Shown one piece after another: positions 1 through 64,000 of a stretch of DNA of 64,000 bases; position 1 is the first letter of the stretch; every line of letters starts with the position of its first letter. Origin of the DNA: Lentisphaerae bacterium ADurb.Bin082 (GTDB lineage: Bacteria; Verrucomicrobiota; Lentisphaeria; Oligosphaerales; Oligosphaeraceae); NCBI GenBank assembly GCA_002070945.1, contig MWEG01000023.1, forward strand, positions 124,001 through 188,000, given 5' to 3'. The notes under the pieces were generated by a model that was not told the DNA's origin, did not search any database, and worked only from the letters and a program-made list of their open reading frames with translations. The position numbers and the translations under genes were made by a program.

Positions 1-2294
1 ACGAAGGCACCACCGCGACGCGCACGCCAGGTGGCGGCATCCAGCCCGATTGGGTCAGTCACCGCTTCCGATGAGTAATCAATAGCTTCATACCAATCAA
101 GGCAAATCTCCCACACATTCCCGTGCATATCATACAATCCCCACTGATTCGCCGAATAACTGCCGACTGCAGCGGTGTACGCATACTCTGACATGCTATA
201 GTAGTACCGCCCGACCTTGGTCATGTTCGGACACTTTTTCTTAGCGGTCAAATTTTTCCCGGAGTTCAGGGCTGTCGTCGTGCCTGCCCGGCATGCGTAT
301 TCCCACTGGGCCTCGGTGGGCAAATCAAGGGTCAGGCCGGTCTTGGCTCGCAGCCGTCCCAGGAAGGAGTTTGCGTCCACGTCATTGCTGGCAGGCCAGC
401 CAGAGCCGGCGTCAGGCCCGCGAATGTCATCATAGCTGACCTGCTCCACCGGCCGAGTCTGACGATAAGAGGCGTTTGCATAATAACTCGGCCAATTTCC
501 CATCACCAGCTCCCACTGCTTCTGGGTCACCTCAAACACGCCAATGTAATAATCCTTGGTAAGAGTCACTAGGTGTCTAGTCTCGTCCTCTTCCCGCCCC
601 AGTTCATTGGCAGGCGACCCCATGTAAAAAGTCCCGGCGGAAATCTTGCGCAGGACCAGCTTGGTAGTCTTGTAGACATCTGTCCAGCCGCTGGCGGGTG
701 GTGCGGACAGCGTGCTTAACGGGTAGCTCGTCGCCGTTGGCCCGCCTGACAGGTCAATGACCAGGTACTGCTCAGCCTTCACCTCGAACTCATACTGCGC
801 CTTGTAGGCCACCGATGTGTTCACTGACGCCAAGTCCAAGTCCGGGGACCAGCCGACAAACCGCCAGCCCGGGGCAGGCTTCACCTGTGGCGCGACAGCC
901 GAACCACCGTGCTTGACTTCCTGGACGAGTTGCCCGCCGCCAGTCCGGGTGCCGTGTTCGCCAAGATCAAATTCGACGGTGTGCTTGACCGGCGTCACTG
1001 CTGGCGCTGTCAGGACGATTCGGAGGCCGTGATCCCAGGAAGAGCCATCCTGCAACCCTCCGATACGGGCTGCGGAGCGGCAGTTTCCGGCGCCGTCACA
1101 CCAGCCGCCGCCGCGAATCATGCGCACTTCGCCCCGCTCCAGGCCCTTTGGGTCGGTTACTGCCTGCGGTGAGTGGTCATTCCAATCCCACCAATCCAAG
1201 CACCATTCCCGCACATTCCCGTGCATGTCATACAGCCCCCACTGATTCGGCTGATAGCTGCCGACCTTGGCGGTGCCGCCGGTGGTATTGACATCCCGCG
1301 ACGTGTTTTCTACGCGATTAAAAGCATACCTGCCGACCTCAGACATGTTCGGGCAACCCCAATCATTGGTCAAATCCTTTCCTGAGTTCAGGGCGGTGGT
1401 CGTACCGGCTCGGCAGGCGTATTCCCACTGGGCTTCGGTCGGCAAATCAAAGGCCTGGCCGGCCTTGGCCCGCAGCCGCCCCAGGAAGGAATCCGCGTCC
1501 ACGGCATCGCTGGCTGGCCAGCCCGCGCCGACGCCAGCCCCGCGAATGTCATGGTAGCTGACCTGCTCGACCGGTCGGGTGTCACGATAGGCGGGATTGG
1601 CGCAATGACTCGGCCAATTCCCCATCACCCGCTCCCATTGCCACTGGGTCACCTCGAAAACGCCCACGTAAAGGTCCTGCGTCAAGGCCGCTGGATGCAG
1701 AGCTTCGACATCATGCCAGACGCCCAGCTCATTTTCCGGCGACCCCATGTCAAAGGCGCCGGCGGGAATTCGGCGCAGAACCAATTTATCTTTCTTGTAG
1801 TCGTCGGTCCAGCCTCCCGCTGGCGCTACGGAAAGAAAACTGCAAGGATACGCTTTTGCCGATGGCCCGCCAGACAAGTCTATGACCAGGTACTTCCGGC
1901 TGGGATCATCCGCGACCACGGCTTTGACCTTGATTTTGACGTCAAAGGCCGCCGAACTGAATTCCGGGCAATCCTTGTCCGCCGCCCAGACGACCCGATA
2001 GGGTCCGCCGGCCGCAACCGGTATCAAGACGCCTGGCCCCGACACGGTCGACATGGCAATAGGCTTGTCCATAACGCGGTCGCGCCCCTCGAAGGAAACC
2101 AGGAAATGATAGCGATTCCCCCTCAAGTCCACCTCGTTGCACTCGATGGCATAGGTGATGTCCACCAAGCCATTCCAGGGATGCCGCGCCAAAAAATCGA
2201 CCTGGGTCACCACGAGTTCGCCATGCAGAAACGGCATGGCCAGCACCCATGACAGCAACACCAGGGCAAGACATTCTCTCTTGGCGATGGTCAT
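1..2294 (-). CDS. Exported protein with two FGE-sulfatase (SUMF1-like) domains, C-terminus outside window
   Basis: Reading leftwards from ATG at 2294 the frame stays open to the window edge, giving about 764 residues with no stop; the gene is therefore partial. AAGGG lies about 9 nt before the ATG. A hydrophobic N-terminus (residues 8-22) looks like a signal peptide. Two formylglycine-generating-enzyme-like domains follow, at roughly residues 165-430 and 540 to the edge. Each has MGSP near its start, LPTEAQWEYACRAGT in the middle and WGLYDMHGNV(R/W)E near its end. Between them (about 445-525) is a segment resembling the InlB/Flg_new repeat, with GWRFVGWS. FGE-like domains in large PVC surface proteins are usually not true sulfatase activators, so an enzymatic role is not claimed. 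The downstream orientation matches the large exported protein encoded at 2613-5393. Confidence 0.85.
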   Translation of the reverse strand, partial: MTIAKRECLALVLLSWVLAMPFLHGELVVTQVDFLARHPWNGLVDITYAIECNEVDLRGNRYHFLVSFEGRDRVMDKPIAMSTVSGPGVLIPVAAGGPYRVVWAADKDCPEFSSAAFDVKIKVKAVVADDPSRKYLVIDLSGGPSAKAYPCSFLSVAPAGGWTDDYKKDKLVLRRIPAGAFDMGSPENELGVWHDVEALHPAALTQDLYVGVFEVTQWQWERVMGNWPSHCANPAYRDTRPVEQVSYHDIRGAGVGAGWPASDAVDADSFLGRLRAKAGQAFDLPTEAQWEYACRAGTTTALNSGKDLTNDWGCPNMSEVGRYAFNRVENTSRDVNTTGGTAKVGSYQPNQWGLYDMHGNVREWCLDWWDWNDHSPQAVTDPKGLERGEVRMIRGGGWCDGAGNCRSAARIGGLQDGSSWDHGLRIVLTAPAVTPVKHTVEFDLGEHGTRTGGGQLVQEVKHGGSAVAPQVKPAPGWRFVGWSPDLDLASVNTSVAYKAQYEFEVKAEQYLVIDLSGGPTATSYPLSTLSAPPASGWTDVYKTTKLVLRKISAGTFYMGSPANELGREEDETRHLVTLTKDYYIGVFEVTQKQWELVMGNWPSYYANASYRQTRPVEQVSYDDIRGPDAGSGWPASNDVDANSFLGRLRAKTGLTLDLPTEAQWEYACRAGTTTALNSGKNLTAKKKCPNMTKVGRYYYSMSEYAYTAAVGSYSANQWGLYDMHGNVWEICLDWYEAIDYSSEAVTDPIGLDAATWRARRGGAF

Positions 2295-2612
2295 ATTGAA
2301 GCCCTTCTCTTATAGCATGTTGAAATGCTTAGGCATAATCCCCGCGTCTCCATTCGGAACCCATTGCCCACAGCAGATGGCCATGCGCCACGCAACGAAC
2401 TCCGCTTACCGCAAACAGCACTTGTTTTGGCCGCCGCGCCTTGATTTGGCATAACTACGGCCTTCACGGGTGGACGACTCACACCGCCCCCCTGACATGG
2501 CAATACATTGGTCAAGAAAATACTATATGCGGTCGTCCTGGCCATGACTTCATCCATAATTCCTTGATATTATTTTTGATATTATTTTATAGTAAATAAA
2601 GGGGCTCAAGGT
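2295..2612. other. Intergenic gap with AT-rich direct repeat
   Basis: No gene is seen here. Around 2562-2590 a 12-13 base unit TTGATATTATTT is directly repeated in a very AT-rich stretch. This lies between two co-oriented minus-strand genes and could carry the promoter of the FGE-like gene, but no clear -35/-10 pair can be assigned. Confidence 0.4.
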
Positions 2613-5393
2613 TCAATCACCAAGCGCCCGGAGCCAAGGTTCGATCGCCTTGAACGGCTTCCTGCTGCCAATCATAATTCCTCCAGCCGGGGGGTCAGCC
2701 CACCAGTCATTCGGATCCCAAAGGCAATACCCGACAAAGGGCTCCAGGAAAATTAAATTCAAGACTGACCGATGACTAACCCATTGCCCACCCTGCCAGG
2801 ACCAGACACTTATCGTGAAGCCGAAATTGTCTTCCAAATCCAGCCAGACTGCTGGGTCAGGGCTTGGCAACCCCACGTACTTCCAGCCGTTGGGCAAAGC
2901 TGTGCTCACCGCACCGCTCCAGGGCAGCACGTAGCACTCCACCCGCAACATGTCTTCCTGTGGCGAGTAAGTCCAAAACGTCTCGCCGCAGCGGAGTTTT
3001 TCGGCGGGGACCATCGTATAGCTGTGTTGCCGCAACGCAAACAATCGCAGCTGGTTCAAAGTCCGCATCCCCTCTGACGTGAGCGGGGCTGACAAGGCCA
3101 GGAAATTCCAGCCTCTGGCCAAAAACAGCTCAACCGTCATCACAAATTGTGCCGTTGCGGTCACAGCGTGACCCGGCATGGCAAAAGTCACCTTGTCGTC
3201 AAGCGGGTCAACTCCGGCAATTTCAGGCTCAAAGTGCCAGCCGACAAAGACAGACTCCCAGTCCGGCTCGCAGACGGTCACCGTCACCTCTTCGCCGGCG
3301 CGATAATCGCCACTGCCGTCGCCATTGACGACCGTGAGGGCATACCTCAAGCGGGTGATCGTCGCCGTGACCTCAACCGGACTTGCCGGCATCACCAGAG
3401 TCGCCTGGGAATGGTCGGCGACGTCGGCGGTGATTGTCATCGGCGGTTTGGAAGACCATGTCACGGCATACTCGTCGGCAGGAGCGTCACCGGGAAGGTT
3501 GGCCTGCACACGGACGGTTGCCCCGGGGAAATAGTATTCCTCGTTGCTGCGGCCATGAACGACCGTCAAACGATACAGTCCCTCAGCTGTGGCCTGGGTC
3601 AGATAGCGGAAATCAGGATTGCCGCGGAGGATAAGAGCGCTCCGCATGACCAGGGCATACTGCCCGCCCGCTGGCCGCGTGTCTTCGCCGTCAAGGTTGG
3701 TGTCTCCGCCCGCAGTGTCGTCGGCGATATGCGTAAAAACGCTTGGGCCAACGGCGAACACGGCGCCCTCGTCCAGATATAGCCCTGCTCCGGGGCAGAA
3801 TTTGACGATGGCTCCGGGTTCAATGCTCAGGGCGGCTCTGGCTGGCACCCTGGTATTGTGCTGCACAATGTGCAGCTTGTTGGCGGCCCAGGTCTCATCC
3901 GCCACCAGGCGTCCGCCATGCAGAACCACCCCGGGCGCATTCAGCACAGCCAGGGAGGCGTGGAAAATCTCGCCATTGTAGGCGTCATCATACTCGCGAA
4001 GAGCCGCCTCATGCCATCCGTCGGCGACGTTGGCACTGTTCCAGAAAGGATGCCCGGCTCTCCAATCCGCTGGTTCCTGGTTGTCCACAGTCAGCGTCGC
4101 CTCCGGGTATACTCCTGCGGCCACGGGCGAGATGCGCGTCTCGCCTCGGACCAGCCATCTGCCGAACGACGTCCTGGTGTCCAGGACTTTTGCTCTCGTC
4201 CACCTTTCGGCGCAGGGGGGAGGGTGGTGCGTCACCTTCGCAGTCACCGTGACCGCCTGCGAGGGCATCAGAAAGCTGGCCTGGATAGGGTTAGACTTGT
4301 CGACAGTGAACGTCTTGACCTCCGGGGACGACCACGACACGTCAAACTCCCCGGCGCATTGCCCATCTGGAATGGCTGCGGTCACAGTCACGGTGACGCC
4401 GGAAACGGCCCTGGCGACGTCAGCCGCGCCGTTGATCACGGTGATGGGATAGTCCCGACGGGTCACTGTCGCCAGAATAGCAACCGGGCGCGACGGCATG
4501 ACAAAGCTGGCTCGGCGATGGTCGGCCGCATCGGGGGTGATGCCGGCAACGTCCTTTGACGACCAGGCCACGGCGTACTCGGACGCAGGCAGCTCGGTGG
4601 GAAGGGTGGCAGTCAGGCGCACCGTCGCCCCCTGGACAGCCCTGTCAACGCTGGCCGTGCCATTCGTCACGATGACCGGATAGTCCTTGCGCGTCAACGT
4701 CACCGTGACCGTGACCGGTTTCAGCGGCATGGTGAGGCTTGCCCTGGTCGGATTATCAGGGTCGGGGTCTATCGCCACGTCGTTTGAAGACCACGTCGCG
4801 TTGTATTCCGAGGCCGGCACGCCTGCTGCAAGGGTCGCCCACAGCTGCACTCTGGCTCCGACGAAATAATAGCTCGCGTCGCTGCTGCCGTTGACAACCG
4901 TCATGGCATACAATCCGCTGATAGAGGCTGGGTTGACATAGCGGAAATCAGGATTGCCGTTGACGATGCGGGTGCCGTTCAGGGTCATGGCGTAGCGTCC
5001 TGTTTCAGGCTGGGTGGCGTCGCCATTGCCATTGGTGTCGCCGCCGACCTCGTCATCGGCGATGTGAGTGAAAACGCAGGCACCGACGCCCAGCGCACCG
5101 CCCGACTCGACCAGCAGGCCGGCGCCGGACACGAATTTGACAATCGTCCCGTCAAGGATGGTCAGCTTGATTCCTGGCGGTACCCTGAGGTTGCCCTGAA
5201 CGACATGGACGGCGTCAGCCGTCCACGTCTCGTTAGATATCAAGGAACCGTCATGTATGCTCACGCCAGGTCCACGCAAGGCTTCTGCCGCGACCGCTGT
5301 GTCGTCCGCAGCGGAATTGCCACAAAAAAATGGCGTTGCCAGCAGCCATGCCAGCAATGCCATGGCCATCCATTTGCCTTTGCCAGACGTCAT
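2613..5393 (-). CDS. Large exported beta-repeat protein with internal duplication
   Basis: 926 residues from ATG 5393; this start is preferred over an ATG 9 nt upstream because GGAGG then sits 9 nt before it. The N-terminus (MTSGKGKWMAMALLAWLLA) is a signal peptide. Two long similar modules occur, about residues 35-190 and 490-650. Each has a beta-helix-like run with (V/I)VKF(V/C)xGAGL, then SVFTHIADD or CVFTHIADD, a DTNxxGxxT Asp-rich loop and NPDFRY. Between and after them are several 70-residue beta units ending in VTWSS or similar, and one InlB-like unit with VGWHFEPE. The C-terminal 130 residues (GWNFLALSAPL onward) are Trp-rich. No enzymatic motif was recognised; a surface or secreted structural/adhesive role is an inference. 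Confidence 0.75.
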   Translation of the reverse strand: MTSGKGKWMAMALLAWLLATPFFCGNSAADDTAVAAEALRGPGVSIHDGSLISNETWTADAVHVVQGNLRVPPGIKLTILDGTIVKFVSGAGLLVESGGALGVGACVFTHIADDEVGGDTNGNGDATQPETGRYAMTLNGTRIVNGNPDFRYVNPASISGLYAMTVVNGSSDASYYFVGARVQLWATLAAGVPASEYNATWSSNDVAIDPDPDNPTRASLTMPLKPVTVTVTLTRKDYPVIVTNGTASVDRAVQGATVRLTATLPTELPASEYAVAWSSKDVAGITPDAADHRRASFVMPSRPVAILATVTRRDYPITVINGAADVARAVSGVTVTVTAAIPDGQCAGEFDVSWSSPEVKTFTVDKSNPIQASFLMPSQAVTVTAKVTHHPPPCAERWTRAKVLDTRTSFGRWLVRGETRISPVAAGVYPEATLTVDNQEPADWRAGHPFWNSANVADGWHEAALREYDDAYNGEIFHASLAVLNAPGVVLHGGRLVADETWAANKLHIVQHNTRVPARAALSIEPGAIVKFCPGAGLYLDEGAVFAVGPSVFTHIADDTAGGDTNLDGEDTRPAGGQYALVMRSALILRGNPDFRYLTQATAEGLYRLTVVHGRSNEEYYFPGATVRVQANLPGDAPADEYAVTWSSKPPMTITADVADHSQATLVMPASPVEVTATITRLRYALTVVNGDGSGDYRAGEEVTVTVCEPDWESVFVGWHFEPEIAGVDPLDDKVTFAMPGHAVTATAQFVMTVELFLARGWNFLALSAPLTSEGMRTLNQLRLFALRQHSYTMVPAEKLRCGETFWTYSPQEDMLRVECYVLPWSGAVSTALPNGWKYVGLPSPDPAVWLDLEDNFGFTISVWSWQGGQWVSHRSVLNLIFLEPFVGYCLWDPNDWWADPPAGGIMIGSRKPFKAIEPWLRALGD

Positions 5394-5890
5394 ACCGGCC
5401 ATCCTCCGTGCTGACTGTTGAAAAACGTTAGTTGGAAATGCCGATTCTAATTTGAAAAAAACCCTTCTTAGCGCTGGTCATCCTGCCCAAGAAGATAGTC
5501 GAAGCATCCAGCGCACTAAGTTAATCGGCAATGCCCGTGTTGGGTGCGACATTTTCGCAAAGACATCCCTAACTGCCGCCATCAATCAGGAGGCAGATGC
5601 CTAAGGCTGTCTTTAGCTAATTCAAGCTATGAATTTACGACTTTGTCAGGAGAGATTTCAGCAGGTTTTCGCCTGCAATGGAATGCCTGCCGCCCTCCGG
5701 CGATTTTTTACGATGACTTGAGCCGCATCCGGACAAGGCAGGCCATACATCGCCGGACAGAACATAATCTACCGCTTTCAACAATGCATGCAAATAACGG
5801 TATGAGTTTTTTTTATAATTCGGTCATAAAGCAGTCAGCGATTGATAATGGCCATCCGAGCAGCATCTTTTCGGCGCTTCTGTTGCTCTG

Positions 5891-5930
5891 CTGCTGTGGA
5901 CATGGTGGACATGGTGGACATGGTGGACGG
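5891..5930. repeat. Tandem 9-mer array CATGGTGGA x3
   Basis: Three perfect copies of CATGGTGGA at 5901-5927, preceded by a partial copy (TGGA) and followed by CGG. The array is not inside a recognisable gene. Confidence 0.85.
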
Positions 5931-5989
5931 CGGCTGCCTTAATTTGGCGCTTTTAGCGTTTTTGCCGCTACACGGCATACCCTAAAAAA

Positions 5990-6031
5990 CCTTAGTGCCC
6001 TCCTTGGCGTCCTTGGCGTCTTGGCGGTTAA
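5990..6031. repeat. Tandem CCTTGGCGT array ending in GGTTAA
   Basis: Degenerate copy CCTTAGTGC (5990-5998), two perfect CCTTGGCGT copies (6002-6010 and 6011-6019), then CTTGGCG followed by GTTAA at 6020-6031. It has the same layout as the TTCCG array at 33008-33148: about three short units and then GGTTAA. Confidence 0.85.
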
Positions 6032-6290
6032 TCTTTAAACTGACCGATCACCTGGACGGCGGCTGCGCCAAGACAAAATTCTTGTTTGCCGGTTGCTTCT
6101 GGCGAATCATGGATTATGTTAGAAGACTCCAACTCAGCAGCTATTCTATTTTCCTTGACTGCCATTTCGCTTTTCGGACGCCTTTTCACTCCTTCCATGC
6201 CTGGCGGCTCTGTTTGTCGTCGTCGTCGGGGCGGGTTCGAATCAGCACTCACATATTGACTGTACCCCATAAGCGTAAAGGAACACAACC

Positions 6291-6425
6291 ATGAAAAGAA
6301 CCTTCCAGCCGCATTCTCTTCCGCGCAAGCGCAAGATGGGCTTCCGTGCCCGCATGGCCACCCGGGGCGGCCGCAAAATTTTGGCGAACCGTCGTCGTCT
6401 TGGTCGCAAGCGCCTGGCCCTGTAG
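6291..6425 (+). CDS. rpmH: Large ribosomal subunit protein bL34
   Basis: A 44-residue protein starting MKRTFQPH and continuing with [17 protein letters not shown] and [14 protein letters not shown], the near-invariant bL34 sequence. It is a small basic component of the 50S subunit. AAAGGA lies 9 nt upstream of the ATG. It heads the rpmH-rnpA-yidD-yidC-khpB group, the conserved bacterial order, which supports the identification. Confidence 0.97.
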
Positions 6426-6444
6426 GCGGGATGGCTGGCAGGCC

Positions 6445-6894
6445 ATGAGCACGCAAAGCCACGGCTCTCCATCTCGCCGCCATCCGGCCTTTGGCCGCGA
6501 CGCCCGCCTGCGGGCTAAATGGCAGTTTGACGCGATGCGGGCCAGCGCTGACAAACAGGTCGGCAAATTCTGCGTGCTCATTGCCCTCAAGACGCCGCCT
6601 GACAGCCAGCGCAGGGCGGCGTTTTCCATTTCTCGGCGCTACAGCCCGCTGGCGGTGACGCGCAATCGCGCCCGCCGGCTGTTCCGCGAGACGTATCGCC
6701 AGCTGTATCCGGCCCTGCCGCCGGTATGGCTGCTTTTCATTCCCCGCCACACCCTGAAAAAAGCCAAATTAGCGGACGTTGTCGGCGACGTCCTCGGCCT
6801 AGTCGAACGGCTGGGTTTGGGCAGATTGGCGCTTCCCCAGGAGGCGTCGGGAGAAAAAGGCCATGACCATGTCCCCCCACCTGCTTCTCCGTGA
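6445..6894 (+). CDS. rnpA: Ribonuclease P protein component
   Basis: About 149 residues from ATG 6445. RnpA binds the RNase P RNA and helps mature tRNA 5' ends. The signature basic helix is present as RNRARRLFRE (about residues 70-79), preceded by the RRAAFSISRRYSPLAVT strand typical of the family. An upstream in-frame start at 6346 would overlap rpmH and add non-homologous residues, so it was not used. The C-terminus overlaps yidD by 32 nt, as often seen in this operon. Confidence 0.93.
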   Translation: MSTQSHGSPSRRHPAFGRDARLRAKWQFDAMRASADKQVGKFCVLIALKTPPDSQRRAAFSISRRYSPLAVTRNRARRLFRETYRQLYPALPPVWLLFIPRHTLKKAKLADVVGDVLGLVERLGLGRLALPQEASGEKGHDHVPPPASP

Positions 6895-7138
6895 CCTGCT
6901 GGTCGGCATCATCACATTCTATCAACGCTATTTGTCCCGGCTCAAAGGGCCATGCTGCCGCTTTCAGCCAAACTGCTCCGAGTACGCACGACAGGCTCTG
7001 CTGACCCACGGCATCATGCACGGCATCGCCTTGACTGCATGGCGCCTCTGCCGGTGCCAGCCCCTGTATCGCGGGCCGGTTTACGACCCTGTCCCACCAC
7101 CAGGAAAAACGGATTCCCAACACCGTGAAATACGATAA
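6863..7138 (+). CDS. yidD: Membrane protein insertion efficiency factor YidD
   Basis: 91 residues with the complete family pattern: a hydrophobic N-terminal helix, YQRYLS, CCRFQPNCSEYA with the conserved cysteines, then GxxLTAWRLCRCQPL. YidD assists YidC-dependent insertion at the inner membrane. GGAG lies upstream at 6849. The start could be 6863 or the next ATG at 6869. It overlaps both rnpA and yidC, suggesting translational coupling. Confidence 0.93.
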   Translation: MTMSPHLLLRDLLVGIITFYQRYLSRLKGPCCRFQPNCSEYARQALLTHGIMHGIALTAWRLCRCQPLYRGPVYDPVPPPGKTDSQHREIR

Positions 7139-8888
7139 AGTCACTATCATCGGCGTCACTGCCTGCGTCCTGGCCTTTTTTCTCATGGCCTATTTCCTGC
7201 CCAGACCAACCAGGCCAGCGCCGCAGCCAGATGCCGGTGAACAGCAGGTCGGCACGACTACCCCCGCCCCCGAAACGACAACGCCTGCCGCGCCAGCGCC
7301 CACGCCTGCCGCGCCAGTAGCACCTGCGCCCCTCAGCCTGCGGGAACCCTGGCCAGCCCCGTCCCAGCCGCCCGTCGCCTTAGTCCGGCCAGACGAGGCG
7401 GTTGCGATGGTCGCGCCAGACGGCGGCGGGATTGCGGAAGTGGTTCTCGACCACTATGTCCAGGACAAGCCGCAGCGAGGCAAGACGCCGCCGGAAAAAG
7501 TCGTGCTTGGGCATTACGACTATCCGTTCCTGGCGCTGGTGCAGGACCCGGCTGGCCTGAACCTTGATTCCGGCGCGACCGTGACCAGTCAGACTGAAAC
7601 CGAGCTGACCATCACCCGCCAGTCCACGGACAAACGCCTGCAAGTCACCGAGACCTGGGCGACCTTCCCTGAAGGCACCTACGAATGGCGCTATACTGTC
7701 ACGGTCTCCAACCTTGGCGATTCGTCCCAGCTGCTGCCCGGACTTCGATTGGAGGCTGGCGCGCTTCCGCCCTCGGTCTCGCCAAACCGCAAGGCCAGCC
7801 GCGGCGAAGCAGCCGGCGGCGCTGCCATCGGGTTGTTCAACGAGTCAAAAACGCACTCCTTTGACCTTAAATCCCTCAGCAAGCTGAGCCTGGAAAAACA
7901 GTCAGAACTGGCGATGCTGCCAACGCAATGGACCGCTGTCCACTCCAAGTATTTCCTGTTTGCGCTCTGGAGCTTTGACCAGCCCTTAGTCGGCGTCGAC
8001 GCTTCGGCTGTCCCGTCCATTCACCAGGAAGGCGTCCCCACCCATGAATACGGCCGTTGCCGCCTCCGCGCCATCCTGTCCGGCCCAGTCACGCTGCCGC
8101 CTGGGGAAAGCAAGACCTGGACGGTTGGCGCCTACGCCGGGCCTAAGAACTACCATCGTCTCCATGGCATGAAAAACGGCCTGGACACCATCATGGACAT
8201 GAACCGCTTTTTCTTCTGGCGGCCGGCTTGGATGGGCTTTTTAAGCCGCGTTCTCCTGGATGGGATGGTCTGGATCAGCGGCCTGTTTCCTGCCAGCATC
8301 GGCTGGGGCATGGGCATCATCTGCCTGACGCTGCTGGTCAAGCTCCTGTTCTGGCCCCTGTCCCACAAGAGTACCGTGTCCATGCGCCGGATGCAGGCTT
8401 TGCAGCCCCAGCTGAAGGAATTGCGGGAGAAATACAAGGACGATCCGACTAAGATGTACCGCAAGCAGCAGGAGCTGTTCAAGGAGCACAAGGTCAGCCA
8501 GTTTGGCGGTTGCCTGCCCATGCTGTTCCAAATCCCGGTCTTCTTCGCCCTGTTCAACACCTTCCGCAACGCCGTCGAACTGCGGCACGCCGGTTTCCTC
8601 TGGGCCTTTGACCTTTCCATGCCTGACACCTTGGCCTTTTCGCCGTCCTTCCTGCCTATCCGTCCCCTGGCTCTCCTGATGGGCGCCACCATGTACTGGC
8701 AACAGAAGATCACCCCGTCGCCTGATCCCCAGCAGGCCAAAATGATGAACATGATGACGGTCTTCTTCATGGTCCTCTTCTACGGCATGCCATCCGCACT
8801 TACCTTATATATGACGGTCAACTACGTCCTGGGGATCCTCCAGACCATCATCACCCGCAAATTGGAGGCGAGAAAGCAGCCGGCCTGA
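7125..8888 (+). CDS. yidC: Membrane protein insertase YidC
   Basis: 587 residues from a GTG start that overlaps the end of yidD. It has an N-terminal transmembrane anchor (about 8-26) and a Pro/Ala-rich linker (28-75), then the periplasmic beta-sandwich domain (about 85-345). The conserved insertase core follows (about 365-580) with SIGWGMGIICLTLLVK, the cytoplasmic hairpin QPQLKELREKYKDDP and FGGCLPMLFQIPVF. YidC inserts and folds inner-membrane proteins with or without SecYEG. Length and order match the Gram-negative long form. Confidence 0.96.
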   Translation: MKYDKVTIIGVTACVLAFFLMAYFLPRPTRPAPQPDAGEQQVGTTTPAPETTTPAAPAPTPAAPVAPAPLSLREPWPAPSQPPVALVRPDEAVAMVAPDGGGIAEVVLDHYVQDKPQRGKTPPEKVVLGHYDYPFLALVQDPAGLNLDSGATVTSQTETELTITRQSTDKRLQVTETWATFPEGTYEWRYTVTVSNLGDSSQLLPGLRLEAGALPPSVSPNRKASRGEAAGGAAIGLFNESKTHSFDLKSLSKLSLEKQSELAMLPTQWTAVHSKYFLFALWSFDQPLVGVDASAVPSIHQEGVPTHEYGRCRLRAILSGPVTLPPGESKTWTVGAYAGPKNYHRLHGMKNGLDTIMDMNRFFFWRPAWMGFLSRVLLDGMVWISGLFPASIGWGMGIICLTLLVKLLFWPLSHKSTVSMRRMQALQPQLKELREKYKDDPTKMYRKQQELFKEHKVSQFGGCLPMLFQIPVFFALFNTFRNAVELRHAGFLWAFDLSMPDTLAFSPSFLPIRPLALLMGATMYWQQKITPSPDPQQAKMMNMMTVFFMVLFYGMPSALTLYMTVNYVLGILQTIITRKLEARKQPA

Positions 8889-8917
8889 CCCGCCCTGCTC
8901 TCTTCGCCAGAAAGAGA

Positions 8918-9454
8918 ATGCCGAACATGGATAATAGCACCTTGCGCGACCAGGCCATAACCATCCTGGCAGAATTGCTGCAACGCCTTGACATCGCAGC
9001 TCAAATCCAGCCCAGCGAGGACGATGACAGCAAAATCGACATCAAGTCCGACGAGGCTGGGCGGCTGATCGGACGCAAAGGCCAGTACCTGGAAAGCCTG
9101 GAGCTGGTCATGAACCGCATACTCCGGCGCCAGTTTGCCGACGAGCCGTCAACGCCCTGGATCGTGCTTGACGTTGACGGCTACTGTGTGCCCAAGCCCT
9201 CCCGCGACGATAATGGCGAGGGCCGCCGCCGGCGCGGCGGATTTGATGTTGACCGCTTCGAAACCATGGCCTTGGACGCTGCCAAGGAAGTCAAGCGCTG
9301 GGGTGCGCCCCGTACCCTCGGGCCGTACCGGCCAGGCGAACGCCGCATCATTCACCTGACCCTGCGCAACGATCCCGAGGTCGAAACGATCAGTGAATCC
9401 GAAGCCGACGCCAACGGCTGCAAACGAATCACCATCCGCAAGAAACAATCCTGA
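8918..9454 (+). CDS. khpB: RNA-binding protein KhpB/Jag (KH-II and R3H domains)
   Basis: 178 residues. A KH-II domain (about 20-85) carries the nucleotide-binding loop GRLIGRKGQYLESLE. An R3H-type C-terminal domain (about 100-170) has ALDAAKEVKRWGAP, then RPGERRIIHLTL. The short N-terminal 'Jag_N' domain found in Firmicutes is absent, as in many other phyla. KhpB is an RNA chaperone-like protein linked to cell envelope and division control, and its position after yidC is the usual one. Confidence 0.93.
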   Translation: MPNMDNSTLRDQAITILAELLQRLDIAAQIQPSEDDDSKIDIKSDEAGRLIGRKGQYLESLELVMNRILRRQFADEPSTPWIVLDVDGYCVPKPSRDDNGEGRRRRGGFDVDRFETMALDAAKEVKRWGAPRTLGPYRPGERRIIHLTLRNDPEVETISESEADANGCKRITIRKKQS

Positions 9455-9510
9455 CTCCTGTTAAGGAAGCTGGCAGCCGCGACCACGCTCAACCATAAGG
9501 GTCCACTACG

Positions 9511-11007
9511 ATGATCAATGACTACATGCGAACATTCATGGATTCCCAGGGATACGAAGCGCTGACCTTCAACGATGTCTCTCTGGAGACGCGCTACGCC
9601 GACTTTCTGCCGGCCGAAGCCAACATCAGCAGCCTGTTCTCGCGCAACATCAGCCTGAACGCCCCGTTCGTCAGCGCGGCCATGGACACGGTGACCGAAG
9701 CGACCATGGCCATCGAAATGGCCAAGAACGGCGGCATCGGCGTCATCCACAAGAATCTCACCCCGCAGCAGCAAGCGGAACAGGCTTCCAGGGTCAAGCA
9801 GTACCTGCATGGACTGATTCCGAAACCCGTCGTGTTCCACCAGAACATCAAGGTCTCCGAACTGATCGCCATCAAGGAAGAGCAGAACTACAACTTCAGC
9901 GGCTTTCCTATTCTGGACGACCAGGATCGCGTCGTCGGCATCCTGACTTCTCGTGACATCAAGTACCTGACCAACTACGACATGCCGGTGCAGGAAGTGA
10001 TGACTAAAGACCTGGTCATCGGCAAGCCGACCACCAGCATGGAGGAAGCCTACGACATCATGCGGCGCAACAAGGTCGGCAAACTGCCTATTATCGACAA
10101 GGACGGGCGCCTGTGCGGCCTCTACAGCTTCCACGACGTCCGCACCCTCCTCAAGAACATCGAGCCCAATTTCACCCGCGACGCCAAGCATCGCCTGCGC
10201 GTCGCCGCGGCTGTCGGCCCCTATGATTGGGAGCGCATCGCCGCCCTGGCCGAGGTTGAGGCCGACGCCCTGGTGCTGGATACTGCGCACGGCCACTCCA
10301 AGGGCGTCATCGAGACGCTCCGCCAGCTGAAAAAAGACTATCCGCAGATCGACATTGTCGCTGGCAACGTCTGCACCAGCGAAGGCGCTGCCGCCCTTTG
10401 CGAGGCCGGGGCTGACGCGGTCAAGGTCGGCATCGGCCCTGGGTCGATCTGCACCACCCGGGTCGTGGCCGGCGTCGGTGTGCCGCAGCTGACCGCTGTC
10501 TTCAACGCTGCCAAGGCCGTGGGCAGCGATGTTCCGATCATTGCTGACGGCGGGATCGAGCATTCCGGCGACGTGGCCAAGGCCATCGCGGTCGGCGCCA
10601 GCTGCGTCATGATGGGTTCGGCCCTGGCCGGCACCGAGGAATGCCCTGGCGAGCGCATCCTCCACCAGGGCCGCACCTACGTCATCTACCGCGGCATGGG
10701 CAGCATTGACGCCATGCGCAAAGGCAAAGGCAGCCGGGAGCGCTATGGCGTTGACGCCGAAGCCACGACCGAAAAGCTGGTGCCGCAGGGCATTGAAGGA
10801 ATGATTCCCTATCGCGGATTTGTCGCCGACGTTTTGAACCAGTATATTGGTGGTTTGCACTTTGCGTTGGGTTACTGCGGCAGCCGCACGATTGCCGAGA
10901 TGCAGGAAAACGCACGCTTTGTTCGAGTCAGCAGCGCTGGCCTGCACGAGGCGCACCCGCACAATGTCATCGTCCAGAAAGACGCCCCGAACTACCGGGC
11001 CACCTGA
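9511..11007 (+). CDS. guaB: Inosine-5'-monophosphate dehydrogenase
   Basis: 498 residues. It oxidises IMP to XMP with NAD+, the committed step of GTP synthesis. A (beta/alpha)8 barrel is interrupted by a Bateman module of two CBS domains (about 105-215, with [12 protein letters not shown]). The active-site loop [18 protein letters not shown] contains the catalytic Cys. IADGGI and the flap GSRERYGVD follow. AAGG lies about 14 nt before the ATG. A long opposite-strand frame here is a coding shadow. Confidence 0.97.
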
Positions 11008-11031
11008 CCGCAGTCCTGAGCATCACCCACA

Positions 11032-11056
11032 GGCGGCCACGTGACGGGCGGCCGCC
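11032..11056. other. Short hairpin between guaB and floA-like gene
   Basis: GGCGGCC (11032-11038) and GGCCGCC (11050-11056) can pair in a 7-bp GC stem. No T tract follows, so a terminator role is doubtful. Confidence 0.3.
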
Positions 11057-11076
11057 GAAACCGGAAAAGAAAAACC

Positions 11077-11099
11077 ATGCCCCCCCCCCACTGCTGATG
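11077..11099 (+). other. C10 homopolymer across the floA-like start
   Basis: ATG (11077) is followed by ten C residues (11080-11089). As read, it encodes a 6-codon ORF that ends in TGA overlapping the second ATG (11097). With 11 Cs it would run in frame into the floA-like gene. Confidence 0.8.
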
Positions 11100-12083
11100 A
11101 TCATACTGGCCATCCTGCTGCTGGCGCTTCTGGTGCCGGCAGGCTGGCTGGCGCTGTTCGTCTGCCGCCGGTTTCCCCTCTGGCTGGAAGCCAAGGCCGC
11201 CGGACTCAACGTCAGTTTCCTCGACCTGGTGATGATCCAGCTGAAAAAGCTGTCGCCGGAAACCATCGTCGGCTGCCTCAAGGTCATGCGCAAGGCCGGC
11301 CTTGACGTCAGCATCGCTGACCTGGAATCGCACCAGCTGGCCGGCGGCCGCCTGGATCGGCTGCAAGAAGCCTCCATCGCGGTCAACAAGGCCGGCCTGG
11401 ACCTCACTTTCCGCGACATGGCAGCCATTGACCTGGCCGGACGAGACATCCGCGAAGCCGTGGACAGCCACGTCAACCCCAAAGTCCTCATCTGCCCGCC
11501 CCAGGCAGCGCGCGGCGGCCAGGAGAGCAACGCGATCACTGGCGTGGCCAAGGACGGCGTCCGCCTCGCCGTCCGGGCCAAGGTCACGGTGCGCACCAAA
11601 ATCGACCGTCTCGTCGGCGCGGCTGGCGAAGCGACTATCATCGCCCGGGTCGGCGAAGGCATTGTCGCCGCCATCGGCAGGGCTGCAAGCCATCGCGAGA
11701 TTCTGGAACAGCCCGAAATCATCTCCCAGGCCATCCTGGACCACGGGCTCGACAGCGCGACTTGCTTTGAAATCATGTCGGTCGACATTGCCGACGTAGA
11801 CGTGCAAGACAATGTCGCGGCGCGCCTGCAAACCGTCAAGGCCGAGGCGGACAAGCGCATCGCCCGGGCCAGAGCCGAAGAGCGACGCGCCGCCGCCATC
11901 GCCACCCACCAGGAAATGCAGTCGCGCACCGTGGGCATGCAAGTCAAGGTGACGGAGGCAAGAGCCGAACTGCCTTTGGCTGTAGCCGCCGCCTGCCAAG
12001 ACCAAAACCTCGGCGCGCCGCAGCCATTCCAACACCTGCTGCCAAGCCCGCGACGCTGGCAGTCAAAACCACAGCCAACCTGA
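11097..12083 (+). CDS. floA: FloA-like flotillin (SPFH membrane scaffold)
   Basis: 328 residues matching bacterial FloA (YqfA). There is one N-terminal membrane segment (about 1-22), then SPFH-like sequence with LAGRDIREAV, VNPKV, RAKVTVRTKIDRLVGAAGE, TIIARVGEGIV and IMSVDIADVDV. A charged coiled region EADKRIARARAEERRAA follows, then ELPLAVAAA. FloA organises membrane microdomains. An ATG at 11077, with GGAAAAGA 8-9 nt upstream, is out of frame because of the intervening C10 run. One more C would fuse it in frame as MPPPPLL before the current start, so the true N-terminus is uncertain. The C-terminal tail departs from the usual MxLxNIQADTxMR ending. Confidence 0.85.
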   Translation: MIILAILLLALLVPAGWLALFVCRRFPLWLEAKAAGLNVSFLDLVMIQLKKLSPETIVGCLKVMRKAGLDVSIADLESHQLAGGRLDRLQEASIAVNKAGLDLTFRDMAAIDLAGRDIREAVDSHVNPKVLICPPQAARGGQESNAITGVAKDGVRLAVRAKVTVRTKIDRLVGAAGEATIIARVGEGIVAAIGRAASHREILEQPEIISQAILDHGLDSATCFEIMSVDIADVDVQDNVAARLQTVKAEADKRIARARAEERRAAAIATHQEMQSRTVGMQVKVTEARAELPLAVAAACQDQNLGAPQPFQHLLPSPRRWQSKPQPT

Positions 12084-12153
12084 TGAACAACCAAAAACAG
12101 CCGCATTTCCAACCAAAAATAGCCGCCCTTGAAAAAAAAATAAACTTGGCACC

Positions 12154-12182
12154 TTGATTTAAAGATACTTTGAACGTATGGT
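12154..12182 (+). promoter_or_regulatory. Candidate promoter of the pilus/secretin locus
   Basis: TTGATT (12154-12159), a 17-nt spacer and TATGGT (12177-12182) form a plausible sigma70-like promoter. Downstream, before the first ATG, small hairpins can form (GCCGTC/GACGGC at 12226-12243, then CACTG/CAGTG). AGGGAG before 12280 is the ribosome site. Confidence 0.4.
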
Positions 12183-12279
12183 ATCCGGCGCGACATTTTT
12201 TTTCACGAAATAACTCTATCTAGGAGCCGTCTATGTCGACGGCGCACTGCCCAACAGTGAAAAAGACAGGGAGAATTTC

Positions 12280-12900
12280 ATGCCTGCCATTTCATTTCGC
12301 TTCAGTTTCCGACTTTTTCTGCTGACCGGCCTGTTCTTGCTGGCTGCTGCTACCGACGCCCTAGCCCAGCGCAGCCGCACCGAGGCCAACATCAGCAAGT
12401 TGAAATGCTATAACGAGCGCACGCCGTCCTTCCCGGCCTCCATCCAAGGCAACAAGGGTTCGCGGGACGACTGGTGCCGAATTGACCTCGAATTCGACAC
12501 TAAGACCAGCCCCAACGAAGGGTGGATCAATGAAATCGAGGTCAAATGGGCTGTCCTCGCGGAAGTGGCAGCTGAAAAGCGCGCCATTTTCATGACCCTA
12601 TCCACGTTCTACACCGACGTCGAAGACGGCAAGCACAATGTCTGCGTCTACATCAAGCCGAAATTTTTCAAGCGGCACTTGAAATCCAACCGTCCTGTAC
12701 TCAACCGCCTCAGCCTGTACGCCGAAATCCTGGTTGACGGCCAGGTCATCGCCCGCCAGGAAAGCAAATCCTCCAACCGAGTTCCCAACAATTGGTTCCA
12801 ACACCCGGGCGGCCTCGCCAATGAATTGCTGCCCAAGCGCCTTACCCCGTTCGCGCACCTCGACTATGACTACTACGAACACGAAAAAGTCACTCCTTGA
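12280..12900 (+). CDS. Amuc_1102-like exported protein
   Basis: 206 residues with a clear signal peptide (residues 1-29, ending ATDALAQ). The mature part is beta-rich, with INEIEVKWAVLAE and HNVCVYIKPKFFKR, and ends at a Tyr-rich tail (YDYYEHE). Size, position and order relative to the next four genes match Amuc_1102 of Akkermansia muciniphila, a conserved protein of the type IV pilus-like cluster in Verrucomicrobiota. A periplasmic or cell-surface accessory role in the pilus/secretion machine is inferred from this context. No catalytic motif is visible. Confidence 0.75.
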   Translation: MPAISFRFSFRLFLLTGLFLLAAATDALAQRSRTEANISKLKCYNERTPSFPASIQGNKGSRDDWCRIDLEFDTKTSPNEGWINEIEVKWAVLAEVAAEKRAIFMTLSTFYTDVEDGKHNVCVYIKPKFFKRHLKSNRPVLNRLSLYAEILVDGQVIARQESKSSNRVPNNWFQHPGGLANELLPKRLTPFAHLDYDYYEHEKVTP

Positions 12901-12949
12901 GTCTCTGCCGAGCCAGGGCAGGGCAAAGCAGTAAGCGGGAAACGACATC

Positions 12950-15016
12950 ATGGCTAAAGAAGAACGAATTCTGGCTATCGACATCGGGGCAACCAGCATC
13001 AAGCTGTGCGAATTCGTCTATTCAGCTGAACAGACGATTAGCCTCGCTCTGTTCGCCCAGCGCGAATACGAGGAGGAGTTGTCCGAAGGCACTCGCATGG
13101 GCGTGGTCGCCGGGCTCCTGCGCCAGATGCTGGCCGAAGGCGGCTTCCAGGCGCGGCGCGCCTTGATCTGCATGTCTGGACAGTCTGCCCTGATGCGTTT
13201 CAGCCGCATCCTGACCATGAACTACGACCGCAAGGCCATTCGCCAGCTGGCCGAATTCGAGGCAACGCAGAACATCCCCTTCCCCATTGAGGAAGTCATC
13301 TGGGACTACCAGCTCATCACTGGCCAGGACACTGAAAGCCTGGACCTGATGTCGATCGTCATCAAGAACGAAGTCGTCGAGCAATTCACTGCCGCTGTTT
13401 CCCAGGTTGGCTGCATTCCCATCTTAGTTGACGTCGCCCCTGCTGCTTGCTACAACGCCATGCGCGCCAACGGCCTTGGCCAGGATGAATGCGTCATAGT
13501 CCTCAACATCGGCGGCCGCAGCACCAACCTGCTGTTCGCCGAGGGCGAGCGCTTCTTCGCCCGCACCATCCCGATTGCCGGCCACTCCATCACCCAGCAG
13601 ATCGCCAAGGAATTCGGCATTGGGCTGCCCGAGGCCGAGGAGCTGAAGCGGCACCACGGCTTTGTCGCCCTTGGCGGCGCCTACGCTGAGCCGGAGTCGG
13701 AAACCGCCGCCAACGTGTCCAAGATCATCCGCAACGTCATGGCGCGCCTGCATGGCGAAATCGCCCGTTCGATCAACTCCTACCGGGTTCAGCACAAGGG
13801 CCAGCGCCCCACCAAGATGTACCTGACCGGAGGCAGCTCGATCCTGTCGTATTGCGACATCTTCTTCTCCGAAAAGCTGAACATCCCCGTAGAATACTTC
13901 AATCCGTTCCAGGTCGTCTCCCTGCAGCCGACAGTAGACCGGCAGCGGCTGCAAGAAGTGGCCCACATGTTCAGCGAGACGATTGGCCTTGGCCTGCGCT
14001 ACAGCACCCAATGCCCCATCGAGCTGAGCCTTATCCCCATCACCCTGCGCCGCCAGCAGAACCTGGCCAAGAAAAAGCCCTATCTGGCCGGCACCCTCGC
14101 CGCCTTCCTGATGGTCCTCGTGGTGATCTGGTTCGGCATCCTGCAACGCACCGACCTCTACGCCGCCAACAACAACAAGCTCAAAAGCTTGCACGAAAAG
14201 ACGCAACCGGTCAAGCAGAGAATCGAACAGGCCAACAGCGAAGCGTCCCAGAAAAAATCGCAGTACGAGGCCATTGGCGGTCTCCTGCTCCAGCAGGCCA
14301 AATGGACCGCCATTCTCAATGAAATCTACCGTCTCAAGCCCGACGACCTCTGGATCAGCGAACTAAGGCCCATCTACGGCGCCGTCAAGGCCCATGTGCC
14401 GGTCAGCGCCGCCAGCGACCCCATCGTGGCCGGCGGAGGTGGCGGAGGCTTTGGCGGCGGCGGCGAAGGCGGCATGTTCGGCGGCGACATGTTCGGCCCG
14501 GCCGCCGATGACTTCGGCGGTGGAGGAGGCGGCGGCGACATGTTCGGGGGAGGCATGTTCGGCGGAGGCGGCGGAGGAGGAGGCGACGCAGCCGCTGGCA
14601 GCGTCGCCACCATCGGTGGACTGACTATCTCCGGCAACAGCCTGCTTCCTGACAAGAACAAGGTCGCCTTCACCCTGGGCAAGGAAATTCCGTTCCCGTT
14701 CGAGGTTGACAAAACCGAGCCAGAACAACCAGATTCAGCCGGCGAGGGCGACGAGGCCGCAAAGCCCCTGGATCGCAACGCCAGAATCCTGGCAGCCGTC
14801 CAAAAGCACGGCACTACGCCCGAATTGGCCTTTGTCACCGCCCTGCGACACTCCCTGCTCTTTGACGCCGATGAAACGATGACCACCATCACCTTCTATA
14901 AAACCTCCAATGCCGCCAAGAACTACTGCACCTTCAAAATCCAGGTGAAATTCACTATGCCAGTGGAATTCTACCAAGTCAAAGGCAAATCAACCCCGCC
15001 TGGACGGCGAATGTGA
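12950..15016 (+). CDS. PilM-PilN fusion (Amuc_1101-like pilus assembly ATPase-fold protein)
   Basis: 688 residues. The N-terminal part (about 1-370) is a PilM/FtsA actin-like fold with the phosphate motif LAIDIGATSIKL, a second motif VIVLNIGGRSTNLLF and the adenosine motif MYLTGGSSIL. A single transmembrane segment follows (about 377-397, LAGTLAAFLMVLVVIWFGIL). A PilN-like coiled and ferredoxin-like periplasmic part carries an inserted Gly-rich run (about 497-547, GGGGFGGG and MFGG units). In proteobacteria PilM is a cytoplasmic protein and PilN a separate membrane protein; here they are one chain. It presumably links a cytoplasmic ring to the periplasmic alignment complex and the secretin encoded at 17612. 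Confidence 0.87.
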   Translation: MAKEERILAIDIGATSIKLCEFVYSAEQTISLALFAQREYEEELSEGTRMGVVAGLLRQMLAEGGFQARRALICMSGQSALMRFSRILTMNYDRKAIRQLAEFEATQNIPFPIEEVIWDYQLITGQDTESLDLMSIVIKNEVVEQFTAAVSQVGCIPILVDVAPAACYNAMRANGLGQDECVIVLNIGGRSTNLLFAEGERFFARTIPIAGHSITQQIAKEFGIGLPEAEELKRHHGFVALGGAYAEPESETAANVSKIIRNVMARLHGEIARSINSYRVQHKGQRPTKMYLTGGSSILSYCDIFFSEKLNIPVEYFNPFQVVSLQPTVDRQRLQEVAHMFSETIGLGLRYSTQCPIELSLIPITLRRQQNLAKKKPYLAGTLAAFLMVLVVIWFGILQRTDLYAANNNKLKSLHEKTQPVKQRIEQANSEASQKKSQYEAIGGLLLQQAKWTAILNEIYRLKPDDLWISELRPIYGAVKAHVPVSAASDPIVAGGGGGGFGGGGEGGMFGGDMFGPAADDFGGGGGGGDMFGGGMFGGGGGGGGDAAAGSVATIGGLTISGNSLLPDKNKVAFTLGKEIPFPFEVDKTEPEQPDSAGEGDEAAKPLDRNARILAAVQKHGTTPELAFVTALRHSLLFDADETMTTITFYKTSNAAKNYCTFKIQVKFTMPVEFYQVKGKSTPPGRRM

Positions 15017-15137
15017 CCGCTCCCGGCTACGAACGAATCGACGGCCCAGCCGCCCTGAAACCAATGGAAACGCTCCTTGCCCCGCCTAAGGCCAGCAGCC
15101 GGCGGTCAGCAATAAAACCGCCCGACAAGGACAGGAT

Positions 15138-16169
15138 ATGGATTTAATCAAAAAAAACTGGGGATTCCTCGCCTACGCGACCATCTGCCTAGTCATCGGC
15201 GTCGTGCTGATTGTGCAATGCGTCCGCGCTGGCAAGACACTTAGGGAAGCCAAGGATCTGCACCAGCAGGAATTGGCCTTCTTCGACGGCGTCAAGAAGG
15301 CCAATCTCAAGCTGTCCCCGGACAATATCGACCTCGCGGAAAAAAACAAGAGGCTCGCGGAAGAGCAATTCCAAGCCTTCCTCGACCGCCTGAAAAAACA
15401 ATTCCACCTGAAAGTCACGCTCCCGCGTGACCCCATCGAAGCCGTACACACCCTGCGCGATGAAATCACCGCTATCCGCAGGCGGCTGGATGAAAAGGGC
15501 ATCGCCTATAGTCAATCCGCCTCCTCTTTCACCTTTGACTACTATGCCAGGCTCGACACCCTCCCCCCCGCCAGCGACCTGCCCAAGATTTTCCGCCATT
15601 TGGAGCTGATCAAAATCGTCGTCAACAGCGTCATGGAGGCCGAACTGCTGTCGATTGACGCCATTACCCGTCCGCTCAACCTGCAAGTGATGCAGGAAGA
15701 CCTCTATAGCTACACCCCCATAGAAATCAATGTCACCGGCACCTTGAACAGCACCCAGAAGTTCATCAACCTGATGAACACGAACCAAAGCTGCCTGTTC
15801 TTCCTGCGAGAGTTGGAAGTGGTGGCGCCAGACGAGTTGAGCGATGTGGGTTCCATCCTGAAAGACGTCCTCACCGGCGCAACCAGCGGCATGGGAGGAG
15901 GCATGGGAGGAGGCATGGGAGGAGAGGACTTCGAAATCATGGGTCCGGGACCACAACGCCCAGGAGGACGCCAGCTTGGACGCCAGTTCCAACCCGGCCA
16001 AAATATGATGATGGACGGAGGCGCTGGGCCGCTGGACAGCAGAGCCGCCGCCGGAACCGCGCTCGGCCCGCCGCCGAAACGCCAGGACCTGCTGGTCTTC
16101 AAGCCTAAGCTGGTTTCCTGGCGCATTCGGTTTGACATGGTTGACTTCAACCTGGAAACGGAGGAATAG
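15138..16169 (+). CDS. Amuc_1100-like (PilO/PilN-type) inner-membrane protein
   Basis: 343 residues with one N-terminal transmembrane helix (about 9-29), a periplasmic coiled coil (35-130), then an alpha/beta region (about 150-250). A low-complexity GMGGGMGGGMGGED stretch (about 253-268) precedes the C-terminal strand. Length, topology and position match Amuc_1100, the Akkermansia outer-membrane-associated protein known as a TLR2 agonist. Its role in pilus/secretin assembly is inferred from the cluster. AAGGACAGG provides the ribosome site. A GGCGGT/ACCGCC hairpin lies just upstream (15101-15122). Confidence 0.8.
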   Translation: MDLIKKNWGFLAYATICLVIGVVLIVQCVRAGKTLREAKDLHQQELAFFDGVKKANLKLSPDNIDLAEKNKRLAEEQFQAFLDRLKKQFHLKVTLPRDPIEAVHTLRDEITAIRRRLDEKGIAYSQSASSFTFDYYARLDTLPPASDLPKIFRHLELIKIVVNSVMEAELLSIDAITRPLNLQVMQEDLYSYTPIEINVTGTLNSTQKFINLMNTNQSCLFFLRELEVVAPDELSDVGSILKDVLTGATSGMGGGMGGGMGGEDFEIMGPGPQRPGGRQLGRQFQPGQNMMMDGGAGPLDSRAAAGTALGPPPKRQDLLVFKPKLVSWRIRFDMVDFNLETEE

Positions 16170-16172
16170 ACT

Positions 16173-17393
16173 TTGGAATTCCTGCTGCGCCACTATGAAA
16201 AAATAATCCTGGGCCTGACCCTGCTTTTCCTGCTGGGCGGCATCTTCTTGGTCATGCTCATGTTTGGAGAAACCAGGGACAAGCTGGCCGATGAGTGGCG
16301 GCAGGCCGAGTCCCAGGCCAGCGGCGGCGGACTCGTCGCACTGCTCGACTCATCCGTGTTCACCGCTGAAGCCAGCTTGACCGACACCCGCAAAATCCTG
16401 GCCATCAACGCCGGAAGCCGGGAAGACCGCAAAGGCTCCCTGCTTGAGCCGAACCGCTACATCAAATGCAGCAAGCCAGACTGCCCGTACGTGATTTCCC
16501 TGTCCAGCGACACCTGCCCGTTCTGCGCAACCAAACAGCCGGAACTAGGCAAAGACGCGGCCGAAGGCGATGATTCCGACAACGACGGCATGCCAGACCT
16601 GTTCGAGCAGAGGTATTCCTTCCTTAATCCCTACAACCCGGCTGACGCCACCCAGGACTATGACAATGACGGATTCCTCAACGTAGAGGAATACAGGGCC
16701 GGAACCCAGCTTGACGACCCTGACTCGTTCCCGCCCCTCGGCAATTTGCTCCGCTTCACCAGAATCTTCCGCCGCCCCCTGCCTATCGTGCTGCGCTCGG
16801 TTGACGAGGGGCGCACCGACGACAAAGCCAAGTGGGACGTCAGCGTCAACGTCTGGGACAACACCCGCCGCCGGAACGTGTCTAGGACCATCCGCATCGG
16901 CGATAAAATCAATGACTTCGAACTCCTGGACATCAGCCGGGAAGGCACTGGCGCGGCCGCGGTATACCAGGTCGACATCTGCCCGGCCGGCCAGAAAGAT
17001 GACGTCTACCGCCTGTCCCAGGGCAAGCCCGAATTGAACAAAACAACCACCGTGCAAATGGTCTACTTGGCATCGCGCCAACGCGAACATGCCCGCGCAG
17101 TCCTCCAGCGCTTCTCCATGTTACGCAACGTCGGCGACGAATTTCCCCTCAACAAACGCAAATCCACCGGCCCTGTCGTGGAACACTACCGGCTGAAGTC
17201 GGCGGACGAGGCTGCCAAGACGGTCGTCATCGAGCTGCTTGACCAAGCCAAAGGAAGCCCAATAGCGGAAATCACCCTGTTGCCGCTAACCCCGGCGGCA
17301 GACTTCGTCAGCTCCGGCGCCGGCGCTGGCAACGTCATGGGCGGCGGCGAAGGCCCCATGATGGAAGGCCCCGACGAAGGCTTCATGCCCTAG
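16173..17393 (+). CDS. Amuc_1099-like membrane-anchored protein with zinc ribbon and Asp-rich repeats
   Basis: 406 residues from a TTG start that has GGAGGAA about 8 nt upstream; no better ATG exists. It begins with an N-terminal transmembrane helix (about 10-32). A four-Cys cluster, CSKPDC then CPFC (about 100-125), suggests a zinc ribbon. Two Asp-rich calcium-binding-like loops follow, DSDNDGMPD and DYDNDGFLN (about 132-172), of the thrombospondin type 3 kind. A beta-rich C-terminal domain ends in a Gly/Met tail (GGGEGPMMEGPDEGFMP). Gene order places it as the counterpart of Amuc_1099. It probably bridges the inner membrane and the secretin. Confidence 0.75.
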   Translation: MEFLLRHYEKIILGLTLLFLLGGIFLVMLMFGETRDKLADEWRQAESQASGGGLVALLDSSVFTAEASLTDTRKILAINAGSREDRKGSLLEPNRYIKCSKPDCPYVISLSSDTCPFCATKQPELGKDAAEGDDSDNDGMPDLFEQRYSFLNPYNPADATQDYDNDGFLNVEEYRAGTQLDDPDSFPPLGNLLRFTRIFRRPLPIVLRSVDEGRTDDKAKWDVSVNVWDNTRRRNVSRTIRIGDKINDFELLDISREGTGAAAVYQVDICPAGQKDDVYRLSQGKPELNKTTTVQMVYLASRQREHARAVLQRFSMLRNVGDEFPLNKRKSTGPVVEHYRLKSADEAAKTVVIELLDQAKGSPIAEITLLPLTPAADFVSSGAGAGNVMGGGEGPMMEGPDEGFMP

Positions 17394-17522
17394 CCCCACC
17401 CACGAATCACGGAACCCATCTATACCATCATTCAATCGCGACCCAAAAACATTTGCCGACATCGGCTGACGACACCCTGCCCCAAGCCCACAAACAACTA
17501 TCACATAATCCCAACAAAAAAA

Positions 17523-17588
17523 GTGCGTTTGCGCACGGCGCCAGGCAAGATGGCGGCTATCCCGCAAGGGATGACGCCGGGCTGCCTG
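17523..17588 (+). ncRNA. Structured 5' leader of the secretin gene (possible cis-regulatory RNA)
   Basis: A small hairpin, GTGCG/CGCAC (17523-17536), is followed by a stacked stem-loop. CAGGCA (17542-17547) pairs with TGCCTG (17583-17588). Inside that, GGCG (17552-17555) pairs with CGCC (17575-17578), and ATCCC (17559-17563) with GGGAT (17568-17572) around a GCAA tetraloop. Asymmetric internal loops separate the helices. It lies 23 nt before the start codon, next to the GGAG ribosome site. The shape recalls small aptamers, but it does not match a riboswitch consensus that I can name with confidence. Confidence 0.4.
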
Positions 17589-17611
17589 TTCGCTAAGGCT
17601 GGAGAAAACGT

Positions 17612-20323
17612 ATGAACACCATGATTCAAAAAGGCAAGACTCTGTCGGCGACGCTGCGCGTCCTGCTACTAGCAGGAATCCTCGGCATGACAACCGCCAA
17701 GATGCACGCTCAAGATGCGAACGCGGCGCCAGCCGGTGGCGGTGCAGCCGCAAAACAAGTGAGCGACCCGAAATTCGACGCCATCGAATTGAGCGAAAAA
17801 GAAGACATCAAACGCCAGGAATTCATCATGGCTGCGGACGAACTCTACGTCCAGGCCAGGGAAGCCTTCGTCAAACGCAAATATCCTGACGCGGCAGACA
17901 AGTATGAACTGGCCACCGAAAAACTCGAGGAAGCCTTGAAACGCTGCGCCGAGGCAGGTCCCCATAGCGCCGAGGTGAAACGGCGCATGGAAGCTATCAA
18001 GCAGATGCAGTACCAGGTCTACAGCGAATGGTCAGACCAAATCGTCAAAGAAGCCAAAACCTCGGTTGATCCGACCCAGATCGACATAGCCATCACCAAG
18101 CTGCGCGAAGCCGCGAAATACTCGCCCGAGAAGAAAGACTCCATCGACAAGTTGATCCGGGAACTGACCCAGGACAAGACGGAAATCGAATTCCGCCAGG
18201 AGACCAAGGTGGACTCGGTCATCCACGGCGGCGCAGAGGCCGACTACGCCATCAAAGTCAAGCTGGAGAAAGGACGCGTCTTCCTGGAAAACCAGCGTTA
18301 TGCCGATGCGCGCGACGCCTTTGAATCCGTCCTGCTTGACGACCCCTACAACCTCACTGCTATCCGCAACTTGGCCCGAATCTCGGAAAACCTGAAAAAG
18401 ATCGGCGATGAGCGCCTGGACGCTGTCCTGAAGGAGCGCCTGGCCGAAGTCAGATGGAAGTGGGCCGAGCCGGTCACGCCATTGCTGGCCGGGCCTGGCG
18501 CTGAACTCGGCGCCAAAGCCCTCAAGAAAACGGAAATGAGCCTGGGCCTGCGCAAGAAACTCGAAAACATCATCATTCCAGACATCAAGTTCCAGGACAC
18601 CAGCCTGATTGACGCCTTTACTAAGCTGCGGCGCCTGAGCCTGGAGCTTGACCCGGATGGCGAGGGCGTCAACTTCGTCTTGCAGCTGGAGCCGATCGGC
18701 CAAGGCGCCGCAGCCCCGCCCGCCCAACAACAGCCCGCAGGAGACGCTGGATTCGGTGGCGGTGACATGGGATTCGGCGGCGGCGACATGGGCGGAGGAT
18801 TCGGCGGCGGAGACCTGGGCGGGGGATTCGGCGACTTTGGCCAGGCGCCAGCTGCTGCAGCAGCGCCGGTCATCACCGAAAGCCTGGCAGATAAGACCAT
18901 CACCATGGAAATGAACAGCGCCAAGCTGGATGAAGTCCTCAACTACATCTGCCTGATCACAGGCGCTAAAATGAAAATCGACCGCAATGCCGTCATCATC
19001 AACCACCCGTCCAACCCGATGGACGAACTGGAAACACGGTTCTACAACGTCGAGGCCGGCGTCCTTGACACCAAGAGAACCAGGAGGAGAATGAGCAGAC
19101 TGACCATCAGCGACGATGACGACGATGACGACGATGATGACGACGACGATGACGATGACGACGAGCAGCAAGGCGCTGGCGGCAAATACTTTGTCGACGT
19201 CGAGACGTTCTTCCGCAACACCGGCGTGACCTTCCCAGTCGGTGCCCGCATCACCCACTATCCCCGCAAAGGCAAGCTGATCGTCCACAACACCCCGGAA
19301 AATCACCTGAAGGTTGAAAAAGTCCTGCAAGAACTCAACATCACGCCGCCGCTGGTGACCATTGAAGCCAAGGTGGTGGAAGTCGACCAGACCAATCTGG
19401 ATACGCTCGGATTCGAATGGTCGCTAGTGGCCGGCGGCGTCGGCTACGACAACACTAGCGGCGGCAAGTACGGCCACCGCCTGTTTGACACCAACTCCGG
19501 CTCCAATGGCAACAACACGGGCATCGGCCGCAAGAATGACAGTTTCCAAATGGGCATCGGCAAGAATCCCACGATATCGAACGGTTTGCGCCTGGCTGAC
19601 GCGGCGTTCGGCGATATCATCACTGACTCGCTGTTCAACGTCTACACCATTTTAGGCAACTATGCCTTCAACACTGTCGTCCACGCTCTTGAGCAGGAAT
19701 CTCACGCTGACATCATGTCTGCGCCTAAAGTCACGACTATCAGCGGCAACACGGCCCAGGTGAAGGTCGTCACCAAGCGTTCCTTCCCGAGCAGCTGGTC
19801 TGACCCCGAAATCACTACCGGCTCCGGTGACAACGCCGCCATGAGCTTCACGCCCTCCATCCCTGAATTTGACGACACGCAGGACATCGGCGTCATCCTT
19901 GACGTCACCCCGGAAGTGTCCTCTGACAACTACTCCATCTCCCTGGACCTGGAACCCCAGGTGATTGACTTCCTCGGCTACGACACCTCCTTCAACACCA
20001 ACCTGGTCATCGAAGGCCAGACAGTGGAGTCAAAGGCCGGCATGATGCCCATCCTCTCCGAACGCTCGGTCAGAACCAAGGTCGTCATCTGGGACGGCGA
20101 GACCGTCGTCCTCGGCGGGCTGATCCAGGAACGCCTGGAAAAATATGAAGACCGCATCCCGTTGCTCGGCGACATCCCATTCCTGGGGCGGCTGTTCACC
20201 AACAAGGGCGAAAAGAGCACCAAGGTCAACCTGCTGATCTTTGTCAACGCCCGCCTAGTCAACCCGGCTGGCATCCCCATCCGCATCAACGACCTGCGCG
20301 GTCTCCCCGACTTCCGCCATTAA
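17612..20323 (+). CDS. Secretin (PilQ/GspD superfamily, Amuc_1098-like)
   Basis: 903 residues with a signal peptide (about 1-34), then TPR-like helices (50-290) that probably sit in the periplasm. A Gly-rich insert (about 377-410, GFGGGDMG units) and N-type domains follow. An acidic run of about 17 consecutive Asp codons lies near residue 501. The C-terminal secretin domain ends with VVLGGLIQERLEKYEDRIPLLGDIPFLGRLF, the family signature. Secretins form the outer-membrane channel of type IV pili and type II secretion. It is the last gene of the five-gene locus and is preceded by a 218-bp gap carrying a structured leader. No PilB/PilT motor is encoded nearby. Confidence 0.92.
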   Translation: MNTMIQKGKTLSATLRVLLLAGILGMTTAKMHAQDANAAPAGGGAAAKQVSDPKFDAIELSEKEDIKRQEFIMAADELYVQAREAFVKRKYPDAADKYELATEKLEEALKRCAEAGPHSAEVKRRMEAIKQMQYQVYSEWSDQIVKEAKTSVDPTQIDIAITKLREAAKYSPEKKDSIDKLIRELTQDKTEIEFRQETKVDSVIHGGAEADYAIKVKLEKGRVFLENQRYADARDAFESVLLDDPYNLTAIRNLARISENLKKIGDERLDAVLKERLAEVRWKWAEPVTPLLAGPGAELGAKALKKTEMSLGLRKKLENIIIPDIKFQDTSLIDAFTKLRRLSLELDPDGEGVNFVLQLEPIGQGAAAPPAQQQPAGDAGFGGGDMGFGGGDMGGGFGGGDLGGGFGDFGQAPAAAAAPVITESLADKTITMEMNSAKLDEVLNYICLITGAKMKIDRNAVIINHPSNPMDELETRFYNVEAGVLDTKRTRRRMSRLTISDDDDDDDDDDDDDDDDDEQQGAGGKYFVDVETFFRNTGVTFPVGARITHYPRKGKLIVHNTPENHLKVEKVLQELNITPPLVTIEAKVVEVDQTNLDTLGFEWSLVAGGVGYDNTSGGKYGHRLFDTNSGSNGNNTGIGRKNDSFQMGIGKNPTISNGLRLADAAFGDIITDSLFNVYTILGNYAFNTVVHALEQESHADIMSAPKVTTISGNTAQVKVVTKRSFPSSWSDPEITTGSGDNAAMSFTPSIPEFDDTQDIGVILDVTPEVSSDNYSISLDLEPQVIDFLGYDTSFNTNLVIEGQTVESKAGMMPILSERSVRTKVVIWDGETVVLGGLIQERLEKYEDRIPLLGDIPFLGRLFTNKGEKSTKVNLLIFVNARLVNPAGIPIRINDLRGLPDFRH

Positions 20324-20331
20324 TCCAAGCC

Positions 20332-20468
20332 GCAGCAGCAACGCGCCCGACCAAGGGGCGACGACGACAAGCCGCAACAACGGCTGCTGCCCAGAGCCGC
20401 AGGCGAGCGTTTCCTGCCTGGCGCTTGAGAGCCTTTCTCGGGCGCGGCAAGGCTGCTCTGCCTGCGGC
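20332..20468. other. Two inverted repeats downstream of the secretin gene
   Basis: GCAGCAGC (20332-20339) is complementary to GCTGCTGC (20383-20390), and GCCGCAGGC (20396-20404) to GCCTGCGGC (20460-20468). Together they could fold the 3' region of the transcript. There is no T tract, so this is not a standard terminator. Confidence 0.4.
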
Positions 20469-20546
20469 ATATTCAATATCCTAACCGATGCCGGGAGCAA
20501 GACCGGTCATCTTATCATCCGAAAGCAGCAAAGGAAACATCACCAC

Positions 20547-21701
20547 ATGGCCACTTCGATTACCGTCAAAGCAGGACCTCATTCCAGGATCAACTGCCCA
20601 GTCACCGTCGCCCTCGCCTCCCCTCTGGACACCAGCAAGACCTACGCTGTCCGCTGCGCCGAAGGCAAGACTGTCCCGGCTCAGATTGTCAAGGCCGCAG
20701 ACGGCGCTCAGCAGCTGTTCTTCATCCTGCCTGAACTGGCAGCCAAACAGGACTTGACGCTCACGGTCGTCGAGGCGCCCCTGCCGCTCAACACCCTGAA
20801 GCTGGAGCAAGCCGACGACACCATCAACGTCAAGGCCAACGGCAAGCTCTTCACCACCCTCCATTACGGCGGCAACTGGGTTCGGCCTTTCATGCACCCG
20901 GTCATCGGCCCGTATGGCAGCAACCTCACCCGCAGCTACCCAATGGTCGAGGGCGTGCCCGGCGAACCAAAAGACCATCCCCACCAGAAAAGCTTCTGGA
21001 CCGCATGGGGCGATGTCAACGGCACTGACAACTGGAGCGAACTGGAACGCGGCCACGGCACTATCAAGACCACAGCCGTGACTATCCTGGAGAATGGCCC
21101 GGTCCGCGGCAAAGTCGCCCTCGCCCTTGACTGGCTCTCGGATAAAGGCGAAAAGCAAATGGTCGAAAACCGCGAATTGACCTATTATCAACTCCCTGGC
21201 AACGACAGCATCGTTGACCTGAAAGTCGTGTTCACGGCCACTAACGGCGACATCAAATTCGGCGACACCAAGGAAGGCGGCATCTGCTCCATCCGCGTGG
21301 CTTCCTCCATGGACGCCAAGCTCAACGGCACGATTGTCAATGCCTACGGTGCCATTGGCGAAGCTGAAACCTGGGGCAAGCGCGCTGCCTGGTGCGACTA
21401 CTACGGCCCGGTTCCCGGCGGCGTGGCTGGCATCTGCATCATGGACCATCCTGACAACTACTGCTATCCGACCTACTGGCACGTCCGCAACTACGGCCTG
21501 ATGACAGCCAATCCATTCGGCCTGTCCTACTTCCATGACAACCCGGCCAGGGACGGCAGCCTTGTCCTCAAGAACGGCGAAACCCTGACCTTCCAGTACC
21601 GCGTATTCTTCCATGCCGGCGACACCAAGCAAGCCGCTGTCGCCGAACGCTATCACGACTACATCAACTCGCCCAAAGCAGCCATCGCGGCCGAAGCCTG
21701 A
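20547..21701 (+). CDS. DUF6807 (PmoA-family) protein
   Basis: 384 residues resembling the 'PmoA family' DUF6807 proteins common in Planctomycetes and Verrucomicrobiota, often near carbohydrate-degradation genes. Recognisable elements are RPFMHPVIGPYGSNLTRSYP, DHPHQKSFWTAWGDVNG, DHPDNYCYPTYWHVRNYGLMTANPFG and the C-terminal LTFQYRVFFHAGD. The name refers to a database annotation, not to methane monooxygenase activity, and the biochemical function is unknown. No signal peptide is visible. AAAGGAAA precedes the ATG, and a strong terminator follows. Confidence 0.8.
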   Translation: MATSITVKAGPHSRINCPVTVALASPLDTSKTYAVRCAEGKTVPAQIVKAADGAQQLFFILPELAAKQDLTLTVVEAPLPLNTLKLEQADDTINVKANGKLFTTLHYGGNWVRPFMHPVIGPYGSNLTRSYPMVEGVPGEPKDHPHQKSFWTAWGDVNGTDNWSELERGHGTIKTTAVTILENGPVRGKVALALDWLSDKGEKQMVENRELTYYQLPGNDSIVDLKVVFTATNGDIKFGDTKEGGICSIRVASSMDAKLNGTIVNAYGAIGEAETWGKRAAWCDYYGPVPGGVAGICIMDHPDNYCYPTYWHVRNYGLMTANPFGLSYFHDNPARDGSLVLKNGETLTFQYRVFFHAGDTKQAAVAERYHDYINSPKAAIAAEA

Positions 21702-21729
21702 GCCATCGCTCGCAATTGCCAGTATGCCC

Positions 21730-21771
21730 AAAAATACCGTTTCGGCCCAAAAAACCGAAACGGTATTTTTT
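21730..21771 (+). terminator. Intrinsic terminator after the DUF6807 gene
   Basis: AAAAATACCGTTTCGG (21730-21745) and its exact complement (21755-21770) form a 16-bp perfect stem with a 9-nt loop, ending in a T run. The A run on the left arm means it could work in both directions. Confidence 0.9.
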
Positions 21772-22088
21772 AACCACTGAATACCTCTTAACCGCCAAGA
21801 ATCGCGGAATAACGGCTTTTTTTCCCGGCAGTTGCCATCGTGATTCAAATGCCGTGCTAAATTAACCTTGTCCGCCCAACGCGGCCGGGTTTGGCACTCC
21901 TCCTGCCGGCTCCGTCCGCTTCCAGGCGAACAACCGATCCGGCATCTTCCCTTCTGCCAGGATAGCGCGCGAGCGTCGCCGCTTGCAGTTCTGCCGAAGC
22001 TCTCCCGAGGCGACCGGCGCCGCCAGCAGCCATCCCAGAAGCCTGATGCCTGCCACGAGCCACGTCCACTCACCTTGTGTCGCCGCGC
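21772..22088. other. Intergenic region with reverse-oriented GGTTAA phrases
   Basis: Just after the terminator, TTAACCACTGAATAC (about 21770-21784) and TTAACCGCCAAGAA (about 21789-21802) are the reverse complements of the two phrase types seen at 33008-33148 (xTATTCxGTGGTTAA) and 5990-6031 (CTTGGCGGTTAA). The rest has no convincing gene; short minus-strand frames here look like noise. Confidence 0.5.
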
Positions 22089-23891
22089 ATGCTATATATC
22101 GAAAGGCAGCCATCCTCCCGCAGCATTCTCTTCCTCATCGTCTTGGCGCCAGTTCTTTACCTGGTCAGCCTGACTATGCTGGAAGTGCGCTCTGGTGACG
22201 AAGCCGTGTACGCGGCCATGGCCAGGGACATGGTCGCAACCGGCAATTTTCTCAAAACGCACTTATACGGTCGGCCCATTGATGCCTTCCCGCTGTATAC
22301 CTGGCTGACGGTCATCTGCTCCGGCTTCCAAGCGCCGACGACGTTCACCCTGCGCCTGCCAGCCGTGCTGGCGCTATGGGCCTTAGCGGTCATCAGCGGC
22401 CTTTTCGCTCGGCGCCTGCAAGGTCCCTTTGCCGGCACCGTAGCTGCGGGCATGGTACTCACCTGCGTGGTCAGCTTCCGCGTCGGCTCGCGCGCCCAAA
22501 GCGAAATTCTCCACACGCTGCTTTTGAGCGCCGCGTGGTTTTCCTGGTACTACTGGGGACAGGAGCGCAAGCAGTGGTATCGCGCCTGGGGGATAGCGAT
22601 GGCCTGCCTGTTCCTGGCCGTCCTCGCCGTCGGCGCCAAGGCCGTCTTCTTCTTCTATTTCCCCATGCTGTTCATGCGGCGTTCCCTCAACCTCCCGCAC
22701 CACTTGCAGTCTCCCGCCCATATCTTCATGGTGACCCTCTTTGCCTTGGCGATCACGGCCTGGCTCTTCATCACTCCCAACCAGCCCTTCCTGACCTGGA
22801 ACACCACCATCGCCGCCGCCGTCGTCGAACCGACCACCGGCTATTTCTCCAGGCTGCTGAAGTTCCCTTGGAAATGCCTCCTTTACCTTTGCCCGTGGGC
22901 GGTCTTCGTCTGGTCGCCCTTCTGCCTGGCTCTGCACCAATTTGAACAGAACAGCACGGCCTGCCGCTACCTGCGCACCATCATCTTCAGCCACGCCCTG
23001 CTCTTCTGGCTGCTTCCACGCACGTCACCCCTTGACCTGCTTCCTGTCTTTGGCGCTCTCGCCGTTCTGATCGGAATCCACTTTGAAATCGTCATCCGGC
23101 GCTATCAGCACATCTTCATCCACGTCATCAAAATCTCCGCCTGGATCATCATCGTGGTGTCAGCGCTCGCCGCCGCCGCCTGGATCGGCGTGAGCAACGA
23201 TGCGTTCATCATCGAGGGTTTTTCACCTAAGCTGGCCGGTGCCTGCGCCGCCCTCCTCCTCATCAACGCCGTCGTGCTGCACGCCCAAGTCATCCATCCA
23301 GAATCCAAACGCACCTTCCGCAGCAGCCTGCTCTGGTGCATCTGCGGCTTCCGGATGCTGTCCATCGGCTTAGTGCTGACGCTGCTAACCTGGGCCAACG
23401 CAGACCGCCGCCTGACCGCCCAGGCCCTGGCTGGACACGCACCCGCCGAGTACGTCCCCCTGCCCGACGACAGCGCCACGGCCCTGCCAGCAGGACCGAC
23501 CGCCACCGTCACGCTGGCCAGCCTAGATGACGAGGTCGACGTGGTCTACCTCCATTCCTCGCCCAGGGAACTTTTCCTGGTCGAGACGTTCTACCTGGGA
23601 AAACGCATCATCCAGATTGACAACCCCGCCCAGGAACTCCCGGCTGACGCCAAAACCGTCCTCGTGCTGGCGCCGCGAGAGCCGGCCGTGCCCAGCCGAA
23701 CTTGGGAAGCGATCAGCCCCAAAGTCGACATGACCTTGCGGCGACGCGTCAACATCGACATCAATCGCCTCGAACGACGACGCGACGGCGGGGATGACGA
23801 GGCCCTCGTCGTGATTTCGCGCCGTCCCTATCCGCGCTGGCCCGACTACACCCCAAAACTGTTCCGCCTCTACCGGGGCGTCCTCCGCTAA
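22077..23891 (+). CDS. Membrane glycosyltransferase of the ArnT/GT39 type
   Basis: 604 residues from GTG 22077, or 600 from ATG 22089; the start is uncertain. About a dozen hydrophobic helices span residues 17-450, followed by a soluble C-terminal part. Near the N-terminus is LEVRSGDEAVYAAMARDMVATGNFLKTHLYGRP, the periplasmic loop with the acidic residue and small-sugar pattern typical of ArnT/PMT-like (GT-C) enzymes. Family members use polyprenyl-phosphate sugars to glycosylate lipids or proteins on the outer face of the inner membrane. Donor and acceptor cannot be told from the sequence. Confidence 0.8.
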   Translation: MSPRMLYIERQPSSRSILFLIVLAPVLYLVSLTMLEVRSGDEAVYAAMARDMVATGNFLKTHLYGRPIDAFPLYTWLTVICSGFQAPTTFTLRLPAVLALWALAVISGLFARRLQGPFAGTVAAGMVLTCVVSFRVGSRAQSEILHTLLLSAAWFSWYYWGQERKQWYRAWGIAMACLFLAVLAVGAKAVFFFYFPMLFMRRSLNLPHHLQSPAHIFMVTLFALAITAWLFITPNQPFLTWNTTIAAAVVEPTTGYFSRLLKFPWKCLLYLCPWAVFVWSPFCLALHQFEQNSTACRYLRTIIFSHALLFWLLPRTSPLDLLPVFGALAVLIGIHFEIVIRRYQHIFIHVIKISAWIIIVVSALAAAAWIGVSNDAFIIEGFSPKLAGACAALLLINAVVLHAQVIHPESKRTFRSSLLWCICGFRMLSIGLVLTLLTWANADRRLTAQALAGHAPAEYVPLPDDSATALPAGPTATVTLASLDDEVDVVYLHSSPRELFLVETFYLGKRIIQIDNPAQELPADAKTVLVLAPREPAVPSRTWEAISPKVDMTLRRRVNIDINRLERRRDGGDDEALVVISRRPYPRWPDYTPKLFRLYRGVLR

Positions 23892-23924
23892 CTCACTTGT
23901 CCGCCAACCACAACCACCACCGTC

Positions 23925-24971
23925 ATGCTACAACCTATTCGCTCGCTGCCTGTCGCTGATTTGCAGCAATGGCTCGCCAAGCACCATCAGCCGAATTTCC
24001 GCGCCGCCCAAATCATGGATTGGGTCTATGAGAAATTAGCCGTCTCACCGGAAGAGATGTCCAACCTTCCGAAAGAACTCCGGCAAGACCTGGCTCGCGA
24101 CTTCGACTTCTGCACCACGGTGCCGGTTGAAACGAAGCGGGATGACGACGACGCGGTCAAGTGGCTGCTCAAGCTCCACGACGGCAACACCATTGAAAGC
24201 GTCCTGATTCGCGCCCCGGGGAGGACGACTGCCTGCATCAGCACCCAGGTCGGCTGCGCGGTTCGTTGCGTCTTCTGCGCCACTGGCAGGCAGGGTTTTG
24301 TCCGCAACTTGAGTCCTGCGGAAATCATCGACCAGGTAGTCGTCGCCAGCCGCGAGCACGGTCGTCGTGTCGGCAACGTCGTTGTCATGGGCATGGGCGA
24401 GCCTCTGTACAACTTCGATCATCTCAACCTAGCCCTGGATACGCTCTGTTCGCCGGCGGGCCTGGGTCTGAGTGCTCGGCAGGTGACGGTCTCCACCAGC
24501 GGCATTCCCCAGGGCATCCGGCGGCTGGCTGACCAGCATCGTCCTTGGAACCTGGCCGTCTCCCTCCATGCCCCGACTGACGAACTGCGCGCCCGGCTGA
24601 TCCCCTCCCGCCATCGCCATCGGCTGGCTGACATCTTAGCCGCCTGCGAGTACTACCGCTCTGCCACCAACCGCATGGTCACCCTGGAATACGTCCTCAT
24701 CAAAGACATCAACGATTCGCTCGAACAGGCTGCCAAACTCGCCAGCATCGCCAAGCAAATCCAAGCCAAGGTCAATCTCATCCCCTGCAACAGCCCGGAC
24801 GGCAGCTTCGCGCCGCCGGAGCGGGGCGACTGCGAAAGATTCCTCAATGTCCTGGTCAACCGCCGAGTGCAGGCCACTATTCGCCGCCGCAAGGGCTTTG
24901 CCATCCAGGCCGCCTGCGGACAGCTCCGCCAGCAGACCGACAGCCCTGCTGTGAAACCCCCGGAACCATGA
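23925..24971 (+). CDS. rlmN: Dual-specificity RNA methyltransferase RlmN
   Basis: 348 residues. A radical SAM enzyme that methylates C2 of A2503 in 23S rRNA and A37 in some tRNAs. The cluster motif is CAVRCVFCA (CxxxCxxC, about residues 111-118), preceded by STQVGC. GMGEPLYN, SGIPQGI and SLHAPTDELR follow in order. The C-terminal methyl-accepting Cys is probably in FAIQAACGQLR. It overlaps mutL by 4 nt (ATGA), showing a co-translated pair. Confidence 0.96.
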   Translation: MLQPIRSLPVADLQQWLAKHHQPNFRAAQIMDWVYEKLAVSPEEMSNLPKELRQDLARDFDFCTTVPVETKRDDDDAVKWLLKLHDGNTIESVLIRAPGRTTACISTQVGCAVRCVFCATGRQGFVRNLSPAEIIDQVVVASREHGRRVGNVVVMGMGEPLYNFDHLNLALDTLCSPAGLGLSARQVTVSTSGIPQGIRRLADQHRPWNLAVSLHAPTDELRARLIPSRHRHRLADILAACEYYRSATNRMVTLEYVLIKDINDSLEQAAKLASIAKQIQAKVNLIPCNSPDGSFAPPERGDCERFLNVLVNRRVQATIRRRKGFAIQAACGQLRQQTDSPAVKPPEP

Positions 24972-26854
24972 GCAACATTCACATTCTCCCCTCTGACGTG
25001 GTCAGCCGCATCGCTGCCGGTGAAGTCATCGAAAGACCGGCTTCGGTGGTCAAGGAATTAGTCGAAAACGCCATTGACGCCGGCGCCACTAGGATACGGG
25101 TCAACGCCGAGCAAGGCGGACAACGCCTCATCCAGGTAATTGACAACGGCAGCGGCATGGGCCGCGACGATGCGCTGCTCTGCCTGGAAACCCACGCGAC
25201 CAGCAAAATCACTGAAAATGCCGACGTTGGCCAGATCAGCACGCTCGGCTTCCGCGGCGAGGCCATCCCCAGCATCGCCGCTGTCAGCCGTTTCGTCTTG
25301 CAAACTCGCCGACCCGAAGATGACATTGGCACAGAAATCATCGTCGACTACGGCGCCATCCGCGATGTCCGCCCCTGCGGTTGCGCTCCTGGCACCCACA
25401 TCCGCGTCAGCCAGCTGTTCGGCAACCTGCCGGCTCGGCGCAAATTCCTCAAGAGCGCTGACACCGAGGATTCCCATATCGAAGAAATGATGCTGAATCT
25501 GGCTCTGGCGCGTCCTGACCTGACCATATCCCTGCATCTGAACGGCCGCGAGCAGCTGCGCGCCAACGCCAGCGCCGACCTTGGCCAGCGCGTAGCTGCC
25601 CTGCTGGGCAAAGACACCTACGCCGCCATGCTTCCGGTGTCCTACAGCGAAAACGGCATCACGGTGCGGGGATTCATCACCAAGCCAGGCTTTACGCGGT
25701 CGTCGCGACGCGAACAGAGAATCATCGTCAACGGCCGCTCCGCCGCTGCCGAGACCATTTTCTTCGCCATTCGAGACGCCTACGACACGCTGGTCACCCG
25801 CGGCCGCTACCCAGGCACCGTGCTGTATCTCGACCTGGCGCCGGAACGGGTCGATGTGAATGTCCATCCATCCAAGCGCGAAGTCCGCTTCCGCGAGCCG
25901 CGCGAAGTGAGCGCGATTGTGGCTGCGGCTCTGCGGCGGGCCTTGCGCAGCCTGCCTGGCGGCGAAGACCCGGAAAGCACCCGCGTAGTTTCCCTGCCGC
26001 AGCCCCCGCCCCAAGTCCAGGCCGAACCGCCGCTCCCGCCAACGCGGCAAATGCCGCTGCCGCTCCCGCTGCCTCCGCCGCCTCGGCCAACAGACGCAAG
26101 CCCGCCGCAACCCTGGCAAAACCTCCAGCCAACGCCGCTGCCAGACGACAGCAGCAGGGCGACCGAACCCGCCGCCCCTGACGTCAGCGCCGCGCCTGAT
26201 CAGCAGCCATTGACGCCAATCCTGGACGACGCGACAACAGCGGCAAGCGTTCCCAGCCCGCCTACGCCGTCACCTCAGCAGGGCGTCCTCAACGCTCTGC
26301 GACTCTGCGGCCACCTTGGACAGCGTCACATCCTCGCCGAAAGCCCGAATGGCCTGGTCGTCATCGACCTGCGTGCGGCTCAGCAGCGGATCGTGTTTGA
26401 ACGCCTGCTGAAAGCGCTGAACAGCCACCGCGTCCAAACTCAGCCCCTGCTATTGCCCGTCACCCTGAATCTCACTATCGATGAAGCGCGTTTCCTGCGC
26501 GCCAGGCTGGACAACTTTGCCGACCTCGGCTTCATCCTGGAACCCTTTGGCGGCAATTCCTTCCTCGTCACCGCTGTGCCTGCGTCCTTCCCCAATTCAG
26601 ACGTTGGCAAGGCCATGCGCGACATCCTCGACGACCTGCGGCGCAGCATCGTCTCCAGCCGCCAGAATACCATTCACGTCGCCCAGGCGGCCAGCCGGCA
26701 CGCCATCCAGGCCCGCGACCGCCTCACCAACCAGGAAATCCAGGCGCTCATCCACGACCTGGCCGCCACCGCCATGCCATACGCCTGCCCAAATGGCAAG
26801 CCAACCATGGTCAACATCACCTACGCCGAATTGGAAAAACGCTTCATGGGCTGA
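24968..26854 (+). CDS. mutL: DNA mismatch repair protein MutL
   Basis: 628 residues. The N-terminal GHKL ATPase (1-330) has ELVENAIDAGA, DNGSGM, THATSKI and GFRGEAIPSI. A Pro/Ala-rich linker spans about 335-435, and the C-terminal dimerisation domain about 438-628 with CPNGKPTMV. The metal-binding endonuclease motif DQHAx2Ex4E of nicking MutLs is altered to DLRAAQQRIVFE: the first acidic residue is Gln, while the later Glu is kept. Nicking activity is therefore doubtful, although the CPNGKPT motif remains. It follows rlmN in one transcript. Confidence 0.95.
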   Translation: MSNIHILPSDVVSRIAAGEVIERPASVVKELVENAIDAGATRIRVNAEQGGQRLIQVIDNGSGMGRDDALLCLETHATSKITENADVGQISTLGFRGEAIPSIAAVSRFVLQTRRPEDDIGTEIIVDYGAIRDVRPCGCAPGTHIRVSQLFGNLPARRKFLKSADTEDSHIEEMMLNLALARPDLTISLHLNGREQLRANASADLGQRVAALLGKDTYAAMLPVSYSENGITVRGFITKPGFTRSSRREQRIIVNGRSAAAETIFFAIRDAYDTLVTRGRYPGTVLYLDLAPERVDVNVHPSKREVRFREPREVSAIVAAALRRALRSLPGGEDPESTRVVSLPQPPPQVQAEPPLPPTRQMPLPLPLPPPPRPTDASPPQPWQNLQPTPLPDDSSRATEPAAPDVSAAPDQQPLTPILDDATTAASVPSPPTPSPQQGVLNALRLCGHLGQRHILAESPNGLVVIDLRAAQQRIVFERLLKALNSHRVQTQPLLLPVTLNLTIDEARFLRARLDNFADLGFILEPFGGNSFLVTAVPASFPNSDVGKAMRDILDDLRRSIVSSRQNTIHVAQAASRHAIQARDRLTNQEIQALIHDLAATAMPYACPNGKPTMVNITYAELEKRFMG

Positions 26855-27030
26855 AATCAACTCTCGCTGACCCAGCCAAAGCCCAGGCAAAATAACGGTT
26901 TGAGGTTCGGCAGACGGCTCCAGGCGGCAATAGGCCAATAATAGCAGCCAGCCAAGCGTTAAATTTTGTTACAGCCGCAAGCCTGATTTCCGCATCCCTC
27001 GTGGCCTCGCGCCAATCAATTTTCCTGTTC

Positions 27031-30000
27031 ATGCATACCTTTTTTGCCATATTGCCCTCCCGGCGCTGGTGGTTCGCGTTCCTGTTGGCCGCCAGTGCAC
27101 TCCTGCACGCCGCCCCCAGCGGCTGGCAATCCGTCGTGCAATGCCGCCGGGAAGAAGGCAACATCGACTTCGCTGCGCCCTGGGGCGAGGCCGGCGCAGC
27201 CAGCCTCCTAGTCGTGCAAAAGTCCAGCGGACGCTCCATCCGCCTTGATCTGCGCGCCAACAGCTGGAAAGCGACGGAACAGCTGCCAGGCGGCTACGAA
27301 CGAGCGCTGACCGCCTTGCGCTATTTCCCCCCTGCCAGCCCTGATCCTGAACGCGGCGATACGCCCATCACCATCAAGTTCCGCGAGAATGAATGGTCTT
27401 TCTACGTTGACGGCATTCTCCGCGGCATCATGGCAGCGCCGTTCGCCCTCCCGGCCGAAATCTGCTGGCCTCAGCGCCCGCTGTTCTCGCTCAGCGAGCC
27501 GATGCGCTTCCGTCCTGTCCCACGAGCCGCCTTCACGACCGACTTCATGATCGAGGAAGGTGCTCCCAATGAGCTGTATCCGTGGAACATACAACTCGGA
27601 ACCTGGGGCATCCACACTGCCCAGCAGGCAGCCGTCCTGCGCCCGGAAACCGACCAGAAACGAGCCAAGGAAGCCCCCCTGGTACCAGACAAGTCACCGA
27701 ATTTCTATTCCCTCAAAGGCGGCGGCCAAAACCAAGACGCCATCATCACCACCGGCTATGACTATTTTGACAACTATCACCTGACCGGCGCGTTGCAACT
27801 GGAAAACGGCGAGGCCGGCATCGTCTTCTATCACCGCGACGAAACCGTTCAGCCGCCCGCTGATCCCGACGCCGAACCACCGCCGCCTGATCCTGCCAAA
27901 GCCGATTTCTACGCTTTCACCATCCGCATGAACGTCCCCGCCCCTGGCCAGAACGAGCTTCGTCTCTGGAAACAATACCGCGGCCAACGCACCGTGCTGG
28001 CGCGCGCCTACACGCCCCTTTACGCCAACCAATGGTATCAGCCCGGCATCAAGGCGCATGGCAATGAAATCATCTGCCTTCTGGATGGCTTTGAAGTCTT
28101 CCGCGTCACCGAACAACTCCCTGTCGGCGGCAAAATCGGCCTGTTCGCCAACACGCCAATCAGCATCAGGTTTGACGACATTGCGCTCTCGCCCTATACC
28201 GCCTTCCATCTGCAAGACGCCGCCCTGCTGCGCTATAACACGCTCCTCGCCGAAGGCACCCTGGCCAAAGCCCTGAACCATGCAGAAGCCAAGGCCGACG
28301 GGCTGACCCTGTTCGTCGGTGCTGGCAAGGACGACGCCAGCCTCATCCTCGGCCGCGTCCACAACCGAAACATGCTGCTGGAAGAAGAAGTGACGGTGCA
28401 CGGCACCGCCTGGGCCGTTGGCCTGATCGCCGGCTGGCAAGACGCCCAAAAGCCGCATTTCCGCTTCCAAATCGAACGCTTCGACAACCAAACCGTTTGC
28501 AGCCGGTTGCTGCGCGTATCGCCAAAAGGCGACCTGGAACTCCTGGAGGAAACCGCCCTCCCGACCAGAATCAAACTCGACAACGAGCCGTTCACGCTCA
28601 TGGTTGACGCCACCGACGCCGGCTTCCTGCGCTGCCGAGTCAATGGCGTCCTCATCCATCTCTGGCAACTCGATGGCGACCTCGAAGGCGCTGCCGGACT
28701 CTGGCAACGCGCCGACACCCGCGCCGTCCATCGTCAGATCAACCTGACCGACACCCGCCAAGTCTACCGCGACCTGGAACAAAAAAATCCCATTTTCCAG
28801 GCTGACAGCTTTATGCGCCATTGGGCTTCGCCAGAAGGCCAATGGATCAGCGGCGGCGCCAATCTGCTCTGGCACAAAGGCGACTTCTTCGGCGATTTCG
28901 CTATCCGCCTCCCCGCCGTCAACACTAGCGAACTCCATTTAGCCGTGGCTGACGGCGACAAGACCGGCCCGGTCGTCGTCTCCGTCCTCGACGGCAAAAT
29001 CACCCTCGCCACCGCCTTCCCTGAGCAAAGCCCGACCACCGTGACCGCTGACCTGCCCGTCGTCGACGGCGCACCAGCCCCATACATCATCCATCACGAG
29101 GGAACCATCCTCTGGGTCGAAGCCAATCAGAAAATCGTCCTCCGCCAACGCATTGACGCCATCCTCAAAAAAGCCGGCACTCGCGTCCTGGCCAAGAATT
29201 TCAGCCTGACCGACATGACTAAAAGCAAAGTCACGCGGGACAACGTCATCGACGAATTTTTCAACGAATCGCCGTATATATGGTTGGCGAACGGCGGCGA
29301 CTGGCAGATCATCAACCGTTTCCAATGCACGCCCAGCTGGTCGCACATGATCGGCGAAGCGCCGGCCGGCATGGGCGCCTTCTGGCGCAAGCAAGTCTTC
29401 ACCGGCGATGTGACCTTGGAATTCTACGCCGGAACCAGGCACGGCTATTACGATGACGCTGGCAACCTCAACTGCACCATCATGGCTGACCGCACCAGCC
29501 CCAGCCGAGGATACACCGTGGCCTGCACCGAATGGGACCAGAACCTGTCCCAGAACTGGACGACGATGTACAAAAACGGCGAAAGCCTTGCCACGACCAA
29601 CGCCTATCTTGTGCCGCGCCGCCGCAAAGGCATGTACCGCCGAATCCTCAATCCCCTGGTCTCCGAAGGACGCCCCATCCACGGCGCCTGGTACTACATC
29701 AAATTGCGCAAAATCGGCAATAAGCTGGAGTATTCGTTTGACGACGAAGTCATCTTCACCGAAACCGACCCCGAGACCATCCAAGAAGGTCTGCTTGGAA
29801 TCTGGACTTTCGTACACAGCATGACCTTGGCTCAAATCAAAATCACCTTCGAAAACGTCCGCCCGCGCTCCTTTCCCGTCAATATGCTCCCCTTGGAGAC
29901 AGCGACGCCAGCCGTAATCGAAGCCAAGGCCGAGCCTGAGGCTAAACCGGCGGTCGAGGTGCCGCGTCCCTGGACTGCCACCGTCAACGGCTTCCCGCTG

Positions 30001-32991
30001 GACCCGCTGGCGCCGTCCCGCTGGACCTGCACTGACCCGGTCGGCCAAAGCGTCATCACGCCTTTCTCCCTCAACGCCAGCGCCCTGCTGCTGCGTAACC
30101 AGCTCGGCTCTGGCACGATGCGCCTGGACGCCGCCCTGCCAGCCACGCCCCTGGCGGAAACAGCCGGTTGGCAAGTCAAAATCAAACGCACCGAAGGCGC
30201 CCGATTCAACTTCTTCTATTCCATCGGCGCACAGGACGGCAATGGCAGCTACCGCCCCCTGAAAAACTTCTATCACCATATCACCGGCGCTGATTTTTCC
30301 GACGGCCCGACCTGGATACGAGCCGGGGCGACAACGCTGCCAGCCGTACCGCACGACATCGCCCCAGACCGCCACGATTGGACAACGGTGACCATCTGGA
30401 TTCCATCCAGCGTCAGAACGCCAGAGGACGCCACCCAGAAACGCATGGTCAGGCCAGATGGCTTCGGCATTGAACAACTCGACGCCATCGCCAACGGCAT
30501 CCAAGGCAACGGCCCCGGAGAAGCCTACGCCATCAGCCAATTCGTCCCCATCTTCTACAATCGCCCTAAAATCGCGGCCGCACCCGAAGACACCGGCTAT
30601 GTCCGCGCCTCTCTGGACGCCCCAAAGCCGCCGTCTGACACCACGCTGGACGACCAAGGGGCCGCGCTGTTCTCACAACACGGCCTGAACCACGCCTGGA
30701 TCACCCTGCGCCATCAACACCAATCCTTAATTCAGCAGCTGGCCTGGATCGTGCCCCATCCAGAGCTGCCCTTTACCCTGGCTTGGGACAATGAAACCGG
30801 CGACGCCGTCCGCCTGACCCATGATGCCGACTACGTTGACCCGCGCTTCGCAGAAGTGACCCTGTACTGCCTGGGCGAACCCCTCGTCATGGAACGATTC
30901 GATGACCAGGAGACCATCCGCGCCATCCTGCCCAAGACCGACAACGTCCAAAAAGCCATTGCCGACGCAGGCGCTATCGCCTTCCAAGTCAAAATCGGCG
31001 CTGCCGACGCCCAGGAGACCATCCTCCCCGCCACTGCCCCGGAACGCCGCAATACGCCGCCAGTCCTGATGGCGGTCGAAGGCTTCAGCCCTATTGTCAT
31101 GACCTTTGAAAATGGCGCACCAGAACCCCTGCAATTCTCCAACCAACGCATGGCTATCCGCCAAAGCGACGACCGCCAAGGCGCCTTCCTGCAAGTCCGA
31201 AACACCGCCTACGAACAAGCCCTGGAAACGCCGTTCAGCATGAATTTCTCCATGGCCAACTACCCGCTGGTCCAATTCCGCTATCGCGCCTGGGATATGG
31301 CTCAAGTCAGCCTAAGCTTCCGCAACAGCCACTATGTCCGCCTGGCGCCGGACGATTCCTCCTCAGCCCTGGCCGTCCGCCATGCCAACGACTTCGTATT
31401 TGACGAAACCTGGCGGACATGGCTTGGCATCGCGGCCGACGCTTTTGTCAACCAGCCCTTCTCAGTGGCGCGCTTCACGCCCAGCTCCTTCAAAATCGCC
31501 TCCATCGGCTCCACGGATCAGACTGGCCGCTACAGCCGCTATCATCTCGACGACCTGGTCTTTGGCCCAGCCGTCAAAACCGCTGAACAACTTTCCTGCA
31601 CGCCTCGCTTCTTTGACGTCGACGGCGTCGCCGACGTCTTCAGCGCCATCCTGACCGGGCCGACGCCAGCCGCCGACCTGGAAGAACAAAAGCTGGCAGC
31701 GCTGGCCTGGACGCGCCACGACCCTGGCAGCGCGATCACGCCCAGCCTGAAAGACATCCCTGACGGCATCTGCCACCTGCTCCTCAAGGCCAAGGACGCA
31801 CGCGGCCTGGAATCGCACATCATTGACCTGCCTTTCCTGCTTGACACTAAGCCGATGACCCCGGCGACCGCCATCGTCGCATCCAGCCACCCGCATCACA
31901 ACGGAACCATGCTCACAGTGACTTTCGACAACTCCGGCGCCGCCCCCTGGAGCATCGAAAAAGCCAAATTCTTCGTCGCTGGCGCAGAAGTCCCCATGCC
32001 GCAGTGGACAAACGTGTACGCACATTCCAAGACTGCCGACAAGCTTGAGCTCAACCATCCATTCCTGTTCCGCAATCATCTCAACAAGGGCAAAGATGGC
32101 GACGTCTTTGAGTTTGCCATTGACAACATCGTTGACGGCGCCGGCAACCAGACTGAACGAGTCACCGTTCCGATCAAGATTGACTATGCCTCTGACAAGA
32201 CTGGCCCGTCCTGGTACTCCCTCACCTTTGGCGCCTCTGTCAACTGGTTCATCAACTGGGACGGCTGCCGCTCCTCCAGTGCCCAACTCACTCCAGGCCG
32301 CTACAACTCGCTGGATGTCATCAACAACACTGGCCGTACGCCTTTCCTTTCCCACGGCACCTATTATTCGCAAGGCGACCTCAGCCAAGCCGTCGCCTGG
32401 CAGCCCTCCCGTCACCCCTGCCTATCCTTCCGACTGGCCAACAACAATCCCCGCAGCGACGTGACGTTCCGCATCGTCCTGACTACCACGGCCGACCGCG
32501 CCTACACCATCTCCTTGGGCAAGCCTGGAACCGCAGCCACCGAATTGAACCGCAGCCAGACATTCACCTGGATCGAGGGACAATGGCAGCGCGTATCCTT
32601 CAACGTCCTCGAAGCCCTGCAAAACATCGGCGTCACTGAGGACGCCATCAAAAACCTGACCATCAAGTCCATCGAATTCCAGCGCCGCAACACCAAGCAT
32701 CGCGACACCATCTACCTCGACGACATGTTCATTCATGGCCCAGCCGAAGCAGACAAGCCCGACCTGCTCAAATGGACCGCCTTTGACGCCAGCGGCGTGG
32801 CCTCACTCGAAGCTACCGCAGTCGACGACCTCAACAAAGACCTCTGGACTCATTCCTTCACGGATTTGACTGACACTGACCTCAATGCCTTGAGAGCCAA
32901 ATTCAAAGGCCACCAGTGGTTCCGCTGCCAGGCCAAGGACAAAGCCGGCAACCTCTCCGTCGCCTTCTGGCTACCCATGTTCGCGGAATAA
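27031..32991 (+). CDS. Giant exported beta-rich protein (1,986 residues)
   Basis: The start is taken at ATG 27031; an in-frame GTG lies at 27001. The N-terminus is a signal peptide (FAFLLAASALLHAAP). The chain contains repeated LamG/concanavalin-like beta-sandwich segments. One is at about 220-390 (DFYAFTIRM, KAHGNEIICLLDGFEVFRV, FDDIALSPY), a second at about 420-580 and a third at about 770-980 (WYYIKLRKIGNKLEYSFDDEVIF). A galactose-binding-like segment lies at about 1,760-1,900 (YLDDMFIHGP). The final 80 residues look Ig-like. Such modules bind or process polysaccharide, and the GH28 gene follows downstream. No catalytic residues were identified, so enzyme or binding protein remains open. 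Confidence 0.7.
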   Translation: MHTFFAILPSRRWWFAFLLAASALLHAAPSGWQSVVQCRREEGNIDFAAPWGEAGAASLLVVQKSSGRSIRLDLRANSWKATEQLPGGYERALTALRYFPPASPDPERGDTPITIKFRENEWSFYVDGILRGIMAAPFALPAEICWPQRPLFSLSEPMRFRPVPRAAFTTDFMIEEGAPNELYPWNIQLGTWGIHTAQQAAVLRPETDQKRAKEAPLVPDKSPNFYSLKGGGQNQDAIITTGYDYFDNYHLTGALQLENGEAGIVFYHRDETVQPPADPDAEPPPPDPAKADFYAFTIRMNVPAPGQNELRLWKQYRGQRTVLARAYTPLYANQWYQPGIKAHGNEIICLLDGFEVFRVTEQLPVGGKIGLFANTPISIRFDDIALSPYTAFHLQDAALLRYNTLLAEGTLAKALNHAEAKADGLTLFVGAGKDDASLILGRVHNRNMLLEEEVTVHGTAWAVGLIAGWQDAQKPHFRFQIERFDNQTVCSRLLRVSPKGDLELLEETALPTRIKLDNEPFTLMVDATDAGFLRCRVNGVLIHLWQLDGDLEGAAGLWQRADTRAVHRQINLTDTRQVYRDLEQKNPIFQADSFMRHWASPEGQWISGGANLLWHKGDFFGDFAIRLPAVNTSELHLAVADGDKTGPVVVSVLDGKITLATAFPEQSPTTVTADLPVVDGAPAPYIIHHEGTILWVEANQKIVLRQRIDAILKKAGTRVLAKNFSLTDMTKSKVTRDNVIDEFFNESPYIWLANGGDWQIINRFQCTPSWSHMIGEAPAGMGAFWRKQVFTGDVTLEFYAGTRHGYYDDAGNLNCTIMADRTSPSRGYTVACTEWDQNLSQNWTTMYKNGESLATTNAYLVPRRRKGMYRRILNPLVSEGRPIHGAWYYIKLRKIGNKLEYSFDDEVIFTETDPETIQEGLLGIWTFVHSMTLAQIKITFENVRPRSFPVNMLPLETATPAVIEAKAEPEAKPAVEVPRPWTATVNGFPLDPLAPSRWTCTDPVGQSVITPFSLNASALLLRNQLGSGTMRLDAALPATPLAETAGWQVKIKRTEGARFNFFYSIGAQDGNGSYRPLKNFYHHITGADFSDGPTWIRAGATTLPAVPHDIAPDRHDWTTVTIWIPSSVRTPEDATQKRMVRPDGFGIEQLDAIANGIQGNGPGEAYAISQFVPIFYNRPKIAAAPEDTGYVRASLDAPKPPSDTTLDDQGAALFSQHGLNHAWITLRHQHQSLIQQLAWIVPHPELPFTLAWDNETGDAVRLTHDADYVDPRFAEVTLYCLGEPLVMERFDDQETIRAILPKTDNVQKAIADAGAIAFQVKIGAADAQETILPATAPERRNTPPVLMAVEGFSPIVMTFENGAPEPLQFSNQRMAIRQSDDRQGAFLQVRNTAYEQALETPFSMNFSMANYPLVQFRYRAWDMAQVSLSFRNSHYVRLAPDDSSSALAVRHANDFVFDETWRTWLGIAADAFVNQPFSVARFTPSSFKIASIGSTDQTGRYSRYHLDDLVFGPAVKTAEQLSCTPRFFDVDGVADVFSAILTGPTPAADLEEQKLAALAWTRHDPGSAITPSLKDIPDGICHLLLKAKDARGLESHIIDLPFLLDTKPMTPATAIVASSHPHHNGTMLTVTFDNSGAAPWSIEKAKFFVAGAEVPMPQWTNVYAHSKTADKLELNHPFLFRNHLNKGKDGDVFEFAIDNIVDGAGNQTERVTVPIKIDYASDKTGPSWYSLTFGASVNWFINWDGCRSSSAQLTPGRYNSLDVINNTGRTPFLSHGTYYSQGDLSQAVAWQPSRHPCLSFRLANNNPRSDVTFRIVLTTTADRAYTISLGKPGTAATELNRSQTFTWIEGQWQRVSFNVLEALQNIGVTEDAIKNLTIKSIEFQRRNTKHRDTIYLDDMFIHGPAEADKPDLLKWTAFDASGVASLEATAVDDLNKDLWTHSFTDLTDTDLNALRAKFKGHQWFRCQAKDKAGNLSVAFWLPMFAE

Positions 32992-33007
32992 TTGACGCTT
33001 ATCCGCT

Positions 33008-33148
33008 ATTTCCGCGTATTCCGCCTATTCCGTGGTTAAAAAAACAACCTAAAACAAAATTTCCGTGTATTCCGTGTATTCCGTGGTTAAAAAAACAACC
33101 CCACACAAAAATTTCCGCGTATTCCGCCTATTCCGTGGTTAAAAAACA
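33008..33148. repeat. Three tandem 51-52-bp repeats built from TATTCCG units
   Basis: Copies start at 33008, 33059 and 33111. Each reads ATTTCCGyG, then TATTCCGyn, then TATTCCGTGGTTAAAAAA, the first two followed by a CAACC spacer. A 10-mer is thus nested inside a 51-52-mer. It sits between the giant exported protein and the GH28 gene. Confidence 0.93.
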
Positions 33149-33167
33149 CGCAACGGAGAAAATTGCC

Positions 33168-34547
33168 ATGCGAGTCAACATCCGCGATTTTGGCGCCATC
33201 GGTGACGGCGTCGCCCTGGACAGCCCCGCCATCAACGCCGCCATTGCCGCCGCCACTGCTGACGGTTACGGCAAAGTCATCGTCCCGCCCGGAATTTACC
33301 GTTGCGGCTCCATTGACCTCGTAGACAACCTCACTCTCCAGCTGGAAGCAGGCGCTGTCATCCGTGGTTCACGCGACATCAACGACTACCATGAAGACCG
33401 CTATGCCTTCAACGGCAAGGCCGCCGAACGCCAAACCCTTCGCCATTACCTGCTGGGGGCATTTCACCGACGCAACGTCATCATCACCGGCGATGGCGTC
33501 ATTGACGGCAGCGGCGACGCCTTCTGGGACCCCAATCATATATGCACAGACGGAAAGCCGTTGGAGGCGGCAAAGTCGTCCTGCGTGGCCTATTATCGGG
33601 TACTCAAGTCGGTCAATCCTCGGCCTGTCGTAGCCTATTTTTGGCGTTGCCAAGACGTGACTGTCCGCCAGGTGCGCATCGTGAATTCACCCAGCTATAC
33701 GGTCTGGCCTGTCGGCTGCGACGGCGTCCGCCTCGACAATCTGACTATCCGCAATCCGCGGCACGGCCCCAACACCGACGCGCTTGATGTCGATTGCAGC
33801 TCCAACGTCATCATCAGCAACTGCGACATCGACGCTGGCGACGACTGCATCGCCCTGAAATCCGACACGTCTCGCCTCGGCGAGGACAAGCCTTGCGAGC
33901 GCATCGTCGTCACCAATTGCATCTTGAGTTCATCGGCCTGCGCCATCCGCCTAGGCTATGAAGGCGACGGCATCATACGCGACTGCGCCTTCAGCAACCT
34001 TGCTATTCACAACGCCAAAAATGGCATTGACATGCTTTCCCTCACCCCGGTTAAGCGGCTGGATTTCAAGCGTGGCACACCCATTGAAAGCATTGCTTTC
34101 AGCAACATCGTCATGCGCAACGTCGGCCGGCCCTTTTTCATCTGGGCTGGCACTGAGCCAGGCAGCCCCAATCCTTATCAGGCCCAGGTGCGCGGCCTGA
34201 CCTTCTCGGCCATGGAAATCCACACTATCAGCGGCAGCTTCATCGGCTCGCTCGATGGCGCCGCCATCACTGACGTGACCTTGCGCGATATCCGCCTGCA
34301 CCTGCAAGACCACGTCTATTTCCAGGATGCTGTCCCTGTGGAATACCCCAACATTTGGGCTAGCAGCTTTATGCCTGACGCGCTTAGGCTGCATCGCGTT
34401 GACAACGCTGTCCTCGACCAGGTCGCCATCCGCATCACCCCCCTGCCCGGACGCTCCGCACCCTACGGCCACCGCCTCCGCTGGAGCCAGCTCAATAACT
34501 TCTCCCGCGACGGCACCCAACTCCCAGCCAATGGCGCTATGCTTTGA
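33168..34547 (+). CDS. Glycoside hydrolase family 28 (polygalacturonase-like)
   Basis: 459 residues from ATG 33168, with CGGAGAA upstream. Upstream in-frame codons only translate the tandem repeat. The right-handed beta-helix begins with the pectate-lyase-like VNIRDFGAIGDGVALDSPAINAA. GH28 landmarks follow: PRHGPNTDALDVD (NTD), DAGDDCIALKS (DD) and the conserved C-terminal part. The usual GHG is replaced around SSSACAIRLGYEGDG. Family enzymes hydrolyse galacturonans, rhamnogalacturonans or xylogalacturonans. No signal peptide is seen, suggesting cytoplasmic action on imported oligosaccharides or an unrecognised export route. Confidence 0.88.
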   Translation: MRVNIRDFGAIGDGVALDSPAINAAIAAATADGYGKVIVPPGIYRCGSIDLVDNLTLQLEAGAVIRGSRDINDYHEDRYAFNGKAAERQTLRHYLLGAFHRRNVIITGDGVIDGSGDAFWDPNHICTDGKPLEAAKSSCVAYYRVLKSVNPRPVVAYFWRCQDVTVRQVRIVNSPSYTVWPVGCDGVRLDNLTIRNPRHGPNTDALDVDCSSNVIISNCDIDAGDDCIALKSDTSRLGEDKPCERIVVTNCILSSSACAIRLGYEGDGIIRDCAFSNLAIHNAKNGIDMLSLTPVKRLDFKRGTPIESIAFSNIVMRNVGRPFFIWAGTEPGSPNPYQAQVRGLTFSAMEIHTISGSFIGSLDGAAITDVTLRDIRLHLQDHVYFQDAVPVEYPNIWASSFMPDALRLHRVDNAVLDQVAIRITPLPGRSAPYGHRLRWSQLNNFSRDGTQLPANGAML

Positions 34548-34615
34548 GCCGGACTATGCATGAAAGACCCGCGCAAAGCGACACCCCTAAGCAAAATTTT
34601 CGTGTCCGCTTGTAG

Positions 34616-34640
34616 TATAAAAAAGCACGAATTTTTTATA
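34616..34640. terminator. AT-only hairpin, possible bidirectional terminator
   Basis: TATAAAAAA (34616-34624) and TTTTTTATA (34632-34640) pair perfectly around a 7-nt loop, with T runs on both strands. It lies between the convergent GH28 and AAA ATPase genes. Confidence 0.5.
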
Positions 34641-34700
34641 GGGTTGTTGCTTTGGCGGACAGGGTTGTTCTGGCAAAATTCTTGCGTGGCAAGGTCGGCC

Positions 34701-36062
34701 TTACCGAATTGCGTTGGAACAGTGGACAGGCTTGCCCTGGATTGTTCCATTGTCCAGCCATTTCACCACCCAGTCTGCGAGTGGAAGTGGACAGCTTAGC
34801 AGCCCGTCATTCAATTGAAGATTGTTGCTTGAAAAGCGGATTCTGCATCGGGGAGCGAATTTTTTGTTATACACCGACAGGCTTTTTCCGCTGACGCGAT
34901 GCTCCGACTTGATTTCCACCGGTATGATGTCAGTACGCAATTGCAGCAAGAAGTCCACTTCCGCCTTATTGCCTGAACTCCAGTAATACGGGATGTTCTC
35001 GCATTGCGGCAGCAATGACTGAAGCACTGCGTTTTCGGCAATGGCGCCCCTGAATTCTGTATAGTTGCTGTATTCCCCCAGAATAATCTCCGGAGAAACT
35101 TTTGCCAGCACCCGTAGCAACCCGCAATCGGCGGCATAAACCTTGAAAGCGGAGATATCCTTGTACGCACTCAGGGGAATGCCCGGTTTTGAGGTATTGA
35201 ACACCCTTTGAATCATGCCGGCCCCCTCAAGCCAAAGCAGTCCATCCTCATATTCTCGTGCCCGGGCGCCGGTCTTCACCACTTTGTATATGAACTTCCG
35301 ATTTTCCCGGGCCAACTGCGAAGGCAAAGCATGCCATAACGCATGAATTCTCGGTATTTGGACGGGTTCGGCGTATTTGGCGAAATCCAGCTCATAAAGC
35401 GCCAGGATATCCTGAAGAACCTTGTCCACCTCCCGTATCCCTCGGTTTTCCAAAAGATGGTTAACCGCTTCCGGCATTCCTCCGCAGACAAGGTATCTTT
35501 TGTATTCCAGCAAAAGACGGCTCAAAATGATTTCCGGAAGATTTTCCAGCTTGACGATGCCTTCCACATATTCCCAGGTCTCAAGGTCCGATGCGCGCAG
35601 AAATTCCTGAAAAGTCACTGGGTACATCCGTAAGGTCATCACTTTCCCTACCGGAACAGTCATCCGCTTTTTCTTGACAGCTACGCCCAGCAGGGAACCA
35701 GCCGCAATGATATGAAATTGCGGGGCATTCTCATGAAAATATTTCAAACTATTCAGCGCCGCCTCGCACTCCTGAACCTCGTCAAAGATGAGCAGAGTCC
35801 TGCCAGGAATAAGCGGAACCTTAACAAACAACGCCAATTCCTTCAAAAGGCGCTCGACATCCTTGGTGCGCTCAAAAACTTTGCGTAATTCAAGGTTGGC
35901 ATCAAAATCAAACTTGGCTGCATAGTCAAAGCAAGTCCTGCCAAACTCATCCATAACCCAGGTCTTGCCAGTCTGACGAGCACCCTGCAAAAGAACCGGC
36001 TTGCGAAAGGGCATGTCTTTCCAAGTCTCTAACTTGTCCAAAAGAATACGGTGAATACGCAT
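34701..36062 (-). CDS. AAA_14/DUF4143 ATPase
   Basis: 453 residues. Walker A is GARQTGKTWV (about 27-36) and Walker B is LLIFDEVQE (about 92-100). SLLGVAVKK and MYPVTFQEFL follow, then the C-terminal DUF4143 domain with KAEVDFLLQL and PVEIKSE, a PD-(D/E)XK-like pattern. These orphan ATPases are abundant in host-associated and anaerobic bacteria; their function is unsettled. GGGGGC precedes the ATG. It marks the left edge of an accessory region. Confidence 0.9.
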   Translation of the reverse strand: MRIHRILLDKLETWKDMPFRKPVLLQGARQTGKTWVMDEFGRTCFDYAAKFDFDANLELRKVFERTKDVERLLKELALFVKVPLIPGRTLLIFDEVQECEAALNSLKYFHENAPQFHIIAAGSLLGVAVKKKRMTVPVGKVMTLRMYPVTFQEFLRASDLETWEYVEGIVKLENLPEIILSRLLLEYKRYLVCGGMPEAVNHLLENRGIREVDKVLQDILALYELDFAKYAEPVQIPRIHALWHALPSQLARENRKFIYKVVKTGARAREYEDGLLWLEGAGMIQRVFNTSKPGIPLSAYKDISAFKVYAADCGLLRVLAKVSPEIILGEYSNYTEFRGAIAENAVLQSLLPQCENIPYYWSSGNKAEVDFLLQLRTDIIPVEIKSEHRVSGKSLSVYNKKFAPRCRIRFSSNNLQLNDGLLSCPLPLADWVVKWLDNGTIQGKPVHCSNAIR

Positions 36063-36645
36063 AATGCCCCCTGTTTTATGCTGATTTTGTGATTAAAAAC
36101 ACGTTTTCCGCATGTAATAATGTATAAAATAGCGCCAGGCGTGACAATTATCAACAGGTTCCAGATGGTTCTTCCCGGGGGCGAAAAGAATGCAATGGGG
36201 CGGTCATGGCTCCTCGGAGTTCCGGCGTGCTGCCGTAATGGTTCAGTCTTTTGTGCCGCTTCTCCGAGGCTCAGATAGCGGGGGATGCCATGCCCCAGGC
36301 CCCGCTTCGCTTCACCAGGGGTTACTCGTGGTGGCGCATCTCAGAGGCTTGGGTGGTATTCAGGCCATTCAAGTCAAGCATGCGGCGACCTGAATGACTT
36401 CTCCGCCTCATGCGGCCTGTTCGACTGCTCAGTCGGAGAAACCAATCGATCAAACCGCTATTATTCGAAAAATGACTTTATTTATACCCGTTCGGTGGTA
36501 AAGTCAACTACGTCTGCAAAAAGCAATCCCGATAGAATGTAAATATGATTAGTAAATGAGCAAAGCACAACGCAAATGCACTTTGCCGGTCGCCTGCACT
36601 CTGAAGTTATTGCTATTACCATAGCATTCATGACAGTCATCACTC
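36063..36645. other. Intergenic region with a GC-rich interspersed repeat
   Basis: Between two minus-strand genes. 36265-36345 holds a GC-rich block with GCCCCAGGCCCCGCTTCG, then CACCAGGGGTTACTCG and GTGGTGGCGCAT. It resembles, in opposite orientation, the family of intergenic repeats at 40290-40410. Short frames across it have no recognisable product. The rest is AT-rich and featureless. Confidence 0.5.
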
Positions 36646-37533
36646 TCAATTCCCCTGCTTGCGGCGACACTTGAAATGTTTGGGAGGAAAGCCGTATTTC
36701 CGCTTGAATTCGGAAGCGAAATACTGCGGGGAGGAATAATGGAGAAGTTCGGCAATCTCCTTGACAGAGTACGAATGACTCTCCAGCAAGGTCTTGGCGC
36801 GTTCCAATTTCTGCTCAAGATAATAGGCGACCGGCGATGTATTCATATAACGGCGGAACTGCCGGTGAAGCGTCGCACTGCTGGCGCCGGAATGACGGAC
36901 AAGGTCCTGGAGGGACATCGTCGATTCAAGCTGATTATAAATGTACTCAAGCGCCCGTTGCAGTTCCGGCGGACGTCGGCAAACCGTTATCATCTCAGCC
37001 AGCTCCACAAGAAGAGAATAGCAAAGGATGCTTGATTCTCGGCGGCTTTCCTGCGTATTCTCTCCGTTCAACTCATAAAGCCGGTCAATGATGCCATCTA
37101 ACCGAGCATGATCACCGGCGGAGATCATGTCAACGCGGGTGAGGCCAAGCATCTCAAGTATCTGCCGTAGCAGCGGCCCCTCCATGATAACCGTCTTCTT
37201 CACGGCAAAAGCGGTCTCGCATCGGATTGAGTTGTCCATGTCCAAGTGCGGCAGGAAAATCTCGCCGGGATTGACCCGCATGGTGAGATTATTCTGTTGG
37301 AAGATAAAAACTCCCTGCTGGACATATTCCACGGCGAATGTATCAGAAAATCTCCTCTCGCGGTAACACTCCCTGCGCCATTCATCCAGGCCGCATGACG
37401 GCGTCCATAGCGGATAAACAGGGTCTGGCTTGTTGATTATACTGAACTTGTGAAGCGGATATGGCCCGTAATTGTACCCGCCAAGCCATGACTTTCCCCT
37501 GCGAACTTCGATGAATCTAATGTGTTCCGGCAT
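36646..37533 (-). CDS. AraC-family transcriptional regulator
   Basis: 295 residues. ATG 37533 is chosen because AAGGAGC lies 9 nt upstream, rather than a longer frame starting at 37587. The N-terminal half (about 60-130) looks like a cupin sensor, with VQQGVFIFQQNNLTMRVNPGEIFLP. The C-terminal 100 residues are two HTH motifs: MSLQDLVRHSGASSATLHRQFRRY, interrupted here by SPVAYYLEQKLERAK, then SVKEIAELLHYSSPQYFASEFKR. This is the Lentisphaerota/Firmicutes pattern of sugar-responsive regulators. It is transcribed away from the prepilin-like gene, and the 220-bp interval contains candidate operators. Confidence 0.93.
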   Translation of the reverse strand: MPEHIRFIEVRRGKSWLGGYNYGPYPLHKFSIINKPDPVYPLWTPSCGLDEWRRECYRERRFSDTFAVEYVQQGVFIFQQNNLTMRVNPGEIFLPHLDMDNSIRCETAFAVKKTVIMEGPLLRQILEMLGLTRVDMISAGDHARLDGIIDRLYELNGENTQESRRESSILCYSLLVELAEMITVCRRPPELQRALEYIYNQLESTMSLQDLVRHSGASSATLHRQFRRYMNTSPVAYYLEQKLERAKTLLESHSYSVKEIAELLHYSSPQYFASEFKRKYGFPPKHFKCRRKQGN

Positions 37534-37610
37534 CTCTGCTTTGCTCCTTGCAAGAATGTCTACCGTAATTGATAATATAACATACATTTTCTGTCTTGAA
37601 AACTTTTGCT

Positions 37611-37695
37611 AATGAATGAAGGCTATGATATAATAATATAAGTATGATTCATTGGGGAGAAAACTGAAAACTTCGATCTTCCTAAATGATTCATC
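37611..37695. promoter_or_regulatory. Candidate AraC operator boxes in the divergent promoter
   Basis: ATGATTCATT (37644-37653) and ATGATTCATC (37686-37695) are direct repeats 42 bp apart. AATGAATGAA (37611-37620) is a near-complement on the other side. An AT-rich stretch (about 37627-37640, TATAATAATATAA) could hold -10 elements. The binding protein is inferred from the adjacent AraC gene. Confidence 0.45.
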
Positions 37696-37752
37696 ATCTC
37701 GACGAACGTAATTGAAGCACTTCAACAAACAAGTAAAAAAAGGAATCATCCC

Positions 37753-38430
37753 ATGAAGCCGCATCATACAAACAAAGAGCTATCCGCATTCACGCTGATC
37801 GAATTACTGGTTGTCATCGCAATCATCGCCATCCTGGCGGCAATGCTGTTGCCTGCCCTAAGCAAGGCGCGTGAGAAGGCTAGAACCATCAGCTGCGTGA
37901 ACAACTTGAGACAGTTTGGCTTGGCCGACGCCATGTACATTGGTGACTTTGACGACATGATCGTGCCGGTGGCTAACGGCATTCCTACGGGAGTTCGACC
38001 GTGGATTCCGCCCTATTGCTTCCCCTTGCTTTTCGACTACATTGGCGACTGGAAGTCCTATCTATGCCCGTCGGACACCACGCCGTATTCCTGTATCGAT
38101 TACAACAGAATCCACGGCAACAGTCTCAGCTATATCGCCAATTATGGCGTTCACAAACAGGGCAATTGGGATCCGAAGGTGATCAAGATCAATCGCTGCC
38201 TTGAGCCGAGCAAAAGCATTTCTTTTGGGCCGAATCAACGCAGTTCGGGAGGCACTCTCGGCGCCACCCACGAACATCTGATCGTGAGCCTGACCGACCC
38301 CACGCGGGTGAACACGTCCCGGCACGGCGGGTCATCAGCCAATTATGTCATGATGGATGGCCATGTGGAGAACATCAGCGCGGTGAAAATGTACGCCGAG
38401 CGGGGAGTCTACTGGAAAAACTGGTTCTAA
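37753..38430 (+). CDS. Prepilin-like protein with N-methylation motif and H-X9-DG C-terminus
   Basis: 225 residues. The N-terminal type IV prepilin signal [18 protein letters not shown] is followed by [14 protein letters not shown] and SCVNNLRQ, the form very common in Lentisphaerota and Planctomycetes. Near the C-terminus, [17 protein letters not shown] gives the His-X9-Asp-Gly motif of this processing-associated family. Such proteins occur in large paralogous sets, often beside AraC regulators and glycan-use genes. They are probably cell-surface or pseudopilin-like, with function unproven. AAGGAA lies upstream, and a terminator follows. Confidence 0.93.
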
Positions 38431-38445
38431 CTGCCGGGACACACG

Positions 38446-38477
38446 GCAAAAGGCGCGACGCCTGCCGCGCCTTTTGC
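38446..38477 (+). terminator. Stem-loop terminator after the prepilin-like gene
   Basis: GCAAAAGGCGCG (38446-38457) pairs perfectly with CGCGCCTTTTGC (38466-38477), giving a 12-bp stem and 8-nt loop. The T run is inside the right arm. Confidence 0.75.
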
Positions 38478-38560
38478 GTCTATCACAAGATTCAGCACAT
38501 TATTGTGCTGGACATGGATAATTTTCATAAAACTTATGGAAAACAAGTGCCTTACTGTCT

Positions 38561-38650
38561 AACGTCCACTAAAGTCCACTAAAGTCCACTAACGTCCACG
38601 TCCACTCTCCACTAATGTCCATTAACGTCCATTGTCCATTGTCCACTAAA
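38561..38650. repeat. Degenerate tandem array of GTCCACTAAA-type units
   Basis: Successive 6-11-bp units drift from GTCCACTAAA (three near-exact copies) through ACGTCCACGTCCACTCTCC to GTCCATTAAC and GTCCATTGTCCATT, then return to GTCCACTAAA. The last unit is the first 10 bases of the 80-bp repeat. Confidence 0.9.
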
Positions 38651-38720
38651 GTGCCTTACCCGGGGCGTTTGGCTCCGCAGCTTGTGGAAATCGCGAGTAT
38701 CAATCGGCGACCGATTGCCA
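38641..38720. repeat. 80-bp direct repeat, copy A
   Basis: Aligns without gaps to 40131-40210; 62 of 80 positions match by hand count. It starts GTCCACTAAA and contains GCTCCGCAGCTTGT and CGAGTATCAAT. Confidence 0.88.
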
Positions 38721-38812
38721 TCAAATTATATATGGCCATAACATTAACAAAAGTTTAGGTATCAACGGCTGGCCGATTACAATAATTCATCATCTGGAAT
38801 GGAATTGAAGTA

Positions 38813-38867
38813 CCCTGAATCAGTGAAGTGAAAATCGCGTCGCTATTTCCACTTCACTGATTCAGGG
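38813..38867. repeat. 18-bp inverted repeat hairpin
   Basis: CCCTGAATCAGTGAAGTG (38813-38830) is exactly complementary to 38850-38867 around a 19-nt loop; the loop ends (AAAT, ATTT) extend the pairing with one mismatch. A weak T run follows at about 38876-38882. It could be a terminator or a palindromic repeat element. Confidence 0.85.
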
Positions 38868-39036
38868 GTTTGAGTACTTTTTCGGACTCATGCTATTTCC
38901 TTGGGTTTGGGATACACATCTGGATAGCGAGGCTCCGCTTACTGTATCATAGCACTGTTATTCAGCCAAGAACATAGCCGCCTATGAAGAAAACGACCGA
39001 GAATATGCTTAAATAGTCAAAAAGGAAAGGGAAAAC

Positions 39037-40050
39037 ATGGAAATGAACTCTCTTGAACAAACCTCCATTAAACCAGCTCCTGATTTCAACCGTCTGCTTG
39101 ACGTGTTGTGGCGCAGGAAACAACCAGACTACGTGCCTTTTTACGAACTTTACGTAAATAATCCCGTTATGGAGTCCATCCTCGGCAAACTTCTGCCCGA
39201 CAGGATTTCCACGATTGAATTTTATTACCGCGCCGGCTACGACCACCTTCCCGTCTGGCCCGGATGCAAATTTACAGTAGGAAGTCTAATTGACCGCAGC
39301 ACCGGCTATCCTATCAACGACCGCGAATCCTTTAACAAATACCCGTGGCCCGAAGTTTCCTCCATAACTTTCCATGAATTTGAAGCCGTCACACCCGTAC
39401 TGCCCGCAGGCATGAAAATAATAGGGCAGAGAAGCGGAGTTTTTGAACTACTGCAAGAGCTTTGCGGATATGAGAACATCTGTTTTTTTCTTGCGGATGA
39501 CAGAAAACTGCTTCACGAAATTCTTGAGAGGATAGAGACGCTCTTCGTGGCAATGTACAAAGGCATGGCTGGGTTTGATTCTGTCGGAGCACTCATTATC
39601 AGCGATGACCTCGGATATAGAACGCAGACACTCTTATCTCCACAGGACTTGAGGGAATTAATCCTGCCGGTGCATAAAAAACTTGCCGATATCATACACG
39701 ACCATAATAAACCCTGCATCATGCATTCCTGCGGCAACTTGACGTCAATCATGGACGATATCATAGATTTCGTTGGTATTGACGCAAAACATTCCTATGA
39801 AGATGCGATTATGCCTGTCTTTGAATTCGCAAAAAAATATAAGGACAGAATAGCCATCCTCGGAGGATACGACTTAGACAAGTTATGCCGTTCCTCAACT
39901 GAAGAAGTGAGGAAGCATACACGTTCTCTTCTTGATGAACTAGGCAAATGCGGAGGATATGCGCTCGGCTCAGGCAACAGCATTCCGAAATACGTGCCTG
40001 TCGCCAATTACCTGACCATGCTGGATGAAGGATGGAAATCCCGCTTGTAA
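39037..40050 (+). CDS. Uroporphyrinogen decarboxylase-family (MtaA/CmuA-like) protein
   Basis: 337 residues with the URO-D fold pattern: SDDLGYRTQTLLSP, PCIMHSCGN, IDAKHSYED and AILGGYDLDKL. The HSCGN with a nearby Cys/His set is the zinc site of corrinoid methyltransferases (MtaA/CmuA). True HemE residues are lacking, and no heme genes are nearby. Members are numerous in Lentisphaerota, where they may move methyl groups during demethylation of sugars or other compounds; the substrate here is unknown. The gene is bracketed by the two 80-bp repeats, and its codon use looks more AT-rich than the flanking core genes. Confidence 0.85.
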   Translation: MEMNSLEQTSIKPAPDFNRLLDVLWRRKQPDYVPFYELYVNNPVMESILGKLLPDRISTIEFYYRAGYDHLPVWPGCKFTVGSLIDRSTGYPINDRESFNKYPWPEVSSITFHEFEAVTPVLPAGMKIIGQRSGVFELLQELCGYENICFFLADDRKLLHEILERIETLFVAMYKGMAGFDSVGALIISDDLGYRTQTLLSPQDLRELILPVHKKLADIIHDHNKPCIMHSCGNLTSIMDDIIDFVGIDAKHSYEDAIMPVFEFAKKYKDRIAILGGYDLDKLCRSSTEEVRKHTRSLLDELGKCGGYALGSGNSIPKYVPVANYLTMLDEGWKSRL

Positions 40051-40130
40051 TCCCGCCGGGGCAGTCAACAACCCATCACTCCCTCATGCTCATCCCGCAT
40101 GGGCAGTCTTGAGTTCGCTATGAAACTGCA

Positions 40131-40210
40131 GTCCACTAAAGCACCTTATCCGGGGCACCTTGCTCCGCAGCTTGTCGGAACCCCGAGTATCAATGCGCAC
40201 CCGATTATAA
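40131..40210. repeat. 80-bp direct repeat, copy B
   Basis: Partner of 38641-38720, in the same orientation; the two copies flank the URO-D-family gene and the hairpin at 38813. Confidence 0.88.
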
Positions 40211-40289
40211 ATTTCCGCGTATAGGGCTTGCTCATAGCGCCGCCTCTGAGCCTCAGGCCTGGGTGGCAGCTACCCTCGGTTAAGGCGCA

Positions 40290-40410
40290 CGGAACGGCAA
40301 AAGCCCGGAGGGCGACACATAAAAACCCAGGGTAAGCCGGGTCGCCAGGCCCGCGCAGCCCTGGGTGAGGTGAATTATTTTTTTGAGTCCCGGAGGGGTG
40401 ACACACAAAC
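40290..40410. repeat. Interspersed GGCGACACA-type repeats with CCCAGGG hairpin
   Basis: Two related phrases, GCCCGGAGGGCGACACATAA (from about 40303) and TCCCGGAGGGGTGACACACA (from about 40388), flank a hairpin of ACCCAGGG (40325-40332) and CCCTGGGT (40359-40366). I recognise this as a type of intergenic repeat scattered in many PVC and Bacteroidota genomes. Confidence 0.65.
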
Positions 40411-40505
40411 GTAGTTGTGGCTCAAAGACAACATGCAAGCCTGAGCTATACGCCACCTGGAAGGATTATAATTATTCATCACAAGATTTTGCGCATTGGC
40501 TACAA

Positions 40506-42085
40506 TTAAGGTGCGGCACAACGTAACTTGCAGCACGCTCCTGCCTGGTTGCCGCCTTCTGCAACGACCGTTGTCGGCTCTAAATACTTGCTGCCATGAT
40601 ATTGTACCCATTTGTCAACTACGCACTTCATTTCAGACGGCATATCGACTTCAACGTAAATCGAAAAGTCAGTAATGGGTTGATGCTCCGAGTCGTCCGA
40701 CTCCAGCGGATGGGATATGTCTTCGAACGAATCGAACAAAAGTGGCTGGGAATCATCCTTGGCAGCCTTTGACGGTTTTGCAACATAGTCCCCCATAGGA
40801 AGCAACCCACGCTCAAAACGCTCGAAGATCGTGAAAATGGCCTCATGGCTTCGGTCTACGCCAATCCAACGCCGCTGGAGTTCATCTGCTACTGCTAACG
40901 TCGTTCCTGAACCCGCATAGCAATCGAGAACTATATCCCCTGGATTGGAAGACGCTAGAATGATGCGCCGGAGGAGATCCGGGTTCTTCTCTGTAGGATA
41001 GCCCGTTATCTTGATGTTCTGGTTGTGGGCATCTCGGAACTCCAGCCAAATGTCCTGGATGCCGACGCCTGGGTGTTCGTCCAGATAAACTTTCCGTCTC
41101 GGATTGCCATTCTTTGACCAGCAAATCTCGCCCCGCGCATCCATCTCATCAAGGGTCTCCGGTGTATACTGCCAATGTTTTCCCGGCGGCGGGAGTTTGT
41201 CACGCCAACGACCGCCAGTAGCCCCATCGCGTTTCCCCGGCGCATGGACGGGAACCTTCATAAAACGTCGCCCGGTTTCAGGTTCTACATAGCGGTATTC
41301 TTTTGCGCTCTGTTCAGTAAGCGGCTCAACAGGGCGATTCCATGTGTAATTATCTGTCTTAGTGTAAAACAAAATGAAATCAGCTACATTGCCATACGCC
41401 TTTTTCGTATAATTCTTTGGATTGCATTTTTTTCTAACGATCATATTGCGATAGTTAACCGATCCAAAAACTTCGTCCATAATATGTGAACTTCCTAACA
41501 TTTTTACACTCAATAGCGTATCTCATTGAACTATAGGACTATACAAAGTTAGTATTGAGTGTAAAATAACACTCAACATTTCCTTTTGATTTTTGATACA
41601 ATCACTTCATAATCAAGAACATAAGCTTTTTAAGTGTAAAAAATTCAGGAAACTAACATAATAAGTTTCATCTGGAAAACCATATTTTCATCAAGGTGCA
41701 GATATATCGACCCTGACGGTGAAAGAAGCTCGTTCAGTAGGATAAGGCGTTGCCTGAGGTTTTCCACGTATTCGGCGCCGCACAGGTCATCATCATAGGC
41801 TTTTCTTTGTTTGCGAGAAAGAAATGCGCCCTTTGTTGCAAACGGTGGATCAATGTATACAAGGGATACTTTGCCTTGGACCGTCGGATCGCCGACCAAC
41901 GCTTTCAATGCAGCAAGATTATCGCCGCAGAACAAACGATTTGGCGAGTCACTCTTTTGGACAGCCCGAAAAGTCGTATTGGCCGGTTCGGCAAGCACCT
42001 GGGTTCTCGGCAGCTTGCCGGAATACGTGAGTTCAACAGCACTTCCGCTGTCGTTTCCATTCTTGCTGGGTACGCTTGTCGCCAT
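40506..42085 (-). pseudogene. Beta-class N6-adenine DNA methyltransferase, split by a MITE-like insertion
   Basis: Two frames make one protein. The N-terminal part (from ATG 42085) has CGDNLAALK and the catalytic IDPPFATKG (motif IV), reading to ENMVFQMKLIM. The C-terminal part resumes as MDEVFGSVNYRN and holds the target-recognition region and DIVLDCYAGSGTTLAV (motif I). The order, DPPF before the AdoMet motif, defines the beta class. A 176-bp insertion plus a 3-bp duplication separates the halves. Removing those 179 bp leaves 1,401 nt, exactly 467 codons in one frame. As read, the first half ends in LVS and stop. It lies 14 bp downstream of a putative restriction gene, so it was probably the protecting methylase of that system. 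Confidence 0.9.
41484..41659. mobile_element. 176-bp MITE-like insertion with AAT target duplication
   Basis: Flanked by AAT (41481-41483 and 41660-41662). The ends are imperfect inverted repeats of about 27 bp, ATGTgAacTTCCTaAcaTTTTTACACT against ATGTtAgtTTCCTgAatTTTTTACACT (differences in lower case). Internally TTTTACACTCAATA and TATTGAGTGTAAAA form a further exact inverted pair. It is AT-rich, encodes no transposase and interrupts a methyltransferase gene. The parent transposon family cannot be named from this sequence. Confidence 0.85.
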
Positions 42086-42099
42086 CTGTACACTCTATT

Positions 42100-42543
42100 T
42101 CATTTCGAGAGAAGCCACTTCATCGTTACACGCTCGGGAATCATCCTGAGAGTAACGACTCTAATCAAATCAGGGCACAAATTCTCAATCTTGTCATAAT
42201 CCCGCCACATGGAGCCGAGGAGAAGTCCTGGGCCGTCGTTGAGAAAAATTACTTTCAGAGGCAAGCTATGTTTCTTGGCATAGTTAAGAATTTCTGTAGC
42301 GCAGTCCCTGTACTGTCCGGTTCGATCGTCTTCCTGTGTTCCGCCACGGTCGGAATCGTATCGCGCAAGCCCAATAGCTACGGGGTTTCCTTTGTAAGCC
42401 AAGACAAAATCAACGGGCCTATCAGGCTTAGGATAGTCATCAAACAACTCGCCTAACAGAATGTCTTTGCCAGCACGTTCTGGGCCACTGATTGTAAGTT
42501 CTGGAAAATTTTCGCATCTTCCGGGTTTTACGGCAAAGGTCAT
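42100..42543 (-). CDS. Putative type II restriction endonuclease, small or truncated
   Basis: 147 residues; an in-frame TAG just upstream fixes the start near 42543. The core RPVDFVLAYKGNPVAIGLARYDSDRGGTQEDDR, followed by VIFLNDGPGLLLGSMWRDY, looks like the nuclease part of restriction enzymes, with an acidic residue before a hydrophobic strand and an EDD cluster after it. A full PD-(D/E)XK signature is not certain, and the chain is short, so an N-terminal portion may be missing. It precedes the methyltransferase on the same strand by 14 bp, the usual R-M arrangement. The specific enzyme family is not recognised. Confidence 0.55.
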   Translation of the reverse strand: MTFAVKPGRCENFPELTISGPERAGKDILLGELFDDYPKPDRPVDFVLAYKGNPVAIGLARYDSDRGGTQEDDRTGQYRDCATEILNYAKKHSLPLKVIFLNDGPGLLLGSMWRDYDKIENLCPDLIRVVTLRMIPERVTMKWLLSK

Positions 42544-42640
42544 GCCTGCAAGCAGAAACTAAGCAGCAACGTCTTTATCTCCACTGAAGGCAATTCACGA
42601 ATTTTCAATTTTATTTTCCCTGAACCCGTAAAGCCCCCCA

Positions 42641-43432
42641 TCACTCAATCCTTCGGGGGATTCTTACCGTAAACAGGTTGGCCTGCTGATTTGATTCCAA
42701 TTCCAGGTCGGGCACCTTGGACAGGGCGCGGAGGATACCGATGCCGACGCCGCGATATGGCAATTCTTTGGTGGCAAAGGACGTGATAGTCGGATTGCGG
42801 ATAATCGACACGCCGCGGCGCATATTCTCGACAGTCAAATTGCTCGGCAACGCACCAGGGCTGATGAGTTCCACGCGGTCATCGAAAATCATAATCCTCC
42901 ATGGCTCAGCAAGGAAGTAATCGCGGCGCAATAGCATATTGATCACGAGTTCTTGCAGCACGACGAACGGAATCTCTGTGTCGGCCTGGGTATTGAATTC
43001 CCTTTCCCCCTGCAATTGGTGCAGATTGCGGGTCAGGAACGACATGGCGCCCTTGTGCAAATCCCGGATACAGCCGCCGATGTCCTCGCTATCCCGGTAC
43101 TTGCCGGCTTTCGGATTATTACCGGAAAACGAGACTGCCTTGATAACAAGTGCTGGACGGAAACGCTGCGGATTCCGTCCAAACATCAGCAATCCGGCCA
43201 AGTTCAACCTTTCTTCGCATGCGAGTCCCAACTTGTTCAGCATCTGGCCGATGGTGATGCCATCTTTCTTCAAGGCTTCATCCAAGCTTTGTCCGCGGTT
43301 ACGCAAATAGAATTCGCCGAGATGATCCTTGTCCAGGTCCTCAATGGTAGTGCCACTGACCGGAAGCCCATCGGCATAACCACGATGAGATGCTTGTTTC
43401 CATAGTTGATAGATTTTCTTTCCTAAGGTCAT
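42641..43432 (-). CDS. RecG-like ATP-binding protein (HATPase_c_4 half), copy 1
   Basis: 263 residues. It resembles the C-terminal two thirds of the AlbA_2/HATPase_c_4 family often annotated as 'ATP-dependent DNA helicase RecG-related'. Seen here are LNLAGLLMFGRNPQRFRP, LQELVINMLLRRDYF, IFDDRVELISPGALPSNLT and a glycine-rich GVGIGILRAL. The N-terminal AlbA_2 (Schlafen-like) domain of about 130 residues is absent. The usual NAxxHRDY is changed to NMLLRRDY. The ATG overlaps the TGA of the upstream DUF3883 remnant. Such proteins occur in mobile and defence regions; activity of this shortened form is doubtful. Confidence 0.7.
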   Translation of the reverse strand: MTLGKKIYQLWKQASHRGYADGLPVSGTTIEDLDKDHLGEFYLRNRGQSLDEALKKDGITIGQMLNKLGLACEERLNLAGLLMFGRNPQRFRPALVIKAVSFSGNNPKAGKYRDSEDIGGCIRDLHKGAMSFLTRNLHQLQGEREFNTQADTEIPFVVLQELVINMLLRRDYFLAEPWRIMIFDDRVELISPGALPSNLTVENMRRGVSIIRNPTITSFATKELPYRGVGIGILRALSKVPDLELESNQQANLFTVRIPRRIE

Positions 43433-43655
43433 CCCGGGGGTTCTCCCTTGTTCAGCAGCTCAGACAACCGGTCTATGCGTTTGCCGTCAACCCGCACGAT
43501 GGCAAGGATGAAATGTCCTGACTTCTTGAGTATACCTGAATCTCGTTCTTGGTGACGGTGACCGCATCTGCTCCTCGCACACGCCCCTTGGCCTCGATGA
43601 AACGCTGTCGGGAAGAGTCCTCAGGCACTGCGCGATTCGATCTGTTTTTTACAAT
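43429..43655 (-). pseudogene. Frameshifted DUF3883 remnant
   Basis: Three frames are needed: QIESRSA, then PEDSSRQRFIEAKGRVRGADAVTVTKNEI, then SGHFILAIVRVDGKRIDRLSELL before TGA. Together they match the DUF3883 domain (RFIEVKGR, VTVTKNEI, FILAxVxVDG), which ends many SNF2-type helicase and defence proteins. The rest of the parent protein is missing, and the gap between the two RecG-like copies leaves no room for it. The ATGA overlap with copy 1 shows that these once formed a coupled operon. Confidence 0.75.
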
Positions 43656-43667
43656 GGCTGTTAGTCA

Positions 43668-44460
43668 TTATTCAATCTTTCGGGGAATTCGCGCAGTGAA
43701 CAGGTTGTGTTCTTGGCTTGATTCCAGTTCCAGGTCGGGCGCCTTGGACAGGGCGCGGAGGATGCCAGTGCCAATGCCGCGATAGGGCAGTTCCTTGGTG
43801 GCAAAGGAGGCGATAATCGGATTGCGAATGATAGACACGCCGCTACGGATATTCTCGACAGTCAGATTATTCAGCAGCATGCCGGGGCTGATGAGTTCCA
43901 CGCGGTCATCGAAGATCAAAATCCGCCATGGCGCGGAAATGAAATAATCGCGATGCAATAACATATTGACCACCAGCTCCTCCAGCGCGGCGAATGAAAT
44001 CTCAAGGTCGCCCAGGGAGTTGAATCCCTTGTCCCCCTGTACATGGCGCAGATTGCGGTTCAGGAAAGACATGGCGCCCTTGTGCAGGTTCCGAATACAG
44101 CCGTCGATGTCCTCACTATCCCGGTAGAGGTCGCCGGTCGGATCGTTGCCGAAAAAAGAGACGGCTTTGATAACAAGCTCGGGTCGGAAACGCTGCGGCT
44201 TCCGTCCAAACATCAACAAACCGGCCAAGTTCAGCCTTTCTTCGCGTACGAGTCCCAGATTATTCAGCAGCCGACCGATTGTGATGCCTTCTTTCTCCAA
44301 GGCTTCATCCAAGCCTTGGCCGTGATTACGCAAAAAGAACTCGCCGAAATGATCCTTGTCCAGATCGGCGGCGCTAGTGGCCATTGACCGGCAGTTCATC
44401 AGCGTAAACCAAGTGAGATGCTTGTTTCCATAGCTGATAGATTTTCTTTTCTAAGGTCAT
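43668..44460 (-). pseudogene. RecG-like ATP-binding protein, copy 2, frameshifted near the N-terminus
   Basis: A paralogue of the protein at 42641-43432, with about the same domain content, including LALLEELVV-like and HRDYF sequence (the His is kept here) and FDDRVELISPGMLLNN. From ATG 44460 the frame reads MTLEKKIYQLWKQASH and ADELPVNGH, then TAG. Comparison with copy 1 shows one extra base in GTGGCCA (about 44379-44380; copy 1 has GTGCCA). Dropping it gives VNGTSAADLDKDH and a continuous protein. The downstream frame (243 residues from 44399) is otherwise intact. It could also be a sequencing error. Confidence 0.8.
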
Positions 44461-44520
44461 CCCGGCAGTCCTCCCTTAGTCCATTCTCCTCGGCGTTACT
44501 CCATTGCCAGGCGCAATGTT

Positions 44521-44547
44521 ATGTAAAAATCTATAGTTACTTTACAT
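44521..44547. promoter_or_regulatory. ATGTAAA/TTTACAT palindrome
   Basis: ATGTAAA (44521-44527) and TTTACAT (44541-44547) form an interrupted palindrome in the 136-bp gap upstream of RecG-like copy 2 and downstream of the glycosidase gene; an operator is possible. Confidence 0.3.
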
Positions 44548-44596
44548 GTCCACCGTCACCTGTCAAGATTGGCCACACATGGAAACGGCAGGCTGT

Positions 44597-46216
44597 TCAA
44601 TACTGCACAACAATAGTGTCGCCAGCAACAAGCGAGTCAACGCAGGCGTAGTGGCTTTGTCCGACTAATTCGTCGTGCCAGGCAGTAGGCTGTCCATTGC
44701 GCGACACGGCGCTGGCGCTAGCGCCGGCAGGCAGATACAGGCGCAACTTGGCGTTGTGATGGTCGGAGAACAATTTTACGCTCAGGCTGCGGGCTTGGTA
44801 ATCTGCGGCAAAGTCGTACTCGACGGCCTTACCGCTGCAAGCATATTCCAGCCTGACGCTGGCGCACGGCTCGTGGGCAGCGGCAAAGCGCGGCGACAGC
44901 GTGACGTCGGCGAAGAGCTTGTCGTTGTCGACGACGCCAGCAAGGCCAGCGCATTGGGCATGCATGAGTTCGGCGCCGCACCAGCAGCGGGGACCACCGC
45001 CGATGTCCTGGCCTTCCCAGTCGTAGAGGAAGGCAACCTTGCCGTCGCGGCTGATTTTGCGCGCCATGCGCTTGAGAATGTCCACGCCGTAGGATTCCTC
45101 GCCGGTTTCGAAGGCGCCGAGGGCGAGCTGTCCAGCGACGAATGGCGCGATGGCGCCATTGACATACTGGCCGGCCTTGCGGCTGTGAAACATCGGGTAA
45201 GGCGGCTCAAGATTACGGAAGTCGTCGTATTCGCCTTGGTATTTGTCACGCATGGCGCGATAGGCGGCGATGACGCGCTTTTTTTCGGCGAAACTGAGGA
45301 TATTGCGGTTAAGGGCGTAGGCGTTGGAAAGACTCATTTGTCGCTCTTCGTCAACGCCGTAGTCAACAGGATCAAGGGCAAGGAAATGGCGGAAGAAATC
45401 GCCATTCCAAAGCAAAGTCATGATGCGTTCGCGGAGTGCAGCGGCCAATTCCTCATGGCGCTGCGCAGCGGCGTCATCGCCGAGATAGCGGTGGAGCTTG
45501 GCCATGATGAGCCTGGCGTTGTAGAGGCCAGTGTTGTCGCCGTGGAAGATACCCATGGGATCATCGGGGTGTATGGCGCGGTCATAGCTGGAGCGCATAT
45601 TGTCCAGAAAATCCCAGGTATCAAGAGTGCGTGGGCGTTTGACGAGCTGGTAGTGACTGTCCCAGCGGAGCGGGTCGCTGCATACATAGTCGAGGCCTTT
45701 TTCGAGTTTGGGCATGGCTTGGGCGAGCCACTGGTCATCGCCGGTAGCCTGCCAGATCATATAGACTCCTTCGACCATCAGGTATTCGATGTCGGCTTCA
45801 AGCTCCAAGCGGCAAAGACCAAAGTCCATGCCCTCTTCATAATAGCAACATTCAGGCGAGGACATCTGCGTGATCACGCCATTTCTGACCCAAGGCCGGC
45901 CAGAGTGCATGTCGCTCACCGGAGCGATGATTTCGTAGAAAAAGCCCTTGTCATGCTGCTTTTCCAGCAGGAGGTCAGGGAAACTGCGGAGATCCTTCTC
46001 AGTGTAGCGGAACCCCTTCATGGTCAGGACGTAATCGCGTATCCAGTTCAAATTGACGCGAATGAGCCGGTCGCCATAAATAAACACACGGTTGTTGAAT
46101 TTCATCGCCCCTTCGCAGAAGCCGAAGAGGAGCGACAGCACCTCGCCGTGGTAAGAAGTGGTGGCGTTGGGGATGTTCCCAGTGGCAATGTAGCTGCCTG
46201 GCAAACGATTAGTCAT
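44597..46216 (-). CDS. Six-hairpin glycosidase-like protein (GH15/GH63/GH78 clan type)
   Basis: 539 residues with an (alpha/alpha)6 pattern: NLNWIRDYVLTMKGFRYTEKD, EADIEYLMVEGVYMIWQATGDDQWL, YDRAIHPDDPMGIFHGDNTGLYNARLI, then AGQYVNGAIAPFVAGQLALGAFETGEE. A short C-terminal beta domain follows (430-539). GGAGCC lies 7 nt before the ATG. No signal peptide is visible, so it probably acts in the cytoplasm on oligosaccharides. The exact GH family and the catalytic acids cannot be fixed by eye. A very long opposite-strand frame (about 528 codons) is a GC-rich shadow. Confidence 0.75.
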   Translation of the reverse strand: MTNRLPGSYIATGNIPNATTSYHGEVLSLLFGFCEGAMKFNNRVFIYGDRLIRVNLNWIRDYVLTMKGFRYTEKDLRSFPDLLLEKQHDKGFFYEIIAPVSDMHSGRPWVRNGVITQMSSPECCYYEEGMDFGLCRLELEADIEYLMVEGVYMIWQATGDDQWLAQAMPKLEKGLDYVCSDPLRWDSHYQLVKRPRTLDTWDFLDNMRSSYDRAIHPDDPMGIFHGDNTGLYNARLIMAKLHRYLGDDAAAQRHEELAAALRERIMTLLWNGDFFRHFLALDPVDYGVDEERQMSLSNAYALNRNILSFAEKKRVIAAYRAMRDKYQGEYDDFRNLEPPYPMFHSRKAGQYVNGAIAPFVAGQLALGAFETGEESYGVDILKRMARKISRDGKVAFLYDWEGQDIGGGPRCWCGAELMHAQCAGLAGVVDNDKLFADVTLSPRFAAAHEPCASVRLEYACSGKAVEYDFAADYQARSLSVKLFSDHHNAKLRLYLPAGASASAVSRNGQPTAWHDELVGQSHYACVDSLVAGDTIVVQY

Positions 46217-46359
46217 GACGGCTCCATTAAATTCCAGTACTCAAGCACAGTGGGTAAGTAGACGATGAGCTGGCAAAGTTTGCCCACCAACATCCCCGGC
46301 GGCCCTTCGCGAAGTATACGGTGCATCTCGCCTGCTCTCATTAGCGACAAAAAAATCGC

Positions 46360-46438
46360 GGCCGGAGTCTCGGTTGCAAGGCTTTGGCCTTGTGCGCCGA
46401 GCTGCTCCGGCCGAAGAACCTGGGGTCTGTCCCCAGGT
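46360..46438. repeat. Nested palindromes: compound hairpin and CTGGGG/CCCCAG hairpin
   Basis: The outer arms GGCCGGAGTCTCGG (46360-46373) and CCGAG/CTCCGGCC (46397-46412) enclose CAAGGC-TTTG-GCCTTG (46377-46392). A second hairpin, ACCTGGGG (46418-46425) with CCCCAGGT (46431-46438) around TCTGT, follows at once. It lies between two co-oriented minus-strand genes and may also end the TRL-like transcript. The GGGGACAGACCCC-type core is reminiscent of REP/RAYT-associated palindromes. Confidence 0.75.
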
Positions 46439-46461
46439 CAGTCACGCTGTGTCAGCCTGCT

Positions 46462-46773
46462 TCAGTCGCCATAGACGACGCATTCATACTTGCCGATGAC
46501 GCCAAGGATGTTGCGCGCCTTCCAATCGACGTGATGAATTTTCGTGATGTTGCCATTTTTGCAGGCTTGCTCGATCGAGGCGTCGCCGATGGCGACCAGG
46601 CCCAGGATGGACTCGCATTGCGACCGGCCGACCTTGCTGTAGCTCGCCTGGCTGGTGACGCCCGCCGGCAGGCTGACTTCCGTGAAGATGGTGCCCACCG
46701 GATACGGTGTCGCACACCCACTCAACAGACCGATAATTGCCGCACATCCAAGAGCCAAGAATGTCTTGCGCAT
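46462..46773 (-). CDS. TRL-like family lipoprotein
   Basis: 103 residues from ATG 46773, chosen because AGGAGG lies at ideal distance. The longer frame adds unrelated residues. Lipobox LLSGC follows a short hydrophobic signal. The body has VGRSQCESILGLVAIGDASIEQACKNGNI, then IHHVDWKARNILGVIGKYECVVYG, the complete TRL family pattern. TRL proteins are small envelope lipoproteins of unknown role, first noticed near tRNA loci. It is 60 bp downstream of ddl on the same strand. Confidence 0.92.
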   Translation of the reverse strand: MRKTFLALGCAAIIGLLSGCATPYPVGTIFTEVSLPAGVTSQASYSKVGRSQCESILGLVAIGDASIEQACKNGNITKIHHVDWKARNILGVIGKYECVVYGD

Positions 46774-46832
46774 GATTGCTTCCTCCTTTGTCGATATGTG
46801 TTGCCAACTCACCAAGGCGGCCGACGAGCAGC

Positions 46833-47939
46833 TCATCGGCTCGACGGTCGGCCTTGACGTATCAATTTACACGTCCCTTCGTGTTTATCAATGCATAATT
46901 GCAGCAATCGGCGGACTAAATCAGGATATGAAACCCCGGACAGCCCGTGCAGGCGCGGATACATGCTGATGCTGGTGAAGCCAGGAATCGTGTTGACTTC
47001 GTTCAGCACCCAGGCGCCGTCAGGCCGCAAGAAAAAGTCCACCCTGGCCATGCCTGCGCAATCAAGAGCCTCGTAGACCCGTTTGGCCAGCGCCTGCACT
47101 TCCGCGACCTGCGCTGGCGTCAAGTCAGCTGGCGCACGCAATTCTGCGCCGTCTGCCATCGTGTATTTGGCTTCATACGAATAGAAGCCGACCTTAGGGA
47201 TGACTTCGCCAGGCACAGCGCAAAAAAGCTCGTGGTTGCCGAGTACGGCGCATTCAATCTCGCGGCCGACGACGTACTCCTCCACCAGGACTTTTTCGTC
47301 ATATTGGAAGGCTTCGGCTAGGGCGCTCTCCAAGGCTTCGGCCGACATCGCCTTGGATGCTCCGACCGAAGACCCGCCGCCGGCTGGCTTGACGAACACA
47401 GGCAGGCCAAGCTGCGCCGCGATCTCGTCACACCCCGGCTGACTCGCGCCTGCCCGCAGGCAAAGACCGCGCGCCGTCCTGATTCCAGCTTCATGCAACA
47501 GCCGCTTAGTGATCGCCTTGTCCATGCAAATAGCGGAGCTGGCAATGCCGCAGCCGACGCAAGGGCAATTCAGCATCTGCGCCAGCCCCTGGAACGCCCC
47601 GTCCTCGCCATTGGCGCCATGCAAAACCGGAAACAAAACCTCGAAAAACTGCCGTTGGCCAGGGTTCTCGAGTTCAACCAGCGCCGCCCCGGCTGGCAGC
47701 CGCACTGGAAAAACCGGAACGCCGCCAGGCGCCAGCGCAATGCGGTCAGCATCACTGCCGTTGACGTGGAAAACACCGTCTGGATACCAATGCCATCCTC
47801 CCTGCTGATCAATCCCCACAACAAGGACATCATACTCGTCACGCGGAATCGCAGCCGCGACATTGATGGCCGACAACAACGACACCTGGTGCTCAGTCGA
47901 TTGACCGCCGCAGACCAGACAAATCGCCTTCTTTTTCAT
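46833..47939 (-). CDS. ddl: D-alanine-D-alanine ligase
   Basis: 368 residues. It joins two D-Ala with ATP for peptidoglycan. The N-terminal VCGGQSTEHQVSLLSA matches the Ddl start. LHGANGEDGAFQGLAQMLNCPCVGCG and the ATP-grasp elements LPVFVKPAGGGSSVGASKA, VLVEEYVVGREIECAV and FLRPDGAWVLNEVNTIPGFTSISMYPRL follow. All catalytic motifs are kept. Its presence shows that the organism makes peptidoglycan. Confidence 0.96.
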   Translation of the reverse strand: MKKKAICLVCGGQSTEHQVSLLSAINVAAAIPRDEYDVLVVGIDQQGGWHWYPDGVFHVNGSDADRIALAPGGVPVFPVRLPAGAALVELENPGQRQFFEVLFPVLHGANGEDGAFQGLAQMLNCPCVGCGIASSAICMDKAITKRLLHEAGIRTARGLCLRAGASQPGCDEIAAQLGLPVFVKPAGGGSSVGASKAMSAEALESALAEAFQYDEKVLVEEYVVGREIECAVLGNHELFCAVPGEVIPKVGFYSYEAKYTMADGAELRAPADLTPAQVAEVQALAKRVYEALDCAGMARVDFFLRPDGAWVLNEVNTIPGFTSISMYPRLHGLSGVSYPDLVRRLLQLCIDKHEGTCKLIRQGRPSSR

Positions 47940-48115
47940 GAAATGCTCGACTCCCGCGCCAAATGGAACTACGCAACAGCAATAAAAAATCGTTTCATAT
48001 CACCCGAACTGAACCAGCCATGAAACGCCGCAGGCACTACCCCAGAATGACGCCTGGCTTCTCGGCGCATCCTGGGAAAACAGCTCTCCTGGCAAAGCAA
48101 CATGGGCAGCTACGA

Positions 48116-48889
48116 CTACCGAAATTTTTCCGGTTCCCGGCGCATGGCAGCAGCAAGGTCAGCCAAGGCTTCGTTCATGCCTTCTTGCATGCCTTCCGGA
48201 TAACCGATAAAAAGATTGTCTCTGTTGTAGTATCCGCCGAAGACCTTGCTGCTGTACTTGCTGAACGGATACCGCCAGACCACCTGGCCGGCATTGCTGA
48301 GTACCAATTCTATATCAAGGCTGTTGCCAGCCACGCCTTTGGGCAAGGCCATCACATACCAAGGCACAATGGCCAGGAAGGATATCCCATAAGTAATTTT
48401 AGACAAGGTCATTTTCGTGCCTAAGAGGCGGCAATCCAGCACTAGGCTGCCTGCAGGAATCTCAGCAGGGGCTGGTTCGACGCGGCTGAAAAGCCGTGAC
48501 TGCGTCGTGCTATAGTAAACTGCCTCTGTCAACGTGTCGCATACCGGCACAAATCCTCTGCGCTTCGGCTCGTCTTCCCTTGGAAACGAAAACTGGGGCT
48601 GAAAGGCGCGCCGCCATTTTTGTTCCGGATGCTCAATCGACCCCGTGCTGAACGGGACCAAGGGAATCATAGCAAGATTGGACCTTTTCAGTGAATTGTA
48701 CTCAGGAGGGCGTTCGTCGCTAAACGGAACGACATACACGGGACGGTTCACAAGAACATCCGGCTCGGAATACAAATTTCCGGCGTTGATAGGATAGACG
48801 AATCCCTTGTTCATGCATCCGCTCACTACCCCAACCAACAGCACCACCACACCAAGGCACAAACTTCTCGGCAGCATACGGGCAAACAT
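48116..48889 (-). CDS. Outer-membrane-type lipoprotein of unknown function
   Basis: 257 residues from ATG 48889; GGAG lies 9 nt upstream, so this start is better than the longer frame from 48907. The signal peptide ends in lipobox VVSGC. The mature part contains VYVVPFSDERPPEYN, a beta-rich middle with SLVLDCRLLGTKM, a hydrophobic stretch (about 185-205, ISFLAIVPWYVMALP) and GMQEGMNEALADLA. This is like several PVC lipoproteins that resemble YajG/LpoB-type periplasmic folds, but no family can be named. It sits 176 bp upstream of ddl. Confidence 0.75.
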   Translation of the reverse strand: MFARMLPRSLCLGVVVLLVGVVSGCMNKGFVYPINAGNLYSEPDVLVNRPVYVVPFSDERPPEYNSLKRSNLAMIPLVPFSTGSIEHPEQKWRRAFQPQFSFPREDEPKRRGFVPVCDTLTEAVYYSTTQSRLFSRVEPAPAEIPAGSLVLDCRLLGTKMTLSKITYGISFLAIVPWYVMALPKGVAGNSLDIELVLSNAGQVVWRYPFSKYSSKVFGGYYNRDNLFIGYPEGMQEGMNEALADLAAAMRREPEKFR

Positions 48890-49265
48890 TTTTTCCACTC
48901 CTTCCATCTGATTCTGTCATAACCATATAACGGGCCGCTGGCAAGAAAAACGCCAAAACTCCAGCCCTCTATTCATTCATCCGCACAATCGCCACCCCCG
49001 GGTGTCCAAGCTGAACAAGACCTAAAGAAGATCAGCGCCAGGCCAAAAAACGAAACGCAGCATTTTATAGATATTACTTTATGGCGCCCTGGTGCCTTTG
49101 CAAATCCCTATCTGTCATCTTAAAGTTTGACTTCCCATTGCCTTTGCATTAAATTTTATCTTTTTTAACCAAACATCACGTTTTCAGAACACCGCCAGCC
49201 TAGGGAACGCCCGTCTTGGCGGCTATCGGTCGCACAACGCCGGCCGGAGACGGCGAGGCACAACC
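48890..49265. promoter_or_regulatory. Intergenic region with candidate promoter of the lipid/polyene operon
   Basis: Separates the minus-strand lipoprotein gene from the plus-strand biosynthetic operon. TTGACT (49127-49132) followed after about 17 nt by TAAATT (about 49150) is a plausible but weak promoter. No gene or other structure is seen. Confidence 0.35.
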
Positions 49266-50000
49266 TTGAATACCACCCAAAAAACGGCACTTATCATCGG
49301 CGGCAGCCGCGGCATCGGCCGGGCGACGGCCCTGCGATTGGCGCGCGACGGCTATGCCATCATCGCCACTTGCCGACAGGAATCCGCAGCCAGCGCTGAG
49401 CTGGCTGACGGCGTCGCGGCCTGCGGCGTCCCTTTCACCCTGCTCACCTTCGACGTCGGCGACCGCGACGAGGCCCGCCGCCAGCTCGAAGGCGCGTTCG
49501 GCGAAGGCGGAGCACCGGATGTGGCCGTCTTCAACGCTGGCCAGGCTGACGACAACTTATTCGCATTCATGACGCCGGCGCAATGGTCTGACGTCCTGCG
49601 AACCAACTTAGATGGCTTCTACAACACTATCCAGCCCCTTGTCTTCGGCATGCTGGCGCGGAAAAGCGGCCGCATCATCGCGATCAGCTCTGCCTCTGGC
49701 CAGACCGGCCAGGCCGGCCAAGTCAACTATTCCGCTGCCAAGGCCGGCCTGATTGGCGCAGTCAAGGCCCTGGCCCGCGAAGTCGGGCGCAAAGGCGTCT
49801 TAGTCAACGCCATCGCGCCTGGTCTGATTGAAACCGACATGACCAAGGAACTCCCCAAAGAGCGCATCCTGCCACTGATACCGCTGGCGCGGGCTGGAGT
49901 CGCCAATGAAGTCGCCGGCGTAGTCAGCTTCCTCTGCGGTCCGGACAGCACCTATATTCATGGTCAAGTCATCGCAGTCAACGGCGGACTGGTGATGTGA
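49266..50000 (+). CDS. 3-oxoacyl-ACP reductase-like SDR (ApeQ/FabG-like)
   Basis: 244 residues from a TTG start; the first ATG would cut the Rossmann motif. It has NADPH-binding GGSRGIGRA, the NAG motif (FNAGQADD), the catalytic Ser in AISSASG, YSAAK (Tyr and Lys) and the C-terminal VNGGLVM. It should reduce beta-ketoacyl-ACP to the hydroxy form during chain extension. As the first gene of an operon with KS, ACP and dehydratases, it is most like the ketoreductase of aryl polyene clusters, although primary FabG function cannot be excluded. Confidence 0.9.
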   Translation: MNTTQKTALIIGGSRGIGRATALRLARDGYAIIATCRQESAASAELADGVAACGVPFTLLTFDVGDRDEARRQLEGAFGEGGAPDVAVFNAGQADDNLFAFMTPAQWSDVLRTNLDGFYNTIQPLVFGMLARKSGRIIAISSASGQTGQAGQVNYSAAKAGLIGAVKALAREVGRKGVLVNAIAPGLIETDMTKELPKERILPLIPLARAGVANEVAGVVSFLCGPDSTYIHGQVIAVNGGLVM

Positions 50001-50003
50001 CCC

Positions 50004-51482
50004 ATGACAAACAAGGCTTCCAAACCGCATTCCCTGGTTGTCGGCAGCGGCGCCGGCGGCATGACTATGGCCGTGCTGCTGGCCTTGGCTGGCCGCCGGG
50101 TGACGCTGTTGGAGGCGACGCCGCGCGTCGGCGGCCTCCTGCGCCGCTTCCAGCGCCAAGGCGTGCCGTTTGACACGGGCTTCCATTTCACCGGCGGCTT
50201 TGACAATGCCTTCCCCCAAATGCTCGCCATGCTCGGAATCGCCGACCTGGTCCAGGAAGAACCCTTCCAAAGCACGCTGTGCCTGGCGCCCACTGGCAGC
50301 CGCTATGATTGGCCGCGCGGAGTCCGAGCCATCGCCGAATACTTGTCCCAACGCTTCCCAGCTGACCGGGACAAAATCTTCGCCTACTACCAAGCCGAAC
50401 AGGATGCCTTTGCCAACACCCCCATGTTCGACGTGCGCTGCGATGCCGAACAACTCAACAGCAGCCCGTCCGAATACGACTTCCTGACTTTAGACGAATT
50501 CCTGGATCGACTGGGTATCGCTGGCGAACTGCGCACCGCGCTCACCGCCAATGCCACCTGCCATGGCACTCCACCCGGCGAATGCTCGGTCAACCACCAC
50601 TTCCGGATCAGCCATGGCCTGGACAGCCGCATCGCCAGAGTTCGACGCAGCGGCCGCGCCCTCCTCACCGGCTTCCTGCGCGAAGCCAAACGGCACGGCG
50701 TCACCATCCGCACCGGCGTCGTCCCGCGCCGCGGCCTTGACCTGGTCAACCGAAACTGCCACCAAATCGAATGCACTGACGGAAGCACCATCGTTTTCGA
50801 CGATGCCTACTTCGCCATTCACCCCAAGGCCATCCTGAAACTGCTTCCCCCGAAAGCCGTCAAAGCGTATTACCGCGAACAAATCGCCGGGCTGCCGGAA
50901 ACTTGCGGCTTCTTCACCCTGTATGGCGTCCTCGACGCCAGCCTCGACGTGGAACCGCGGCTGACCTCCTGCCTCAATTCGCTTGACTTGAACCGCATCC
51001 TGCGCGGCCAAGAAGAGGCTGCCGCCACCGGCATCGTCACAGCGACCGAACAGACCGCTGCTGGCCGCCGCGTCCAGACCATCACGGCCTTTGCCAGCAC
51101 CGGCCTTGACGCCGCCAAGACCTGGCAGCAAGGACGTGACGCAGCGTACCAGGCTGACAAGGCCGCCGCCGAAAAAAGACTCCTGGCCACCATCTACCAG
51201 GCGCACCCGGAATACGAGGGCAAGCTGACCGTCCTGGCCACGTCCTCACCGCTCACGCATCGCGACTTCATCCCGCCGCTCTCCAGCGCGTATGGCGTGA
51301 GGCAATGCGCGGGCGGGCCGCGCCTGTTTGGACGCCTTCCTGTCCGCAACTGGCACGCCATTGGCCAGAGCGCCTTGGTGCCCGGCGTTTTAGGCGTTAT
51401 GTTAGTCTCTTTTCTACTTTTCCGACAGGTCATTGGCGAGGAAACATATCAACGCCTGCTGTCTTCACGCCTGGGAGCATAG
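50004..51482 (+). CDS. CrtI/retinol-saturase-like FAD-dependent oxidoreductase
   Basis: 492 residues. The FAD-binding VVGSGAGGMTMAVLLALAGRRVTLLEA is followed by GGLLRRF and FDTGFHFTGG. This is the phytoene desaturase/all-trans-retinol saturase pattern. The C-terminal part has QSALVPGVLGVMLVSFLLF, including a membrane-associating helix. Such enzymes desaturate, isomerise or saturate polyenes. It does not belong to the standard aryl polyene set, but CrtI-like proteins recur in candidate ladderane clusters of anammox bacteria. The 3-bp gap after the ketoreductase gene and the ketosynthase start 2 bp after its stop show one operon. Confidence 0.87.
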   Translation: MTNKASKPHSLVVGSGAGGMTMAVLLALAGRRVTLLEATPRVGGLLRRFQRQGVPFDTGFHFTGGFDNAFPQMLAMLGIADLVQEEPFQSTLCLAPTGSRYDWPRGVRAIAEYLSQRFPADRDKIFAYYQAEQDAFANTPMFDVRCDAEQLNSSPSEYDFLTLDEFLDRLGIAGELRTALTANATCHGTPPGECSVNHHFRISHGLDSRIARVRRSGRALLTGFLREAKRHGVTIRTGVVPRRGLDLVNRNCHQIECTDGSTIVFDDAYFAIHPKAILKLLPPKAVKAYYREQIAGLPETCGFFTLYGVLDASLDVEPRLTSCLNSLDLNRILRGQEEAAATGIVTATEQTAAGRRVQTITAFASTGLDAAKTWQQGRDAAYQADKAAAEKRLLATIYQAHPEYEGKLTVLATSSPLTHRDFIPPLSSAYGVRQCAGGPRLFGRLPVRNWHAIGQSALVPGVLGVMLVSFLLFRQVIGEETYQRLLSSRLGA

Positions 51483-51484
51483 TC

Positions 51485-52717
51485 ATGCCAAAAACGCGCG
51501 TCGTCATCACAGGAGCCGGGGTAATCAGCTCGTTGGCCCACAACCGCCAGGATCTCCTGGCCGCCCTGCTGAACCGCGCCTGCGGCGTCCGCGCCATGCC
51601 GGAATGGGCTGACACCCTGCCGCCGGACACTGTCGCCGCCCCGGTCACCCTTGATCAGGACGCGGTCATGAAAATCGACCGACGCTTTCGCCGTTCCATG
51701 GGACCAGCAGCGCTGTTTGCCACCCTGGCGGCTGCCCAGGCGGTGGCAGAAAGCGGTTTGAGCGAAGACATCCTCGGCTCTGGCCGCGCCGGTTGCGCCG
51801 TCAGCTCGACCATGGGCAGCGCATCCAGCATCATGGAATCCTGCTCGCTCCTGCTCCAAGGCCGCCAGGACTACATCTCCGCCCAGCAATTTTTCAAGAG
51901 TGCGGCTCACACCGCCGCCTTCAATGTCGCCAATGCCATGGGCCTGCGCGGCGTCCAGCTTTCGCCGTGTTCGGCCTGCGCCTCGTCGCTGCAAGCCATT
52001 GGCGTCGCCTATGAACAGATTCTGCTCGGCCGCCAGGACGTCATGCTGGCCGGCGGCAGCGACGAGGTGACCCCGTCCGTGACCCTGACCTTCCAACAGC
52101 TGTTCGCCCAGGCCGAAAACAAGGAAAACCGACCGCCTGACCAGATTTCGCGGCCGTTTGACGTCGCCCGCACTGGGCTGGTCTGCGGCGAAGGCGCCGG
52201 CATCGTCGTGCTGGAGTCGCTGGAACACGCCGTCAGCCGCGGCGCCCGCATCCTCGCCGAAGTGACTGGCTACGCCACCATGAGCAGCGGCGAACACATC
52301 AGCCAGTCTGACCAACGCGCCATTGGCCGCTGCATGACCGCCGCCTTGGCCGACGCTGACCTGCGGCCGGAAGACGTCGACCTGGTCAGCGCCCATGCGA
52401 CGGGCACCCGCCAAGGCGACGCCGAAGAAGCAGCGGCGTTGCGAGACTTGTTCGGCGCCAACACGCCCGTGTCCAGCCTGAAGGGCCATCTCGGCCATAC
52501 CCTCGCAGCCTCTGGCGCCATTGAATTAGTGGCCGTCCTCGAAATGCTCGCCCAAAACATCATCGTCGGGACGAAGAATCTGACTGCGGCAGGGCCGGAC
52601 TGCGCTGGCCTCGACCATGTCCAGGCCAACCGACCCGCCAGCATCGGCACCTTTGTCAAGAACAGCTTTGCCTTTGGCGGCGTCAGCGCCGTTCTAGTCG
52701 GGAAAGCCTTCGCCTGA
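51485..52717 (+). CDS. Beta-ketoacyl-ACP synthase (FabF/ApeO-like)
   Basis: 410 residues from ATG 51485; an upstream in-frame start would overlap the FAD enzyme. The catalytic Cys is about residue 165 in SACASS, and the two His are in SAHATGTRQGD and LKGHLGHTLAASG. The C-terminal FGGVSAVLV is typical. It condenses malonyl-ACP with the growing chain. The tail is complete, so this is probably the active elongating KS, with the two later KS-like proteins modifying specificity. Confidence 0.93.
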   Translation: MPKTRVVITGAGVISSLAHNRQDLLAALLNRACGVRAMPEWADTLPPDTVAAPVTLDQDAVMKIDRRFRRSMGPAALFATLAAAQAVAESGLSEDILGSGRAGCAVSSTMGSASSIMESCSLLLQGRQDYISAQQFFKSAAHTAAFNVANAMGLRGVQLSPCSACASSLQAIGVAYEQILLGRQDVMLAGGSDEVTPSVTLTFQQLFAQAENKENRPPDQISRPFDVARTGLVCGEGAGIVVLESLEHAVSRGARILAEVTGYATMSSGEHISQSDQRAIGRCMTAALADADLRPEDVDLVSAHATGTRQGDAEEAAALRDLFGANTPVSSLKGHLGHTLAASGAIELVAVLEMLAQNIIVGTKNLTAAGPDCAGLDHVQANRPASIGTFVKNSFAFGGVSAVLVGKAFA

Positions 52718-52766
52718 CTGCCCTTCCCTCGATTTTCTTCCCATATCGGCAATTAAGGAAAAAATC

Positions 52767-53048
52767 ATGCAGCCTGAAGACATCATCGCCGCAGTCAACG
52801 CGGTCTTTGTCGAACAATTTGAAATTGATCCGGCCGACTTATTGCCGGAGAAGGAGATTTTCCGCGATCTTGGGTTAGACAGCCTGGACATCGTCGACAT
52901 GATGGTCGGTTTGCAGCGCACCTTTGGCATCTCCTTGCGCCAGAACGAGGAATTGCGCCAGATCGTCACTCTCGGCGACCTCCATGCCTTCTTCCTCAAG
53001 CTGGTTGAGGAAAATCCCGACCTGGCCGCCAAGTTGCAGAAGAAATAA
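52767..53048 (+). CDS. Acyl carrier protein
   Basis: 93 residues with GLDSLDIVDMM; Ser39 is the phosphopantetheine site. The helix pattern and acidity fit ACP. It carries the acyl intermediates between the KS, KR, DH, radical SAM and desaturase proteins encoded around it. TTAAGGAAAA precedes the ATG. This is a cluster-specific ACP, separate from any primary AcpP. Confidence 0.94.
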   Translation: MQPEDIIAAVNAVFVEQFEIDPADLLPEKEIFRDLGLDSLDIVDMMVGLQRTFGISLRQNEELRQIVTLGDLHAFFLKLVEENPDLAAKLQKK

Positions 53049-53069
53049 CCCCGGCCCAGAAAACTCCTG

Positions 53070-53795
53070 ATGCTGTCGCTTTATCTCTACATGTCCATGA
53101 CGTTCTGGACCTTCGCCTACCTGCTGGTCTGCGCGCTCCCTGCCGCTGTCTGCCTCTTGCTGCCAGTGCGCTGGTCGAGAACTGCGTTCCGGCACCTGAT
53201 CCTCTGGTACGGCAACATCATCGTCAGGATTGCCGTCTGGCCCTGGGTCCGGGTCATCTATGACTCGACGGCGCCGTCTGACGAGGATGACGAGGGCGTC
53301 TACGTATTCAACCACCGTTCCGCTTCCGACCCTTTTCTCATCGCGATGCTCGGTTTGCCCATGCTTCAGCTCGTCAACGGCTGGCCTATGCGCCTTCCCT
53401 TGTTTGGTTTTTTTGCGCGTCGTTGCGGCTATATTGACACCACCAAGAACAACTATGAGGAGTCTCGCGCCAAAATCGCCGCTGCCTTGGGTGCGCATGT
53501 GCCGATCGCGTCATTTCCCGAGGGGACGCGTTCCGGCAGCCGCAACCTCAATCAATTTCGCAGCGGCATCTTCAAGATCGCGATGGAATTGCACGCTCCC
53601 ATCCACCCCTGCTGCATTGTGGGCAATGAATACATCCCGGATCGGCGTTTCCGCTTCCAGGCTGGTCGCATCCATGTGCGCCGGATGCCTGTCATCGCTG
53701 CCGATGAAGCCGCCTCCTTTGGCAATGCCTACCTCCTCAAGCAGCACGTCAAAACGCTGATTCAGGCGGAAATCACCAAATTGGAAGAACCATGA
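53070..53795 (+). CDS. PlsC-type 1-acylglycerol-3-phosphate acyltransferase-like protein
   Basis: 241 residues with two N-terminal hydrophobic segments (about 1-50). The HX4D motif is FNHRSASDPFL, and SFPEGTRSGSRNLNQFRSGIF is motif III of the PlsC family. PHPCCIVG-like sequence (IHPCCIVGNEYIP) follows. It probably transfers the finished acyl chain to a lipid or other acceptor at the membrane, as acyltransferases do in aryl polyene clusters. It overlaps the next gene by 4 nt (ATGA). Confidence 0.9.
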   Translation: MLSLYLYMSMTFWTFAYLLVCALPAAVCLLLPVRWSRTAFRHLILWYGNIIVRIAVWPWVRVIYDSTAPSDEDDEGVYVFNHRSASDPFLIAMLGLPMLQLVNGWPMRLPLFGFFARRCGYIDTTKNNYEESRAKIAAALGAHVPIASFPEGTRSGSRNLNQFRSGIFKIAMELHAPIHPCCIVGNEYIPDRRFRFQAGRIHVRRMPVIAADEAASFGNAYLLKQHVKTLIQAEITKLEEP

Positions 53796-55081
53796 CTACG
53801 GCTGCCTTCTCGCGCCCAACCGACCTTGGCTGGCAAAATCGTGACGCCCTCCGCGCCATGCAGACGCGGCTCCTGAACGAGCATTTGCACCATTGCCGCC
53901 AGCATTCCCCCTTCTACCGGAAGCTCCTAGCTGGGCTGCCGGAGCGTGACCTCACCCTGGAAGACCTGTCCCAGCTGCCCACCACCAGCAAACAGGACTT
54001 GAGCCTCCACAACCAGGATTTCATCGCCCAGGGCCAGCAGGCCGCCGACCTCTGCTTCACCAGCGGAACTACGGGCACGCCCTGTCAGATCGCCTATTCC
54101 CAACGCGATCTTGACCGCCTGGCCTACAACGACGCCGTCGGCTTCCTGGCCGCTGGTTTTTTGCCTGGCCAGCGCATCCTTCTGACCTGCACCATCGACC
54201 GCTGCTTCATCGCTGGCCTGGCCTACTACCGGGGCGTCGTCGCCATGAACGCGGCTGCCATCCGCAACGGCCTCAATACCATCGAAAGCCACGCCCAGAT
54301 CATCAGCGCCCTGCGGCCCGAAGGCATCGTCGGCGTGCCGTCCTTCCTCGCCAAGCTTGGCGCCCATCTGGCGGAACAAGGCGTTGATGCGTCCTCGGTC
54401 AAGAAAATCGTTTGCATCGGCGAACCCATCCGGCGTCAGGACATGTCATTGACGCCGCTGGGCCAGAAGCTGGAAACGTTTTGGCCGGAGGCCGCGCATT
54501 CCACCTACGCCTCCAGCGAAATCGCCACCAGCTTCACCGAATGCCAGGAGCGCCAAGGCGGGCATCCGCCGGCTGACCTGGCCATCGTCGAAATCCTGTC
54601 TCCTGATGGCAAAGTCCTGCCGCCCGGAGAAGTCGGCGAGGTGACCGTCACCCCGCTGCAAGTCGAGGCCATGCCCCTGGTGCGCTTCCGCACCGGCGAC
54701 ATCAGCTTCCTCGTGCCTGGCGACTGCCCGTGCGGTCGCTCCACCCCCAGGATCGGCCCCATCCTCGGACGACAGGCTCAGATGCTCAAAATCCGCGGCA
54801 CCACCATCTTCCCCAACGCCTTCTTCTCTGTCTTGGATAACATCCCCGGCGTTGTCGACTACTACCTGGAAGTCTCGGGAGCATCCCTGTCTGACGAGGT
54901 CGCCATCTTCGTCGTCCTGGCCGAGGGTTCCCAGGTCACCCCAGCGGAAATCACTGAAAAGCTGTATGCCCGCACCCGCATCCACGTCCCCACTTGTCTC
55001 GTCCCGCCGGACGAAGCTCGCCAGCGCATCTATGGCCGTTCGCGAAAACCGGTGCGCTTCTTCGATTTCCGGAAAGGATGA
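53792..55081 (+). CDS. PaaK-like acyl/aryl-CoA (or -ACP) ligase
   Basis: 429 residues of the phenylacetate-CoA ligase type in the ANL superfamily. TSGTTGTPCQIAYS (about 90-103) is the P-loop; STYASSEIA, LVRFRTGDI and the C-terminal KIRGTTIFPNAFFSVL follow. An N-terminal HSPFYRKLL is characteristic of PaaK-like enzymes. It could activate a starter acid and load it on ACP, the role of the AMP-ligase in aryl polyene clusters. The next gene starts within its stop codon (ATGA). The substrate cannot be read from the sequence. Confidence 0.9.
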   Translation: MTTAAFSRPTDLGWQNRDALRAMQTRLLNEHLHHCRQHSPFYRKLLAGLPERDLTLEDLSQLPTTSKQDLSLHNQDFIAQGQQAADLCFTSGTTGTPCQIAYSQRDLDRLAYNDAVGFLAAGFLPGQRILLTCTIDRCFIAGLAYYRGVVAMNAAAIRNGLNTIESHAQIISALRPEGIVGVPSFLAKLGAHLAEQGVDASSVKKIVCIGEPIRRQDMSLTPLGQKLETFWPEAAHSTYASSEIATSFTECQERQGGHPPADLAIVEILSPDGKVLPPGEVGEVTVTPLQVEAMPLVRFRTGDISFLVPGDCPCGRSTPRIGPILGRQAQMLKIRGTTIFPNAFFSVLDNIPGVVDYYLEVSGASLSDEVAIFVVLAEGSQVTPAEITEKLYARTRIHVPTCLVPPDEARQRIYGRSRKPVRFFDFRKG

Positions 55082-56535
55082 CCACCATGTTCACCGACGA
55101 CCATTTCGATTTTTCCGACCAGGACATCCGCCAGGCCGTCGCCGCCAATCGCCTGCTCGCCATTGAAATCGAATTCAACTACCGCTGCAACTACCGCTGC
55201 CCCTACTGCTACGTCGGCGAAACCCCTGCTGCGGAAATCGACTCCAAGCTGGCTGACGATGTGATTGCCGCCGCAGCCGCCCTCGGCGCACGGAAAATCG
55301 TCGTGCTGGGCGGCGAACCCATGCTGTATTCGCGGCTGTGGGAAAAGCTCGAATTGATCAACCGCCTCGGCATGGGCGCGGAAATTTTCACCAACGCCTC
55401 TTTAATCGACGCCGAGGCCGCGCGCCGCCTTGGCCGTCTGAATTGCCGCGTGGTGCTGAAGCTCAACTCGCTTGACCCGACCGTGCAAGAGCGCCTGACC
55501 GGCGTGGCCGACGCCCACGCCAAGACGATGAATGCGATAACTCTGCTGCAAAGCCACGGCTTTGACCAGCCCGGACGCCTCGCGGCCAGCACTGTCATCT
55601 GCGCTGACAACTATGACGGACTGATAGAGCTGTGGGCATGGATCCGCGACCGCGGCATCCTGCCGTACTTTGAAATCATGACTCCCCAGGGCCGCATCTG
55701 CGAACACGCCGAATTGAATGTGGAAGCGCCCCGCTTGCAGAAACTTTTCCTTGAACTCCAGCGCCTGGACGCTGAGCGCTACGGCCGGCATTGGGAAGCG
55801 CAGCCCCCGCTAGTAGGCGGCAAATGCCTCCGCCACCTCTATTCCTGCCTCGTCAACCCGTGCGGCGAGGTGATGCCCTGCGTCGGACTCAATGCCGTCA
55901 TCGGCAATGTCACGACTCAGCCGCTGGCAGAAATCCTGGCTGGCAGCTCTCTCCTCAACGATTTGAAGAACTATCGGAAAAAAATCAAGCCGCCCTGTCG
56001 CGACTGCGACCGGGCGGAATCTTGCTACGGCTGCCGCGGCGCCGCCTATCAGCTCACTGGCGACTACCTGGCGGCTGACCCGATGTGCTGGCGCAACGCC
56101 GACAGGTTGTCCACCATCACTTGCCTGCCCTGCCCAGCCGCGCCGCTGATCCCCCATCAGCCGCCCATAGCCATGATCGACAGCGTCGTCTCCACCGGCG
56201 AAGTCAGCCACATCCGCACGACTATCCGACCAGACAATCGCTTCCTGGACGCCGACGGACGCCTGGACCCGGAAGCGCTGCTGGAAATCACCGCCCAAGC
56301 CTGCGCCGCCTTCAACACCCTGCGCGATAACGGCAGCATTTCGCCAGGCATGCTCGCCGGCGCAACCAACCTACAATTCGAACACGACGTCCACGTCGGA
56401 GACGAACTCGACATCGCTATCCGCGAAACTGCTGTCATCGATAAAATCCACCTTGTTGACTTCACTATCGAGCGCCACCCCGACCGTACGCCAATAGCCA
56501 AGGGAGAAATCAAGCTATGCCTGTGGGATGCATAA
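55078..56535 (+). CDS. Radical SAM-SPASM enzyme fused to an ApeP-like hotdog dehydratase
   Basis: 485 residues. The N-terminal radical SAM domain has CNYRCPYC (Cys37, 41, 44) binding the AdoMet [4Fe-4S] cluster, then VLGGEPMLY. The SPASM region (about 265-345) carries further Cys: GGKCLRHLYSCLVNPCGEVMPCVG, CRDCDRAESCYGCRG and a last Cys in DPMCW, enough for auxiliary clusters. After a linker (LPCPAAP), residues about 368-485 form a hotdog domain beginning LIPHQPPIAMIDSVV, with QACAAF and FEHDVHVGDELDI, like the ApeP/FabZ-type dehydratases. Fusion of an SPASM enzyme with a dehydratase suggests radical chemistry on an ACP-bound acyl chain. The next gene begins 1 nt inside the stop codon. Confidence 0.88.
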   Translation: MTTMFTDDHFDFSDQDIRQAVAANRLLAIEIEFNYRCNYRCPYCYVGETPAAEIDSKLADDVIAAAAALGARKIVVLGGEPMLYSRLWEKLELINRLGMGAEIFTNASLIDAEAARRLGRLNCRVVLKLNSLDPTVQERLTGVADAHAKTMNAITLLQSHGFDQPGRLAASTVICADNYDGLIELWAWIRDRGILPYFEIMTPQGRICEHAELNVEAPRLQKLFLELQRLDAERYGRHWEAQPPLVGGKCLRHLYSCLVNPCGEVMPCVGLNAVIGNVTTQPLAEILAGSSLLNDLKNYRKKIKPPCRDCDRAESCYGCRGAAYQLTGDYLAADPMCWRNADRLSTITCLPCPAAPLIPHQPPIAMIDSVVSTGEVSHIRTTIRPDNRFLDADGRLDPEALLEITAQACAAFNTLRDNGSISPGMLAGATNLQFEHDVHVGDELDIAIRETAVIDKIHLVDFTIERHPDRTPIAKGEIKLCLWDA

Positions 56536-57191
56536 TGCGACGCTGTGCGCCAGTCGCCCTGGCACTCGCCCTGACGCTGCTGGCGCCAATGGCCGCAGCC
56601 GAAAACGCAAAACCGGCCGCCCCGCCTTTTCCAGACCTGGACCGCCTGAAAAAATCTGTGATTCCAGTGCAGACCCTCCAGGCTGACTTCACCCAAACCA
56701 GAACTTTAGCCGAACTGGGCATGGAACTCACCTTCACCGGCCGCATCGTCATGGAGAAACAAGGCCGCCTGGGCTGGTTCGTCCACACCCCGCTTGCCTA
56801 CGCCTGCATCCTGGGCAATGGCCGCCTAGTTCAGTGGGACGGCGAAAGCAACCAGGTGCTGACCCTTTCCGAGCGCCAGGTTCCCTGGCTCAAAGCCCTG
56901 CAAGAATCCCTCGGCAACTGGCTTGGCGCTGATGTGGACGCCATTTTCCAGGACTTCACCCTTATCGGCGGCAGCGAAAAATCCATCAGCCTGGCGCCTA
57001 AGACGCCCTTTCTCCAGGACTTCATCAAAACTCTGGTGCTTTCCTTCACGCCTGACTTCACCCAGGTCGATAATATCCTGCTTTTGGAAGTCAATGGCGA
57101 CAGCATGCTCATTCAATTCAACCATCCCGTCCTCAACCAGCCGATCCCGGAAGACACATGGCAGGTTCCGCCCAAACCAAGGCAACCGTAA
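56535..57191 (+). CDS. LolA-like outer-membrane lipoprotein carrier
   Basis: About 218 residues from ATG 56535; an alternative in-frame ATG lies at 56517. The signal peptide MRRCAPVALALALTLLAPMAAA is clear. The mature part has LQADFTQTRTLAELGMELTFTGRI, the LolA half-barrel start, and MEKQGRLGWFVHTPLAYACI. Aryl polyene clusters carry a LolA-like protein thought to shuttle the lipid product across the periplasm, next to an MMPL exporter, exactly as here. It overlaps the exporter gene by 34 nt. Confidence 0.87.
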   Translation: MRRCAPVALALALTLLAPMAAAENAKPAAPPFPDLDRLKKSVIPVQTLQADFTQTRTLAELGMELTFTGRIVMEKQGRLGWFVHTPLAYACILGNGRLVQWDGESNQVLTLSERQVPWLKALQESLGNWLGADVDAIFQDFTLIGGSEKSISLAPKTPFLQDFIKTLVLSFTPDFTQVDNILLLEVNGDSMLIQFNHPVLNQPIPEDTWQVPPKPRQP

Positions 57192-60178
57192 CCAGACTGC
57201 TGCTCGTGGCCATCCGCCAGCGGCGGTTGCTGTGGACAGTGTTGCTCGTCACCCTGACTCTTGCCGCCATTGCCGCCAGCCGCGCCCGCTACACCAGCAA
57301 CCTGGCCGGACTCTTCCCGACCGGCTCGGAAACCGCCAGAACAGCCCAAGTCCTGGCTGACAGCGGCATGACCCAACGGCTCTGGGTCGACATCAAGGCA
57401 CCTGGCCCAGCCGAACTGGAAGCCGCCATCCCCTGGCTCGACCAAGCTGCCGCTGACCTGGAAGCCGTGCCTGGCATCACCCGGGTCGGCTTCCGCTTCC
57501 GCCGCCAACCGCTCGCCGAAGCCCTGGCCGCATTGACCCCCTGCCTGCCGCAAATCGTCAGCCCAGACCAAATCCAGGCGCACCGCAACCCGGAGCAAAT
57601 CGTCGCCCAAGCCTGGAAAATGCTCGCCCAGCCGACTGTCGGCGCGGTCGCCATGTTCCGCGAAGACCCTTTCGGCGTTCGGGGGCGTCTTCTCCTCAAG
57701 CTCCAGACGCTGCGTCGCCTCTCCGGACTCGGATTCTCGGAAAACCATCCCTTTATGGCCACTGCGGACGGCAGCCGCGCCGTCATGAACCTGGCAACGG
57801 AAATCCCCTATTCTGATGGCGAAGTCGCTCGGCAGCTGCTCGCTGATCTCAATCGCGTCCTGGCCAACGCCCCGGATGGCTTCACCTGCCGCGTCATCGG
57901 GCCGCACAACCACACCATTGGCAACGAAGACGTCCTCCGTCGCGACCTGACCGTGGTGTCTGTCCTCTCCGTCGTTTTCCTGGTCGCGCTGTTCTTCCTT
58001 GTCTACCGCGGTTCGCCCCAGGCTTTGTGGATTCCGCTCTTTCCCCTGGCTGGGTCGCTGATTGCGACTGGCCTGTCCGCGCTTCTCTGGCCAGAGCTGT
58101 ATCTCTTTGTCATCGGCTTGGGCGGCGGTCTTATCGGCCTCGCGGTTGACCAAGGCATTCACGTCTATGCCGCGTTTCGAGGGCGGATGGCGCCGCGCCG
58201 ACTGGCTGGCCTAGCGGCGCCTCTGCTGGCCGCCACCCTGACCTCGGCCGGCAGTTTCGCCCTGGTCATGACCACGGGCAGCCCAGCGCTGCTCCAGCTT
58301 GGCCTCTTTGCCGCGCTCGCCCTCATACTCAGCCTGGACTTGAGCTTTTTCCTGCTGCCGACCGTACTCCGGCCCAGAACCGCCCAAGCCGTTGTCCCAA
58401 CCCAACTGCCATCGTCGCGGCAGGACCGCGCCATTGTCGCTGCCTGGCTAATCATCGTTGTGGCCGCCGTCGCTGCCACGCTTGGCTTTCTCAAAACTTC
58501 CTTCCGCTTTGAAGCCTTTGACGGCGTTCCCGAAACAGTCCGCGCCGAAGAAGCCGATTTCCAGGCCGCCTGGCAAACCAGCGCCCAGCCCGCCATGCTC
58601 ATCGTCAGCAAAAACCCAGCCGTCAAACTGGAAGACTGGCAACAACGGCTGCAAGACTTGGAGACGTTCGCACCGACCGAACTGTGGCCAGCGCCGGCCA
58701 CGCGAGCCGCACATCTCGCACGCTGGCGCGAGCTTGACGTCGACGGCCTGGAGCAGGAACTGGCAGCAGCCGCAGCCAAAAGCGGCCTGCCAGCCGCCTT
58801 CTTCGCCCCGTTCTTCACCGCGCTCCGCGCTGGCCTCGCCGAGCCGCCTGCGCAGCCACCGCCGCTCGTGCAATCGTCCCTCGACATGATGCTTTCCGAG
58901 AAGGCTGGCATTCTGTTTTTCGCAGACAAGCCCGAATTCATCAACCAGGTACGAGCTGCGGCCAAACCTGGGGAGACCGACTTCGCAGTTGTCTCTCCAG
59001 AGGCTTTCAAGCAAATGCTGGCCAGCGATTTCACGGGGCGGCTGCTTCTCGCCTTGGCTGCGGCCAGCATCGCCGTCGTGCTGATCGTCGCCCTCTTTAT
59101 GCGCTCTCTTCGCCTGACTGTTCTCGCCCTGGCGCCAGTCGTCACTACCGCCATTGTCCTGGGCGGCTTTCTCGCTGTGACCGGCATTCCGCTCAACTTG
59201 ATCATCGCCATGGCAGGCATCATCCTGACCGGCCTCAGCATTGACTACGGCATCTACGCTGTGCAGGCGTTCCAGGACGGCCCAAGCTCCTCCATCCCGT
59301 TCGCCATGGGCATGTCAGCGGCGACAACTGTGTTTGCGACTGCTGCCCTGCTCTTTTCCAGGCACCCCATCCTCTTCCACATCGGCCTGACGCTCACCGT
59401 CGGCATCACTGTCGCCTATCTCACCGGATACCTGGTCGTGCCAGCCCTGCTCCGGCTGCGCATACCGAAAAACCGTATCATCCTTTTGACTTTCGGCCTT
59501 TCCGCGACAATAGTACTTTCCGGCTGCCGCAGTTTCCAGGCCGCGGCGACGCCGGAGCTGACCGAGCAACTCCGGCAGGAACTGACACTCTGGCAGCAGC
59601 AGAGTCCCCGGCAAGCCAAATTCCAAGCCAAAGTCACTCTAAGCAATATATTCGCCAGCATACCTATGCTCGTGGTCGGAGAAGTTGACCTGGACAAACA
59701 GACCATCGCCCTCACCGGCCTTTCCCCCACTGGCGCCAAGCTGTTCACCATCACCAGCCAAAACAACGTCATCAACCAACTCAATATCTCAAACTTTTTC
59801 CCTGAAAAACACGCCAAAATCCTCCGTGACCTGCACCAGCATTTCTACCATCTTCTCTTTTTCAACACACCGCAGCTGCCGGATAACTTCCGCCTTTACG
59901 AACAGGAAGTGACCTTTACCAGCCCATGTCCAGAAGCAAAGCCTGTCCAATACCACTTCTCCGGCCGCCCTCTCGTGCTGGCCGCCAAGCGTCAAAAAGG
60001 GTTCTTGACCACCCGCTGGCAATGCCAGTACCACACCATCGAGCGTTTTGGCAGCTATTGGCGACCAGGCGTTGTCACTGCCAAGCTGGCTGGCTCGGCC
60101 TTCCGCTGCGACCTCGACTTCATCCGCTTCACTGTCCTGACCCAGCCGCCCCCCAATTCCAACCCTACCTCCAACTGA
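57158..60178 (+). CDS. MMPL/RND-type exporter fused to a DUF3261-like lipoprotein domain
   Basis: 1,006 residues. Residues 1-770 are an MMPL exporter with an N-terminal helix (about 22-42), a periplasmic domain, a helix cluster (265-420) with GLAVDQGIHVYAAF, a second periplasmic domain, and helices about 625-770 with GIILTGLSIDYGIYAV. The chain then continues through ILLTFGLSATIVLSGC, a sequence that looks like a lipoprotein signal and lipobox (Cys about 790), into a 215-residue beta-rich domain resembling DUF3261. In aryl polyene clusters DUF3261 lipoproteins are separate genes. No ATG or GTG is seen at the junction that would allow independent translation. Confidence 0.85.
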   Translation: MAGSAQTKATVTRLLLVAIRQRRLLWTVLLVTLTLAAIAASRARYTSNLAGLFPTGSETARTAQVLADSGMTQRLWVDIKAPGPAELEAAIPWLDQAAADLEAVPGITRVGFRFRRQPLAEALAALTPCLPQIVSPDQIQAHRNPEQIVAQAWKMLAQPTVGAVAMFREDPFGVRGRLLLKLQTLRRLSGLGFSENHPFMATADGSRAVMNLATEIPYSDGEVARQLLADLNRVLANAPDGFTCRVIGPHNHTIGNEDVLRRDLTVVSVLSVVFLVALFFLVYRGSPQALWIPLFPLAGSLIATGLSALLWPELYLFVIGLGGGLIGLAVDQGIHVYAAFRGRMAPRRLAGLAAPLLAATLTSAGSFALVMTTGSPALLQLGLFAALALILSLDLSFFLLPTVLRPRTAQAVVPTQLPSSRQDRAIVAAWLIIVVAAVAATLGFLKTSFRFEAFDGVPETVRAEEADFQAAWQTSAQPAMLIVSKNPAVKLEDWQQRLQDLETFAPTELWPAPATRAAHLARWRELDVDGLEQELAAAAAKSGLPAAFFAPFFTALRAGLAEPPAQPPPLVQSSLDMMLSEKAGILFFADKPEFINQVRAAAKPGETDFAVVSPEAFKQMLASDFTGRLLLALAAASIAVVLIVALFMRSLRLTVLALAPVVTTAIVLGGFLAVTGIPLNLIIAMAGIILTGLSIDYGIYAVQAFQDGPSSSIPFAMGMSAATTVFATAALLFSRHPILFHIGLTLTVGITVAYLTGYLVVPALLRLRIPKNRIILLTFGLSATIVLSGCRSFQAAATPELTEQLRQELTLWQQQSPRQAKFQAKVTLSNIFASIPMLVVGEVDLDKQTIALTGLSPTGAKLFTITSQNNVINQLNISNFFPEKHAKILRDLHQHFYHLLFFNTPQLPDNFRLYEQEVTFTSPCPEAKPVQYHFSGRPLVLAAKRQKGFLTTRWQCQYHTIERFGSYWRPGVVTAKLAGSAFRCDLDFIRFTVLTQPPPNSNPTSN

Positions 60179-60180
60179 CC

Positions 60181-60552
60181 ATGTCGGATTCCTTCTTGCG
60201 CAACGCCCTGCGGCAACGCCTGCGCTCCGTCGCCATTGCCGACGACAGACGCAGCGGCAGCCTGTCCATCACCTTTGACCGCGCTTTCCCCGGGTTTGAC
60301 GGCCACTTCGCCGAACAAAGCATTGTCCCTGGGCTGTGCTTTATCCAACTGGCCGTCATCCTCGCCGAGGAAATCCGCGGCCAGCCGACTCGCCTGGCCG
60401 AAATCGTCCGCCTGAAATCGCTCAAGCCGATCCAGCCGGAGGAGTCCGTCAACCTTGCCCTCACCCGCCGCAACGGCCGTTGGCAGGCCGTGACCACAAC
60501 CCCGGCCGGCGAAACCGTCTGCCAGCTGCTCTTCACCGTGAAAGACGCATGA
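60181..60552 (+). CDS. FabA/FabZ-like (ApeI-type) hotdog dehydratase
   Basis: 123 residues from ATG 60181, 2 nt after the exporter stop. The motif FDGHFAEQSIVPGLCFIQLAV corresponds to FxGHFPxxPIxPGV of FabZ/FabA with the catalytic His, and LKPIQPEESVNL follows. A second dehydratase besides the ApeP-like domain is usual in aryl polyene clusters and would give iterative double-bond formation. The stop overlaps the next ATG (ATGA). Confidence 0.88.
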   Translation: MSDSFLRNALRQRLRSVAIADDRRSGSLSITFDRAFPGFDGHFAEQSIVPGLCFIQLAVILAEEIRGQPTRLAEIVRLKSLKPIQPEESVNLALTRRNGRWQAVTTTPAGETVCQLLFTVKDA

Positions 60553-61022
60553 GAAGACAACAACACTATTTTCAGCAATATCCCGGCGACCCGGCGCCGA
60601 TCACCGTCACCATTCAGCGGCGACTGCGCTTCAGCGAGGTCGACGCCCTCGGCATCGCCTGGCATGGCCGCTATTTGCAGTTCTTTGAAGACGCCCACAC
60701 CGAACTGATGCACAAAACCGGCCTGACCTACGACCACTATTTCAAACATGACGTCGCCGCCCCTATCGTCCAGGCTCATGTCGACTACTTCGCTCCGCTG
60801 CTGCTTGACGAGCAATTCGCGGTCAAGGCGACCTTCTTCTGGTGCGAAGGTGCGCGGCTGAACGTCGAATACAGCGTCACCAAACCCAATGGCGAACTCG
60901 CCGCGACCGGCTTCACCGTGCAGATGTTCTACGACATCAAAACGCGAAAGCCCTGCCTGCTCATACCAGACATCTTCCAAGAATGCCTGGAACAATGGAA
61001 AAAAGGCGCCTTTTATGACTGA
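60549..61022 (+). CDS. Acyl-thioesterase of the 4HBT hotdog family
   Basis: 157 residues. VTIQRRLRFSEVDALGIAWHGRYLQFFEDAHTELM is the 4-hydroxybenzoyl-CoA thioesterase signature: an Asp followed by G-(I/V)-x-(Y/W)-x-x-Y-xx-(F/W)FE. VDYFAPLLLDE and VQMFYDI follow. It could release or proofread acyl-ACP, like the thioesterase of aryl polyene clusters. It overlaps the next KS gene by 8 nt. Confidence 0.9.
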   Translation: MRRQQHYFQQYPGDPAPITVTIQRRLRFSEVDALGIAWHGRYLQFFEDAHTELMHKTGLTYDHYFKHDVAAPIVQAHVDYFAPLLLDEQFAVKATFFWCEGARLNVEYSVTKPNGELAATGFTVQMFYDIKTRKPCLLIPDIFQECLEQWKKGAFYD

Positions 61023-62079
61023 CGTCTGGATTGAACATACTGCCCTCAAGACGGCTCTCGGCGAAGGCGTGGAAACGACTTTCGCAGCCTTGCTGGCCAG
61101 GCAGACGTCCTTCACGGCGCCGCTGCATTTTGACGGCAAAGGCCGCACCCTGGCTCTATGCCATGACCTCGACAGCCACACCGTACCCGGCCAGTCGCGC
61201 GCTGAAGCGCTGCTGGTCAGCCTGCGCCAGCAGCTGCCGGAACGCCTGCCGGAACGCCTTTACCTGGCCACCACCGTCGGCGCCATCGACCTGCTGGAAA
61301 AAGACGGCAGCCCCATCGAAACCAGCCGCGCCCTGCTCGACAGCGCCAAGCGCCTCTTCGGCGCTCGGCAGGCCTGGCTGGTGGCAGCGGCCTGCGCCTC
61401 TGGACAGGCCGCCATCACCACAGCAACGGCGGCCATCCGCGCTGGCCAATGCTTAGACGCGCTCGTAGTCGGCTGCGACATCACCAGCGAATTCGTGACC
61501 GCTGGCTTTGCCTCGCTCGGCGCACTCGCGACGACCTCTCCACGGCCATACAGCCAAGACCGCGACGGCATGGCTCTCGGCGAAGCTGCGGCCGCCGTCG
61601 TCCTGACCGCTCGGCCAAAGCAGCCCTGCGGCCGCATCGCCGCCTGGGGCGAAACCTGCGACGCAGCCCATATCACCGCCCCAGACCGAGCCGGAACTTG
61701 GCTTGGCCTGGCCTGCCAGGCCGCCTTGGCCGGCCGCACCCCAGCGGCCATCATCGGTCACGGCACCGGCACCATCTACAACGACGACGCCGAGCTGGCC
61801 GCCCTGACCAGCCTGATGCCTACCCTGCCGCCGCTGTTCTCGCTGAAAGCGAACCTCGGACACACCCTGGGAGCAACCGGCGTTATCCAGGCCATCATCG
61901 CCACCGCCACTCTGCAACGCCGTCAACTGCCGCCCCAGGCCGGGCTGACAGTTCCCGACCCCAGAGCCGCCCAGGCGGTCTCCGCCCTCCCCGCCGCCAT
62001 CCGCGACGGCGGCATACTTTCCATCAACGCCGGCTTTGGCGGCATCAACCACGCCCTGCTGGTCGAGGAGGCATCATGA
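61015..62079 (+). CDS. Second beta-ketoacyl synthase, shortened
   Basis: 354 residues from ATG 61015. It is shorter than the KS encoded at 51485, mainly in the N-terminal half. The active-site Cys (about 127) is in AAACASGQA, and the His residues in IGHGTGTIYNDD and KANLGHTLGATG, so the triad is complete. The C-terminal NAGFGGINHALLVEE is present. In aryl polyene clusters a second KS partners a smaller KS-like subunit for chain initiation or length control, and the next gene here encodes such a small protein. The stop overlaps the next ATG. Confidence 0.9.
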   Translation: MTDVWIEHTALKTALGEGVETTFAALLARQTSFTAPLHFDGKGRTLALCHDLDSHTVPGQSRAEALLVSLRQQLPERLPERLYLATTVGAIDLLEKDGSPIETSRALLDSAKRLFGARQAWLVAAACASGQAAITTATAAIRAGQCLDALVVGCDITSEFVTAGFASLGALATTSPRPYSQDRDGMALGEAAAAVVLTARPKQPCGRIAAWGETCDAAHITAPDRAGTWLGLACQAALAGRTPAAIIGHGTGTIYNDDAELAALTSLMPTLPPLFSLKANLGHTLGATGVIQAIIATATLQRRQLPPQAGLTVPDPRAAQAVSALPAAIRDGGILSINAGFGGINHALLVEEAS

Positions 62080-62606
62080 GCATCATCGGCCAAGCCACCA
62101 TCACTGCCACAACGGCCAGCGCCCTCCAGAGCGGCCTGGCCTTCGCTTTCACAGACCTGTCCGATCTGCGCGACCAGATCACCAGCCGGCCAGAATGTCC
62201 GTCCTGCGACCTAAGCGACTTCCGGCGAGCTGGCCCCAACGTCAAGCGCGCCATCCTCGTCGCTATCCTCGCTGCCATCGACTGCGGCCCCCAGTGGAGG
62301 CCAGACGCCACCGCGCTCCTCGGCTGGAACGGCGAAGGCTGCGCCGCTGAAAACGCCCTTTTCTGGCAGGACTATGTCGCCAACGGCCGCACCCAGGGCC
62401 GCGGCGCACTGTTCGTGCCAACGCTCTGCTCCATCCCGCTATGCGAAGCGGCCATTACCCTGGGCATTCATGGCCCAGCCGCCTATCTCCACGGCCCCGA
62501 CCTGGCTGACGCCATCGCCGCCCGCCACGCGCCCTTCATTATGACCATCACCATCGCAGACTCGCAGACCACTGCCACGGTTCTGGAAACTTCCCATGAA
62601 GCTTAA
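62076..62606 (+). CDS. Small KS-like protein (Ketoacyl-synt_2-type, ApeC-like)
   Basis: 176 residues. Weakly similar to the stand-alone beta-ketoacyl synthase N-terminal domain (PF13723 type): RAGPNVKRAILVAILAAID, then VPTLCSIPLCEAAITLGIHGPAAYL, which corresponds to the (L/P)xNAxAGxLAIxLGxxGPSxT segment. The KS catalytic Cys and His pattern is not recognisable. It probably acts as the inactive partner of the preceding KS, like a chain length factor. It overlaps the next gene by 11 nt. Confidence 0.7.
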   Translation: MSIIGQATITATTASALQSGLAFAFTDLSDLRDQITSRPECPSCDLSDFRRAGPNVKRAILVAILAAIDCGPQWRPDATALLGWNGEGCAAENALFWQDYVANGRTQGRGALFVPTLCSIPLCEAAITLGIHGPAAYLHGPDLADAIAARHAPFIMTITIADSQTTATVLETSHEA

Positions 62607-63849
62607 ACTCATCTACCCGCGCTGGCCAAAATTGCCGAACCAGCCTGAATTCAATCTCCCGCCCGTAGGCCCGACTGTGTTCGCCGCCGCCTTGCCGCCG
62701 GATGTCGACGTCGACTTCTACGACGAAAACGTCGAGGACATCGACTTTGACGCCTCCTGCGACCTAGTCGCCATCTCCTGCATGCTGACCTGCCAGGCGC
62801 CGCGAGCCTTTGAACTGGCCGACCGCTTCCGCGAAGAAGGCAAAACCGTGTTCATGGGCGGCATCGCCATCATGCTCCATGCCGAAGAAGCCGCCCGCCA
62901 TGCGTCATCCATTTTCCTCGGCGAAGTCGAAGGCCGCCTGCAAGCCGTTTTCCAAGACTTCCAACAAGGCAAACTGCAAAAATGCTATGACTTCCTGCAC
63001 GACTATCCTGACACCAGCCTGATCGGCCCGGCCCGGCGCGACATCCTCAAGCATCACCTCTATAACTACCGCGGCGTGCAGATGGTCGACCTGGTACACG
63101 CCTCGCGAGGCTGCCGCTTCAACTGCTTCCCCTGCTGCACGCCTTACCTCGGCGGCCGCAAATTCCGCCCCCGCCCCATCGATCAAGTCGTCGAGGAAAT
63201 CGCAGGCATTGACAACAATCGCCTCTTCATCGTTGACAACTCCCTTGCCCAGGATGACGAATGGGAAAAAGACTTGTTCCGCGCCCTGGCTCCGCTCCGG
63301 AAAAAGTGGATTTCCCACCCCATCAAGGACACGCCGGAAATCCTGCGCCTCGCAGCCGAGGCTGGCGCCTGGTACGTTTACCAAGCTATATTCGACACCT
63401 CGGACTACATCCGCGACCGCATCCAACGCTACCGGGACCACGGCATTGGCGTCGAAGGAACCATCATCCTCGGCACGGACGACCAGTCCCTTGACGACAT
63501 CAAGCGTCTCGTCGACTTCCTCCTCGAAATCGACCTTGACCTGGCTGAATTCACTGTCCTAACCCCGTTTCCGCATTCGTCCATCGCAGCCAAGCTGGAA
63601 GCCGAAGGCCGCGTTCTCCACCACGACTGGATTCGCTACACAGCCGGCGAAGTGGTCTTCAAGCCAGCCAAAATGACGGTTGACGAACTGCAATGGGCCT
63701 ACCAATACGCCTGGGATACCTTCTATCACGACGCCAGCAAGGAATTCAAAATGGCTAAACTCTACCTGGATGTGATGAAAAAAGAACGCGCCGACGGCCA
63801 AAACCCAGATATCCGGCTGACCAGAAGCAAATGGGGACGCAACGAGTGA
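62596..63849 (+). CDS. Cobalamin-binding radical SAM enzyme (class B type)
   Basis: 417 residues. The N-terminal 120 residues fit a B12-binding Rossmann-like domain, with VGPTVFAAALP, YDENVEDIDF, LVAISCMLT and MGGIAIMLH; as in many such proteins, the strict DxHxxG is absent. CRFNCFPCC (Cys173, 177, 180) is the AdoMet cluster motif. TIILGTDDQ, the family's 'GxxD'-like strand, and LDLAEFTVLTPFPHS follow. Class B enzymes methylate or rearrange unactivated carbons; B12 radical SAM proteins are typical of candidate ladderane loci. The substrate is inferred to be the acyl chain made by this operon. Confidence 0.88.
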   Translation: MKLKLIYPRWPKLPNQPEFNLPPVGPTVFAAALPPDVDVDFYDENVEDIDFDASCDLVAISCMLTCQAPRAFELADRFREEGKTVFMGGIAIMLHAEEAARHASSIFLGEVEGRLQAVFQDFQQGKLQKCYDFLHDYPDTSLIGPARRDILKHHLYNYRGVQMVDLVHASRGCRFNCFPCCTPYLGGRKFRPRPIDQVVEEIAGIDNNRLFIVDNSLAQDDEWEKDLFRALAPLRKKWISHPIKDTPEILRLAAEAGAWYVYQAIFDTSDYIRDRIQRYRDHGIGVEGTIILGTDDQSLDDIKRLVDFLLEIDLDLAEFTVLTPFPHSSIAAKLEAEGRVLHHDWIRYTAGEVVFKPAKMTVDELQWAYQYAWDTFYHDASKEFKMAKLYLDVMKKERADGQNPDIRLTRSKWGRNE

Positions 63850-63882
63850 GCAATCCTTGACTTCCAACCACAAAAAGCCAGC

Positions 63883-64000
63883 ATGCGCATTCTCCTTTCC
63901 TCCGCCAATTTCTGCAATTCGCCCTACGTCGTCTATCCTCTCGGCATCGGCGTACTCGCCTCAGCCTTGAGCCAGGCCGGCCATGAGGTCTGCCAGTTCG
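63883..64000 (+). CDS. Start of a probable second B12-binding radical SAM protein (partial)
   Basis: 39 codons reach the window edge from ATG 63883. The opening MRILLSSANFCNSPYVVYP, then LGIGVLASALSQAGHEV, is the typical first strand and helix of cobalamin-binding radical SAM proteins (xxLLxxxPxxYPLGxxYLAAxLxxxGHEV). The Fe-S motif would lie outside the window. It follows the previous gene by 33 nt on the same strand, so the operon continues. Confidence 0.65.
   Translation, partial: MRILLSSANFCNSPYVVYPLGIGVLASALSQAGHEVCQF

Follow-up and report, generated by a model that had tools for sequence, protein, structure and literature searches.

A conserved fusion of a radical SAM-SPASM enzyme with an ApeP-like hotdog domain in predicted aryl-polyene-like gene clusters

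The SPASM enzymes PqqE, AhbD, NirJ, SkfB, SuiB and anSME share a TIM-barrel core and a Cys-bearing SPASM region, and the characterised members are best known for acting on peptides, sulfatases and tetrapyrroles. The dehydratases FabA and FabZ carry the catalytic His on a His-Phe loop and have Glu or Asp as the second residue, and each FabA active site draws its two residues from different subunits (PMC2698920); no paper naming both His49 and Glu63 of FabZ was found in the open-access literature. In the ApeI:ApeP heterocomplex of Xenorhabdus doucetiae (PDB 6QSR) the Glu is in one chain and the GHF motif in the other. The same arrangement is found in the system described here, which has a hotdog nearest to chain B (ApeP) and a second protein, encoded at 60181, that matches chain A (ApeI); the ApeP of 6QSR is a stand-alone protein, whereas the ApeP-like hotdog is here the C-terminus of a radical SAM-SPASM enzyme.

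Aryl polyene (APE) systems and the present system also have similar gene sets. The gene lists of the E. coli APE system (PMC8253772) and of flexirubin (PMC3992019) both match the operon around the fusion, in which radical SAM enzymes and a flavoprotein are additional. The flexirubin cluster (flx) of Chitinophaga pinensis has in common with it a FlxY-like ligase, a LolA2-like carrier, several ketosynthases (KS), dehydratases, a GT and an acyltransferase, whereas as many as three radical SAM enzymes, together with a CrtI-like flavoprotein, are found here and the NCBIfam scores are under the cut-offs. The ammonia-lyase (PF00221) of the flexirubin coumarate route is absent from 24 genomes bearing fusion-type clusters; with the family scores under cut-off, this led us to reject a flexirubin system in the strict sense.

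A further comparison is offered by the 'ladderane-like' FASII clusters of Kuenenia and Desulfotalea, which, according to Rattray 2009 (PMC2649909), encode radical SAM proteins, a PaaK-like ligase and proteins of phytoene-dehydrogenase-like and MMPL-like type. These and the fusion clusters share several radical SAM proteins, a PaaK-type ligase, a flavoprotein, an MMPL-like protein and many KS; the passages of that article on these clusters mention no hotdog fusion. 'Ladderane' clusters without known products are reported from many non-anammox phyla, among them Verrucomicrobiota, Omnitrophota and Desulfobacterota (PMC9902471), and no paper linking ladderanes with Lentisphaerae was found in the open-access literature. 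The B12-binding radical SAM protein encoded at 62596 scores 40 bits against the ladderane family TIGR04072, whose cut-off is 360, and is not a member; no ladderane product is implied for the fusion cluster. What is new here is an apparently undescribed fusion within known aryl-polyene-type clusters: as the initial annotation had supposed, no description of a radical SAM-hotdog fusion was found in the accessible portions of the open-access literature.

The fusion gene lies in a stretch of 64,000 nucleotides, the whole of which is called the window, and its features are the following.

55078..56535, + strand: radical SAM-SPASM::ApeP-like hotdog fusion protein, 485 aa (open frame, Pfam, homologues, AlphaFold2 model with Foldseek)
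55171..55593, + strand: radical SAM core, residues 32-172 (PF04055, E 2.5e-18)
55186-55209, + strand: CX3CX2C motif (C37, C41, C44), its three Cys invariant in 43/43 fusions
55825..56091, + strand: SPASM domain, residues 250-338 (PF13186, E 3.4e-9)
56137..56532, + strand: ApeP-like hotdog, residues 354-485 (profile match to 6qsr_B, Foldseek, FabZ alignment)
56284-56286, + strand: Glu403 of the hotdog, catalytic-type, invariant in 43/43 fusions

Positions 55078-56535 form a single open frame of 485 codons followed by TAA, in which CNYRCPYC occupies residues 37-44 and LIPHQPPIAMIDSVV runs from residue 357, within a hotdog part of about 130 C-terminal residues. An ATG at 55078 lies across the stop codon of the ligase gene upstream, four bases being common to both genes. 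Start 55087 is more likely than 55078 because the homologues start with the residue that corresponds to Met4 (MF...), and 55087 is also preceded by AAAGGA at a better spacing; the true start is thus probably 55087, as judged from these sequences. Curated Pfam cut-offs are exceeded by both the Radical_SAM match (residues 32-172; 67.2 bits, cut-off 29.5) and the SPASM match PF13186 (residues 250-311; 37.3 bits, cut-off 21.5), and the SPASM region holds seven Cys (250, 268, 307, 310, 316, 319 and 337). The AlphaFold2 model of the whole protein, built on an alignment of 31 sequences, has a pLDDT of 92.8 and a pTM of 0.90; in Foldseek its N-terminal part matches SkfB, SuiB and PqqE and its C-terminal part the ApeP chain 6qsr_B (TM 0.76, E 1.7e-10), the first hotdog listed. 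The frame proposed in the initial annotation, with CNYRCPYC, a Cys-rich SPASM region and a hotdog, is open; Pfam bears out its radical SAM and SPASM domains, and the model both of its folds. The protein is distant from described enzymes: identity to SPASM enzymes of solved structure is 14-20%, and its NCBIfam matches, all to SPASM families, score far under the equivalog cut-offs.

Intact full-length fusions number 43, from independent assemblies of at least four bacterial phyla: 23 from 289 sampled genomes of the window's phylum, 9 from a contig search, 8 from Omnitrophota (the phylum of L043) and 3 from the small phylum of L045. L044, labelled Deltaproteobacteria, is of the same phylum as the Desulfobacterota sample and returned the same genomes. 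All 43 retain ten Cys (those of CX3CX2C and seven in SPASM), Glu403 and Gln407. Between the window and L035, which are 89% identical, dN/dS is 0.13 in the radical SAM part and 0.15 in the hotdog; both halves are under purifying selection. The source genomes are mostly metagenome assemblies, which could favour an assembly or frameshift artefact, but the 43 fused frames come from separate assemblies and selection acts on both halves, so that an artefact is extremely improbable, the assembly version being refuted by the 43 conserved fusions. The fusion is genuine and conserved. In one genome (G246, L065 1471-3744) a single 758-codon frame reads as radical SAM-SPASM, hotdog and LolA, either a triple fusion or a frameshift.

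The hotdog was assigned mainly through its relatives. On its own it has no Pfam match, the ApeP-like PF22817 included, and a single-sequence search of the PDB returned ApeP 6qsr_B alone (E 0.057). With a profile of 21 relatives, 6qsr_B was the top match (E 1.3e-15); many FabZ also matched, all of them scoring lower, and PF22817 matches 12 of these 21 relatives (best E 1.7e-5). Profile and Foldseek, which tested the suggested hotdog fold of the C-terminal part, thus both arrive at 6qsr_B. When aligned with true FabZ, Glu403 is kept at the position of the FabZ Glu, and the GHF segment with the His is deleted, as in ApeP; the FabZ-type dyad of His (GHF) and Glu is not found within this one chain, and a self-sufficient FabZ-like dehydratase was rejected on the absence of the GHF segment. 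The proposal of an ApeP-like dehydratase holds as regards the ApeP-like hotdog, supported by profile and fold; this hotdog is probably not a dehydratase by itself. A Pro-His motif quoted earlier has His in 28 of the 43 fusions and Gln in 15, which makes a catalytic role for it unlikely.

A GHF His is found in a second hotdog protein, a predicted partner subunit.

60181..60552, + strand: ApeI-like hotdog, predicted partner subunit (profile matches to 3esi_A and 6qsr_A; homologue alignment)
60304-60306, + strand: GHF His42 of the ApeI-like protein, invariant among about 30 relatives

The best profile matches of this protein are 3esi_A (E 1.2e-13) and ApeI 6qsr_A (E 9.7e-13); 6qsr_A is also among the fold-search matches of its alignment-free model, which is of moderate quality (pLDDT 76) and carries little weight. 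The ApeI-like gene is present in about 30 of the fusion-type clusters, and GHF is invariant across about 30 of these proteins, most of which have no Glu at the FabZ position; the four that carry it (L057, L062, L068 and L069) mean that the split dyad is not universal. The fusion hotdog is thus predicted to be the ApeP half of an ApeI:ApeP-type heterodimer. Since it has no segment with the catalytic His, it probably depends on the ApeI-like protein for its function, and the active site is probably split, with Glu403 in the fusion and the GHF His in its partner; one composite dehydratase site per heterodimer would be the simplest reading.

The other genes of the operon are these.

49266..50000, + strand: FabG-like ketoreductase (PF13561, E 2.2e-48)
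50004..51482, + strand: CrtI/phytoene-desaturase-like flavoprotein (PF01593, E 9.8e-15; CrtD/CrtI families under cut-off)
51485..52717, + strand: beta-ketoacyl-ACP synthase, KS1 (NF006587, 357 bits)
52767..53048, + strand: acyl carrier protein (PF00550, E 1.6e-8)
53070..53795, + strand: PlsC-type acyltransferase (PF01553, E 2.8e-18)
53792..55081, + strand: FlxY-like (PaaK-type) aryl acid ligase, directly upstream of the fusion (NF053551 FlxY, 378 bits, cut-off 520)
56517..57191, + strand: LolA2-like carrier of ApeL type (PF03548; NF053544 flexirubin LolA2, 61.5 bits, cut-off 125)
57158..60178, + strand: MMPL/RND exporter of ApeM+ApeN type whose C-terminus is DUF3261-like (PF03176 and PF11659 matches weak and under cut-off; position conserved)
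60549..61022, + strand: 4HBT thioesterase of ApeK type (PF13279, E 1.4e-16)
61015..62079, + strand: second ketosynthase-like protein, KS2 (PF02801/PF00109)
62076..62606, + strand: conserved 176-aa protein, syntenic in relatives
62596..63849, + strand: B12-binding radical SAM protein (PF04055 above, PF02310 below cut-off)

The PF00550 match bears out the carrier protein that the initial annotation had placed beside the fusion gene. The order ketoreductase, CrtI, KS, ACP, acyltransferase, ligase, fusion, LolA, MMPL, ApeI, thioesterase and KS, then the 176-aa protein and the B12 radical SAM gene, is common to these phyla. Past the window lie, on the same contig, a second B12 radical SAM gene, a GT whose tail is DUF2062-like, an acyltransferase resembling LpxL and more KS, all named by sequence reading rather than by family search. 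This set corresponds to the APE/flexirubin list (ligase, ACP, KS, ketoreductase, two dehydratases, thioesterase, LolA, MMPL exporter, GT and acyltransferase), and the operon can be classed, by gene content, as a putative aryl-polyene/flexirubin-like type II PKS.

Some of these proteins have features of their own. The DUF3261-like stretch of the exporter (residues 843-894) is weak, and the protein reads as if ApeM and ApeN were fused. Among NCBIfam models, KS2 scores best against cispentacin AmcF (156 bits, cut-off 325). The 176-aa protein, which has no Pfam or NCBIfam match, keeps its place in most fusion-type clusters. The B12 radical SAM protein is 63-81% identical across distant relatives and more conserved than the fusion; this type was not found in 12 of the 30 genomes searched, some of those 12 being incomplete, and a strict dependence of the fusion on it was rejected on this count. 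In G014 and G094 the fusion is kept and both B12 enzymes are missing at the locus, the G014 contig ending nearby.

The radical core has been lost in three relatives. In G079 (L075) the hotdog stands alone, the radical SAM core and SPASM being gone and both B12 enzymes also missing; G016 (L074) and G526 (L132) keep the SPASM Cys and the hotdog and have lost CX3CX2C, as dead or truncated cores fused to SPASM and hotdog (L074 8796-10088, L132 9384-10514). The G016 locus is without both B12 enzymes, and that of G526 keeps both and lacks the ligase. The KS tree places each of these three within groups of fused relatives. The radical core is dispensable, having been lost three times independently. 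The dependence within the fusion is one-sided, as the hotdog persists without a radical core in these three relatives; it is the hotdog that is retained, and the radical enzymes resemble detachable tailoring modules.

An unfused form also exists. Desulfobacterota encode the radical SAM-SPASM protein without a hotdog; the clusters concerned also contain KS and B12 radical SAM genes, often with a ligase gene, and, compared by description, resemble the 'ladderane-like' ones of the 2009 article (PMC2649909). From this form and the three core losses it follows that the tether is not essential to the radical chemistry. In the radical SAM tree one unfused group falls outside the fusions and another within them; most simply, a single fusion event was followed by one later hotdog loss, a reading that depends on a root which is not secure. 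In two unfused loci (L126 10241-10939, L124 8836-9804) the radical SAM gene and the gene for the B12 enzyme are separated by a gene whose product reads like a PagL-type lipid A deacylase of the outer membrane; LolA and MMPL occupy this position in fused clusters.

We propose, with a probability of roughly 0.55, that a radical SAM-SPASM enzyme with a tailoring role is here joined covalently to the ApeP subunit of a two-part dehydratase, in a polyene-type operon with ACP-bound substrates. The hotdog would dimerise with the ApeI-like protein, and the pair would, by analogy with its families, dehydrate 3-hydroxyacyl-ACP in every elongation round. The tether would keep the radical SAM site beside this complex, where it may alter the polyene, or the aryl end of the polyene, while this is still ACP-bound, either in the course of assembly or immediately afterwards; dehydrogenation, C-C bond formation and decarboxylation are candidate reactions. 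The radical C-C bond or epimerisation put forward in the initial annotation is speculative. That both halves act on the same carrier-bound chain, as first suggested, fits the fusion and the operon, and the tether suggests that the radical SAM half acts on an ACP-bound chain or starter.

An alternative, possible but on the whole improbable, is that the radical SAM half produces or alters the aryl starter acid that the FlxY-like ligase activates, the fusion serving only to hold it close to the synthase. In nearly all fused loci, and in L124-L130, the ligase gene immediately precedes the radical SAM gene, the dead core of L132 goes together with the lack of a ligase gene at that locus, and PF00221 is absent from the 24 genomes, so that the flexirubin route to coumarate is missing. 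APE systems, however, use 4-hydroxybenzoate without ammonia-lyase (PMC8253772), the ligase is retained where the radical core is gone (L075) or dead (L074), and the fused partner is ApeP and not the ligase, which points to later chain chemistry.

The same losses bear on the role of SPASM. That L074 and L132 keep the SPASM Cys and the hotdog without CX3CX2C, and that the model is one confident two-domain body, would agree with a mainly structural or redox-sensing SPASM part that docks the dehydratase, radical chemistry being secondary; this is unlikely given that CX3CX2C is kept in 43/43 full-length fusions and that L075 has the hotdog without SPASM. Very unlikely is a function in peptide or protein maturation, as in the majority of characterised SPASM enzymes, with the hotdog as only a carrier: the closest solved folds are indeed RiPP maturases and PqqE and the NCBIfam matches are SPASM families, all far under cut-off, but fused and unfused neighbourhoods alike are of lipid/polyketide type and no precursor peptide gene was noticed, short ORFs being covered unsystematically.

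The covalent link between a SPASM enzyme and a fatty-acyl/polyene dehydratase, which at least four phyla conserve, argues strongly on genetic grounds for a role in lipid or polyketide assembly, and it ties the radical SAM enzymes of unexplained 'ladderane-like' clusters to a definite partner protein. Close relatives in which the radical core has been lost naturally provide ready comparisons for tracing the product. A bolder and doubtful extension is that the radical SAM-SPASM enzyme on its polyene dehydratase makes new C-C bonds in the polyene, or desaturates it, while it is bound to the ACP, leading to a lipid class not yet known. The radical step of ladderane-type lipids has long been proposed and, to our knowledge, never shown; if a radical enzyme held on the dehydratase does act on the polyene in this way, the fusion would offer a tractable model for it.
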